From assembly GCA_003212295.1 (NCBI GenBank), contig QCQC01000005.1, forward strand, positions 1 through 50,267: a stretch of DNA of 50,267 nucleotides, given 5' to 3'. This stretch comes from Pelagibacteraceae bacterium AG-447-E22. GTDB lineage: Bacteria; Pseudomonadota; Alphaproteobacteria; Pelagibacterales; Pelagibacteraceae. The notes below the pieces were generated by a model. The model did not search any database. It was not told where the DNA came from and saw only the letters and a program-made list of their open reading frames with translations. Position 1 is the first letter of the stretch. Every line of letters starts with the position of its first letter. The position numbers and the translations under genes are program-made. Shown in pieces: positions 1 through 50,267 of the stretch.

Positions 1-23
1 GATTGTTTTGTTATATCTGTCAT
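1..23 (-). CDS. gatA: GatA, Glu-tRNA(Gln)/Asp-tRNA(Asn) amidotransferase subunit A, first codons only
   Basis: Only the first seven codons (MTDITKQ) lie in the window; the gene runs off the left edge. The ATG overlaps the gatC stop by one base (TAATG), the usual layout of a translationally coupled gatC-gatA pair. GatA is the amidase that supplies ammonia for converting misacylated Glu-tRNA(Gln) or Asp-tRNA(Asn). The identification rests on the position after gatC and on an N-terminus that fits the family, not on any catalytic motif. Confidence 0.7.
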
Positions 24-310
24 TATTCTATCACCTTTGGTACAACAAAATAATCTTCATTATCTTGAGGAGAATTTTTAACAATTTGTTCTCGGATATT
101 CTTACTTTTAACCTCATCAGATCTTAGTTTTAATGTTGTTTCAGCAACAGATGTTAATGGCTCAACATTGTCTGTTTTCAATTTATTAAGTTTCTCAATA
201 AAATCAAAAATTGAATTTAAATCATCAGCTAATTTTTCAGCTCTTTTTTCATCTACTGAAATTCTTGATAATTTAGATATATGTTTTATTGTTTTAAGAT
301 CTATACTCAT
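23..310 (-). CDS. gatC: GatC, Glu-tRNA(Gln)/Asp-tRNA(Asn) amidotransferase subunit C
   Basis: Small subunit of the GatCAB complex, which amidates Glu-tRNA(Gln) and/or Asp-tRNA(Asn) in bacteria lacking the matching direct synthetase. GatC is a belt around GatA and stabilises it. The 95-residue product has the normal family length and pattern: an N-terminal helix (IKHISKLSRI), a central coiled segment ending in LNSIFDFIEKLNKL, a VEPLTSV stretch, and a C-terminal DNEDYFVVPKVIE of the type that ends most GatC proteins. It is divergent from ruvX with 50 bases between the two start codons. Confidence 0.93.
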   Translation of the reverse strand: MSIDLKTIKHISKLSRISVDEKRAEKLADDLNSIFDFIEKLNKLKTDNVEPLTSVAETTLKLRSDEVKSKNIREQIVKNSPQDNEDYFVVPKVIE

Positions 311-360
311 ATGCTATTTAAATATGACGCAAACTATCACTTAAGTTTAAAATATACAAT

Positions 361-816
361 ATGATCACTTTGGAAGAATTTAAAAAAAATCACTCGGATA
401 AGTGTAGATTGATAGGTTTAGACCTTGGTTCTAAAAGAATCGGAGTATCTATTTGTGATGAAAAACAATTAATTGCTACTCCTCTCAAAACAATAAATAA
501 GAATACGCTTACAGAATTAATTTCTGAACTTAAGGTGATTATTGACGAAAATAATATTAAGGGAATCATTATTGGAAATCCTCTTAATATGGATGGTTCA
601 TCTGGAAGATCAGCACAATCTGTGAAAGATACTTCTCAAAAAATTGAGGAAAATATTAATATTCCTATTTGTCTATGGGATGAAAGGTTATCAACAGTTG
701 GTGCTTTTAATCTGTCTAGTCAATTAGATGTTAATGTGAGTAAAAGAGAAAAGAAAATCGATGAAAATGCTGCTGCTTTTATATTGCAAGGAGCAATAGA
801 TTTTTTGAATAATTAA
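361..816 (+). CDS. ruvX: RuvX/YqgF, Holliday-junction-resolvase-like nuclease, pre-16S rRNA processing
   Basis: RNase H-fold protein of the YqgF family, linked in other bacteria to maturation of the 16S rRNA 5' end and possibly to recombination intermediates. The 151-residue product shows the family motifs in order: IGLDLGSKRIGVSICD with the first acidic residue near residue 21, a GNPLNMDGSSG loop, WDERLST with the second acidic site, and DENAAAFILQG near the C-terminus with the last. The intact acidic set argues for an active enzyme. Divergence from gatC is common in alphaproteobacteria. The ATG follows an AT-rich stretch with no clear ribosome binding site. Confidence 0.92.
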   Translation: MITLEEFKKNHSDKCRLIGLDLGSKRIGVSICDEKQLIATPLKTINKNTLTELISELKVIIDENNIKGIIIGNPLNMDGSSGRSAQSVKDTSQKIEENINIPICLWDERLSTVGAFNLSSQLDVNVSKREKKIDENAAAFILQGAIDFLNN

Positions 817-858
817 TACTTGCTATTGTAGACATTTATAGTTATAGAGTTGGTTTTA

Positions 859-1800
859 ATGGCAATTAAAACAGATAAAGCTATTAAAATTTCCCAAAAA
901 CATTTGTTAGGTATCCAGGATTTATCAATTAATGATGTTAATTTTATACTTGAAGAAGCACACACATTTATAAAAGTTAATCAAAGCAAAAATAAAAAGA
1001 TAGATGTATTGAGAGGAAAAACTCAAATCAATTTATTCTTTGAACCTTCTACTAGAACTCAGAGTTCATTTGAATTAGCAGGTAAAAGACTTGGAGCGGA
1101 CGTTATGTCTATGAATATAAGTAACTCTGCAATTAAAAAAGGTGAAACATTAATCGATACAGCCATGACTTTAAATGCGATGCATCCAGATATTATTGTA
1201 GTTAGACATCAAGATTCTGGAGCTTGTAACTTACTTTCACAAAAAGTAAATTGTGCAGTACTAAATGCTGGTGATGGAAGAAGAGAACACCCTACTCAAG
1301 CTCTTTTAGATGCTTTAACAATTATTACTCGAAAAAATAAAATTGAAGGATTGAAAATTGCAATATGTGGAGACATTCTACATTCAAGAGTAGCTAGATC
1401 AAATATATATCTACTCAACATGTTAGGAGCTGAGGTAAATATAGTTGCACCAACAAATTTAATGCCAAAGGAAATTGAAAAATTCGGTGTTAATACTTTT
1501 ACTGACATGAAAAAAGGGTTGAAGGATTGTGATATTGTGATGATGTTAAGATTGCAGAATGAAAGAATGACAAGCTCATATCTTTCATCAAATAGAGAAT
1601 ATTATGAATATTATGGATTAACTCCTGACAAATTAGAGCATGCTAAATCTGATGCATTAATTATGCACCCTGGACCAATGAATAGAGGTATAGAAATAGA
1701 TACAATTCTAGCAGATGACATAAATAAAAGCGTAATTAAAGAACAAGTTGAACTAGGTGTAGCTGTAAGAATGGCTTGCTTAAAGATATTTTGTAGATAA
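859..1800 (+). CDS. pyrB: Aspartate carbamoyltransferase catalytic chain
   Basis: Second step of pyrimidine synthesis: carbamoyl phosphate plus L-aspartate gives N-carbamoyl-aspartate. The carbamoyl-phosphate loop [11 protein letters not shown] is at residues 62-72, [10 protein letters not shown] follows near 150, and MHPGPMNRG near 270. An in-frame TTG nine bases earlier would add three residues, but ATG is the better start and gives 313 residues, normal for a catalytic chain. No pyrI regulatory chain is present. A weak promoter-like pair (TTGCTA, TATAGA) lies in the 42-base gap after ruvX. The gene abuts the dihydroorotase homologue with no spacer, so the two are surely co-transcribed and may form one complex. 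Confidence 0.96.
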
Positions 1801-3087
1801 ATGAAAAAACAATATTTTATAAATGCAAACATAATTGACCCTCATAACTCTATTAATGAAACTGGAGGTTTGATTATAAGTGAAGAAGGTACAATTGAGG
1901 CTGTAGGAAAAAAAGTTAATAATAATAATCTACCAAGCAGAGAAAAGCCAATTGACTTGAAAGGAAAATATATTTTTCCAGGATTGGTAGATATGAGAGT
2001 CTTTGTTGGTGAACCTGGATATGAATATAAAGAAAACTTTAGAACTTTAAGTGATGCGGCATTATCTGGAGGTGTTACTTCTGTGGTTACGATGCCTAAC
2101 ACAGATCCAATAATTGACAATGTATCTATAGTTGATTTCTTAAAAAGAAGAGGAAGAGATAAATCTAAAATTAATATCTATCCATGTGCCTCGCTAACTA
2201 AAAATTTAGAAGGTACTAACATGACTGAATTTGGTCTCTTACAAAAGAAAGGAATTGTTGCATTCACAGATGGAACAAAAACGATTCAAAATCCAAGATT
2301 AATGTCTCGAATAATGAACTCTGCTAAAGATTTGGGTTGTTTAATCATGCAACACGCTGAAGATTATGAACTAGCAAAGAATGGGATGATAAACTCTGGA
2401 ATTATTGCCTCTAAATTAGGATTGTCAGGCATACCTGAAATCGCAGAAAGAATTTTAATTGAAAGAGATCTTACATTGCTAGAAAAAGTCAAATGTAGAT
2501 ATCATATATCTCAATTATCATCACAAAAATCAGTTGAAGTAATAAAATATAGAAAAGAAATAGTGAAATTTACTTCAGGAGTTTCTATTAATAACTTATC
2601 TTTGAATGAAAATGATATTGGTGATTTTAGAACTTTTTTAAAATTGTCTCCCCCTTTAAGGAGAGAAGAAGATAGGTTGGCTTTAGTTGAGGGATTAAAA
2701 GATGGTCTCATTGAAGTTATTGTTTCAGATCATAAACCTGAAGATGAAGAGTCTAAAAGGTTAACATTTGCACAGGCGGCTACAGGTGCATCGGGGATAG
2801 AGACGCTTTTATCTCTCAGTTTAGAATTATATCACAATGGATCACTCAAACTAGAGACGATTATAAGAGCCTTGACTTCAAATCCAGCAAAAATATTAAA
2901 AATAAATAAGGGAAATCTCTCAGTCGGTAATGATGCAGATCTTTGCATAGTTGATATTGATAAACCTTGGATTGTAAAGAAAGAAAAGTTAATTTCAAAA
3001 TCCAAAAATACATCAATAGAAGATAAAAAACTTCAAGGCAAAGTTATAAATACATTTGTAAAAGGCAAAGAATTATTTAAGCTATAG
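1801..3087 (+). CDS. pyrC: Dihydroorotase-type amidohydrolase, PyrC-like, missing the HxH metal motif
   Basis: Class I dihydroorotase homologue of 428 residues, usual length. It keeps the amidohydrolase frame: VDMRVFVGEPGYEYKENF near residues 63-80, VVTMPNTDPIID near 97-108, AFTDGTK near 155, MQHAED near 182, YHISQLSS near 232 and IVSDHKPED near 304. The usual DxHxH of the first strand is replaced by DMRVF, so the two first metal histidines are absent; other metal-site residues (FTDG, QHAED, YHIS, SDH) remain. From recall, the same DMRVFVGEPG form occurs in other alphaproteobacteria beside pyrB. It resembles the inactive partner chains that Pseudomonas needs to assemble its transcarbamoylase. 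It may act as a structural partner of PyrB, with the active enzyme encoded elsewhere; activity within the complex is not excluded. Confidence 0.85.
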   Translation: MKKQYFINANIIDPHNSINETGGLIISEEGTIEAVGKKVNNNNLPSREKPIDLKGKYIFPGLVDMRVFVGEPGYEYKENFRTLSDAALSGGVTSVVTMPNTDPIIDNVSIVDFLKRRGRDKSKINIYPCASLTKNLEGTNMTEFGLLQKKGIVAFTDGTKTIQNPRLMSRIMNSAKDLGCLIMQHAEDYELAKNGMINSGIIASKLGLSGIPEIAERILIERDLTLLEKVKCRYHISQLSSQKSVEVIKYRKEIVKFTSGVSINNLSLNENDIGDFRTFLKLSPPLRREEDRLALVEGLKDGLIEVIVSDHKPEDEESKRLTFAQAATGASGIETLLSLSLELYHNGSLKLETIIRALTSNPAKILKINKGNLSVGNDADLCIVDIDKPWIVKKEKLISKSKNTSIEDKKLQGKVINTFVKGKELFKL

Positions 3088-3088
3088 A

Positions 3089-3667
3089 ATGGATATTTTT
3101 TTAATAGGTATAATTTCTTACCTCATGGGTTCCATACCATTTGGCTTTATACTTACAAAAATCTTTTTAAAAAAAGATATCAGAGAAATTGGTTCAGGTA
3201 ACATCGGAGCCACTAATGCTCTTAGAACTGGAAATAAAACAATAGGTTACTCAACATTAGTGCTTGATATTTTGAAAGCTGTAGCTCCTGTCATTTATGT
3301 AAAAATTTTTTATCAAGATTTTTTATATATTGCCTCCCTATGTGCTTTTTTAGGTCATGTTTTTCCAATTTGGTTAAAGTTTAAAGGTGGAAAAGGTGTT
3401 GCAACTTATGTTGGAATTTTATTTGCCATAAATATCTATTTTGGAATTATCTTTGTTATTTCTTGGTTTACAACTTTTTTCATTTCTAAGTATTCCTCGT
3501 TATCATCTTTAGTGGGTGCAGCTTCTATACCTATATATTTATTGATTTTAAGTAAATTTGATCAGGGAATTTTTTTTACAATTATGTTTGTCTTAATTTT
3601 TTTTACTCATAGAGAAAATATTAAAAGATTGAAAAATAAAGAAGAAACAAAGACAAAAATTTATTAA
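3089..3667 (+). CDS. plsY: Glycerol-3-phosphate acyltransferase PlsY
   Basis: Inner-membrane enzyme that moves an acyl group from acyl phosphate to glycerol-3-phosphate, the first committed step of phospholipid synthesis; it needs acyl phosphate from PlsX, not in this window. The 192 residues hold the family signatures: MGSIPFGFILTK at the N-terminus, GSGNIGATNALRTG near residues 36-49, and GHVFPIWLKFKGGKGVAT near 89-106, with about five hydrophobic helices and a basic C-terminal tail. It starts one base after the pyrC stop. In many alphaproteobacteria dprA follows plsY; here topA follows directly. Confidence 0.95.
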   Translation: MDIFLIGIISYLMGSIPFGFILTKIFLKKDIREIGSGNIGATNALRTGNKTIGYSTLVLDILKAVAPVIYVKIFYQDFLYIASLCAFLGHVFPIWLKFKGGKGVATYVGILFAINIYFGIIFVISWFTTFFISKYSSLSSLVGAASIPIYLLILSKFDQGIFFTIMFVLIFFTHRENIKRLKNKEETKTKIY

Positions 3668-3668
3668 A

Positions 3669-3696
3669 TTGACTATCTAAGTGATTTGAGTACTTT
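3669..3696 (+). promoter_or_regulatory. Possible promoter before topA
   Basis: TTGACT (5 of 6 to the sigma-70 -35 box) is followed after 16 bases by TACTTT (3 of 6 to the -10 box) in the 36 bases between plsY and topA. If used, transcription would start at or a few bases before the topA ATG, giving an almost leaderless message. The -10 box is poor, so confidence is low. Confidence 0.3.
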
Positions 3697-3703
3697 GTAG
3701 TCT

Positions 3704-6289
3704 ATGAATTTGGTCATTGTAGAAAGTCCTGCTAAAGCTAAAACAATAAATAAGTATTTGGGTGATGATTATAAAGTTCTAGCAAGTTATGGTCATATAA
3801 GAGACTTGCCTTCTAAAAATGGTTCAGTTGATCCGGATCAAGATTTTAAAATGGAATGGGAAGTTGACAGTTTTTCAAAAAAGTATCTTAAAGAAATTAC
3901 TGATGCAGCAAAAGACTCTTCTAAAATTATATTAGCTACCGACCCTGACCGTGAAGGTGAAGCTATTGCCTGGCATGTAAAAGAATATTTAAATGAAAAA
4001 AAACTTTTAAAAGATAAAGAAATTGAAAGAGTTGTATTTAATGAGATAACTAAAAAAGCTGTAATACAGGGAATTGAAAATCCAAGACAAATTGAACCTC
4101 ATCTAGTTGATGCTTATATGGCTAGAAGAGCTTTAGATTACTTGGTTGGTTTTAATATTTCACCAATACTTTGGACAAAACTACCTGGCTCAAAATCTGC
4201 AGGAAGAGTTCAGTCTGTTGCTTTAAAATTAATTACTGAGAGAGAACATGAAATTGAGTCATTTGAACCAGAGGAATTTTGGACTTTAAGTGTAAACTTT
4301 AAAGATCAAAATAATCAAAAAATTACCGCAAGTATTAGTCAATTAGATAATAATAAAATTGAAAAATTTTCATTTAAAAATAAAGAAGAAATAAATAAAG
4401 CTATAGAGAGTATAAATAAAAAAAAATTCAGTATTACAGATATTTCAAGCAAAGTTGTTAATCGAAATCCATCCGGACCATTTACTACATCTACTCTTCA
4501 ACAAACCGCATCAAGTAGATTGGGTTTTGGCGCATCTAGAACAATGCAAATAGCACAAAAGCTTTATCAAGGAGTAGAGATAGAGGGTGAAACTATTGGC
4601 TTGATTACTTATATGAGAACAGATGGAACTAATTTATCCAAAGATGCAGTGTCAGCTTTTAGAGATTATATCCAAAAAGAAATTGGTAGCCAATACTTGC
4701 CTAAGGATGCTTTGAATTATTCTGGTAAAAAAGCCAAGAATGCTCAGGAAGCTCATGAAGCAATTAGACCAACAGATATAATCAGAACACCCCAAAGTGT
4801 TAAAAAATATTTAAGTACAGATCAAAATAAACTATATGATCTTATTTGGAGTAGAGCTTTATCTTCTCAAATGGAGTCTGCCAAATTTGACAGGAACACT
4901 ATTACTATAACTTCAAACAACAATGACACTATTTGTAAAGCTAGTGGGTCAGTACTAAAATTTGATGGATTTTTGAAGATTTATAACAATCAAAGTAAAG
5001 ATGATGATGAAAATGTTTTACCATCCATGTCTAAAGGACCTATTAATATCGAGGCATTACTAGATGAACAACATTATACACAACCACCTCCAAGATACTC
5101 TGAGGCTAGCTTAGTTAAAAAACTTGAGGAACTTGGTATTGGAAGACCATCTACTTATGCAAGCATCATCTCTACTATTGCTAACAGAGGTTATGCAGAA
5201 ATATTGAATAAAAGATTCTTTCCTACTGACAGAGGAAAATTGATTTCTGCCTTTTTAGAAAAATTGTTCTCAAAATATGTAGATTATAATTTTACAGCAG
5301 GATTAGAAGATCAGCTTGATGAAATCACCACTGGAAAAGAAAGTTGGATTAAAGTTTTGGAGCTTTTTTGGAAAGACTTTAATAATAATGTATCAGAGGT
5401 AAAAGAAAAGAGAACTAGAGAGGTCTTGGATTTGCTTAATGATAGTTTAGGTGAATTGATTTTTGATAAAGATAATGAAGGAAATGTTGTTAGAAAGTGT
5501 CAATTATGCAATTCTGGAACATTAAGTTTAAAAAATAGCTTCAGAGGTGGTGCTTTTATAGGATGCTCAAATTACCCTGAATGTAAGTTTACACGACCAT
5601 TATCTAAGGCAAAAGCTGCAGCTCAAGCACAATTAGCAGAACCGAAATTAATTGGAAAACACGAAAATGGAAATGAAATTTATCTAAAAAATGGGAGGTT
5701 TGGGCCTTATCTTCAGTACGAAAAAATTCCTACTGATATTGAGGTTGAAAAAGCTACGAAGAAAAAGAAAAAAGCAAAAAAATCTAAATCAGATGTTAAT
5801 GAACTTTTAAAAAATGTTTCAATACCCAAGGGTTTAGATCTAGAAAGTATTGATTTAGAAAAAGCTCAATTCTTATGCTCACTACCTAAATCACTTGGGA
5901 CAAATCCTGACAATCAAAAAGAAATTACATTAAACACTGGAAGATTCGGCCCTTATCTAAAATGTGAAAATAAGTCAGCAAGAATAGAAAATATAGAAGA
6001 AATTTTTTCAATAGGTTTAAATAGAGCAATTACTCTAATAGCTGAAGCTAAACCTGGTCGAATGTCTTCATCAATGATTAAAGATTTAGGCGAACATCCT
6101 GAGGATAAAAAGCCAGTTAGAGTAATGAAAGGTCAGTACGGTCCTTATATTAAGTACAAATCACTCAATGCAACTATACCTGAAGAAAAAGATCCTACCG
6201 AATTAACAATGGAAGAGGCTTTAATATTGATTGAGAAAAGAAAAGAATACGATAAAACTAAAAAATCTAAAAAAAGGAAATCTAAATGA
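3704..6289 (+). CDS. topA: DNA topoisomerase I
   Basis: Type IA topoisomerase that relaxes negative supercoils through a covalent tyrosine-DNA link. The N-terminal TOPRIM domain begins VESPAKAKTINKYLG and carries the acidic triad D80-P-D82-R-E-G-E86. The catalytic tyrosine is Y303 in LITYMRTDGT, with R305 beside it. One C4 zinc finger is visible (C599, C602, C621, C627). Three C-terminal repeats built on GRFGPYL or GQYGPYI follow, then a lysine-rich tail. At 861 residues it has normal alphaproteobacterial length. The stop overlaps the next start in ATGA, so the RidA-family gene is coupled to it. Confidence 0.97.
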   Translation: MNLVIVESPAKAKTINKYLGDDYKVLASYGHIRDLPSKNGSVDPDQDFKMEWEVDSFSKKYLKEITDAAKDSSKIILATDPDREGEAIAWHVKEYLNEKKLLKDKEIERVVFNEITKKAVIQGIENPRQIEPHLVDAYMARRALDYLVGFNISPILWTKLPGSKSAGRVQSVALKLITEREHEIESFEPEEFWTLSVNFKDQNNQKITASISQLDNNKIEKFSFKNKEEINKAIESINKKKFSITDISSKVVNRNPSGPFTTSTLQQTASSRLGFGASRTMQIAQKLYQGVEIEGETIGLITYMRTDGTNLSKDAVSAFRDYIQKEIGSQYLPKDALNYSGKKAKNAQEAHEAIRPTDIIRTPQSVKKYLSTDQNKLYDLIWSRALSSQMESAKFDRNTITITSNNNDTICKASGSVLKFDGFLKIYNNQSKDDDENVLPSMSKGPINIEALLDEQHYTQPPPRYSEASLVKKLEELGIGRPSTYASIISTIANRGYAEILNKRFFPTDRGKLISAFLEKLFSKYVDYNFTAGLEDQLDEITTGKESWIKVLELFWKDFNNNVSEVKEKRTREVLDLLNDSLGELIFDKDNEGNVVRKCQLCNSGTLSLKNSFRGGAFIGCSNYPECKFTRPLSKAKAAAQAQLAEPKLIGKHENGNEIYLKNGRFGPYLQYEKIPTDIEVEKATKKKKKAKKSKSDVNELLKNVSIPKGLDLESIDLEKAQFLCSLPKSLGTNPDNQKEITLNTGRFGPYLKCENKSARIENIEEIFSIGLNRAITLIAEAKPGRMSSSMIKDLGEHPEDKKPVRVMKGQYGPYIKYKSLNATIPEEKDPTELTMEEALILIEKRKEYDKTKKSKKRKSK

Positions 6290-6747
6290 ATTATGATGAA
6301 AAAATTAAAGAACTTAAAATAAAGCTTCCTGAAGCAAAACCACCAGTTGGAAATTATGTTGCAACTAAAATTTCTGGAAAGATGTTGTTTATATCTGGAC
6401 AAATTTCTATTGATGAGAATGGTCAATTAATAAAAGGGAAAGTCGGAAAAGATTTGGATACTGATTCTGGTTACAATGCTGCTAAACGATGTGCATTAAG
6501 TATTATTGCTCAAGTTAAAAAAGCTTGTGATAATGATTTATCAAAAGTTAAATCTTGTATTAAATTAACTGGATTTGTTAATTCCACTGATGATTTTATT
6601 GATCAACCAAAAGTAATCAATGGAGCGTCAGACATAATAGCTGCAGTGTTTGGAGATGCTGGTATGCATACTAGAGCTGCTGTAAGCACTAATAGCTTGC
6701 CATTAGGAGTATCGGTAGAGGTTGATGCAATTTTTGAGTTGAATTAG
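6286..6747 (+). CDS. RidA-family protein (YjgF/YER057c/UK114)
   Basis: The RidA family includes deaminases that hydrolyse reactive enamine and imine intermediates made by pyridoxal-phosphate enzymes. The 153-residue product has the family core: LFISGQISID near residue 36, and RAAVSTNSLPLGVSVEVDA near 130 carrying the conserved arginine and the C-terminal glutamate. It is longer than E. coli RidA (about 128 residues) because of extra N-terminal residues, so it belongs to a longer subgroup that I cannot name with certainty. It is coupled to topA by a 4-base overlap and ends three bases from the convergent ugd stop. Confidence 0.85.
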   Translation: MNYDEKIKELKIKLPEAKPPVGNYVATKISGKMLFISGQISIDENGQLIKGKVGKDLDTDSGYNAAKRCALSIIAQVKKACDNDLSKVKSCIKLTGFVNSTDDFIDQPKVINGASDIIAAVFGDAGMHTRAAVSTNSLPLGVSVEVDAIFELN

Positions 6748-6750
6748 ATT

Positions 6751-8049
6751 TTATTTTCCAACGCTATAGTATTTAAATCCTTGATCTTTAATTTTGGTTG
6801 AAGAATATATATTTCTCATATCAAAAATAATAAATTTTTTACCTTTTACTAAATTTTTAAAATTAATTGATTTAAAATCATTCCATTCAGTATGAATAAT
6901 CACAAGATCTGACCCTTGAACAGCTTCTTTAATAGTTGTTTTGTTAGTAACATTTTTTAATTTCAAAAACTCATTCTTGAATCCGGTTGGATCAAAATAT
7001 TTGATTATTGCTCCTTTTTTTGACAACCAAGGTATCATTTTAAGACTTGATGAGTCTCTCATATCATCCGTATTTGCTTTAAATGTAACTCCTAAAAAAG
7101 CTATCTTTTTGTTTCTTATTTTTCTATTTAAAATTTGATTAACTCTTTCAAGTAAGATTTTAGATCTATTATCATTTGATTTAATTACAGATTTTATAAC
7201 TGATAAATTTGTTTTAAATCTATCAGCTGTTGAAATGATAGCTTTAGTATCTTTTGGAAAACAGGACCCACCATAAGCAGGGCCTGCTCTAAGAAATCGG
7301 CTTCCTATCCTTTTATCAAGTCCCATGCCTATTGATATATCCTCTATATTAATACCAGTTTTTTCGCATAAATTTGCTATTTCATTAATAAAAGTAATCT
7401 TAGTTGCTAAAAAGGCATTTGAAGCATATTTGATTAATTCTGCTGCTCTTCTAGAGGTTTGTAAATATGAGGCTCCTTTAGAAATAAGTGGGCTGTATAA
7501 ATTTTTTAAAATTCTACCAGTTTTTTTATCGTTAGTTCCAATTACAACTCTGTCAGGATATATGAAATCTCTTATTGCTTCTCCTTCTCTTAAAAATTCA
7601 GGGTTTGAGACAACAGAAAACTTTTTTTTGTTATTTTTTTTTGACAAAATTTTTTCAATTTCATCACCTGTTGTCACTGGAACAGTTGATTTTGTAATGA
7701 TAATTTTAAACTTATTAATTGAGGAGCTTATTTCTTTAGAAACATTATAGATCTGACTTAAATCTGCAGAACCTCCTTTTTTTTTTGTAGGCGTACCGAC
7801 ACAAATAAAAATAATATCCGATTCTTTTACTGACTTTTTTAAATCTGAAGAAAAATTTAATCTTTTATTCTTGTAATTTTTAATTACTAATTCTGAAAGA
7901 CCAGGTTCATAAATTGGAATTTTACCTTTTTTTAATAAATTTATTTTATTAATATTATTATCTACACAAATTACATCGTTTCCTAAATCAGCGAAACATA
8001 CACCGCTGACTAGTCCTACATAGCCAGTACCTATCATACATAATTTCAT
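6751..8049 (-). CDS. ugd: UDP-glucose 6-dehydrogenase
   Basis: Oxidises UDP-glucose twice with NAD+ to UDP-glucuronate. The N-terminal Rossmann loop is GTGYVGLVSG (residues 7-16); GTPTKKKGGSADLS and STVPVTTGDE follow; the catalytic cysteine is C263 in GGSCFPKDTKA. Length (432) is standard. The start overlaps the galU stop by four bases (ATGA), so the pair makes UDP-glucuronate from glucose-1-phosphate in two coupled steps. UDP-glucuronate could feed acidic polysaccharide or the glucuronosyl lipids reported for SAR11 under phosphate limitation; that use is inference, as no glycosyltransferase lies here. Confidence 0.95.
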   Translation of the reverse strand: MKLCMIGTGYVGLVSGVCFADLGNDVICVDNNINKINLLKKGKIPIYEPGLSELVIKNYKNKRLNFSSDLKKSVKESDIIFICVGTPTKKKGGSADLSQIYNVSKEISSSINKFKIIITKSTVPVTTGDEIEKILSKKNNKKKFSVVSNPEFLREGEAIRDFIYPDRVVIGTNDKKTGRILKNLYSPLISKGASYLQTSRRAAELIKYASNAFLATKITFINEIANLCEKTGINIEDISIGMGLDKRIGSRFLRAGPAYGGSCFPKDTKAIISTADRFKTNLSVIKSVIKSNDNRSKILLERVNQILNRKIRNKKIAFLGVTFKANTDDMRDSSSLKMIPWLSKKGAIIKYFDPTGFKNEFLKLKNVTNKTTIKEAVQGSDLVIIHTEWNDFKSINFKNLVKGKKFIIFDMRNIYSSTKIKDQGFKYYSVGK

Positions 8050-8861
8050 GATTTAGCTATTTCCAAAGTTGATTTAATATAACCATTCATACTTCCACAA
8101 TCTAAATATTTTCCTGAAAAAGTGTGAGCTATAAACTTATTATTTTCATAAATCAATGATTGAATAGCATCAGTAATATGAATTTCGCCACCCTTACCAA
8201 CTTTTTGTTTAGATAATTTAGTAAATATTTTCTTAGGTAAAATGTACCTTCCTATAACTGCTTTATTTGAAGGTGCATTAGCAATAGATGGTTTTTCAAT
8301 TACATCTTTGATTAAATAATTTCTTTTATCATATTTCTTACTTAATTTAAAAATTCCCCATCTTGAAACTGTTTTTTTATTTACATTCATACTTGCGATT
8401 ACAGACGATTTATATCTCTTATGAATATTGATCATAGATTTGGAACAATTTTTTTTTATAATCAAATCATCTGGTAACAACATTAAGAAAAATTTATCTT
8501 TAATTAATTTCTTTGTTTTGAAAACTGCATCGCCAGTTCCAAGTGGTTTATTTTGGTATACAAATTTTATCATCTTTTTATATTTTAAAATTTTTCTATA
8601 TTCTTTGACAATCCTTGGATCTTTCTTTTTTTTAATAATTTTTTTGTAGAAACTATCGTTATAGAAGTATTTTTTGATCATTTGTTTTTTTTTTGAAATG
8701 ATAAAGACTATTTCTTTAATACCGGCTTCAATACACTCATCTAAAATATATTCAATTCCAGGTTTGCCATTAATTGGTAGTAGCTCTTTAGCAAAAACAC
8801 TGGTCAATGGTAATAAACGAGTACCTAATCCAGCTAATGGAATAATTGCTTGTTTAATCAT
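8046..8861 (-). CDS. galU: UTP-glucose-1-phosphate uridylyltransferase
   Basis: Makes UDP-glucose from UTP and glucose-1-phosphate. The nucleotide-binding start QAIIPLAGLGTRLLPLT carries the GxGTRxLP signature, KELLPINGKPGIEYI follows, then NKPLGTGDAV near 107 and LLPDD near 130; VIEKPS and VGRYILP are also as in the family. At 271 residues it is slightly shorter than E. coli GalU (302). It is unusually lysine-rich, as in EYRKILKYKKMIKF near residue 90. It is divergent from panC with only a few tens of bases between starts, so any promoter must overlap the neighbouring gene's 5' end. Confidence 0.95.
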   Translation of the reverse strand: MIKQAIIPLAGLGTRLLPLTSVFAKELLPINGKPGIEYILDECIEAGIKEIVFIISKKKQMIKKYFYNDSFYKKIIKKKKDPRIVKEYRKILKYKKMIKFVYQNKPLGTGDAVFKTKKLIKDKFFLMLLPDDLIIKKNCSKSMINIHKRYKSSVIASMNVNKKTVSRWGIFKLSKKYDKRNYLIKDVIEKPSIANAPSNKAVIGRYILPKKIFTKLSKQKVGKGGEIHITDAIQSLIYENNKFIAHTFSGKYLDCGSMNGYIKSTLEIAKS

Positions 8862-8895
8862 TTAAATGTTTTACTTATTAAAATATTTTATACAA

Positions 8896-9708
8896 ATGAA
8901 AATTTTATTGAGAAATAATGATTTAAATGAGGCATTATCTTTTAGCTCTAATGTGGGTTTTGTGCCTACAATGGGTAGTCTCCACAAGGGTCATATTTCC
9001 CTAATTAAAAGATCTTTAAATTACTGTAATAAAACTATTGTAAGTATATTTGTTAATCCAAAACAATTTAATAACAAAAGCGATTTTAAGAGATATCCAA
9101 GAAATTTAAAAAAAGATTTAAAGATCTTAAAAAAATTAAAGGTAAATTTTGTATATACGCCAAATAAAAAACAAATTTATAACTCAAGAAACAAAATTAA
9201 AATACAACTTACAAAAAAAGATAAAATATTATGTGCAAAATATAGAAAAGGCCATTTTGAAGGTGTTATTGATGTAATGACTCGTCTGACAAAAATACTC
9301 AAACCATCAAGAATATTTATGGGAGAAAAAGACTTTCAACAATTGTTCTTAGTAAAAAAATTTATTGAGTCTAATTTTAAGTCCAAAATAATACCGTGTA
9401 AAACAATTAGAGATAAAAATAAATTAGCTTTATCCTCAAGAAATTTACTTTTAAATAAAAAAGATCTGATCAAAGCAGGCAAAATATCTAAAGAGTTAAT
9501 TTCTTTCAAAAAGAAATTATCTAAAAAAAATTTTACTAACAAAATCATTAGATTAAAGAAAAATGAATTAGAGAAATTTTATGGTATTAATATTGAATAT
9601 CTTGAAGTAAGAAATGAAAAAAATTTACAACTCTCAAAAAAAATTAAAAATTCTAGAATTTTTCTAGCATATTATTTAAACGGTATTAGATTAATAGATA
9701 ACTTTTAA
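8896..9708 (+). CDS. panC: Pantothenate synthetase
   Basis: ATP-dependent ligation of pantoate and beta-alanine to pantothenate, the coenzyme A precursor. Motifs: VGFVPTMGSLHKGHISLIK (the HKGH is the HIGH-type nucleotide motif), SIFVNPKQF, MTRLTKIL, FMGEKDFQQLFLV, and RDKNKLALSSRN (the KMSKS-like loop). An upstream in-frame ATG would add ten hydrophobic residues (MFYLLKYFIQ) not expected in this family, so the start is placed at MKILLRNN, giving 270 residues. No panB, panD or panE is nearby. Cultured SAR11 strains are often described as having an incomplete pantothenate pathway (from recall). Confidence 0.94.
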   Translation: MKILLRNNDLNEALSFSSNVGFVPTMGSLHKGHISLIKRSLNYCNKTIVSIFVNPKQFNNKSDFKRYPRNLKKDLKILKKLKVNFVYTPNKKQIYNSRNKIKIQLTKKDKILCAKYRKGHFEGVIDVMTRLTKILKPSRIFMGEKDFQQLFLVKKFIESNFKSKIIPCKTIRDKNKLALSSRNLLLNKKDLIKAGKISKELISFKKKLSKKNFTNKIIRLKKNELEKFYGINIEYLEVRNEKNLQLSKKIKNSRIFLAYYLNGIRLIDNF

Positions 9709-9711
9709 TTT

Positions 9712-11085
9712 CTATAAAAAATAAGCACCAACACCTAAAAAAGAAACAAAACCAATTACATCAGTAATTGTAGTTACAAAAACACTTGATGCTATAGCAG
9801 GATCAATATTCATCTTTTTTAATGTAACAGGCACTAATATTCCAAATAATCCAGCAACTACCATAGTTAAAATCATTGAAATAGAAATTATAAGTGAAAG
9901 TTGATAGTCTTGAAACCAAACTTGAACTATCAATGAACTTATTACAGCAAAAATAATTCCATTTAAAATACCAATATTAAATTCTTTGAGTATATTTTGA
10001 TTAAAATTATTTTTTGTTAAATCATTTGTTGCGAGTGTTCTTACAGTTACAGCTAAAGTTTGCATTCCAGCATTACCGCCCATTGATGCAACTATTGGCA
10101 TTAAGAAAGCTAGAACAACCATTTGTTCAATTGTTGCACCAAATAAACTGATACAATACGTTGCAAGAAAAGCTGTGAATAAATTTAACAATAACCAATT
10201 AAATCTTCTTTTAGTTTTTGTAATCACACCATCTGTAATTTCCTCATCACCAACACCAGCTAGTCTTAAAGCGTCTTCTTCAGCTTCTTCTTTCAAAACT
10301 GTAAGGACATCATCAGATGTAATCATGCCAACTAATTTATTATTTTTGTCAACAACACAAGCTGAATTTAAATTATAGTTCTCAAAAGAGTGTCCTACCT
10401 CTTCCCTATCCATGTCTACTGGAATTAAAAAAATTGAATCATCCATGATTGAAGACATTTTAGTATCTCTTGAAGTTCTTAGAACTTTTGAAGAAGGAAC
10501 CAAACCAATTGGTTTAAAATTTTCATCAACAATATAAATTTCCAAAAACTGTTCAGGTAGATCTTTATTTTCTCTAAGATAGTCAATTGTTTGTCCTACC
10601 GACCAATTACTTGGGATAGCTGTAAATTCCCTTTGCATAATTCTGGCAGCACTTTCCTCAGGATAACTAAGACCTTCCAAAAGAGCGAAACGATCTTTTG
10701 GTGGTAATAGACTTAAAATAGAATTTTTATCTTTTTCCTCAACATTTTCTAAAATAGCTATTGCATCATCTGACTCCAAGTTTTTTAATATTCTTACGAT
10801 TGCATCTGATGATAGATATTTAATTATTTCGGTTTGAACTGACTCATTTAGTTCAACAAACACTTCTGGGTCAATTCTAAAATTATTAAGTTTAATTAAA
10901 TTTTCTCGATCATTTAGACTTAAGTGCTCAATTATATCAGCAGCATCAGCTGGATGCATTTCCTTAAAAGAATTTGTAATAAATTGAGCGTCGTTATTAG
11001 AGATTTTATCAGTAACAACTTTTATATATTCTTTATTAAATTCAAAATTGACTTTTTTATCTTTGATTTTTTTTATTAAAGTCAT
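9712..11085 (-). CDS. mgtE: Magnesium transporter MgtE
   Basis: Mg2+ channel/transporter gated by cytosolic Mg2+. Domains: N-terminal helical MgtE_N domain (about residues 35-135, with MHPADAADIIEHLS), a paired CBS region (about 140-265), a plug helix, and five transmembrane helices from about 290 to the end. The pore region shows MGGNAGMQTLAVTVR, and the last helix has FVTTITDVIGF with the aspartate used for Mg2+ in characterised members. Length (457) is normal. Its stop lies three bases from the convergent panC stop, and 60 bases separate its start from the divergent lipB. Confidence 0.96.
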   Translation of the reverse strand: MTLIKKIKDKKVNFEFNKEYIKVVTDKISNNDAQFITNSFKEMHPADAADIIEHLSLNDRENLIKLNNFRIDPEVFVELNESVQTEIIKYLSSDAIVRILKNLESDDAIAILENVEEKDKNSILSLLPPKDRFALLEGLSYPEESAARIMQREFTAIPSNWSVGQTIDYLRENKDLPEQFLEIYIVDENFKPIGLVPSSKVLRTSRDTKMSSIMDDSIFLIPVDMDREEVGHSFENYNLNSACVVDKNNKLVGMITSDDVLTVLKEEAEEDALRLAGVGDEEITDGVITKTKRRFNWLLLNLFTAFLATYCISLFGATIEQMVVLAFLMPIVASMGGNAGMQTLAVTVRTLATNDLTKNNFNQNILKEFNIGILNGIIFAVISSLIVQVWFQDYQLSLIISISMILTMVVAGLFGILVPVTLKKMNIDPAIASSVFVTTITDVIGFVSFLGVGAYFL

Positions 11086-11145
11086 AAATTTACCTATTAT
11101 TCTGACGGAACTTTTAATACATAATAAAAAGATTACAATTTATAA

Positions 11146-11766
11146 ATGAACATAGAAATTAAAAAGTCACAAAAACCAGTAAATTATGAAGATGCCTTAA
11201 AATTTATGGAGAAACGACTATTGGAAATAGACCAAAATAAATCTAATGACTTAATTTGGATTTTAGAACACGAAGATATCTATACAGCTGGAACTAGTTA
11301 TAAAGAAAGTGAAATTATCGATAAATCAATTCAGGTCCTAAAAACAAATAGAGGGGGGAAAATTACATATCATGGACCTGGACAATTAATTTGTTATTTT
11401 GTGATTAGTTTAAAAAAAAGAAAAAAAGATATAAGAAAATTTATATCTATTATAGAAAAGACAATTATTGAAACTCTTAAATATTATTCAATCGATACAT
11501 TTCCAGATAAAAATAATATAGGTGTATGGTATAATGATAACTCAAATATAAAAAAAATAGCTGCGATAGGTGTGAGAGTAAGTAAATGGATAGCCTATCA
11601 CGGATTTTCAATAAATATAAATAACGATTTAAAAAAATATGATGCAATAATACCTTGTGGAATAAATGATAAAGGAGTTACCAGCTTAAATAATATTAAA
11701 GATCAAAACTACAAAGGTATTGAAGACAAGTTAATTGATAATTTTATTTCAAATTTGAAAAGTTAA
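11146..11766 (+). CDS. lipB: Octanoyl-(acyl carrier protein):protein octanoyltransferase LipB
   Basis: Transfers octanoyl from acyl carrier protein to lipoyl domains (pyruvate and 2-oxoglutarate dehydrogenases, glycine cleavage H protein) before LipA adds sulfur. The signature [17 protein letters not shown] is near residue 66-82; the lysine-bearing [18 protein letters not shown] near 140; the catalytic cysteine is C171 in [12 protein letters not shown]. Length (206) is normal. The last 23 bases overlap the 3' end of rluC on the other strand, so no terminator can lie between them. A TACAAT box stands about 12 bases before the ATG with no good -35 partner. Confidence 0.95.
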
Positions 11767-12661
11767 GTCTTTTAGTTCTCATTAGTTTTTTAAAATAATC
11801 TGGAAGTAATGCTTTGTAAGTGTATTTTTTATTTTCTATCATAAATCTTATTTGATAAGAATGAAGCATTAATTCTTTATTCAAACCTTTCGTTGATTTA
11901 AATGTTCTATATTTTTTATCTCCATAAATTGAATGGCCAATATTGAATAATTGTTTTCGTAATTGATGTTTTCTACCTGTAATAGGTTTCATCTCTACTA
12001 AACTAGAGTTTGAATTCTTGTCCAAAACTTTAAAAATTGTTTTTGCTTTTTCAACAATTTTTTTGCCATTATCATATCTTGTTAATTCATCTGTCCATTC
12101 ACCTGAATTTTTTTCTAATTCACCGTTACATATAGCAAGATATGTTTTATGAACTTTTCTCAGTCTGAATAAAGAAGTTAATAATTGTGCGGTTTGTCTA
12201 TTTTTAGCCATTATAAAAACTCCTGAGGTATCTTTATCTAATCTATGAACTGAAAAAGGCTTTATCCCATCAAAAATTTTACTTTTTGCAAATATATCAA
12301 TTAAATTCTTTTTTGATTTGGTACCTCCTTGTACTGAAATTCCTGCACTCTTGTTTAAAACTATAAAGTTTTCATTATTATCTATAACCAGATCTTCATT
12401 TGACTTAATTATTTTGGTTGAGGGATCATATGTTTTTTTTTTTTGAATATAGTTTTCTTTGAAATTTAAATTGAATATATCTATTTTATCATTGGTTTGT
12501 ACTTTAAATGAACTTTTAACTTTCTTTTTATTTATTTTGATTTTTCCAGCTCTTAAAGATTTTTCTATTAAACCTTGTGGGATGTTGCCTATTTTGTTTC
12601 TTAACCATCTGTCTAAACGCATGCTATTATACGTTGAGTCAACGATGTAACTTTTAACCAT
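11744..12661 (-). CDS. rluC: RluC/RluD-family 23S rRNA pseudouridine synthase
   Basis: Converts specific uridines in 23S rRNA to pseudouridine. An N-terminal S4 RNA-binding domain ([20 protein letters not shown], then [10 protein letters not shown]) is followed by the catalytic domain with D142 in [15 protein letters not shown] and the [14 protein letters not shown] motif near residue 228. The position after the alpha operon is shared by several alphaproteobacteria and the family fits RluC, but RluA/C/D paralogues cannot be separated safely by eye. It starts 22 bases after rplQ and is probably the last gene of the ribosomal protein transcript. Confidence 0.88.
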
Positions 12662-12683
12662 GATTAATCTTTAAGCTACAATT

Positions 12684-13127
12684 TTAAGCTGTAGGTATTT
12701 TTTTTTCTTCTTTTTTATTTACTTCTTTTGCAGGATCTTTCTTCTTTTTATCAACTCTTTTTGCCTCTACATCTCGATCGACAAATTCAATAATTGCCAT
12801 TGGAGCATTATCACCATATCTAAATCCAGCTTTAATTATTCTGGTATAACCACCCGATCTTTTTTCGTATCTTTTAGATAAAGTTTTTTTTACCTTGTTG
12901 GCTGACTTTATGTCTTGTAGTTGAGAGACTAACATTTTAGTATTATGTAAAGTATCATTCTTTCCTAAAGTAATTATTTTATCCGCTTGAGGTTTTAAAA
13001 ATTTTGCTTTTGGTAAAGTCGTTTTAATCTGCTCATATTTAATTAAAGAATTAAGCATATTTTTAAGTAACGCTTTTCTGTGTTCGGATGTCCTATTTAG
13101 TTTTTTATTAGCAAAACCATGTCTCAT
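12684..13127 (-). CDS. rplQ: Ribosomal protein bL17
   Basis: Large-subunit protein near the exit-tunnel rim. The core [20 protein letters not shown] is canonical, and [22 protein letters not shown] marks the end of the conserved fold. A lysine/glutamate-rich tail of about 30 residues follows (147 residues in total against about 127 in E. coli), a common alphaproteobacterial trait. The ATG comes directly after the rpoA stop. Confidence 0.97.
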
Positions 13128-14156
13128 TTAAATAGTTTCCTCCAATTTTTTTGACATTTCAGCAATATTGTCTGGTGGCCAATTAGGTATTTCCATCCCT
13201 AGGTATAATGACATTCCTGTTAAAACTTCTTTTATCTCATTTAACGATTTTCTACCAAAATTTGGTGTTCTTAACATTTCACCTTCGGATTTTTGCACTA
13301 AATCACCTATATAAATTATATTGTCATTCTTCAAACAATTCATTGACCTAACAGATAGCTCTAGTTCATCAACTTTTCTTAATAAGTTTTTATTAAACTC
13401 TGGCTCTGTAGAAACTTCTTTAACTGGAGCCTCAACAGGTTCATCAAAATTTATAAACATTTTCAATTGATCTTGAAAGATTCTAGCAGAATAAGCAACA
13501 GCATCTTCTGCAGAAATAGAACCATTAGTTTCTACTTCCATTGTTAATTTATCATAGTCAAGAGCTTTACCTTCTCTTGCGGTACTAACTGAATAAGAAA
13601 CTTTTTTGACTGGACTATAAAGTGAGTCTATAGCAATTAGGCCTAAAGGAGGTTCTTCGGGTTTGTTTAATTCCGCTGGAACATATCCTTTTCCAGTGTT
13701 TACATTCATCTCCATATGAAAATTTGTATTTTCATCTAAATTACAAATTACTAAATCTGGGTTTAAAATTTCTACATCTGCGACTGAAGTAATATTTGAT
13801 GCCTTAACTTCACCTGGGCCCTTAGCATCTAAAACTAATTTTTTTGTACCATCTGATGAACATTTTAAAGCTAAAGATTTTACATTAAGAACAATATCTG
13901 TAACATCCTCTCGAACACCCTTTATTGATGTAAATTCATGTAAAACACCATCAATTTGAATTGAAGTAACAGCAGCACCCCTAATGGAAGAAAGCAAAAT
14001 TCTTCTTAATGAATTTCCAAGAGTTAATCCGTAACCTTTCTCTAAAGGTTCTGCAATTATTGTAGCATGTGTTTGGTCATCACTAATTTTCACATCTAGT
14101 TTAGTTGGTTTAATTAATGATTTCCAATTTTTTACATTAATATTTTCAGTTTCCAT
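13128..14156 (-). CDS. rpoA: RNA polymerase alpha subunit
   Basis: Dimerises to scaffold RNA polymerase assembly; the C-terminal domain contacts upstream promoter DNA and activators. The N-terminal domain shows [20 protein letters not shown] near residue 37 and the dimer interface through about 235. After a linker, the C-terminal domain begins [18 protein letters not shown] and carries [17 protein letters not shown], the helix-hairpin-helix DNA-contacting part. Length (342) is normal. Its ATG overlaps the rpsK stop by one base. As in other alphaproteobacteria rpsD is not between rpsK and rpoA. Confidence 0.98.
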
Positions 14157-14605
14157 TAAACTCTCCTTTTTTTTGGTGGCCTTGTACCATTATGTGGCAT
14201 TGGCGTTGTATCTTTAATTGATAAAATTTTAAATCCTCGTGCTTGTAATGCTCTAAGAGCAGTTTCACGCCCTGAACCAGGTCCTTTAATCTCTACTGAT
14301 AAAGTTTTCATACCATATTCTAATGCTTTTGATGCTGCAGCATCAGCTGCTATTTGTGCTGCATAAGGAGTAGATTTTCTTGAACCTTTGAAACCTTTTT
14401 GACCTGCAGAAGCCCATGAAACTACGTTGCCATTAGTATCTGCGATCGAAATAATTGTATTGTTAAATGTAGATTGCACGTAAGCAATACCATTTAAAAT
14501 ATTTTTCTTAATCTTTTTTTTTTTTGAATATGAACTTTTATTAGCTTTTTTTAAAGTTTTTTCACTTTTATTATCTTTGTTTTCAACTTTTTCTGTTTTA
14601 GCCAT
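14156..14605 (-). CDS. rpsK: Ribosomal protein uS11
   Basis: Small-subunit platform protein near the mRNA exit. The conserved body runs from [19 protein letters not shown] through [20 protein letters not shown] to the C-terminal [14 protein letters not shown]. An N-terminal lysine-rich extension of about 20 residues makes it 149 residues against about 129 in E. coli. No internal start would give the canonical length, so the extension looks genuine. It follows rpsM by two bases. Confidence 0.97.
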
Positions 14606-14607
14606 AA

Positions 14608-14991
14608 TTATTTTTTAAGTGGTGTTAATTTTTTTCCAGCAATTGCAATTGCTTTACCTTTTCTCGTTCTTGCATTACATCTTGTCCTTTGACCGCGAAC
14701 TGGTAGTTTTTTTCTATGTCTACTTCCTCTATAACAGGCAAGATCAATTAATCTTTTAATGCTTAGTGAATAATCTCGCCTAAGATCACCTTCTACTTTA
14801 AAATTTTGGTCGATATATTCTCTTATCTTTAGAATTTCATCATCAGTAAGTTCATTTACTCTTTTCTTCCTCGGAATTTCTAAAGATGAACAGATCTGTT
14901 TTGAAAATTTATTACCGATACCATAAATATATGTTAATCCAACGTGGACTAACTTATTTTGTGGGATATTAATTCCTGCAATACGAGCCAT
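14608..14991 (-). CDS. rpsM: Ribosomal protein uS13
   Basis: Head protein of the small subunit that contacts 50S and the P-site tRNA. It starts [19 protein letters not shown] and ends [20 protein letters not shown], both canonical; 127 residues is slightly longer than in E. coli. It is the first gene after the only 50-base gap inside the ribosomal cluster, and that gap holds a good promoter-like sequence, so rpsM probably heads a separately started alpha-operon message. Confidence 0.97.
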
Positions 14992-15015
14992 AAATTTTTG
15001 AGATAAATTCAGCCT

Positions 15016-15043
15016 TTTATATAAGAAGATCTTCTAAAGTCAA
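15016..15043 (-). promoter_or_regulatory. Predicted sigma-70 promoter of the rpsM-rpsK-rpoA-rplQ unit
   Basis: Reading the minus strand, TTGACT (5 of 6) is separated by 16 bases from TATAAA (5 of 6). The start of transcription would fall near 15009, about 18 bases before the rpsM ATG. The spacer contains a perfect 12-base palindrome, AGAAGATCTTCT (15024-15035), which could be an operator or chance. The site lies in the adk-rpsM gap and overlaps no coding sequence. Confidence 0.6.
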
Positions 15044-15047
15044 TGTC

Positions 15048-15611
15048 TTAAACTGTTATAAAAGCATCGATTTTTGCAGTTATTTCCTCAATTTTTAACG
15101 CCCCATCTATTTCATAAAAATTTGAATTTTTATTATAGAAATCCAAGACTGGTTTTGTTGTTTTCATATAAGTGTCATAACGTTTTAAAATAGTGTCAGT
15201 GTCATCATCTGATCTATTTTCTATTTTTTTTCTTTTTTCAATTCTTTCAATTATTATCTCTTTATTTACATTAAGAAAAAAAATTAAATCTATCTTTTGA
15301 GCAGAATTACTCATTAATAATTCTAAGTTTTTAGCTTGATTTAATGATCTTGGATATCCATCAAAAATTAATCTATTTTTTTTTAGTGGATCAGTTACAG
15401 CTTTTTCTATTAAATTATTTATTATTTCATCATCAACAAATTTACCTTCATTCATATTATTAATAATATTTCTTCCAATTTCAGAGTTATTTTTAATTTC
15501 ATTTCTCAACATTTCGCCTGTTGATATTTGAAATCCATTTAATTTTTTAACTAAATATTTTGACTGAGTGCCCTTCCCTGCTCCCGGAGGACCAAATAAA
15601 ATAATATTCAC
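15048..15611 (-). CDS. adk: Adenylate kinase, short form
   Basis: Balances ATP + AMP with 2 ADP. The P-loop is FGPPGAGKGTQ at residues 5-15, the AMP-binding loop FDGYPRSLNQA near 84, with TGEMLRNE near 32. The lid is short: RIEKRKKIENRSDDDTDT leads straight into LKRYDTY, with none of the inserted zinc or hydrogen-bonded lid domain of long forms; 187 residues fits the short type. The start codon is GTG, placed directly after the secY TAA. Its position between secY and rpsM is typical of alphaproteobacteria. Confidence 0.96.
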   Translation of the reverse strand: MNIILFGPPGAGKGTQSKYLVKKLNGFQISTGEMLRNEIKNNSEIGRNIINNMNEGKFVDDEIINNLIEKAVTDPLKKNRLIFDGYPRSLNQAKNLELLMSNSAQKIDLIFFLNVNKEIIIERIEKRKKIENRSDDDTDTILKRYDTYMKTTKPVLDFYNKNSNFYEIDGALKIEEITAKIDAFITV

Positions 15612-16895
15612 TTAAGTTCTACCAAATTTTGTCTTTTTAATTAATTGTTCATATTGAGAGCTCATTAATCTTGTTTGGATTTGAGTGACTGTGTCTATCG
15701 CTACTACAACTACGATTAAGATTGATGTTCCTCCTAAATAAAATGGAATTGGGTAATTTGCAATTAAAAATTCGGGCATTAAACAAACTAAAGTTAGATA
15801 TAAAGCTCCAATTGTTGTCAATTTAGTTAATATATTTTCAATATAAAGTGCAGTACTTTCTCCTGGTCTAATACCTGGAATAAATCCTCCATACTTTCTC
15901 AAATTCTCTGCGGTTTCGGTTGGGTTAAATGTTATAGAGGTATAAAAAAAGGTAAAAAATATTATCCCAGATGCATATAACAACATATATAAAGGCTGAC
16001 CTTGAGTAAAATAAGAACTAAGATTTAAAAAAGTCTCATTATCTGAAAAGTTAAAGTTAGAAAATGTGACCGGTAGCAATAATAAAGCAGATGCAAAAAT
16101 TGCTGGTATTACCCCTGCTTGATTTATTTTTAAAGGTAAATGTGATGACTCTCCACCATACATTTTATTTCCCATTTGTCTTTTAGGGTAATTGATCAAT
16201 ATTTTTCTTAGTGCTCTTTCCATAAAAACAATAAATAAAATTGTAAGTATTAACAAAACAAAAATTGATAAAATCATTATTGTTGATACTGCACCTGTTC
16301 TTCCCAATTCAAAAGTTGTAACTAAAGCTCTAGGTATTTCTGCTACAATTCCTGCAAAAATGATTAATGATATTCCGTTTCCAATTCCACGTTGGGTTAT
16401 TTGTTCACCTAACCACATTAAAAAAATCGTTCCAGCAACTATAGTTGTTACTGTTGTGATTTTGAAAAAAACTCCTGGATTAATAACTAAGTCAGCTGAT
16501 GATTCTAGACCGACTGATAGACCGTAGCCTTGTACAGTAGCTAACAGGACTGTTCCGTATCTAGTAATTTGAGTAATCTTTGCTCTTCCTGTTTCTCCTT
16601 GAGCTTTTAAGTTTTTAAAATAATCAGAAACACCTGTTAATAATTGTACAATAATCGATGAAGAAATATAAGGCATTATACCCAAAGCAAAAATAGCCAT
16701 TCTACTAACAGCTCCACCAGCAAAAACATTGAACATTCCAAGTAAACCTTTTTGATTACCATCCATCAAAACTTTTAATTGTTCTGGATCAATACCCGGC
16801 AAAGGTACAAAAGTTCCAAATCTATAAACTGACAATATTGCTATAGTAAAAATTATTCTATTTCTGAGATCATTAGTTGAAGTAGAAGAACTCAT
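15612..16895 (-). CDS. secY: SecY, protein translocase channel subunit
   Basis: Central pore of the SecYEG translocon in the inner membrane. The product has 427 residues and ten predicted transmembrane helices. Family marks include YRFGTFVPLPGIDPEQL near the N-terminus, FNVFAGGAVSRMAIFALGIM in the plug/TM2 region, ERALRKILINYPKRQMG in the cytosolic loop C4 that binds ribosome and SecA, and IRPGESTALYIE in loop C5. It starts six bases after rplO in the usual spc-operon position. Confidence 0.97.
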   Translation of the reverse strand: MSSSTSTNDLRNRIIFTIAILSVYRFGTFVPLPGIDPEQLKVLMDGNQKGLLGMFNVFAGGAVSRMAIFALGIMPYISSSIIVQLLTGVSDYFKNLKAQGETGRAKITQITRYGTVLLATVQGYGLSVGLESSADLVINPGVFFKITTVTTIVAGTIFLMWLGEQITQRGIGNGISLIIFAGIVAEIPRALVTTFELGRTGAVSTIMILSIFVLLILTILFIVFMERALRKILINYPKRQMGNKMYGGESSHLPLKINQAGVIPAIFASALLLLPVTFSNFNFSDNETFLNLSSYFTQGQPLYMLLYASGIIFFTFFYTSITFNPTETAENLRKYGGFIPGIRPGESTALYIENILTKLTTIGALYLTLVCLMPEFLIANYPIPFYLGGTSILIVVVVAIDTVTQIQTRLMSSQYEQLIKKTKFGRT

Positions 16896-16901
16896 AAAAT
16901 T

Positions 16902-17357
16902 TTAATTTTTTTTTAATTGAATTGATCCACCAATTTTTTCTAATTTTTCAATTGCGGCTTTTGAAGCTAAATCTGCCTCTATATTAATTTTAGATTTAAT
17001 TGATCCTTTGCCCAATATTTTTAATTTTTTTGAATTTTTATTTATTAAATTTAGTTTTTTTAGTGACTCTGTATTTATAACACTATTCGTAAGTATTTTT
17101 TTTTTATCAATATGGTTTTGAATGTTTTCTAAATTTAAAATTGCAACTTTATCTTTGTTTATAGGATTAAAACCTCTTTTAGGTAATCTCCTATATAAAG
17201 GCATTTGACCCCCTTCAAAACTTTTAATTGCAACTCCCGATCTAGATTTCTGACCTTTAACACCTCTACCTGATGTTTTACCTTTCCCTGAGCCAATTCC
17301 TCTTCCAACTCTAATCTTTTTTTTTAAATTTTTTTTTCTATTGTTGAGTTTTATCAT
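16902..17357 (-). CDS. rplO: Ribosomal protein uL15
   Basis: Large-subunit protein that stabilises 23S rRNA domains. The glycine/arginine-rich N-terminus [20 protein letters not shown] and the [11 protein letters not shown] motif are diagnostic; 151 residues is normal. The second half is lysine- and asparagine-rich. Its start overlaps the rpsE stop by one base, so no rpmD (uL30) gene can fit between them. Confidence 0.97.
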
Positions 17358-17872
17358 TATCCTCTTTTTTCTATAATTTCAGAAATTTTTTTATTCCTTA
17401 TTGTTGATATTTGTTTTGGAGAGTTTTGTTTCATTAAAGCTTTCATGGTTGCTCTAATTACGTTATGTGCGTTAGAGGTACCCATTGATTTTGCCACTAT
17501 GTCTTTTACACCTAAAACTTCGCAAACAGCTCTCACAGGACCACCAGCAATTATACCCGTACCTTTAGAGGCAGCTCTCAAGACTATTCTTCCAGATCCA
17601 TCTTTTGCTTTAACATCATGATGAATAGTTCTTCCTTCTCTAAGTGGAATTTGAATTAACTTTCTTCTAGCCATTTCATTAGCTTTTTTAATAGCGTCAG
17701 GAACCTGTTTTGCTTTTGCATGTGCTATGCCTATTCTTCCTGCTTGATTTCCTACTACAACTAATGCCGAAAAACCAAATCTACGACCTCCTTTTACAAC
17801 TTTTGTAATTCTATTAATGTGAACTAACTTCTCTAAAATATCGTCTGTCTTTTTTTCTTTAGTATTATTCAT
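17357..17872 (-). CDS. rpsE: Ribosomal protein uS5
   Basis: Small-subunit protein at the mRNA entry, involved in decoding fidelity. [20 protein letters not shown] and [20 protein letters not shown] are the conserved double-stranded RNA-binding fold and second domain; [19 protein letters not shown] follows. Length (171) is standard. It starts two bases after rplR. Confidence 0.97.
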
Positions 17873-17874
17873 AA

Positions 17875-18231
17875 TTAAAATTCCATTCCATTTTTTCTTA
17901 ATGTTTCAGCAAAAATTTTTACTCTGCCATGATATTTATATATTCCTCTATCAAAAAAAATCTTTGTTATTTTTTTCTCCTGTGCTTTTTTAGCTAATTT
18001 TTCTGCAACAATTTTTGATAATTCAGTCTTATTGACTTTATTTTGTGATTTTAAATCTTTTTGATTTGATGATGCAGATAAAAGAGTGATATTTTTCTTA
18101 TCATCAATTATTTGTGCAGATATATTTTTTGAAGTTCTCGATATAGATAATCTATATCTATCTAATGAAGCAACTTTTTTCAATTTATTGCTAACTCTAA
18201 ATCTTTTCCTAATATTTGTATTAAGTTTCAT
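17875..18231 (-). CDS. rplR: Ribosomal protein uL18
   Basis: Binds 5S rRNA together with L5 (and L25 where present) in the central protuberance. The N-terminal basic segment ([12 protein letters not shown]), [20 protein letters not shown] and the C-terminal [20 protein letters not shown] are as in the family; 118 residues is normal. It overlaps rplF by one base. Confidence 0.97.
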
Positions 18232-18770
18232 TATTTCTTTTTTCCCTCTTTTTTAATTACATATTGACCTTTTTCTCTAATACCTTTTCCTTTATATGGT
18301 TCTATTTTTCGAAATGTTTTAATTTTTGAAACTACTAATCCAACTTGTTGTTTATCAACTCCTGATATTTTTAATGTTGTTTGTTTTTCAACCACAATTT
18401 TTATACCCTCTGGGATATCAAAATTAACATCGTGGCTATATCCTAGTTGTAAATTTAATACATTTCCCTTTAAAGCTGCTCTATATCCAACACCAACTAA
18501 TTCTAAAATTTTTTCATAACCCTTGCTTGAACCTATCACAGCATTATTTATTAAACTACGACTCATGCCCCATAATCTTTTAGTATCTTGATTTATTTTT
18601 TTTGGTTTAAGTGAAATTTCTTTTCCATCTTTGATATCAAGATTAAATATTTCGAGGTCTAAATTAATTGATTTTTTTCCTAAAGGACCCTCAATATTTA
18701 AAATATTACCAGCTAAAGCAACCTTTACTTTTTCTGGAATTGATATATTTATTTTTCCTATTTTAGACAT
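18231..18770 (-). CDS. rplF: Ribosomal protein uL6
   Basis: Large-subunit protein at the base of the L7/L12 stalk, near the elongation factor site. Two tandem alpha/beta domains are visible: [15 protein letters not shown] at the start, and a C-terminal domain with [15 protein letters not shown] and the signature [15 protein letters not shown]. Length (179) is standard. It overlaps both rpsH and rplR by one base. Confidence 0.97.
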
Positions 18771-19165
18771 TAAAACACCTTACAAATAATTTCGCCGCCA
18801 ACTCGTTGTTTTCTTGCATCCATATCTGTCATCACACCTTTTGGAGTAGAAACAATAGCTATACCCAAACCATTATTAATTTTAGGCAGACTATCTGCGC
18901 TTGAGAAAATTCTTCTCCCAGGTTTAGACACTCTCTCAAATGCACTTATAACAGGATTGCCTGAATGATACTTTAATTCTAATGATAGTATGGATCTATT
19001 ATCTAATGAATTAACTTTAAAATCTTTAATAAAGCCTTCATTCTTTAAAATTCCTGCAATTTTTGTTTTAAAATTTGATGCAGGTAATTGAACATTTTTA
19101 TGACTTCTTGCTTGAGCATTTTTTACTCTTGCTATCATATCTCCTATAGGGTCACTTAAACTCAT
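18770..19165 (-). CDS. rpsH: Ribosomal protein uS8
   Basis: Primary 16S rRNA binder in the central domain; in E. coli it also represses the spc operon. It begins MSLSDPIGDMIARVKNAQ and ends with GIAIVSTPKGVMTDMDARKQ and GGEIICKVF, the S8 signature. Length (131) is standard. I see no S8 rRNA-mimic operator in the very short gaps around rplE, so E. coli-style feedback is not evident here. Confidence 0.97.
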   Translation of the reverse strand: MSLSDPIGDMIARVKNAQARSHKNVQLPASNFKTKIAGILKNEGFIKDFKVNSLDNRSILSLELKYHSGNPVISAFERVSKPGRRIFSSADSLPKINNGLGIAIVSTPKGVMTDMDARKQRVGGEIICKVF

Positions 19166-19175
19166 ATTTTCCTTT

Positions 19176-19481
19176 CTACCAACTTGATTTTACTAGTCCT
19201 GGAATTTTTCCCTGAAGCCCTAGTTGTCTTAATGCAATTCTTGATATCTTTAACTTTCTATAAACTCCATGAGGTCTTCCAGTAATTTGACATCTGTTCA
19301 TAACTCTAACTTTTGCAGAATTTCTTGGCATTTTTGATAATTTTTGTTGTGCTTTAAATCTTTCCTCAAGAGAAATTTTTTTATCCATTATAATCTTTTT
19401 TAATTTTTCCCTTTTTTTATAAAATCTATTTGAAAGTTTAATTCTTCTATTATTTTTGTTAATTGAACTTAGTTTTGCCAT
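19176..19481 (-). CDS. rpsN: Ribosomal protein uS14, zinc-free long form
   Basis: Small-subunit head protein. With 101 residues and no CxxC pairs it is the long zinc-independent type. Diagnostic parts are [36 protein letters not shown] and the C-terminal [14 protein letters not shown]. It lies ten bases before rpsH, one of the larger gaps in this cluster. Confidence 0.97.
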
Positions 19482-19482
19482 T

Positions 19483-20037
19483 TTAATTTTCTCCTTTTTT
19501 TACAAATGGGAAATTCAGTTTTTCTAATAAAGCTAAACTATGATCTTTTCCCTTAGATGAAATTACAATGATAATGTCTAATCCTCTTACTTTATCGGCT
19601 CTATCAAAACTAACTTCTGGAAAAATGATATGTTCCTTAATTCCAAATGTATAATTTCCAAATTTATCAAAACCTTTATCAGATAGTCCCCTAAAATCTT
19701 TAACTCTAGGTAAGGCTATGTTTACTAATCTATCCAAAAATTCATACATCTTATTTTTTCTTAAAGTAACTTTTAATCCTGCGTTTGTACCTTTTCTAGT
19801 TTTAAAATTTGCAATCGATTTTTTAAATTTAGTAATAACAGGTTTTTGACCTGTAATTTTTGATAAATCCTCCTCACAAGATTTTAAAATCTTTGAGTCA
19901 TTTCCATCTAATCCTAAGCCCATATTTATCACAATTTTTTCAATTTTTGGGCCCATGTATGTGTTTTTAAATCCAAATTGTGTTTTTAAAGAAGGTTGAA
20001 TTTCTTTTAAAAAGAGTTCTTTTAATCTTGGTGTCAT
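19483..20037 (-). CDS. rplE: Ribosomal protein uL5
   Basis: 5S rRNA-binding protein of the central protuberance; contacts the P-site tRNA. Recognised by [19 protein letters not shown] near residue 32, [18 protein letters not shown] near 67, and [16 protein letters not shown] near 118, with [17 protein letters not shown] near the C-terminus. Length (184) is normal. It overlaps rplX by one base. Confidence 0.97.
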
Positions 20038-20279
20038 TATTTTTTAACTACTTTCTTTTTTGCTTTTTCCTCGATTAATTTTAAATTTGAAATATGAATA
20101 AAATTCTCTTTTGAAAAAATCCCACCTTTTTTTTCTTTTGTTGTTTTGACATGTTTTTTTACCATATTAATTTCTTTAACTTTTGCTCTATAATTTTTTC
20201 TATCTATTTCAATAACTTCACCTTCTTTTTTTTTATCCTTTCCTGATAAAATTTTTACTCTCAATCCCTTTTTAATCAT
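20037..20279 (-). CDS. rplX: Ribosomal protein uL24, short
   Basis: Assembly-initiating large-subunit protein at the tunnel exit. The KOW motif is visible at the start ([20 protein letters not shown]), followed by [20 protein letters not shown] and HISNLKL. It has only 80 residues against about 104 in E. coli: the C-terminal segment beyond the ISNLKL strand is replaced by a short lysine tail. Both ends overlap neighbours by one base, so the short length is not a start-site error. Confidence 0.95.
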
Positions 20280-20647
20280 TATAAAACCTCCGGAGCTAAT
20301 GATATTATTTTCATCTGTCCTCTATTTCTTAATTCTCTAGTAACTGGACCAAAAATTCTAGTTCCTACAGGCTCACCTTTATCATCAACTAAAACAGCAG
20401 CGTTATTATCAAATTTTACTTTTGAGCCATCATCTCTATGAATCCCTTTTTTAACTCTAACTACAACTGCTTTGTGGACCGAGCCTTTTTTTACTTTTCC
20501 TTTCGGTATAGCTTCTTTAACAGCAATAACAATTGTGTCACCGATGCTAGCATATCTTCTTTTAGAACCACCAAGAACTTTTATACACTCAATTTTTTTT
20601 GCTCCTGTGTTATCAGCAACATATAATTCAGTTTGAACTTGTATCAT
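20279..20647 (-). CDS. rplN: Ribosomal protein uL14
   Basis: Beta-barrel protein at the subunit interface, forming bridges to 16S rRNA and binding the silencing factor Rsf[21 protein letters not shown] at the start and [13 protein letters not shown] near the end are canonical; 122 residues is the usual size. It overlaps rpsQ by one base. Confidence 0.98.
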
Positions 20648-20883
20648 TATTTATTACTCTCCATTACCTCAAATTTTTTATTTTTTGAAAAAGGTCTACT
20701 CTCAATTATTGAAACCTTATCTCCTGTTTTGTAAGTATTGTTTTCATCATGAGCATTATATTTTTTTCTCACTTTAATTACTTTTTTTAATAAAGGATGT
20801 GAGTATTTTCTTTCAACCATTACTGTTATAGTTTTGTTAGGTTTATCACTCACAACAATTCCCTTTAGAATTTTTTTAGGCAT
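20647..20883 (-). CDS. rpsQ: Ribosomal protein uS17
   Basis: Early-assembly small-subunit protein with an OB fold. [20 protein letters not shown] and [20 protein letters not shown] are diagnostic, followed by [20 protein letters not shown]. Length (78) is typical. Its first codons overlap the rpmC 3' end by eight bases. Confidence 0.97.
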
Positions 20884-21067
20884 TTATTTTTCCTTTATAA
20901 AATGTTTTTAGTCTTGCTATAGTTTTTTTTGTTTCATTAATTTTAGCTGGATTATTAATTTGTGAATTTACTTTTTGAAATCTAAAATTAAATAAATCTT
21001 TTTTCAGTTTATCTATATTTTTTAAAATTTGATCTTTTGTCATCTTTTTTATTTCTTGTTTTTTCAT
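20876..21067 (-). CDS. rpmC: Ribosomal protein uL29
   Basis: Small two-helix protein at the tunnel exit, part of the docking site for SRP and trigger factor. The helical hairpin is visible with [20 protein letters not shown] at the turn and KKTIARLKT in the second helix. Its 63 residues are standard. It begins directly after the rplP stop. Confidence 0.95.
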
Positions 21068-21478
21068 TTATGCAAATCTTTTTATTGTTTTTGTTTTAAT
21101 AGGTAATTTTGCAGACGCTTTATATAAAGCTTCTTTTGCAACTTCCTCTGATACACCATCCACTTCAAATAAAATCCTACCAGGCTTAACTCTGCAAGCA
21201 TAATATTCTGGGGAACCTTTCCCTTTTCCCATACGTACCTCAATAGGTTTTTTAGAAACCGGGATATTAGGAAAAATTCTAGTCCAAACCCTTCCTTGTC
21301 TTTTCATGTGTCGAGTCAAAGCCACTCTGGCCGCTTCAATTTGTTTTCCTGTTACTCTTTCAGGTGTCAATGCTTTTAATGCATAAGCTCCATAATTAAT
21401 AAAATTAGCTCTTGATGCATTTCCGTGAATTCTACCCTTATGAGCTTTTCTCCATTTTGTCCTTACAGGCTGTAACAT
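21068..21478 (-). CDS. rplP: Ribosomal protein uL16
   Basis: Lies near the A-site tRNA elbow and is important for peptidyl transfer. It starts [19 protein letters not shown] and carries [20 protein letters not shown] and [20 protein letters not shown], all canonical; 136 residues is normal. It overlaps the rpsC stop by one base. Confidence 0.98.
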
Positions 21479-22158
21479 TATGCTTTATCCTCTTTTGATA
21501 TTACTTTGTTTGTCTCTTGACTAAATTCTTTAGCAAAAACTTCACCTTTATAAATCCAGACTTTAATTCCAATTATGCCATAAGTGGTTAATGCCTCAGC
21601 TTCGGCATAATCAATATCAGCTCTCAATGTGTGTGAGGGTATACTGCCATCTCTTAGCCATTCTGTTCTTGCAATTTCATTTCCTCCAAGTCTTCCGCTT
21701 AAAGATACCTTAATTCCTTTTGCTCCCAGTCTTAAACAAGACTGCATAGCTCTCTTCATTGCACGTCTATAAGAAATTCTTTTAACAAGCTGTTGTGCTA
21801 TATTTTCTGCTACTAAATATGCATTTGTCTCAGGTTTTTTTACCTCTTTGATATTAAGAGTAATTTCATTTTTCGTAAATTTAGATAAATTATTCTTAAT
21901 TTTATCAATATCACTTCCTTTTTTTCCAATTACAAAACCAGGTCTAGATGTGTAGATTGTAACATAACATTTGTTAGCAGTTCTCTCAATCATGACCTTT
22001 GAAACCCCAGAATTTATAACATTTTTTTTGATATAATTTCTTATCTTAAAGTCTTCAATTAAATAATTGCCAAAATCTTTCTTTTTAGCATACCAAACAG
22101 AGTCCCAGCCTCTGTTTACTCCTAATCTAAAACCAACTGGATTAACTTTTTGACCCAT
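21478..22158 (-). CDS. rpsC: Ribosomal protein uS3
   Basis: Small-subunit head protein at the mRNA entry tunnel with helicase-like function. [20 protein letters not shown] opens the protein; the KH domain GxxG loop is in [19 protein letters not shown] near residue 74; the C-terminal domain carries [13 protein letters not shown] and [20 protein letters not shown]. Length (226) is normal. Its first 17 bases overlap the rplV 3' end, the longest same-strand overlap in the cluster. Confidence 0.98.
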
Positions 22159-22540
22159 GACTCTCCATTATTTTGTTTTTTTCTGATAAAATTATAGTGA
22201 CACTAGAGTATGGTTTTAAGATTGGTGCTGCTCTACCTTTTGCTCTAGGTCTAAATCTTTTCATAACAATCTTCTTTCCACAATATGCTTCTTTAACTAT
22301 CAGTTTATCAATATCATATTGAAAATTATTTTCAGCATTTGCAATAGCCGAGTTAATAGTCTTTCTTATGTCTCTGGTAATTCTTTTTTCAGAAAATTGT
22401 AAATCTCTTATGGCTACATCAACTTTTTTTCCAACTATACTTCTTAAAATTGGATTTAGCTTTCTTACACTAGATCTAATGTTATTATTTATAGATTTCA
22501 CTAGTTTTTCTTTCTCTTTATTTATTTTTTTTTTACTCAT
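22142..22540 (-). CDS. rplV: Ribosomal protein uL22
   Basis: Lines the nascent-peptide tunnel through its long beta-hairpin. The conserved body is [20 protein letters not shown], then [20 protein letters not shown], and the hairpin [20 protein letters not shown]. An N-terminal lysine-rich extension of about 15-20 residues makes 132 residues against 110 in E. coli. It starts two bases after rpsS. Confidence 0.97.
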
Positions 22541-22542
22541 AA

Positions 22543-22842
22543 TTATTTTTTAGCCTCTGCTTCAGCTGGTTTGGCTTTTTTATCAGCTGGTGTATGTCCA
22601 AAAAAACTTCGTGTTGGTGCAAATTCTCCAAGTTTATGTCCCACCATATCCTCAGAAATTGTAATTGGTATAAATTTTTTTCCATTATAAATTAAAAAAC
22701 TTACCCCAACAAAATCTGGAATAATCGTTGATTTTCTCGACCAAGTTTTTATAGGTATCTTTTTTGGATCAGTTTTATATTTGTCAACCTTTTTCATTAA
22801 ACTTTCTTCCACAAAAGGTCCTTTCCATACAGCTCTAGCCAT
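22543..22842 (-). CDS. rpsS: Ribosomal protein uS19
   Basis: Small-subunit head protein that partners S13. [40 protein letters not shown] and [15 protein letters not shown] are the canonical elements. It has an alanine/lysine-rich tail after the conserved HTPADKK and is 99 residues long. It overlaps rplB by one base. Confidence 0.97.
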
Positions 22843-23681
22843 TATTTTGTATCCTTCCTTTTGTTTCTTCTTCGAACTATAAATTTGTCAGTTCTTTTAT
22901 TATCTCGAGTTTTTAAACCTTTAGCTGATTGACCAGTTGGTGAAACTGGGTGTCTTCCTCCAGCAGATTTACCTTCACCACCTCCATGAGGATGGTCAAC
23001 AGGGTTTTTAACTACACCTCTAGTGTGCGGCCTTCTTCCAAGCCATCTTGATCTACCTGCTTTACCAATTTTAATATTTTTTTGATCAGGGTTACTTAAA
23101 ACACCGATTGTTGCTAAAGATCTAGAATCTATTTTTCTTACCTCTCCAGAGGCCATTTTTATCAAACTGTAATTACCATCAATACCACTTATTGATACTG
23201 AGGCGCCAGCCGATCTCGCAATTTTTCCACCTCCACCAGGTTGAATTTCAACATTGTGAATATTTATTCCAACCGGAATATCTTGCAGTGGCATACAATT
23301 ACCAATTTTAATTTCTTTTTTTGAACCACTTTCTATTTTATCACCGACTTTAATTTTTTGAGGAGCTAAATAATAAGCATGGGAATTGTCATCAAACTTT
23401 ACAAGCATTATGTAACATGATCTGTTTGGATCATATTCAATTCTTTGAACTGTTGCTTCTTTATCAAATTTCTTACGGTAAAAATCAATATGTCTATACA
23501 TCTTTTTATGACCGCCTGCTCTATTAATAGATGTTATATGACCATTATTGTTCCTTCCTTTCATTGCGTTTTTAGGGGAAACTAAATTTTTAAATGGTTT
23601 TCCTTTCCACAAACCTGCTCTATTTACAAGAATTGTTCCTCTTGATGATTTTGTATAAGGTTTGAAAGTCTTTAAAGCCAT
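22842..23681 (-). CDS. rplB: Ribosomal protein uL2
   Basis: Large-subunit protein essential for subunit joining and peptidyl transferase. Diagnostic blocks are [40 protein letters not shown], and the C-terminal catalytic-region loop [20 protein letters not shown] with the conserved histidine. Length (279) is standard. It follows rplW by three bases. Confidence 0.98.
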
Positions 23682-23684
23682 TGT

Positions 23685-23978
23685 TTATATTCCTGTTGTA
23701 AGATCAATACTCTGACCCTTTTTTAATGTTATTATTGCTTTTTTAAATCCTGAAACTTTAACTTTTTTGCCTCTAGTTACTTTTGTTCTATTTTTCTTAT
23801 TAACGATATTAATTTTTGTTACATTCACTTTGAATATTTTTTCAATATTCTTTTTTAAATTTTCCTTATTTGCTGCAGACGGTACCTTAAAAACAATTTT
23901 ATTCAATTCAGATAAATTAGTTGATTTTTCAGTAATAAATGGAGAAATAATCTTGTCATATAAATGTATTTTTTTCAT
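23685..23978 (-). CDS. rplW: Ribosomal protein uL23
   Basis: Tunnel-exit protein and docking point for trigger factor and SRP. The pattern YDKIISPFITEKSTNLSELN, then VPSAANKENLKKNIEKIFKV and VTKINIVNKKNRTKVTRGKK, is typical, including the conserved KVNVTKIN strand. Length (97) is normal. It starts one base after rplD. Confidence 0.96.
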   Translation of the reverse strand: MKKIHLYDKIISPFITEKSTNLSELNKIVFKVPSAANKENLKKNIEKIFKVNVTKINIVNKKNRTKVTRGKKVKVSGFKKAIITLKKGQSIDLTTGI

Positions 23979-23979
23979 T

Positions 23980-24603
23980 TTATGAATATCTCTTTTCTAG
24001 TTCTTTCACAGAACTTTCAGTAAAAACAACTTTCTTAAATTTTACAATATCAAAAGCACTAAAATGATTAACATCAGTGATTTTAATATTAGGAATATTT
24101 CTAGCTGATTTTTCAATTTTCTCTTTAGAGTTTTTATCTAACACTATTAATGAATTTGTAATTTCAAATTTTTTAACAATACTATTCATTTCTTTTGTTT
24201 TTTTAATTTCATTATTAAAGTCATTGAATATTAATAGGTTTTTATTTTTATTTTTTTCACTTATTAACGATGCAATACTTTGCTTTTTTTCACTTTTATT
24301 TAATTTTCTAACTTTGTAAGCTAATTCACCTTTAGGGCCATGAGCTACACCACCGCCAACAAATATTGGAGCCTTTTTACTTGCATGTCTTGCGTTACCA
24401 GTTCCTTTTTGTGCATAAATTTTAGATGTTGGTCCAGAAACTTCATTTTGTTGTTTTGTTTTAGCATGTCTTTTTTTATAGTTAGCATTGGTTTTATATA
24501 AAACGTTATCAATCAATTTATGATTAATTTTAGCTGAAAAAACTTTATCTAAAACTTCGATAGCAGTTTTCTTTCCATTTAAATCTAATTTTTCTATTTT
24601 CAT
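23980..24603 (-). CDS. rplD: Ribosomal protein uL4
   Basis: Tunnel-wall protein; in E. coli it also autoregulates the S10 operon. The tunnel loop is visible as SKIYAQKGTGNARHASKKAP followed by FVGGGVAHGPKG. Length (207) is normal. The second half is lysine- and asparagine-rich. No leader exists upstream of rpsJ for E. coli-style L4 attenuation. Confidence 0.96.
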   Translation of the reverse strand: MKIEKLDLNGKKTAIEVLDKVFSAKINHKLIDNVLYKTNANYKKRHAKTKQQNEVSGPTSKIYAQKGTGNARHASKKAPIFVGGGVAHGPKGELAYKVRKLNKSEKKQSIASLISEKNKNKNLLIFNDFNNEIKKTKEMNSIVKKFEITNSLIVLDKNSKEKIEKSARNIPNIKITDVNHFSAFDIVKFKKVVFTESSVKELEKRYS

Positions 24604-24607
24604 TTCT

Positions 24608-25318
24608 TTATTTTTTCTTTTTATCTGGTGTTTTTTTTGCTTCTTCAGCTTTCTTAATTTTTTCGTTGATTGTAGATTTCTTAATATTTTTTACTGATCC
24701 TCTTACAATAACCTCCGCATTTTTTGATCCAGGAATCGAACCTTTCAAATATAATAATTCATTTTCTAAGTCAGTTTTAACAATCTCGATATTTTGCATG
24801 GTTCTCAGTTTATCTCCCATGTGACCAGCCATCTTTTTACCTTTGAATACTTTTCCTGGGTCTTGTCTTTGTCCGGTTGATCCGTGAGACCTATGAGATA
24901 TTGAAACACCGTGAGTTGCTCTTAGACCTCCAAAATTATGTCTTTTCATGGCACCTGCAAAACCTTTTCCAATTGTTTTTGATTTGGTGTCGACAAATTT
25001 GACATCTTTAAATATTTCTAAACCAAACTCATTACCAACTTTGTAATTTTCTGTTTTTAAAACTCTATATTCTTTTAATATTTTTTTTGGCTCTGTATTT
25101 CTTTTTGTGTAATATCCTTTCATTGATTTTGTTAATTTTGAGTTTTTTATTTTACCAAAACCTAATTGAACTGCTTTATATCCTCTTTCTTTTTCTTCTA
25201 TCACTTGAATTACTCTAGCTTTTTCCATTTTTAAAACTGTTACTGGAACAACTTGACCAGTTTTATAAAATTCCCTGGTCATTCCAATTTTTTTTCCAAT
25301 TAATGCTATTTCATTCAT
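24608..25318 (-). CDS. rplC: Ribosomal protein uL3
   Basis: One of the first large-subunit assembly proteins; its loop reaches the peptidyl transferase centre. LIGKKIGMTREFYKTGQVVP begins the protein, and HRSHGSTGQRQDPGKVFKGK with KMAGHMG is the loop whose glutamine is methylated by PrmB in other bacteria. A lysine-rich tail of about 20 residues closes it, giving 236 residues. It lies one base after rpsJ. Confidence 0.97.
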   Translation of the reverse strand: MNEIALIGKKIGMTREFYKTGQVVPVTVLKMEKARVIQVIEEKERGYKAVQLGFGKIKNSKLTKSMKGYYTKRNTEPKKILKEYRVLKTENYKVGNEFGLEIFKDVKFVDTKSKTIGKGFAGAMKRHNFGGLRATHGVSISHRSHGSTGQRQDPGKVFKGKKMAGHMGDKLRTMQNIEIVKTDLENELLYLKGSIPGSKNAEVIVRGSVKNIKKSTINEKIKKAEEAKKTPDKKKK

Positions 25319-25319
25319 A

Positions 25320-25628
25320 TTAAATCTTTATCTCCACATCTACTCCTGATGCTAAATCTAATTTCATTAACGCCTCGACTGTTTGAGGAGTTGGTTCTAT
25401 TATGTCTATTAATCTTTTATGGGTTCTTGACTCGAATTGTTCTCGACTTTTTTTATCGATGTGGGGTGATCTTAATACAGTATATCTCTCAATCCTTGTT
25501 GGTAAGGGTATTGGTCCTTTAATGGTTGCACCAGTTCTTTTTACAGTGTTAACTATTTCTTCTGTTGAAGCATCTAAAATTTTATTATCATAAGCTCTTA
25601 ATTTTATTCTAATATTTTGTTTTTCCAT
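25320..25628 (-). CDS. rpsJ: Ribosomal protein uS10
   Basis: Small-subunit protein that also binds NusB in antitermination and NusG in transcription-translation coupling. [40 protein letters not shown] and [20 protein letters not shown] are canonical; 102 residues is standard. It starts two bases after fusA. In most proteobacteria tuf separates fusA from rpsJ; here it does not. Confidence 0.98.
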
Positions 25629-25630
25629 AA

Positions 25631-27709
25631 CTATCCTGCAACTTTCTTGGTTACTTCATCTTGAACATTTTGTGGAACTTTTGAATAATGGTCAAAGAAC
25701 ATAGAATACTGTGCTCTACCTTGTGACATTGATCTTAAATTATTAATATATCCAAACATATTTGCTAACGGTACCATAGCAGTAATCACTGTTGCATTTC
25801 CTCTTTGTTCTTGAGTACTTATTTGTCCTCTTCTACTATTCAAGTCTCCAATTACATCTCCCATGTAATCCTCGGGTGTTACTACCTCAACTCTCATAAT
25901 TGGTTCTAACAATTTTAGACCACCTTGAGTACAAGCTTCTTTAAAACAAGCTCTGCTAGCTAATTCAAAAGCTAAAACACTTGAGTCAACATCGTGATGT
26001 AAACCATCAACAATTGTAACCTTGTAATCAATCAAAGGAAAGCCAGCTAATATTCCACTGTCTGAAACACTTTCAATACCTTTTTCAACACCTGGAATAA
26101 ACTCTTTTGGAATAGCACCACCTTTAATCGCACTCTCAACATCTCTTCCTTTCCCAGGATCTTGAGGTTCTACAAATAATTTAACTTTAGCAAATTGACC
26201 TGCACCACCACTTTGTTTTTTATGTATGTATTCAAACTCAGCAGATTTTTCTATCGTTTCTCTATATGCCACTTGAGGAGCACCAACATTTGCTTCAACT
26301 TTAAATTCTCTTTTCATTCTATCGACAATAATGTCCAAATGAAGCTCACCCATTCCTTTAATGATTGTTTGACCAGACTCTTCATCTGAGGAAACTCTAA
26401 AAGATGGATCTTCTTTAGCTAGTCTAGCTAATGCTTCTCCCATTTTTTCTTGGTCACCTTTTGTTTTTGGTTCTACTGCAATTTCGATTACTGGATCAGG
26501 AAATTCCATTGGTTCAAGCAAAACAGAATTTTCCTCATCACATAAAGTATGACCGGTAATAGTGTTTTTCAAACCTGCTAAAGCGACTATATCACCTGCA
26601 TTAGCTTCTTTAATATCTTCTCTAGAATTAGCGTGCATTAAAAGCATTCTTCCAACTCTCTCTTCTTTTTCTTTTGAAGAATTGTAAATTCCAGTACCAG
26701 ATTTAATTGTGCCTGAATAAATTCTTATAAAAGTTAAAGATCCAACAAATGGGTCATTCGCAACTTTGAAAGCTAGGGCTGAAAAAGGAGCTTTATCATC
26801 AAACTTCATCTCTATCACATCTTCAGATCCAACTTTAGTTCCTTTGATTGATCCAATATCAACAGGACTTGGTAAATAATTTACAACAGCATCTAATAAA
26901 GGTTGAACACCTTTATTTTTAAATGCTGAACCAGTTAAAACTGGCACAAAATCAAAATTCAAAGTTCCTTTTCTTATACATTTAATTAAGTCTTCTTCTT
27001 TAATTTCATTGCCATTTAAATATGCTTCCATTAGCTTCTCATCTTGTTCTACAGCCATCTCAACTAGTTCTGTTCTATATTTTTGTGAAATTTCTTTTAA
27101 ATCATCTGGTATATCTTTATATTCCCACTCAGCACCAAGAGCTTCATTTTTCCATACTTGTGCTTTCATTTTAACAAGATCAACAACTCCAGATAAAGAG
27201 GCCTCTATACCTATTGGAACCTGTATTACTAAAGGTTTAGCTCCTAATCTATCTTTAATCATATCAACACATCTAAAAAAATCAGCACCAGTTCTGTCAA
27301 GCTTATTCACAAAACAAATTCTTGGTACTTTATATTTGTCTGCTTGCCTCCAAACAGTTTCAGATTGCGGTTCAACGCCAGCAACACCGTCAAAGACTGC
27401 AACAGCTCCATCTAAAACTTTTAAGGATCTTTCTACTTCAATTGTAAAATCGACGTGGCCAGGAGTATCAATTATATTAATTCTATGATCCTGCCAAAAA
27501 CAAGTTGTTGCAGCAGAGGTTATAGTAATTCCTCTTTCTTGTTCTTGTTCCATCCAATCCATTGTTGCTGCACCATCATGAACTTCACCAATCTTGTGAC
27601 TTTTTCCAGTGTAATATAAAATTCTTTCTGTTGTGGTAGTTTTGCCTGCATCTATATGTGCCATGATACCAATGTTTCTATATTTATCTAATGTATGTGT
27701 CCTAGCCAT
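25631..27709 (-). CDS. fusA: Elongation factor G
   Basis: GTPase that drives tRNA-mRNA translocation and, with RRF, ribosome recycling. The G-domain P-loop is AHIDAGKT at residues 17-24, switch II is IDTPGHVDF near 82, and [10 protein letters not shown] near 136 gives base specificity. Domain IV carries the [16 protein letters not shown] block and the C-terminus has [15 protein letters not shown] and [18 protein letters not shown]. Length (692) is standard. It starts six bases after rpsG. Confidence 0.98.
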
Positions 27710-27715
27710 AATTTG

Positions 27716-28186
27716 TTACCATCTAAAATGTGCGAAAGCTTTATTTGATTCCGCCATCTTATGAACATCCTCTCTTTTCTTAACTGCAGCTCCTTTTTTT
27801 TCAAATGCATCATAAATTTCGTTAAAGATCTTATCTGACATATGTTTGTCTTTTCTTTTTCTGGCAGAGTCTATTAACCATCTAATAGCTAATGCTTGTG
27901 CTCTTTTATTTTTAACTTCAACTGGAACTTGATAAGTAGCACCGCCAACTCTCCTAGATCTCACCTCTACTGTGGGCTTAATATTATTTATAGCTTCATT
28001 AAAAACATCTATAGGCTCTCCTTTAGATTTTGTTTTAATTTTTTCTATTGCATCATAAACAATTTTTTCTGCAACCACTTTTTTTCCGTCATACATTATA
28101 GAATTTATTAATTTAGGAATTATTGTAGAGTTAAATTTTGGATCTGGAATTATTTTTTTCTTTGGTTGAGTTTTTTTTCTAGACAT
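27716..28186 (-). CDS. rpsG: Ribosomal protein uS7
   Basis: Primary head-assembly protein of the small subunit, contacting the E-site tRNA. IPKLINSIMYDGKKVVAEKI, VFNEAINNIKPTVEVRSRRV and GGATYQVPVEV are the conserved blocks, ending in ANKAFAHFRW-like ESNKAFAHFRW. Length (156) is standard. It lies three bases after rpsL. Confidence 0.98.
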   Translation of the reverse strand: MSRKKTQPKKKIIPDPKFNSTIIPKLINSIMYDGKKVVAEKIVYDAIEKIKTKSKGEPIDVFNEAINNIKPTVEVRSRRVGGATYQVPVEVKNKRAQALAIRWLIDSARKRKDKHMSDKIFNEIYDAFEKKGAAVKKREDVHKMAESNKAFAHFRW

Positions 28187-28189
28187 TAT

Positions 28190-28561
28190 TTATTTACCTT
28201 TTTTTGTTCCATACAAGGATCTTCTTTGCTTTCTATTAGCAACTCCTTGTGTATCAAGATTACCTCTTAAAATATGGTATCTAACTCCAGGTAAATCTTT
28301 TACTCTTCCACCTCTAATTAATACAACTGAGTGTTCTTGTAAATTATGTCCTTCACCAGGAATATATGCCGTAACTTCAAAACCATTTGAAAGTCTTACT
28401 CTTGCAACTTTTCTTAATGCAGAGTTTGGTTTTTTTGGTGTTGTTGTGTAAACTTTCACGCAAACTCCTCTCTTCAAAGGTTGCTTTTGTAGAGCAGGAA
28501 CTTTGTTCCTTGTAATTTGTTTTACACGTTTTTTTTTCAACAATTGGTTAATAGTCGGCAT
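28190..28561 (-). CDS. rpsL: Ribosomal protein uS12
   Basis: Decoding-centre protein. [33 protein letters not shown] and [18 protein letters not shown] are canonical. The lysines at the two streptomycin-linked positions (in TPKKPNS and GRVKDLP) are wild type, so no resistance allele is seen. Length (123) is normal. It is the first gene of the str-S10-spc cluster, with a strong promoter-like sequence about 100 bases upstream. Confidence 0.98.
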
Positions 28562-28661
28562 AATAAAATATATTAAAAAATTTTTGATGAAATAACTGAC
28601 AGGTTATATGTGGCAGCGTTTAGAACCATAATAGCTCTACATTCCAACCAAAAACACCGCC

Positions 28662-28689
28662 AAAATACTAATTAAATCAAATTTGTCAA
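28662..28689 (-). promoter_or_regulatory. Predicted sigma-70 promoter of the rpsL (str-S10-spc) cluster
   Basis: On the minus strand a perfect -35 box TTGACA (28684-28689) is followed after 16 bases by TATTTT (28662-28667, 4 of 6). It lies in the largest non-coding gap of the window, the 157 bases between rpoC and rpsL. The start would be near 28655, leaving a leader of about 95 bases in which I see no strong hairpin. I also see no GC-rich terminator for rpoC in this gap. Confidence 0.6.
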
Positions 28690-28718
28690 ACTAAAACTAA
28701 TAAACTTAAGGGATATTT

Positions 28719-31700
28719 TTATTGATTTGTCTGGGTTTCTGAAGGTTCAATTTTTTCTTGTTCTGATAAAAATTTATTATCGTCCTCTAAAGCTTTTTTA
28801 TTCCATTTATTTTTAATATTCCCTGTTCCGGCTGGTACCAATCTACCTACTATAACGTTCTCTTTTAAACCATTTAATGGATCAACTTTACCTCTGATTG
28901 CGGCATCAGTTAAAACTCTAGTTGTTTCTTGGAAAGATGCAGCTGAAATGAATGACTCTGTCTGTAAAGATGCTTTGGTTATACCCATCAAAACTCTTTC
29001 ACCTGTAGCAGGTGCTTTTCCCTCAGCTTTAAGTTTTTCATTTGTGTTTTCAAATTTTATTCTATCAACAATTTCTCCTGGTAGATATGAGGATTCGCCA
29101 GATGATTTTACCTCGACTTTTTTTAGCATTTGCCTTAAAATTGTTTCAATATGTTTATCATTTATTATTACTCCTTGTAATCTATAAACTTCTTGAACTT
29201 GATTAACAAAATACTCTGTTAAATCTTTAATACCTAAAATTCTTAAAATATCATGGGGCAAAGGTTGACCATCTAATAAATATTCACCTTTTTTAATTTT
29301 TTCTCCTTGATTAAAATTAATATGTTTACCTTTTGGTATCAGATAATTAGAAGGTTCTGACCCATCTTCTGGTGCTATAGATACTCTTTGTTTACCTCGA
29401 ACTTCTTTTCCAAATATAACCTGACCATCATTTTCTGCAATAATAGCACTATCCTTAGCTTTTCTAGCTTCAAACAATTCTGCAACTCTTGGAAGACCTC
29501 CAGTAATATCTTTTGTTTTTGTTGTTTCTTTTGGTAGTCTTGCTATCACATCCCCTGCTGAAACTTTTTGACCATCTTTTACAGATAGAATTGAGTCTGG
29601 TACCAAATAATATCTTGCCTCATTATCATCTGCTTTTTTAATTACATTTCCTTTTTCATCTCTCAGTGTAATTCTTGGTTTTAAATCTGTGCTTTTTGAT
29701 TGAGATCTCCAATCTATAACTGATTTAGATGATATACCTGTAGCATCATCTGTAGTTTCTTGAATTGAAACTCCATCAATCAGATCAACATAACTTGCAA
29801 TTCCACTTTTCTCAGCAATAACTGGGGTGGTGTATGGATCCCATTCACAAATTTTTGTATTAGCTTTTACTTTATCTCCATTTTTAAAAAATAATTTTGA
29901 ACCATAAGCAACTTTATAAACTGCAATTTGAACCCCATTGTCATCTTCAATAGATAATTGAGTATTTCTTCCCATTACAATTAAATTTTTCTTTGAATCT
30001 TCTAGAATATTCGAATTAATAATTTTTAGCGTACCATTGTTTTTTGAAATAATTTGCGACTCTTGTTTTACAGATGCTGTACCACCAACGTGAAACGTTC
30101 TCATTGTTAACTGTGTACCTGGTTCTCCAATAGATTGAGCTGAAATCATACCTATTGCCTCACCAACATGAACCATTTTACCTCTAGATAAATCTCTACC
30201 ATAACAAGTTGCACAAACTCCTTCTTTAGAACTACAAGTCATAACAGAAAAAACTTTTAAAGATTTGATACCAGCTGAGTCAATTTTATCACATGCCGCC
30301 TCATCAATCATAGCTGATTTTTCTATAATAATTTCACCAGTTAAAGGATGTTTCACCTCAGAAGATGTTACTCTACCTAAAGCTCTTTCTGATAAACTAA
30401 CAACTACATTTCCACCCTCTAAAATTTCAGAAAGTTCAATAAATCCTGGATTTTCACATTTTACTTTAGTTACTGTTAAATCTTGAGCTACATCACAAAG
30501 CCTTCTTGTTAAATACCCTGAGCTTGCTGTTTTAAGAGCAGTATCAGCTAATCCCTTTCTTGCACCATGTGTTGAATTAAAATATTCAAGTGCTGTTAAA
30601 CCTTCCTTAAAGTTTGATGTAATTGGACTTTCGATAATTTCACCAGATGGTTTAGCAATTAAACCTCTCATTCCTGCCAATTGTTTCATCTGAGCAGCAG
30701 AGCCTCTGGCTCCACTATCTGCCATCATGAATACTGAGTTAATTTTTAAGCCCTCTGATGTTTTTTCTGTTGCTGAAATTCCTTTCATCATTTCTCCAGC
30801 AACTCTATCAGTACATTTTGACCAAGCATCAACTACTTTGTTGTATTTTTCACCTCTGGTGATTAAACCCTCAGAATATTGTGTCTCATAATCAGCAATC
30901 AACTTTTTTGTATCTTCAATTAATTGAGTTTTATTTGATGGTATAATTAGATCATCTTTACCAAAAGAAATACCAGCTTTGAAAGCATGTTTGAAACCTA
31001 AGTCTTTAAGCTTATCGCAAAAAATGACTGTAGTTTTTTGACCGCAAAATCTGAAAACAATATCAATAATTTCTGAAACCACTTTTTTTGGTAACAATCT
31101 ATCAACTAATGAAAATTTTATATTCTTATTTTTTGGTAATAGATTTGCTAAAAGAAATCTTCCAGCTGTTGAAGTATATTTTTCATATTTTTTATTTCCA
31201 TTATCATCTATAGTTTCAAATCTTGATATAATAGTGCTATGAACATTGATTTGACCTGATGCCAAAGCAAACTCGATTTGATTAGAGTCAGTAAAATATC
31301 CTGATGGTTTATCAGTCAGTAATTCTTGAGATAAATAGTAAATTCCTAAAATCATATCCTGACTGGGTACAATTATTGGCTTTCCATTTGATGGTGATAA
31401 AATATTATTTGTTGAGAGCATTAATATTCTTGCTTCTAATTGTGACTCTAGGCTAAGTGGAACATGAACAGCCATTTGGTCACCATCAAAATCAGCATTA
31501 AAAGCTGCACAAGTAAGTGGATGAAGTTCTATTGCGTCACCTTCAATTAATTTTGGTTCAAAAGCCTGAACTCCTAATCTATGTAAAGTTGGAGCTCTAT
31601 TTAAAAGAACAGGATGTTCTCTAACAATTAGCTCAAGTGCATCCCACACAGCATTAGTTTCTTTTTCAACTAATTTTTTTGCTTGTTTTATAGTTGAGGC

Positions 31701-32882
31701 TAATCCCAACTTATTTAATCTAGCATATAAAAATGGTTTAAATAATTCTAAAGCCATTTTTTTTGGTAAACCACATTCATGAAGTTTTAAGTCTGGACCA
31801 ACTACAATTACAGATCGGCCAGAGTAATCAACTCTTTTACCAAGTAAATTTTGTCTAAATCTTCCTTGTTTACCTTTTAGCATTTCTGCTAATGATTTAA
31901 GTGGTCTTTTACCAGTACCTGTTATTACTCTTCCTCTTCTGCCATTGTCAAATAATGCATCAACTGACTCTTGAAGCATTCGTTTCTCGTTTCTTACAAT
32001 AATATCTGGAGCTTTAAGATCCATTAATCTTTTTAAACGATTATTTCTATTAATAACTCTTCTATAAAGATCATTTAAGTCTGAAGTAGCAAATCTTCCG
32101 CCATCCAAAGGGACCAGTGGTCTTAACTCGGGAGGAATAACAGGAACAACAGTCATAATCATCCATTCTGGCTTTTGACCTGTTTCTATAAATGACTCAA
32201 TTAATTTAAGTCTTTTAATTGCTCTTTCCTCATTAACTTTAGATTTTGTTTCTTTAATATAATTAACTAAATTTTTTCGTTCTGAGTCTAAATCTAAATT
32301 TTTCAACATTTCAAGCACTGCTTCAGCTCCAATTCCAGCTGTGAAGGCTTCCTCTCCAAAATCATCTTGATATTTTGCTAATTCTTCTTCATTCAGAAGT
32401 TGGTTTTTTTCCAGTCCAGTCAATCCAGGCTCAATAACAATAAAATTTTCGAAATATAAAACTCTCTCAATTTCTTTAAGCTTCATATCAACAGCTAGTG
32501 CAATTCTGCTTGGTAAAGATTTTAAAAACCATATATGAGCAACTGGAGTTGCAAGATTAATATGTCCCATTCTTTCCCTACGAACATTTGATTTTGTAAC
32601 TTCAACACCACATTTTTCACATATAATTCCTCTAAACTTCATTCTTTTATATTTTCCACATAAGCACTCATAATCTTTTATTGGTCCAAAAATTCTTGCA
32701 CAAAATAATCCATCTTTTTCTGGTCTAAATGTTCTGTAATTTATTGTTTCAGGTTTTTTAATTTCACCATACGTCCAAGATTTAATTTTTTCTGGACTAG
32801 CTAGCGATATTTTAATGCTATTGAAATTTTGTGCTTCTGAAATTTCTGAATTTTTAAATAAGTCTGTAAGTTCTTTTTTCAT
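28719..32882 (-). CDS. rpoC: RNA polymerase beta' subunit
   Basis: Catalytic half of RNA polymerase. The N-terminal zinc cysteines are in [20 protein letters not shown] near residues 71-90; the active-site Mg2+ motif is N462-A-D464-F-D466-G-D468-Q; the second zinc site is [15 protein letters not shown]; the bridge-helix and trigger-loop region includes [11 protein letters not shown]. Length (1387) is close to E. coli RpoC. It starts two bases after rpoB and ends in a short acidic/polar tail. No intein, split or insertion is seen. Confidence 0.98.
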
Positions 32883-32884
32883 CT

Positions 32885-35800
32885 TTAATTAAGCTCCACA
32901 TTTAAAGCAAGTGATTTTATTTCTTTTACAAGAACGTTGAAAGACTCAGGAATACCAGATTCAAAGTTTTCCTCACCTTTTACGATAGTTTCATAAACTT
33001 TTACACGTCCTGCTACGTCATCAGATTTCACAGTTAAAATTTCTTGTAGAGTATAAGAAGCTCCATATGCTTCAAGAGCCCATACTTCCATTTCTCCAAA
33101 TCTTTGACCACCTAGTTGAGCTTTACCTCCTAAAGGTTGTTGCGTAACTAAACTATAAGGACCAGTTGATCTAGCATGAATTTTATCCTCAACCAAATGG
33201 TGGAGTTTAAGCATATAAATAATACCAACTGTAACTGGCCTATCAAATTTTTCTCCGGTTCTACCATCCCATAAATAGGTTTGACCTGAACCTGGAAGTT
33301 TAGCTAATTCTAACATTTCAGTTACATTTTTTTCCTTTGCTCCATCGAAAACAGGAGTTGATATTGCTATTCCATTTTGTAAATTTTCACATAAATCTCT
33401 AAATTCAGATTTACTTAATTTATCTACTTTTTGATTAAATATTTCTTCACCGTAAACAGATCTTAAAAATTTTGCTACTTTTTCTGTTTTTTCTATAGCT
33501 TTATTGTTTTCATTTACTAATCTTTTTACTTCTTCACCAAATTCTTTACATGCCCATCCAAGGTGAGTTTCCAATATTTGACCAACGTTCATTCTACTTG
33601 GGACACCAAGAGGATTCAAAACTATATCGACTGGTCTGCCGTCCTCTCTATAAGGCATGTCTTCAACAGGTACAATTTTACTTACAACCCCTTTATTACC
33701 ATGTCTGCCTGACATCTTATCACCAGGTCTTAATCTTCTTTTAATTGCAACAAAAACTTTAACCATTTTCATTACACTTGGTAATAGATCATCTCCACTT
33801 CTGATTTTTAAAACTTTGTCCTCAAATCTTTCTGTAATGTCTTGTTTTGCTTTATTATATTGGTCCTTCAATTGTAATAGCGCAGACTCACTCTGTTCAT
33901 TTCCAACTGTAATTTTGAAAACATCATTAATACTAAATTGATTTATCACTTCAAAGTCAAGTTTACTTCCAATATTTATATCTTTTAATTTTTTATTTAA
34001 TGTTTTGCCCGATAAAATTTGTGATGCTCGCTGTTTAATACTTCTTTCTAAAATTTCTTCCTCAACAATTTTATCTTGTTGAACTTGTTCAATTTCTGCT
34101 CTTTCAATAGTTATTGATCTTTCATCTTTTTCTATACCGTGTCTATTGAAAACTCTAACATCAATTACTGTTCCACTACTACCTCTAGACATTCTCAGAG
34201 AAGTATCGGTAACATCTATAGCTTTTTCTCCAAAAATTGATCGAAGTAATTTTTCTTCAGGTCCCGAGGCCGTATCTCCTTTTGGTGTTACTTTGCCTAC
34301 TAAGATATCTCCCGCATTTACTTCTGCACCAATATAAACTATGCCTGATTCATCTAAATTTTTTAATGCTTCCTCATTCACGTTTGGGATATCTCTAGTA
34401 ATTTCTTCTTCACCTAATTTTGTATCTCTAGCCATAATTTCATACTCAACTATGTGAACAGATGTAAATACATCATCAGTTACACATCTTTCTGAAATTA
34501 ATATTGAGTCCTCAAAATTATAACCTTGCCATGGCATAAATGCTACTGTCACATTTTTTCCTAAAGCTAGTTCCCCTAATTTTGTTGATGGGCCATCAGC
34601 AATAATATCTCCAGATTTAACTTTATCGCCAACTCTTACTAGTGGTCTTTGGTTAATACAGGTATTTTGATTTGATCTTTTAAATTTTTGTAAGTTATAA
34701 ATATCAACCCCTGATTTAGTAAAATCAGTTTCCTCAGTTACTTTAATAACTATTCTTTTTCCATCAATTTTATCTACAATTCCATCTCTTTTAGCAACTA
34801 TTGTTACTCCAGAATCTAAAGCAACATCACTTTCAATTCCTGTCCCAACTAGTGGGGCCTCTGGCTTTAATAAAGGAACTGCTTGTCTCATCATGTTTGA
34901 TCCCATTAGAGCTCTATTCGCATCATCATTTTCTAAGAAAGGTATAAGAGATGCAGCCACTGAAACTAATTGTTTTGGAGATACGTCTATATAGTCAATA
35001 GTCTCGGGTTTAGATAAAAGAAAATTTAAATTTTGTCTGCATGAAACTAATTCTTCAACTATTTTTCCATTTTTATCAATTTTAGTATTTGCTTGAGCAA
35101 TAGTATATTTTGTTTCTTCCATGGCAGAGAGATATTCTACGTTATCTTGAACAACACCATTTTTTACTCTCTTATAGGGGCTTTCAATAAATCCATATTT
35201 ATTTATTTTTGCATACGTAGATAAACTATTTATTAAACCAATATTTGGACCCTCTGGTGTTTCTATTGGGCATATTCTTCCATAATGAGTTGGGTGAACA
35301 TCACGTACCTCAAATCCTGCTCTTTCTCTCGTTAACCCACCAGGACCTAAAGCTGAAACTCTTCTTTTATGAGTAATTTCTGATAGTGGATTTGTCTGAT
35401 CCATAAATTGTGATAATTGAGAGCTTGCAAAAAAATCTTTTAATGAAACAGTTAATGGTTTCGCATTAACTAAATCTTGGGGCATCGCTGATTCAACATC
35501 CAATGTAGTCATTTTTTCTTTAATAGCTCTTTCCATTCTGTAAACACCTATTCGAGCTTGATTTTCAACTAATTCACCTACCGATCTAACTCTTCTATTT
35601 CCTAAATGATCAATATCATCAACATCATCCTTTCCATCTCTTAAATCTAGCATTTTATGAATTATCGCTAAAATATCATCATTTCTCAAAATTGTAATTT
35701 TATCAGAACACTCTAGTTCTAATCTAGAATTCATTTTTACTCTACCAACATCAGATAAATCGTATCTGTCAGAACTAAAAAATAAATTATTAAATATTTG

Positions 35801-36973
35801 TGTTGCAATTTCAATCGTTGGAGGCTCACCTGGTCTGAGCATTTTATATATCTCTGTTATAGCTTCATCTTTAGTATTATTTTTATCATTAAGAATTGTT
35901 GTTAAGAGATATGGTCCTTTATTAATAGAATTTGTAACAGAGATTTTCATTGAGAAAATCTTTGCTTGCAATATTTGATCTATAATCGTTTCATTAAGTT
36001 CAGTGCCAATTCTTAAAATTCCGCCTTCTTCATCATTAATTTTTATATCGCTGTGTATAAACTTACCAAAAAGAGACTCTTTCGAAACTAAAATATCTTT
36101 TAAACCATCATTAGATAGTTTTTTTGCGTTTAGATAATTTATTTTTTCACCAAGTTTAATTACTACCTTGCCAGTTTTTGCATCAATAACTTCCTCTGAA
36201 AAATTTTTCGCCTTATAATTTTCTGGATTAAATTTTGTTTTCCATTTACTTGTTTTTTCGTCATAATTATATTGCTCATTTTCATAAAATTCATTAACTA
36301 TTTCTGATTTTGTATATCCTAAAGCAATCAATAGAGTTGATGCTAATATTTTTTTTTTTCTATCTATCTTGAAATAAAGAAAATCTTTTACATCAAATTC
36401 AAAATCTAACCAAGAACCTCTATTTGGGATAACTCTACAATTAAATAACAATTTACCACTCGCATGTGTCTTTCCCTTATCATGATCAAAAAAAACTCCT
36501 GGGCTTCTATGCATTTGATTTACTACGACTCTTTGAACACCATTTGTTATAAATGTTCCACTGTTTGTCATCATTGGAACTTCACCCATATAAACTTCTT
36601 GTTCTTTTGCAGATAAAATATCTTTAGTATTGTTTTCTTGATCTATATCGTAAACAACTAATCTCAGTGTACATTTTAAAGCAGATGAATAAGTAAGCCC
36701 TCTGGTAATACATTCTTCAACATCAAATTTTGGTTTCTCTAATCTGTAAGAAACATACTCCAATGTCGCTTTATCATTTAAATCTTCAATAGGAAAAATA
36801 CTTTTAAAAACTCTATCGAAACCTTTGGTAAGTTCGTCACTTTGATTTGAAAAATCTGTAAGCTCATTATAAGAATTTTTTTGTACCTCAATTAAATTTG
36901 GGATAGATAAACTCTCTTTTAGTTTACCAAAACTTTTTCTGATATTTTTTTTCTCTGTAAAAGATATTTGCAT
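32885..36973 (-). CDS. rpoB: RNA polymerase beta subunit
   Basis: Forms the other half of the catalytic cleft and binds rifampicin. The rifampicin-binding cluster near residues 515-540 ([20 protein letters not shown], then [10 protein letters not shown]) is wild type at the common resistance positions (the Q, D, H and S equivalents of E. coli Q513, D516, H526 and S531). The C-terminal part has [29 protein letters not shown] and [18 protein letters not shown], all canonical. Length (1362) is normal. It is separated from rplL by 58 bases containing two competing inverted repeats. Confidence 0.98.
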
Positions 36974-36980
36974 CTATGTA

Positions 36981-37031
36981 TAAATACTGATCACAGATAA
37001 TTAACCAGTATTTAATAAAATCCTTATTAAA
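36981..37031 (-). promoter_or_regulatory. Competing hairpins in the rplL-rpoB gap
   Basis: Two perfect inverted repeats fill the gap. The first, next to the rplL stop, pairs 37024-37031 with 37011-37018 (8 base pairs, 5-base loop, only A and T). The second pairs 37006-37014 with 36981-36989 (9 base pairs around CAGTATTTA, 16-base loop). They share 37011-37014, so in RNA only one can form at a time. In E. coli this interval holds a partial terminator and an RNase III site that set the L12-to-polymerase ratio; a similar role here is inference. No U-run follows either stem. Confidence 0.45.
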
Positions 37032-37397
37032 TTATTTAAGTTCTACTTTTGCGCCTGCAGCTTCTAGTTTAGCTTTAATTTCTTCAGCTTCTTTTTTTGG
37101 AACACCTGATTTAACTTCTTTAGGTGCACCCTCTACTAAATCTTTAGCTTCTTTTAAACCAAGAGAAGTGGCTGCTCTTACTTCTTTAATGACATTTATT
37201 TTTTTATCACCTGCAGAAACAAGCATAATTGTAAAGTCATCTTTGTCCTCTGCTGCTGCTGCACCTCCAGCTGCTGCTGGTGCTGCTGCTGCCATTGGAG
37301 TTACACCCCACTTTTCTTCTAATTGTTTTGAAAGCTCAGCAGCCTCTGTAACTGTCAAGCTTGATAAATCCTCTATAATTTTATTAAGATCTGGCAT
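37032..37397 (-). CDS. rplL: Ribosomal protein bL12 (L7/L12)
   Basis: Stalk protein present in several copies per ribosome that recruits translational GTPases. The N-terminal dimerisation helices ([20 protein letters not shown]), an alanine-rich hinge ([17 protein letters not shown]) and the C-terminal domain with [19 protein letters not shown] are all visible. Length (121) is normal. It starts four bases after rplJ. Confidence 0.98.
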
Positions 37398-37401
37398 ATT
37401 T

Positions 37402-37923
37402 TTACTCTTTAGGTTTTGTTTCAGAATTTTCTGGTGGTAAATTACTCATTTTTTCCGATCGTGCAAGTAAAATACTGACTAATTTTGAAGCTGAGGCATT
37501 CAAAATACCTACAATATTCGCTCTTGCCTCATCTAATGTTGGTAGATTTGCGACATTCATGACCCCGGCTTGATCAAGAACCTCATTATTCATCATTCCA
37601 CCTATTAATTTTAGATTCTCATTATCTTTTGCAAATTTTGATAAAATTCTTGCCGACATTATTGCATCTTCACCAAACGCAACTGCTGTTGGACCGGTAA
37701 ATAAGTTTGATAAATCTTTACACTTTGTTTTTTCTAAAGCTAATTTTGTTATCCTATTTTTTGTGATTTTAAAAATTATACCGTGCTCTCTCATTCTTGA
37801 TCTCAAATCATCTAACTGAGTCATTGTTAAACCTTGATAATGAGTTACCATAATGGCTTTACTATTTTCAAATTGATTACTCATTTCAGAAATGTAATTT
37901 TTTTTTTGATCTTTATTCATCAT
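37402..37923 (-). CDS. rplJ: Ribosomal protein uL10
   Basis: Stalk base protein that anchors L12 dimers. [20 protein letters not shown] and [20 protein letters not shown] are typical of the N-terminal rRNA-binding domain; a C-terminal helix binds L12. Length (173) is usual. Only four bases separate it from rplA, so a long L10-binding leader like that of E. coli is absent unless it lies inside rplA. Confidence 0.96.
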
Positions 37924-37927
37924 AATT

Positions 37928-38617
37928 TTAAATACTCTTTCCTAGTTTCAGTTTATATGAAACTCCCATAGTAGATGTTATAAAGGTAGATTTTATTAAA
38001 TCTCCTTTAACTGTATTATTAGATTTTTCTTTTTCTAAAGTTTCTACAATTGCATTAAAATTTTTAATTAATTTATCATCACTAAATGATTTTTTTCCAA
38101 TACTTACACCTATATTACCATCTTTATCATTTCTAATTTCTACTTGACCTGATTTGGCATCTGAAATTGCTGTTTTTAAATTATCTGTAACTGATCCTAA
38201 TTTGGGGTTAGGCATCAAACCTTTTGGACCTAGTACTTTACCGAGTTTAGATAGTTTTATCATCATAGCAGGTGTACATATTAATTTCTCAAAATTAATT
38301 TCACCGGACTTTATTTTTTCAATAAAGTCGTCCCCTCCAATTATATCTGCCCCAGCATCTTTAGCTTCTGCTTCTTTTGACTCTTCACAAACTACAGCAA
38401 CTTTAACTTTTTTTCCTGTTCCACCTGGAAGATTCACTATTGTTCTTATATTAATCTCATTTTTCTTTTGTTTGTTGTTTATTTGAAAACTCAAATCAAC
38501 TGACTCATCAAATTTTGTAGTACAATTTTTTTTAATAACAGGTATCAATTTTTCAACAGTTTCTGATGATAGCTCAGAAGTTTTTTCAGGTAATTTTTTA
38601 TATCTTTTTGAAGTCAT
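37928..38617 (-). CDS. rplA: Ribosomal protein uL1
   Basis: Forms the mobile stalk that guides deacylated tRNA from the E site. Recognised by TIVNLPGGTGKKVKVAVVCE, CTPAMMIKLSKLGKVLGPKG, LMPNPKLGSVT and GNIGVSIGKKSF. Length (229) is standard. It starts two bases after rplK. Confidence 0.97.
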   Translation of the reverse strand: MTSKRYKKLPEKTSELSSETVEKLIPVIKKNCTTKFDESVDLSFQINNKQKKNEINIRTIVNLPGGTGKKVKVAVVCEESKEAEAKDAGADIIGGDDFIEKIKSGEINFEKLICTPAMMIKLSKLGKVLGPKGLMPNPKLGSVTDNLKTAISDAKSGQVEIRNDKDGNIGVSIGKKSFSDDKLIKNFNAIVETLEKEKSNNTVKGDLIKSTFITSTMGVSYKLKLGKSI

Positions 38618-38619
38618 AA

Positions 38620-39051
38620 TTAATCTTTCACCTCAATTCCCATAGATCTTGCTGAACCTGCAATAATTTTTACAGCTTGTTCTAAATCTATCGCATTTAA
38701 ATCATTCATTTTTTGTTTAGCGATCTCTTCAGCCTGTTTTTTAGTAATTGACGCTACAATATTTCTTCCAGGTTCTTGAGAACCACTTTTAAGTTTTGCA
38801 GCCTCTCTTATAAAAAATGAAGCTGGTGGAGACTTTATTTTGAAGTCAAATTTTTTATCTTTATAAACTGTAATTTCTACTGGCACAGGTTTGCCTGCCA
38901 AAGATTTTGTTTTATCATTAAACGCTTTACAAAATTCCATTATATTAACTCCACGTTGTCCTAGAGCAGGACCCACAGGAGGAGCTGGATTAGCTTGTCC
39001 ACCTTTTATCTGTAACTTTATAAATCCACTTATTTCTTTTTTTGCTGCCAT
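38620..39051 (-). CDS. rplK: Ribosomal protein uL11
   Basis: GTPase-centre protein involved in factor binding and in the stringent response through Rel[21 protein letters not shown] followed by [14 protein letters not shown] is diagnostic; [20 protein letters not shown] and [10 protein letters not shown] complete it. Length (143) is normal. It overlaps the nusG stop by one base. Confidence 0.98.
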
Positions 39052-39581
39052 TAACTAACTTTCTCAACTTGGTTATATTCTAAGTCCACTGGAGTTGGTC
39101 TTCCAAATATAGATACTGAAACTTTTAATCTCGATTTCTCTTCATCTATACCCTCAACCATTCCACTGAATGATGCAAATGGTCCATCCACAACCTGAAC
39201 TTTTTCACCAACGCTGTACTCTATACCAGATTTTGGCTGAGCTACACCATCTTTTATTTGACCTAAAATCTTCTCTATTTCTTTATCTGAAACAGGAACT
39301 GGCATTCCTTTGGTTCCTAAAAAACCACTTACTCTTTTGATATTTTTTATCATGTGATAAATTTTGTTATCCATCTCACTTTTTATAAGGACATATCCTG
39401 GAAAATACTTCTTTTTTCTTTGAATTCTTTTTCCTCTTTTGACTTCAGTAACATCATGAGTTGGAACAATTATTTCCTCAAATTTTTCTGAAATTTTTGC
39501 CTTATCTGCCTCTTCTTTTATCAAACCAGCAACTTTATTTTCAAAACTGGAGTGTGATTGAACAATGTACCAATTTTTCAT
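39051..39581 (-). CDS. nusG: Transcription elongation/antitermination factor NusG
   Basis: Binds RNA polymerase through its N-terminal domain and Rho or S10 through its KOW domain. The N-terminal domain starts [20 protein letters not shown] and includes [16 protein letters not shown] and [17 protein letters not shown]; the KOW domain is near [20 protein letters not shown]. Length (176) is standard. It overlaps the secE stop by one base (TAATG). Confidence 0.97.
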
Positions 39582-39772
39582 TAGATGCTCACTTTAAGTA
39601 ATATTTCCAAAAAAAATTTAAAAACTTGATCTAAAAGTAAAAAAAATAATGACATTACAAGAGCCATAACAAAAACCATCAGGGCACCCTGAAGAGTCTC
39701 TTTTCCTGTGGGCCATGATACTTTAAAAGCTTCTTGCTTAACCTCTTGTATAAATTTTATCGGGTTTTTCAT
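39581..39772 (-). CDS. secE: SecE, preprotein translocase subunit
   Basis: Clamps SecY in the translocon. The product has an amphipathic helix with the conserved EVKQEAFKVSWPTGKETLQG, followed by a single transmembrane helix (VFVMALVMSLFFLLLDQVFK). An in-frame TTG five codons upstream would bring it within one base of tRNA-Trp; the ATG giving MKNPIKFIQEVK matches the family better, giving 63 residues. It lies 16 bases after the encoded CCA of tRNA-Trp. Confidence 0.93.
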   Translation of the reverse strand: MKNPIKFIQEVKQEAFKVSWPTGKETLQGALMVFVMALVMSLFFLLLDQVFKFFLEILLKVSI

Positions 39773-39788
39773 ATTTTTATTTTTCAAT

Positions 39789-39864
39789 TGGCAGGAGCGG
39801 AGGGACTCGAACCCTCAGCCTCCGGTTTTGGAGACCGGCGCTCTACCAATTGAGCTACACTCCT
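39789..39864 (-). tRNA. tRNA-Trp (CCA anticodon)
   Basis: Cloverleaf on the minus strand: acceptor AGGAGTG pairs with CGCTCCT, D arm GCTCAATTGGTAGAGC, anticodon loop CTCCAAA with anticodon CCA, and T loop TTCGAGT. The discriminator is G and the 3' CCA is encoded (39789-39791). It sits between tuf and secE, a position shared with other alphaproteobacteria, and is probably cut out of the tuf-secE transcript. Confidence 0.97.
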
Positions 39865-39873
39865 ATATAGAGC

Positions 39874-41064
39874 TTACTCTATAATTTTAGTTACTACTCC
39901 AGCACCAACTGTTCTACCACCTTCTCTAATTGCAAAATTTAATTTTTCGGACATTGCAATTGGTGTGATTAGTTTAACTGTGAATTTCGCATCATCACCA
40001 GGCATAACCATTTCTGTTCCTGAAGGTAATTCTACTTCACCAGTTACATCAGTTGTTCTAAAGTAAAATTGAGGTCTATACTTTGTAAAGAACGGAGTAT
40101 GTCTTCCACCCTCTTCTTTTTTAAGTACATAAGCTTGAGCCTCAAACTTTGTATGAGGTGTGACTGAACCTGATTTGCAAAGAACTTGACCTCTTTCAAC
40201 GTCTGTTCTTTCAACACCTCTCAATAATACACCTATGTTATCACCAGCTTCACCAGAATCTAAAAGTTTTCTAAACATTTCAACTCCAGTACAAACTGAT
40301 TTTTTTGTCTCTCTTATACCAACGATTTCAATTTCATCTCCAGTTTTTATTACTCCAGACTCTACTCTACCTGTCACAACTGTACCTCTTCCTGAAATTG
40401 AGAAAACGTCCTCAACTGGCATCAAGAAATCTTTATCTTTTGGTCTATCAGGTTGTGGAATAAACTCATCAACATTTTTCATTAACTGTAGAATTGAGTT
40501 TTTACCAATTTCTTCATCTCTTCCTTCCACTGCTGCAAGTGCTGAACCTTTAGCAATTGGAGTCTTATCACCTGGAAATTTATAAGATGTTAATAATTCT
40601 TTAATTTCCTCTTCAACAAGATCAATCATTTCTTTATCATCGACTTGATCAACTTTATTTAAGTAAACGACTATTGCGGGAACACCAACTTGTCTTGCAA
40701 GTAATATATGTTCTCTAGTTTGTGGCATTGGACCATCAGCTGCGTTCACAACAAGTATCGCACCATCCATCTGAGCTGCCCCTGTTATCATGTTCTTAAC
40801 ATAGTCAGCATGACCAGGACAATCTACGTGAGCATAGTGTCTTTTTTCTGTTTCATATTCAACATGCGCAGTTGAAATTGTAATTCCTCTCTCTTTTTCT
40901 TCTGGAGCTTTATCAATTTGATCATACGCTATTGCTGTAGCTCCACCTGTTTCTGCTAAAACTTTTGTAATAGCTGCAGTTAAAGTAGTTTTACCGTGGT
41001 CTACGTGTCCGATTGTACCAATATTACAATGCGGTTTATTTCTTACAAATTTTTCTTTCGACAT
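39874..41064 (-). CDS. tuf: Elongation factor Tu
   Basis: Delivers aminoacyl-tRNA to the ribosome. The P-loop is GHVDHGKT at residues 19-26, switch I contains [13 protein letters not shown], switch [13 protein letters not shown] near 81, and NKVD near 136 gives GTP specificity. Domains II and III are complete, ending [15 protein letters not shown]. Length (396) is standard. AAAGG lies eight bases before the ATG. It follows tRNA-Gly by 38 bases; no second tuf is present in the str cluster of this window, so this may be the only copy. Confidence 0.98.
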
Positions 41065-41102
41065 TACTTTTACCTTTGTTTTATTTTTTTATAATTTTTT
41101 CT

Positions 41103-41176
41103 TGGAGCGGGTAAAGGGAATCGAACCCTTACATCCAGCTTGGAAGGCTAGCGTTCTACCATTGAACTACACCCGC
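41103..41176 (-). tRNA. tRNA-Gly (TCC anticodon)
   Basis: Acceptor GCGGGTG pairs with TACCCGC, D arm GTTCAATGGTAGAAC, anticodon loop CTTCCAA (anticodon TCC), T loop TTCGATT, discriminator T, and an encoded CCA (41103-41105). It reads glycine GGA/GGG codons. The order tRNA-Tyr, tRNA-Gly, tuf parallels the E. coli thrU-tyrU-glyT-thrT-tufB cluster, so it is an old arrangement. Confidence 0.97.
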
Positions 41177-41221
41177 ACAACCCCAAGAGTAACACTCCAG
41201 TGCTATTTGAATTTTATTGAA

Positions 41222-41307
41222 TGGTGGAGGGGGAAAGATTCGAACTTTCGAAGACCGAAGTCAACGGGTTTACAGCCCGCCCCATTTGACCGCTCTGGAA
41301 CCCCTCC
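41222..41307 (-). tRNA. tRNA-Tyr (GTA anticodon)
   Basis: Class II tRNA of 86 bases including an encoded CCA (41222-41224). Acceptor GGAGGGG pairs with CCCCTCC; the anticodon loop CTGTAAA holds GTA; the long variable arm (TTGACTTCGGTCTTCGAA region) is typical of tRNA-Tyr in bacteria. It is the first gene of the tRNA-tuf-secE-rpoBC series. A hairpin and a promoter-like sequence lie just upstream. Confidence 0.96.
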
Positions 41308-41311
41308 TTTC

Positions 41312-41325
41312 GGGGAAGTGTCCCC
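41312..41325 (-). promoter_or_regulatory. GC-rich hairpin just upstream of tRNA-Tyr
   Basis: GGGGA and TCCCC form a perfect 5-base-pair stem with a 4-base loop, five bases before the tRNA 5' end. It is exceptionally GC-rich for this genome. Its CCCC arm could otherwise pair with the GGGG of the tRNA acceptor strand, so the hairpin may keep the leader from misfolding with the tRNA, or guide 5' processing. The role is inference. Confidence 0.4.
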
Positions 41326-41353
41326 TGTTCAATAAGCTTCAAACAACATGCGT

Positions 41354-41381
41354 TTTATATATTTTATTTACCCAAATGCAA
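41354..41381 (-). promoter_or_regulatory. Possible promoter of the tRNA-Tyr/tRNA-Gly/tuf/secE series
   Basis: On the minus strand TTGCAT (41376-41381, 3 of 6) and TATAAA (41354-41359, 5 of 6) are 16 bases apart. Transcription would start near 41347, giving a leader of about 40 bases before tRNA-Tyr that includes the GC-rich hairpin. It is the only good -10 match upstream of the tRNA-tuf series. The -35 box is weak. Confidence 0.42.
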
Positions 41382-41434
41382 CACGTGATTTAATGAGAAA
41401 ATATTCAAAAAAACGTGTAAAACTAGGTAAAATT

Positions 41435-42178
41435 ATGAATAAATCAGCTTTTTTCATCATTGGACAACATGCTGTTATCGAAGCATTAAAAAATCCTAAA
41501 AGAAAAGTTTTAAGAGTATTTTTAACTGAAGAAAGTAAGAAAAATATACATAGAAAAAATCCAAATAAAAATCTTTTAGATGAAGTAAAAGTTTATTTTA
41601 AAACTAAAAAAGAATTAGATAAATACAGCACTAAAGAAAATCTTTTACATCAAGGTTATGTGGCTGAAATAGAGTATTTAGAAAAACCAATTCTAAAAGA
41701 TTTTATTAAAGATAAAAATAATTTAACACTCGTTTGCTTAGATGGAGTCACAGATCCACGAAATATAGGTTCTCTAATAAGAAGCGCAGCATCATTTAAT
41801 ATTGATGGTATTATAATTAAGGAAAGGCAATTTCCAAGTGATAGCAAACTAATGTATAAAGCAGCTAGTGGAGCAATTGAATATGTAAATATTTTTGAAG
41901 TTTCTAATATTAATTCAACTTTAAAAAATTTAAAAGAAAAAAATTTTTGGGTATATGGTTTTGATGGAAATGGTACAAAAGATTTTACAGATATAGATTG
42001 GAAAGGAAATAATATACTATTATTTGGCTCAGAAGGTTTTGGAATGCATCAGCATACATCTAAATATGCAGACTTTTTAGTTAAGATTAATATAAACGAT
42101 AAAATTGAAAGCTTAAACGTATCAAATAGTGCATCTATTGTATTTCATCACTTAAGTTATATAAAAAAAAAGAGTTGA
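41435..42178 (+). CDS. rlmB: TrmH/SpoU-family rRNA 2'-O-methyltransferase, RlmB type
   Basis: SAM-dependent methyltransferase of the SPOUT knot class; RlmB methylates G2251 of 23S rRNA in E. coli. An N-terminal substrate-binding domain begins FIIGQHAVIEALKNPKRKVL; the catalytic domain has LDGVTDPRNIGSLIRSAASF, LFGSEGFGM and SLNVSNSASIVFHHL, the three SPOUT motifs. The open frame extends 29 codons upstream, but those cross the putative tRNA promoter; the ATG at MNKSAFF is preceded by AGG at suitable spacing and gives 247 residues, near E. coli RlmB (243). The exact target base is not provable here. Confidence 0.88.
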   Translation: MNKSAFFIIGQHAVIEALKNPKRKVLRVFLTEESKKNIHRKNPNKNLLDEVKVYFKTKKELDKYSTKENLLHQGYVAEIEYLEKPILKDFIKDKNNLTLVCLDGVTDPRNIGSLIRSAASFNIDGIIIKERQFPSDSKLMYKAASGAIEYVNIFEVSNINSTLKNLKEKNFWVYGFDGNGTKDFTDIDWKGNNILLFGSEGFGMHQHTSKYADFLVKININDKIESLNVSNSASIVFHHLSYIKKKS

Positions 42179-42211
42179 TTAATTATCAAATAATTAATAA
42201 TTATTGCGCAT

Positions 42212-42287
42212 GCCCTTGTAGCTCAGCTGGTAGAGCAATTGATTTGTAATCAATAGGTCCGCGGTTCGAATCCGTGCGGGGGCACCA
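42212..42287 (+). tRNA. tRNA-Thr (TGT anticodon)
   Basis: Acceptor GCCCTTG pairs with CGGGGGC, D arm GCTCAGCTGGTAGAGC, anticodon stem ATTGA/TCAAT around TTTGTAA (anticodon TGT), T arm CGCGG/CCGTG around TTCGAAT, discriminator A and an encoded CCA. It lies 33 bases after rlmB, probably co-transcribed with it. Its last base directly abuts the stop codon of nadK on the other strand. Confidence 0.97.
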
Positions 42288-43067
42288 TTAAGAAGTTTCT
42301 TTTCTCAATTGTTCTATTTTGATTTTTTTTTGTAAGCTTCTATTTTGATCATATAAAAGATTGAATTTTATTTTTTGATTAGTTTTAATAATAATATTTT
42401 TTGAATTCCTAACTTCAATATTATCTGCTACTGCACTAATTGGTCTTTTTTTTGGATTTAAATTTTTAATAACTATTTTTGATTTATCACTTACAATTTT
42501 TCCTTTCCATCTTCTTGGTCTAAAAGGACTAATAGGTGAAATCGATAATTTTTTAGAATTTAAACTTAGAATTGGACCATGTACTGAAAGATTATAAGCT
42601 GTACTTCCTGCAGGTGTTGAAACTAATACTCCATCAGAAACTAGCTTTTTTATTACTTGTTTGGATCCGTGATTGATAGATAGTGATGCTGCTTGTCTAC
42701 TTTGTCTTAAAATTGAAACCTCATTAATTGCTATATGTTTTTTAATTTGATTTTTATTATTTCTGACTTGCATTTCTAAAGGAGATATACTTATCAATTT
42801 AGCTTTGTTTAAGTTATTAATTATATTTTTTGATGAAAATTTATTCATCAAGAAACCATAATTACCAGAATTAACTCCATAGAAAGATTTGTTTGAATTT
42901 CTATTTTTTTTGAGTGTTTGAAGCATGAAACCATCACCACCGATTACAATAGTAAAATTAGATTTCTTTACTCCATTTTTTTTAATTATTTTTTTTAATA
43001 AAGTTTTTATTTTTACAGATTTAGGGTTTTTATCAGAAATTATTTGAATTTTATTCATTTTATTCAT
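42288..43067 (-). CDS. nadK: NAD kinase
   Basis: Phosphorylates NAD+ to NADP+ with ATP or polyphosphate. The GGDG motif is at residues 43-46 (IVIGGDGFML), followed by the conserved VNSGNYGFL and the nucleotide site NEVSILRQ and VSTPAGSTAYNLSVHGPIL. Length is 259 residues from the chosen ATG. A longer frame starting at GTG would be translated from the 3' half of tRNA-Leu and is rejected. The ATG lies just three bases after the tRNA CCA, so a processed message would be almost leaderless. Confidence 0.93.
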   Translation of the reverse strand: MNKMNKIQIISDKNPKSVKIKTLLKKIIKKNGVKKSNFTIVIGGDGFMLQTLKKNRNSNKSFYGVNSGNYGFLMNKFSSKNIINNLNKAKLISISPLEMQVRNNKNQIKKHIAINEVSILRQSRQAASLSINHGSKQVIKKLVSDGVLVSTPAGSTAYNLSVHGPILSLNSKKLSISPISPFRPRRWKGKIVSDKSKIVIKNLNPKKRPISAVADNIEVRNSKNIIIKTNQKIKFNLLYDQNRSLQKKIKIEQLRKETS

Positions 43068-43070
43068 TAA

Positions 43071-43156
43071 TGGTGCCCTCGGCCAGACTCGAACTGGCAC
43101 TCCGCAAGCGGCAAGGATTTTAAGTCCTTTGTGTCTACCAATTTCACCACGAGGGC
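43071..43156 (-). tRNA. tRNA-Leu (TAA anticodon)
   Basis: Class II tRNA of 86 bases with an encoded CCA (43071-43073). Acceptor GCCCTCG pairs with CGAGGGC, D region GTGGTGAAATTGGTAGACAC, anticodon stem AAGGA/TCCTT around CTTAAAA (anticodon TAA), variable arm TGCCGCTTGCGGAGT, T loop TTCGAGT. Its first 13 bases overlap the 3' end of the cyclotransferase-like gene: the TGA of that gene is tRNA bases 11-13. Confidence 0.96.
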
Positions 43157-43551
43157 ATCAAAGCTTTTTTTAGATATTTTTTATCTAATTTGCAATCTTT
43201 ATATCCACGTTTAACAACGTTTAAATATCTTTCTGTTGGAAACTTAAATAGTGTTTTTTTAACCATTGTATATGTCATTACTTTTTTTCCATAATACAAG
43301 AAATAATATTTTTTATATAAAACTGGATAATCTTCATAAACATCAAGTTTCTTTTCATCGCTTTTTGAAATTTCAAATAATCCACCTGGAACGATTGAGT
43401 TTTTTTTAGGCTCTATATCAGCAGCTCTGTATTTGCTTCTAAAAGTTAGTCTAAAATCCTTAAGATTAATCTTTTTAATAAAAATACTATCTTTACATCT
43501 GCGTTTCATTTGAAAATGATGAAGATTACTACCATAGGCAAAATAAAGCAT
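43144..43551 (-). CDS. Gamma-glutamylcyclotransferase-like (AIG2/GGCT fold) protein
   Basis: The N-terminal LYFAYGSNL is the substrate-binding loop of the GGCT/AIG2/ChaC-like fold, and GGLFEISKSDEKKLDVYED near residues 69-88 fits the middle of the domain with the acidic catalytic position. Family members release 5-oxoproline from gamma-glutamyl peptides or amines; the real substrate here is unknown. Length (135) is typical. It starts directly after the cinA-like stop. Its last four codons and stop lie within tRNA-Leu, so cutting out the tRNA would remove the stop codon from this message. Confidence 0.82.
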   Translation of the reverse strand: MLYFAYGSNLHHFQMKRRCKDSIFIKKINLKDFRLTFRSKYRAADIEPKKNSIVPGGLFEISKSDEKKLDVYEDYPVLYKKYYFLYYGKKVMTYTMVKKTLFKFPTERYLNVVKRGYKDCKLDKKYLKKALMPSW

Positions 43552-44301
43552 TTAACGATCTACAATTTCAATTTTTTTTTCTTTAATAAATTCTAAAATT
43601 TGTGAATTACAAAGATCTATTTTTGATTGATCTTCAGAACGAATTACAATTGAAACTCCTAGTTTGCCTGCATGAAAAAATGGATAGCTTCCTATTTCAA
43701 CTTCTTTATTGCTATCTTGAACTTTAGTTAGTGAACTTGCGATTTCACTCTCAACTGTTTTTAAACTTATTGTGTGACTTAAAATAGGTTGACCTCCTAC
43801 TATTCTATTCTTTAAACCTCCTAACATTGATTTTAAAATTGAAGGAACACCAGGTAAACAAAATACATTTTTTATACTAAAGCCAGGGGCACCACTTGTT
43901 GGATTAAGAATTAATTCTGCATTTGCCGGCATCCAAACCATTTTTTGCCTACCTTCATTGAATTCACCAGGCTGATAATAAGCCTCAAGAATTTTAAAAG
44001 CTTCTTTATGTACTTCATATTTTAAATTAAAAGCTTTAGCTACTGATTGAGCTGTTATATCATCGTGGGTAGGTCCTATACCACCAGTGGTAAAGACATA
44101 ATCATTTTCTGCTCTCAAAACATTTAAAGTATCTATGATTTTTTTTTCTATGTCGGGTACTACTCTTACTTCATTTACTTTTACACCTATCGAATTTAAC
44201 CAATTAGCTAAAGTACTGGTATTCGTGTCCTGAGTTCTTCCAGAAAGAATTTCATTTCCAATAATTAATATCGCGGCATTTACTTTTGTGTTTTTTGTCA
44301 T
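43552..44301 (-). CDS. CinA-like molybdopterin-binding-fold protein (COG1058)
   Basis: Contains the MoaB/Mog-type fold found in the N-terminal domain of CinA. Motifs: ILIIGNEILSGRTQDTN near residue 11, VFTTGGIGPTHDDITAQSVA near 64, and FCLPGVPSILKSML near 148. It has 249 residues, without the C-terminal nicotinamide-nucleotide amidase domain of full CinA. Family members hydrolyse ADP-ribose or have other roles; the substrate cannot be read here. It is divergent from sfsA with about 20 bases between the likely starts. Confidence 0.85.
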   Translation of the reverse strand: MTKNTKVNAAILIIGNEILSGRTQDTNTSTLANWLNSIGVKVNEVRVVPDIEKKIIDTLNVLRAENDYVFTTGGIGPTHDDITAQSVAKAFNLKYEVHKEAFKILEAYYQPGEFNEGRQKMVWMPANAELILNPTSGAPGFSIKNVFCLPGVPSILKSMLGGLKNRIVGGQPILSHTISLKTVESEIASSLTKVQDSNKEVEIGSYPFFHAGKLGVSIVIRSEDQSKIDLCNSQILEFIKEKKIEIVDR

Positions 44302-44310
44302 TTTTATATG

Positions 44311-44316
44311 TATAAT
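44311..44316 (+). promoter_or_regulatory. Perfect -10 box just before sfsA
   Basis: TATAAT stands seven bases before the preferred sfsA ATG (44323). No good -35 box is seen at the right spacing. If this is a promoter, the sfsA-map-purB message would be leaderless and the upstream ATG at 44308 would lie inside it. Chance occurrence is likely enough in AT-rich DNA that confidence is low. Confidence 0.3.
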
Positions 44317-44322
44317 TTGAAT

Positions 44323-45021
44323 ATGGAATTTACCAAGTCTTTAATAAAAGGCAAATTAATCAAAAGATATAAGCGTTTTTTTGTAGATGTTAAATTAAAT
44401 AAAGAAATTGTCACAGCTCATTGTCCAAATACTGGTTCAATGAAAGGTCTTTTAGATGAAGGTAATGATGTTTATCTTCTAAAAAATAATGATCCTAAAA
44501 GAAAGTTAAAATATGGATTAGAGATAATAAAAGCTCAAAAAAATCTTGTTGGTGTAAATACTCATATGGCAAATAAAATTGTTAATCATGGTTTAAGAAA
44601 CAATCTTATTAAAGAATTAAAAGATAGTGACAAAGTTAAAGCTGAGGTCTTTTTTAATAAAGAAACAAGATTTGACTTCTTGTTAGAAAAAAAAAAACAA
44701 AAAAGCTTTATAGAGGTAAAAAATGTAACACTTTTTAGAGACAAAAAAACTGCTGAATTTCCAGATGCAATTACTTCTAGAGGCTCAAAACATTTACTTA
44801 CCCTTATTGATGCCATAAAAAAAGGTTATAAAACTTACTTAATATTTTTGGTACAGATACAAAATATGGAATATTTTAAAATAGCTAAAGATATAGATAG
44901 TGAATATTATGAAAATTATCTTAAAGCAAAAAAAGCAGGTGTTAATTTTCTAGCTTACAGGTGTAAAATAAGTTCTAAAGAAATATTTATTGATAAAAAA
45001 ATTATAATTATAGATGAGTAA
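44323..45021 (+). CDS. sfsA: SfsA family nuclease-like DNA-binding protein
   Basis: SfsA was named for stimulation of maltose genes in E. coli; its function is not settled. It has an N-terminal OB-like part (TAHCPNTGSMKGLLDEG near residue 33) and a PD-(D/E)xK-like core with RFDFLLE, SFIEVKNVTL, and EFPDAITSRGSKHLLTLIDA. The in-frame ATG five codons earlier is possible, but MEFTKSLIKGKLIKRYKRF matches the family N-terminus; 232 residues. It overlaps map by eight bases. Confidence 0.93.
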   Translation: MEFTKSLIKGKLIKRYKRFFVDVKLNKEIVTAHCPNTGSMKGLLDEGNDVYLLKNNDPKRKLKYGLEIIKAQKNLVGVNTHMANKIVNHGLRNNLIKELKDSDKVKAEVFFNKETRFDFLLEKKKQKSFIEVKNVTLFRDKKTAEFPDAITSRGSKHLLTLIDAIKKGYKTYLIFLVQIQNMEYFKIAKDIDSEYYENYLKAKKAGVNFLAYRCKISSKEIFIDKKIIIIDE

Positions 45022-45787
45022 TTATTCTGAAAAATTTGAAAAAATGAGAGTTGCAGGAAAACTTGCTGCTCAAACATTAGATATGCTTACTGATAATATT
45101 AAAGAAGGAATTTCTACTGCATATATAGATAAACTTGGATATGAGTTTATTCGTGACAATGGAGGATATTCAGCTCCTTTATACTATCGTGGTTTTAAAA
45201 AATCTTTGTGTACCTCTTTAAACCATGTTGTTTGTCACGGTGTTCCTTCTGAGGATAGGATTCTAGAGGAAGGAGATGCAGTCAATGTTGATGTAACAGC
45301 AATTATTAATGAGCATTATGGAGACACTAGCAGAATGTTTTGCATTGGAGAAACTCCAGTAAAATTAAATAATCTAATTAACGCTACTTATGAATCAATG
45401 ATGAAGGCAATCAAGATTTTAAAACCAGGGATAAAACTCGGTGACATTGGTCATGAAATTCAATCTTATGTTGAAGAAAAAGGATTTTCTGTTGTTAGAG
45501 ATTTTTGTGGTCATGGTATAAGCACAACATTCCATGAACCACCCAATATATTACATTATGGTAGTAAAAATACTGGAAAGGAATTAACAGCAGGTATGAC
45601 TTTCACAATTGAACCAATGATCAATGCTGGAAAATATGATATTAAAATGCTTAATGATGGTTGGACTGCTGTTACAAAAGATAAATCTTTATCAGCGCAA
45701 TTTGAACACACAATAGGAATTACAGAAAATGGTTATGAAATCTTTACAGAATCTGCTAAAGGTTATTCAAAGCCCCCATATTTATAA
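45014..45787 (+). CDS. map: Methionine aminopeptidase, type I
   Basis: Removes the initiator methionine from nascent proteins. Metal residues are visible in order: NVDVTAIINEHYGDTSRMF (two aspartates), CGHGISTTFHEPPN (histidine), TFTIEPMIN (glutamate) and AQFEHTIGIT (glutamate). Length (257) is standard for the short bacterial type. It overlaps sfsA and is followed by purB after three bases, which suggests one transcript. Confidence 0.97.
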   Translation: MSNYSEKFEKMRVAGKLAAQTLDMLTDNIKEGISTAYIDKLGYEFIRDNGGYSAPLYYRGFKKSLCTSLNHVVCHGVPSEDRILEEGDAVNVDVTAIINEHYGDTSRMFCIGETPVKLNNLINATYESMMKAIKILKPGIKLGDIGHEIQSYVEEKGFSVVRDFCGHGISTTFHEPPNILHYGSKNTGKELTAGMTFTIEPMINAGKYDIKMLNDGWTAVTKDKSLSAQFEHTIGITENGYEIFTESAKGYSKPPYL

Positions 45788-45790
45788 TTA

Positions 45791-47083
45791 ATGATTAAAA
45801 GATATTCGCGAAAAGAACTAACTGATATTTGGTCAGAGGAAAACAAATATAAAATTTGGCTTGATGTAGAGGTTGCTGCAGCTCAAGCAATGGAAAAGCT
45901 GGGACAAATACCAAGAGGTGTTTCTTCAGTTGTCAGAAAAAAAGCTAAAATAAATGTAAAAAGAATTCACCAGATCGAAAGCCAAGTAAAACATGACGTA
46001 ATTGCTTTCTTAACTTCTGTGACGGAAAAAGCTGGAATAAAGGCCAGATACCTTCATCAAGGTATGACTTCTTCTGATGTTTTAGATACAAGTTTTAATA
46101 TTCAATTAGTTCAATCTGGTAAAATTCTTGTCAAAGATTTAGACCAAATACTTAAAGTTTTAAAAAAACAGGCTAAGAAATATAAGTTTACACCTTGCAT
46201 GGGTAGAAGTCATGGTATTCATGCAGAACCAATTACCTTTGGTTTAAAATTAGCTTCTTTTTATGAAGAATTTAAAAGAAATAAAAAAAGATTGGTTGAT
46301 GCTATTGATGAAGTTTCAACTTGTGCCATCTCAGGAGCTGTTGGAACATTTGCAAATATAAATCCAAATGTTGAAAAACATGTTGCAAAAAAACTAGGTT
46401 TGAAAATTGAGCCTATATCAACACAAGTAATTCCAAGAGATCGTCATGCATTTTATTTTTCAGTTTTAGGAATTATCGCTGGATCAATAGAAAGAGTAGC
46501 TACTGAAATTAGACATTTACAAAGAACAGAAGTTTATGAACTTCAAGAATACTTTTCAAAAAATCAAAAAGGTTCATCAGCAATGCCTCATAAAAAAAAT
46601 CCTATTCTAAGTGAAAATCTTACTGGTCTTGCTAGAATGGTAAGAAGTACAGTAACCCCTGCCCTAGAAAATATTGCATTATGGCACGAGAGAGACATTT
46701 CGCATTCAAGTGTAGAGAGAAATATAGGACCAGATGCTAATATAACTCTTGATTTTGCATTAACTAGACTAACTAACATTCTAGATAATATGATTGTTTA
46801 TCCCAAAAAAATGTTAGAAAATTTAAACTTAACTAAAGGACTTATTTTTTCACAAGAGCTTATGTTGGAGTTAACTAAAACAGGTTTAAGTAGAGAAAAA
46901 TCTTATAAAATGGTTCAAACCTATGCAAAGAAATGTTTTGCAGAAAACTTAAATTTATTTGAGATTATACAATCTGACAAATATATAATGAGCAAAATTC
47001 CACCAAAAAAATTAAAAACTATTTTTAGTTATTCTAAACATTTTAAGAATGTAAATTTAATTTTTAGAAGAGTATTTAAATAA
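45791..47083 (+). CDS. purB: Adenylosuccinate lyase
   Basis: Acts twice in purine synthesis: it splits SAICAR to AICAR plus fumarate, and adenylosuccinate to AMP plus fumarate. Fumarase/aspartase superfamily signs are [15 protein letters not shown] near residue 92, [15 protein letters not shown] near 137, and the signature loop [17 protein letters not shown] near 260 with the catalytic serine. Length (430) is normal. It overlaps purC by one base (TAATG). purC, purS, purQ and purL follow on the same transcript. Confidence 0.97.
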
Positions 47084-47868
47084 TGAAAAAAGGTAAAAAA
47101 CTTTATGAAGGAAAAGCCAAGATTATATATGCTACTGAAGATAAAAATTTAGTTATTCAATACTTTAAAGATGATGCAACTGCATTTAATAATCAAAAAA
47201 AAAGTATAATTGAGGGAAAAGGGGTTTTAAATAATAGAATTTCAGAACATATCCTCTCAAATCTATCACAAATTGGAATTAAAAATCATTTAGTAAAACG
47301 ACTTAATATGAGAGAGCAAGTTATTAAACTTGTAGAAATAATTCCAATAGAGTTCATAACAAGAAATGTTGCTACAGGATCAATTACTAAAAGATTAGGT
47401 ATTGAAGATGGAACAGTTCTTAAAGAGCCACTAATTGAATATTGTTTAAAAGACGACGCTTTAGGAGACCCATTAATTGCAGAAGAGCATATTTATGCTT
47501 TTGATTGGGCTTCAAAAAAAGAAATAGAAAAAATTAAAAAAATGATTTTAAGAATAAATGATTTCATGGTTGGTATGTTTAGAGGTATTGGTATTAAACT
47601 AGTAGATTTTAAATTGGAATTTGGAAGAATAAAAATTAATGGAAAAAATGAAATCATACTAGCTGATGAAATAAGTCCAGATACTTGTAGATTGTGGGAC
47701 TCAATTACCGACAAGAAACTTGATAAAGACAGATTTAGAAAAGATTTAGGTGATTTAATCCCTGCATACACGGAAGTTGCAAAAAGGTTGGGTATTCTTC
47801 ATGAACAATCAAATGTTGCAGCAGTAAATGTAACAAAGTTGTCATCTGTCAAAAAAAAAAGAAAATGA
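47083..47868 (+). CDS. purC: SAICAR synthetase
   Basis: Joins CAIR and aspartate with ATP to SAICAR, the substrate of PurB just upstream. [14 protein letters not shown] begins the ATP-grasp-like domain; [29 protein letters not shown] and [15 protein letters not shown] are the conserved ATP/CAIR sites. Length (261) is slightly above E. coli (237), with a lysine-rich tail. It overlaps purS by four bases (ATGA). Confidence 0.97.
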
Positions 47869-48107
47869 AAATATCTGCAATAATTACACTCAAGAAAGAT
47901 GTTTTGGATCCCCAAGGTAAAGTTATCCAACAAGCATTAGATGGTATGGGCTTTAAGAATGTTGATGAGGTCAGACAAGGAAAATATTTTGAAATAGATG
48001 TGAAAGAAAATGATCCAAAAAAAGCTCAAGAAATTGTAGAAGAAATGTGTAAAAAACTTTTAGCAAATCTTGTAATTGAAAATTATAAAATTATTGGAAC
48101 TCAATAA
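47865..48107 (+). CDS. purS: PurS, FGAM synthetase small subunit
   Basis: Eighty-residue partner that bridges PurQ and PurL in the three-part FGAM synthetase. [20 protein letters not shown] and [14 protein letters not shown] are the family hallmarks, followed by [20 protein letters not shown]. Presence of purS shows that PurL here is the small type and not the fused large PurL of gammaproteobacteria. Confidence 0.96.
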
Positions 48108-48110
48108 TTA

Positions 48111-48794
48111 ATGAAATCATCAGTAATAACTTTTCCTGGTTCAAATTGTGATAGAGATATAGATGTAGCTCTTAAAAAATTCGGATTTAAAAATCAAATG
48201 GTTTGGCATAACGATAATCAATTACCTAAAAGTGATTTAGTAGTTTTACCTGGAGGTTTTTCTTATGGAGACTATTTAAGATGTGGAAGTATGGCTGCAA
48301 AGTCAAAGATAATGCAATCGGTTATTAACTTTGCAAAATCAGGTGGTTTAGTCATGGGAATATGTAATGGTTTTCAAATTTTAGTTGAAACAGGTTTAGT
48401 GCCAGGAGTTTTATTAAGAAATAAATATTTAGAATTCATTTGTAAAAATGTTTTTGTTAAAATTGACAATAAAGATAATCCATATTTTAAAAATTTAGAT
48501 AAAGAAGTGTTTAAGTTTCATATTGCTCATAATGAAGGAAATTATTTTTGTACTACTGATCAGCTCAAAGAAATAGAAGACAATAACCAGGTGGCTATAT
48601 ATTATTGCAGTAATAATGGTGATACCGAGGAAAGATTTAACCCAAATGGTTCAATAAAAAATATTGCAGGTATTTTCAATAAAGAAAAAAATGTTTTAGG
48701 GATGATGCCTCACCCAGAAAGAATGATTGATCAAAGTTTATCGGGTGAAGATGGGTCTTTATTTTTTAAAAATTTAATTAATAACATCAAATAA
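48111..48794 (+). CDS. purQ: PurQ, FGAM synthetase glutaminase subunit
   Basis: Class I glutamine amidotransferase that feeds ammonia to PurL. The nucleophile is C85 in [12 protein letters not shown]; the His-Glu pair is in MPHPERMID near the C-terminus; FPGSNCDRD and [16 protein letters not shown] are typical of PurQ. Length (227) is normal. Its stop overlaps the purL start by one base (TAATG). Confidence 0.97.
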
Positions 48795-49873
48795 TGTTAG
48801 TAAACGAAAAGATTGCAATAGATCATGGCCTTAAAGCTGATGAATATAAAAAAATATGTGAACTATTAAAGAGAATACCAAACCTTACAGAACTTGGTAT
48901 TTTTTCAGCAATGTGGAACGAACATTGCTCTTATAAATCTTCTAGACTTCATTTAAAAAAACTACCTACTTCAGGAAAAAAAGTTATTCAGGGTCCAGGT
49001 GAAAATGCTGGCGTGATTGATATTGAAGATGGAGACGCAATTGTTTTTAAAATTGAAAGTCACAACCACCCTTCTTTTATTGAGCCCTACCAAGGTGCAG
49101 CTACAGGAGTTGGTGGTATCATGCGTGACGTTTTTACCATGGGGGCTAGGCCAATAGCCAATTTAAACTCAATTCACTTTGGATCTCCGCAACATAAAAA
49201 AACAAAAAATCTATTAAGAGGTGTTGTGCACGGAATTGGAGGTTATGGAAACTGTATGGGTGTACCTACCATTGCTGGGCAAACTTCATTTGATAGCTCA
49301 TATAATGGAAATATTTTAGTCAACGCTATGACTTTAGGACTAGTTAAAAAAAATAAAATATTTTATTCAAAAGCTGCTGGTTTAAATAAGCCAGTTATTT
49401 ATGTGGGATCTAAGACAGGTAGAGATGGTATTCATGGAGCCAGTATGGCTTCTGCAAGCTTTGATGAAAAAATTGAAGAAAAAAAACCAACAGTACAAGT
49501 TGGAGATCCATTTACTGAAAAACTTTTATTAGAGGCTTGTCTTGAACTGATGGCAGGAGACTCTATCATTGCAATTCAAGATATGGGAGCAGCTGGCCTT
49601 ACATCTTCCAGTATCGAGATGGCCTCAAAAGGAAATTTAGGAATAGAAATTAATTTAAATAAAGTTCCATGTAGAGAATCTAAGATGACACCTTATGAAA
49701 TAATGCTTTCTGAAAGTCAAGAAAGAATGTTGATAGTTTTAGAAAATGGAAAAGAGGAAATGGCAAAAAAAATATTTGATAAATGGAACTTGGATTTTGC
49801 TGTAATAGGAAAAACAACAAATTCAAAAAATATTGAATTATTTTTTAATAATGAACAGGTTGCAAATATTCCT
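48794..49873 (+). CDS. purL: PurL, FGAM synthetase large subunit, N-terminal half up to the breakpoint
   Basis: ATP-dependent amidation of FGAR to FGAM with PurS and PurQ. Family-like sequence runs for about 360 residues: [15 protein letters not shown] near residue 37, [20 protein letters not shown] near 90, [19 protein letters not shown] near 152, [16 protein letters not shown] near 236 and [17 protein letters not shown] near 305. After VANIP the frame reads DTTGKFK and stops, unlike any PurL, because the DNA switches to inverted purL sequence at about 49869-49874. Intact small PurL is about 720-740 residues, so half is missing. I regard the stop as a product of the junction and not a true gene end. 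Confidence 0.93.
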
Positions 49874-50267
49874 GATACCACTGGAAAATTTAAATAAGTG
49901 CTAGCCTCACCAATACCCTGCACGCACTCAACGAACTCTCCCATGTTATCTTCCTTTTCTGGACTTCCAAAATTAAGACAATTGGTAATTGCTATTGGAG
50001 TAGCACCTACAGAAATTAGATTTCTCCAACTCTCAGCCACAACTTGCTTTCCTCCTGTTAATGGATGAGCCCAACAGTATACAGCAGAGGAGTCGACAGA
50101 GGAAGCTACAGCTTTATTAGTTCCATGAACTCTCACGACACCTGCATCGCCACCAGGTTTTTGAATTGTATCACCCATTACAGTATGATCATACTGTTGC
50201 CAAATCCATTCTTTGCTGCAAATATTTGGATTAGATAGAATTTTTTTTAGGACATCTTTAATTCTTA
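49869..50267 (-). CDS. purL: Inverted internal fragment of purL, open at the window edge
   Basis: The minus strand reads without stop from the right edge as Pur[87 protein letters not shown] and [17 protein letters not shown]. These correspond to roughly residues 395-525 of small PurL, that is, sequence that should lie downstream of the forward part on the same strand. About 30-35 residues between the two parts are missing. The shared bases at the join are TTCCT or TTCCTG. Beyond the join, the minus-strand frame continues into antisense of the forward part and is meaningless. Confidence 0.9.

Follow-up and report, generated by a model that had tools for sequence, protein, structure and literature searches.

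The window, a stretch of 50,267 nucleotides, is contig 5 of a Pelagibacteraceae genome of 800,723 bases that is 67.7% complete. Its minus strand carries, in order, a cinA-like gene, a GGCT-like gene (ggct), tRNA-Leu(UAA) and NAD kinase (nadK). The ggct reading frame (43551..43144) encodes 135 amino acids, ends with the codons ATG CCC TCG TGG TGA, and its product is a GGACT/AIG2-like gamma-glutamylcyclotransferase (Pfam PF06094, E 2e-8, above the cut-off). The tRNA-Leu(UAA) was placed by ARAGORN at 43156..43071, where its first base is the G of the ATG codon near the end of ggct. Thirteen bases (43144-43156) are common to the two genes and the ggct TGA constitutes tRNA bases 11-13. The features of the locus are as follows.

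43552..44301, minus strand: cinA-like gene, whose stop codon is followed immediately by the ggct ATG
43144..43551, minus strand: GGCT-like (GGACT/AIG2) gene, 135 amino acids, TGA at 43146-43144 (reading frame and Pfam)
43192..43206, minus strand: GGATATAAAGATTGC, a motif conserved at silent sites and lying 36-50 bases ahead of the tRNA, possibly an internal promoter or a signal of another kind linked to the tRNA
43144..43156, minus strand: overlap, tRNA bases 1-13 = (G)CCC TCG TGG + TGA (sequence; seven distinct genomes)
43118..43156, minus strand: attB identity segment, tRNA bases 1-39, reaching into the anticodon loop, where the crossover is presumed to fall
43071..43156, minus strand: tRNA-Leu(UAA), CCA encoded (ARAGORN; one copy in the complete relative G217)
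42288..43067, minus strand: NAD kinase, which may start 3 or 12 bases past the tRNA CCA

The original prediction had placed the stop codon of ggct inside tRNA-Leu(UAA), within tRNA bases 1-13 and on the same strand, and both the coordinates and the shared strand, here minus, were reproduced by the reading frame and ARAGORN. It had further argued that RNase P cleavage at the tRNA 5' end would deprive the upstream message of its stop, which holds as sequence logic, as a cut between 43157 and 43156 would leave a message ending ..AAA GCU UUG AU. The overlap is not peculiar to this 67.7%-complete assembly since it was also found in G217, a genome in one contig that is 99% complete. Among the 31 ARAGORN tRNAs of G217 (32 RF00005 matches), tRNA-Leu(UAA) was the only one into whose 5' end a same-strand reading frame from upstream extended, as judged from the fetched tRNA regions and frames of at least 90 amino acids. 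Every anticodon occurs once among these 31 tRNAs except CAT, which occurs three times; tRNA-Leu(UAA) is single. The position of the TGA is unremarkable by itself, as one of three frames meets it once the genes abut. Overall, the ggct/tRNA-Leu overlap is real, recurrent and modestly unusual.

Downstream of the tRNA, the two possible NAD kinase starts leave little space for a ribosome-binding site (43056-43071), and tRNA 3' processing would give a leaderless or nearly leaderless NAD kinase mRNA; several relatives have similar short gaps. The NAD kinase stop in turn abuts the 3' end of a convergent tRNA-Thr with zero bases between them (42287-42288). Repeats around the ggct/tRNA-Leu locus were examined, and none entered the interpretation.

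The overlap with an intact tRNA was identified in seven distinct genomes after duplicates were removed, namely the window genome, G217, G220 (which bears another genus label), G197, G632 (AG-414-J16), CP.40 and AH-326-O21. Relatives with the same junction bear the names Pelagibacteraceae or Candidatus Pelagibacter. Seven further genomes have a ggct that ends on the 5' part of the tRNA, half or decayed, and is followed by other DNA. An exact scan of the genome collection returned ten records, in five of which the tRNA is complete and in the other five reduced to its 5' half. Within the genus the state is rare: the junction pattern with at most one mismatch was present in 5 of 399 genomes, a draw that did not include G217, and in none of the 57 genomes with a completeness of 90% or more. 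Among the five matches, G670 and G576 carry only part of the tRNA behind ggct. Trees of cinA and ggct scattered the overlap genomes over several branches, and equal-weight Fitch parsimony, needing 11 changes, reconstructed a root without the overlap, the divergent G200 (locus L080), whose gene end lies in a decayed relic, being scored with the overlap set. Given this root state, the overlap may have been retained for long or formed anew. The conservation in relatives to which the original prediction had looked was partly borne out, in that seven genomes on several branches have the overlap intact while many others lack it. By eye, nadK directly follows tRNA-Leu in 16 of 20 relatives, and does not do so in the overlap genome G220.

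These 20 relatives were fetched on the condition that ggct and tRNA-Leu share one contig. Eighteen of them have 1-16 kb between the two genes, and the overlap is present in the remaining two (G217 and G220). In 8 of the 18 island intervals the 5' half of the tRNA is clearly present again; these additional copies end between tRNA bases 39 and 44, within the anticodon loop or shortly past it. A decayed copy was found in a ninth interval, that of G200. In six genomes ggct reads into a 5' half, stops at the same TGA and is followed by other DNA. The decayed tRNA 5' part in G114 still provides the end of ggct, now with a TAA, and the divergent ggct genes of G200 and G348 end with TAG inside a decayed relic. 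An ordinary ggct stop was present in all 18 island loci except G200, and in G142 ggct has its own TAA with an intact tRNA-Leu 79 bases further on. A separate stop codon with the same protein end in relatives had been named as evidence against the original prediction; the separation was found, in G142 and at the 18 island loci, but the protein ends differ. When the 130 bases that follow ggct were compared with the tRNA half, only 2 of 81 other genomes gave a clear score, one of them owing to the intact tRNA of G142. An apparent tRNA-like ggct end in G076 was dismissed by eye as a coincidence in another frame. In two genomes of the genus label g9 about 70 bases at most separate tRNA-Leu from the end of the cinA match, and the fetched stretch gave no match to ggct, so that cinA and tRNA-Leu can be neighbours where ggct is missing.

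Occupied sites, in which a 5' half on the host side and a complete tRNA at the distal end point the same way, were identified in L160, where both junctions lie within 8 kb, in G670, where both are on one contig, and in G114, where the half is decayed. At such loci ggct runs onto the 5' half with the same UGA, and the full tRNA at the far end is preceded by a different leader. In G670 two halves stand in series ahead of the full tRNA, all within 3.3 kb (G670:C1:30293-33592), as if two insertions had been stacked. The ggct-joined tRNA 5' part (minus strand) and full tRNA-Leu (plus strand) of G576 (G576:C20:182-4426) are oppositely oriented, and for this reason they do not form a simple pair of left and right junctions and were not counted as an occupied site. 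The short island of L160 from the ggct-joined half to the full tRNA (L160:2407-5782) encodes a T5orf172-domain protein and a MORN-repeat protein, and no integrase was found in the four frames scanned. A Pfam integrase between ggct and tRNA-Leu was found only in G168 among 29 genomes searched, and most islands therefore look like remnants.

The 39-base tRNA half was found exactly (39/39) in the isolate pelagiphage HTVC105P at 4685-4723, located 84 bases behind the integrase gene and ahead of the RNA polymerase, and a second phage record, AP013542, has the same exact half in the same order. The host site and integrase-bearing phage thus have in common an identical stretch of tRNA that stops at the anticodon loop, as expected of an attB. 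The exact half also occurs in 23 IMG/VR contigs, of which L172 and L183 hold the full tRNA and the 21 others have non-tRNA sequence past base 39. Pfam integrases were located beside the half in L174 and L171, and L173 is T7-like with an RNA polymerase and a single-stranded DNA-binding protein. A contig of 7.8 kb (L170:1-7799) has the half at both ends, a primase and an integrase-like protein (phrog_1, E 4e-20; below the Pfam cut-off), and judging from this content is likely a small SAR11 phage satellite. The T7-like RNA polymerase region appears to be split into two slightly overlapping frames in L173:291-3051, L175:290-2913 and L192:457-3184, with both parts scanned in L173 and one part each in L175 and L192; the polymerase of HTVC105P is in one frame.

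A common form of the leader that precedes the far-end tRNA was also found before the half in L173. The L173 leader had at least 80% identity over 50 bases to the leaders of 38 of 67 full tRNA-Leu loci, a set in which some genomes are counted twice. Of 12 dereplicated leaders, among them one (L172) with a full tRNA rather than an attP, 5 matched a loose TTG..TA promoter pattern, as against 1.4 expected, and 3 of 500 shuffles did as well. The pattern TATAAA..TGC, chosen post hoc, was present in 2 of the 12.

A comparison of 96 ggct genes identified a motif at silent positions near the end of the gene. The motif, GGATATNNNGATTGC, is located 36-50 bases before the tRNA, corresponds to codons 116, 117, 119 and 120 (GGA TAT .. 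GAT TGC), and was present in 14 of 14 overlap genes, seven intact and seven half or decayed, as against 3 of 81 others. The TGC alone was present in 14 of 14 overlap genes and 14 of 82 others. These 81-82 other genes are a non-random set, with 40 loci hand-picked from 141 genomes with a match, mostly at higher identity. Duplicate loci (L155, L159, L161, L163, L166 and L168) and second loci of some genomes were removed before the counts; L158 is contained in L166 and L156 in L163. The codon counts used 96 of 100 loci, L216, L222, L224 and L227 being dropped as their alignment ended before residue 126, and the motif was found in none of these four. G200 (L080), which reads GGA TAT AAA AAT TGT at the motif, is outside the 14, and the divergent G348 (L083), whose gene ends in the relic, is outside the codon set.

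Silent identity over codons 116-120 was 0.91 in the seven intact-overlap genes and averaged 0.60 in matched subsets of the others, none of 2000 such subsets reaching 0.91, for a window that was picked after the data were seen. Unscaled, 1369 of 2000 matched subsets had some window as high, hence the scaled figure is preferred; codons 116-120 then had a z of 4.2, which 17 of 4000 matched subsets attained anywhere in the gene, and the highest scaled window was codons 113-117 (z 4.8) rather than 116-120. Silent identity over codons 1-110 was alike in the overlap set (0.67) and the others (0.65). Between the motif and the tRNA, codons 122, 123 and 126 were more variable in the overlap set than outside it, 127 and 130 were about equal, and the lysine codons 124, 125, 128 and 129 were uniform within the set. 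Because codons 122, 123 and 126 vary, one shared tract from motif to tRNA is disfavoured, and with several codons in between varying in the overlap set so is short-tract recombination as the cause of the motif. A hairpin between motif and tRNA in the fold of the window was not kept in other overlap genomes (by eye).

The linkage of the motif to the overlap points to a signal for the tRNA within ggct, for instance a promoter, and the simplest reading of these letters would be a promoter -10 element (TATAAN, 42-47 bases before the tRNA). A sigma-70 consensus scan identified no minus-strand promoter inside ggct, a promoter and terminator scan of 42200-44500 gave no excess relative to shuffles, and TATAA[AGT] was not enriched before the other tRNAs of G217 (11 of 27 as against 9.7). 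As both the consensus scan and the TATAA enrichment were null, the promoter reading draws on conservation alone. A tRNA promoter within the upstream gene was the other finding that had been held to speak against the original prediction. The silent-site pattern suggests such an internal signal, although the consensus form of a promoter is lacking.

We consider it probable that the overlap is the empty, uninvaded state of an integration locus for phages and satellites, cinA-ggct-tRNA-Leu(UAA), in Pelagibacteraceae, with the tRNA made mainly from an internal signal. In the empty state most tRNA transcription would begin at the signal in the 3' part of ggct, and a lesser share would come as read-through from cinA-ggct. 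An element would enter at the anticodon loop, and its entry would leave ggct its stop codon and rebuild the tRNA behind the leader of the element. The element promoter would then take over, the old relic and the motif would decay, and ggct would acquire an ordinary stop. Speaking against this reading are the scarcity of Pfam integrases in the islands, the few tRNA-half matches just after ggct in the other genomes, the null promoter scans, the non-overlap root state and the position of nadK in G220. Cutting by RNase P of any read-through RNA would remove the ggct stop and the message would be cleared by tmRNA, but such stop loss and clearance would be a side effect and not a dedicated switch. 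Loss of islands by chance deletion, considered as the origin of the overlap, is weakened by the ggct-joined 5' halves in other genomes; exact excision could have contributed.

A ribosome terminating at tRNA bases 11-13 would cover strands of the acceptor stem and D-arm, and termination and RNase P cutting should therefore exclude each other on one molecule. This supports the logic of the original prediction, not its use in the cell. Under that prediction one transcript would give either a mature tRNA or a terminated protein; in a fuller form of the idea, turnover of the stopless message by trans-translation would tie ggct expression to tRNA demand. The geometry is exact, folding prediction for the joint RNA retains the acceptor stem, the overlap occurs on several branches, and tmRNA was found in four of the five genomes searched (G217, G197, G220 and G114) and was not found in the incomplete window genome (G000, 67.7% complete). 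The joint fold was, however, no more stable than shuffles (z -0.89), the tRNA likely has an internal signal within ggct, and in many relatives the genes are apart with separate ggct stops. As insertions repeatedly break the ggct-tRNA pairing, a selected RNase P/trans-translation coupling seems unlikely, and we give the tie to tRNA demand little credence; for whatever read-through RNA is made, coupling of this kind is possible.

Neutral packing in a streamlined genome is somewhat easier to entertain but also doubtful. The tRNA would then be produced by read-through from cinA-ggct and the conserved codons would reflect translation or chance, in keeping with the zero gap between cinA and ggct, the 3-12 bases that separate the tRNA from the nadK start, the abutment of nadK on tRNA-Thr, and the lack of a consensus promoter inside ggct. 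The distribution of the motif (14 of 14 against 3 of 81) speaks against such packing, as does silent identity over codons 1-110, which is not raised in the overlap set. It is also conceivable, though we regard it as very improbable, that the overlap was spread or re-created by homologous exchange or excision and that its recurrence reflects shared DNA or repeated return instead of long retention. The scatter of the overlap genomes on the tree and the non-overlap root with its 11 changes would fit, and excision between the ggct-side 5' half and the distal tRNA would restore the exact junction. A shared tract across the junction is nevertheless not evident given the variable codons 122, 123 and 126, the GGCT protein of G220 is only 80% identical, and excision alone would not preserve the motif.

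Attachment sites formed by the first half of tRNA-Leu are a known type. The T7-like cyanophages P-SSP7 and S-TIP37 have 39-base attachment motifs identical to the first half of tRNA-Leu; these motifs lie behind the integrase gene, as in the phages described here, and integration was shown by PCR (PMC8776855). The present locus differs in its SAR11 host, in an attB that overlaps the stop codon of a protein gene and in the likely exchange of leaders. Pelagiphages of the HTVC019P type have an integrase and a tRNA-Leu fragment identical to the HTCC7211 gene, while HTVC022P uses tRNA-Cys (PMC3861242, PMC12753301). The SAR11 host, the integrase and the tRNA-Leu fragment are thus shared with these phages, and the ggct stop overlap, the relics and the motif appear to be additional here. 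In tRNA-dependent lysogeny a phage enters an essential tRNA gene and supplies a whole separate tRNA, whereas here the tRNA appears to be rebuilt at the junction from the 5' half of the element (PMC10865867). Tycheposons, found in aquatic bacteria with streamlined genomes, are islands bordered by tRNAs that encode a tyrosine recombinase (PMC10872708); here only one island, that of G168, has a Pfam integrase, and L170 has its integrase-like protein and primase. The literature within reach of our search, to which most subscription papers do not belong, held no description of such a site overlapping a protein gene.

In mitochondrial tRNA punctuation, protein genes abut or overlap same-strand tRNAs and tRNA excision would end the mRNA. 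The present arrangement, known from its geometry alone, differs in that a complete stop codon lies inside the tRNA. Provided that an RNA spanning both genes is made, the locus would be a natural example of mutual exclusion between termination of an mRNA and 5' processing of a tRNA on a single molecule.

Under the integration-site reading, relatives allow a comparison at one locus of sites that are empty, freshly occupied or decayed. These states suggest that the host's own tRNA signal is located within a protein gene and is replaced by one that the elements carry in. We tentatively extend this, at less than even confidence, to integration acting as a promoter swap for a single-copy tRNA that we take to be essential, where the uninvaded gene would be driven from inside ggct and the invaded one by the leader of the element, with both genes freed from the overlap. 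UUA is a leading leucine codon in such AT-rich genomes. If the promoter swap is true, host lineages would alternate between coupled and uncoupled states of the tRNA that reads it.
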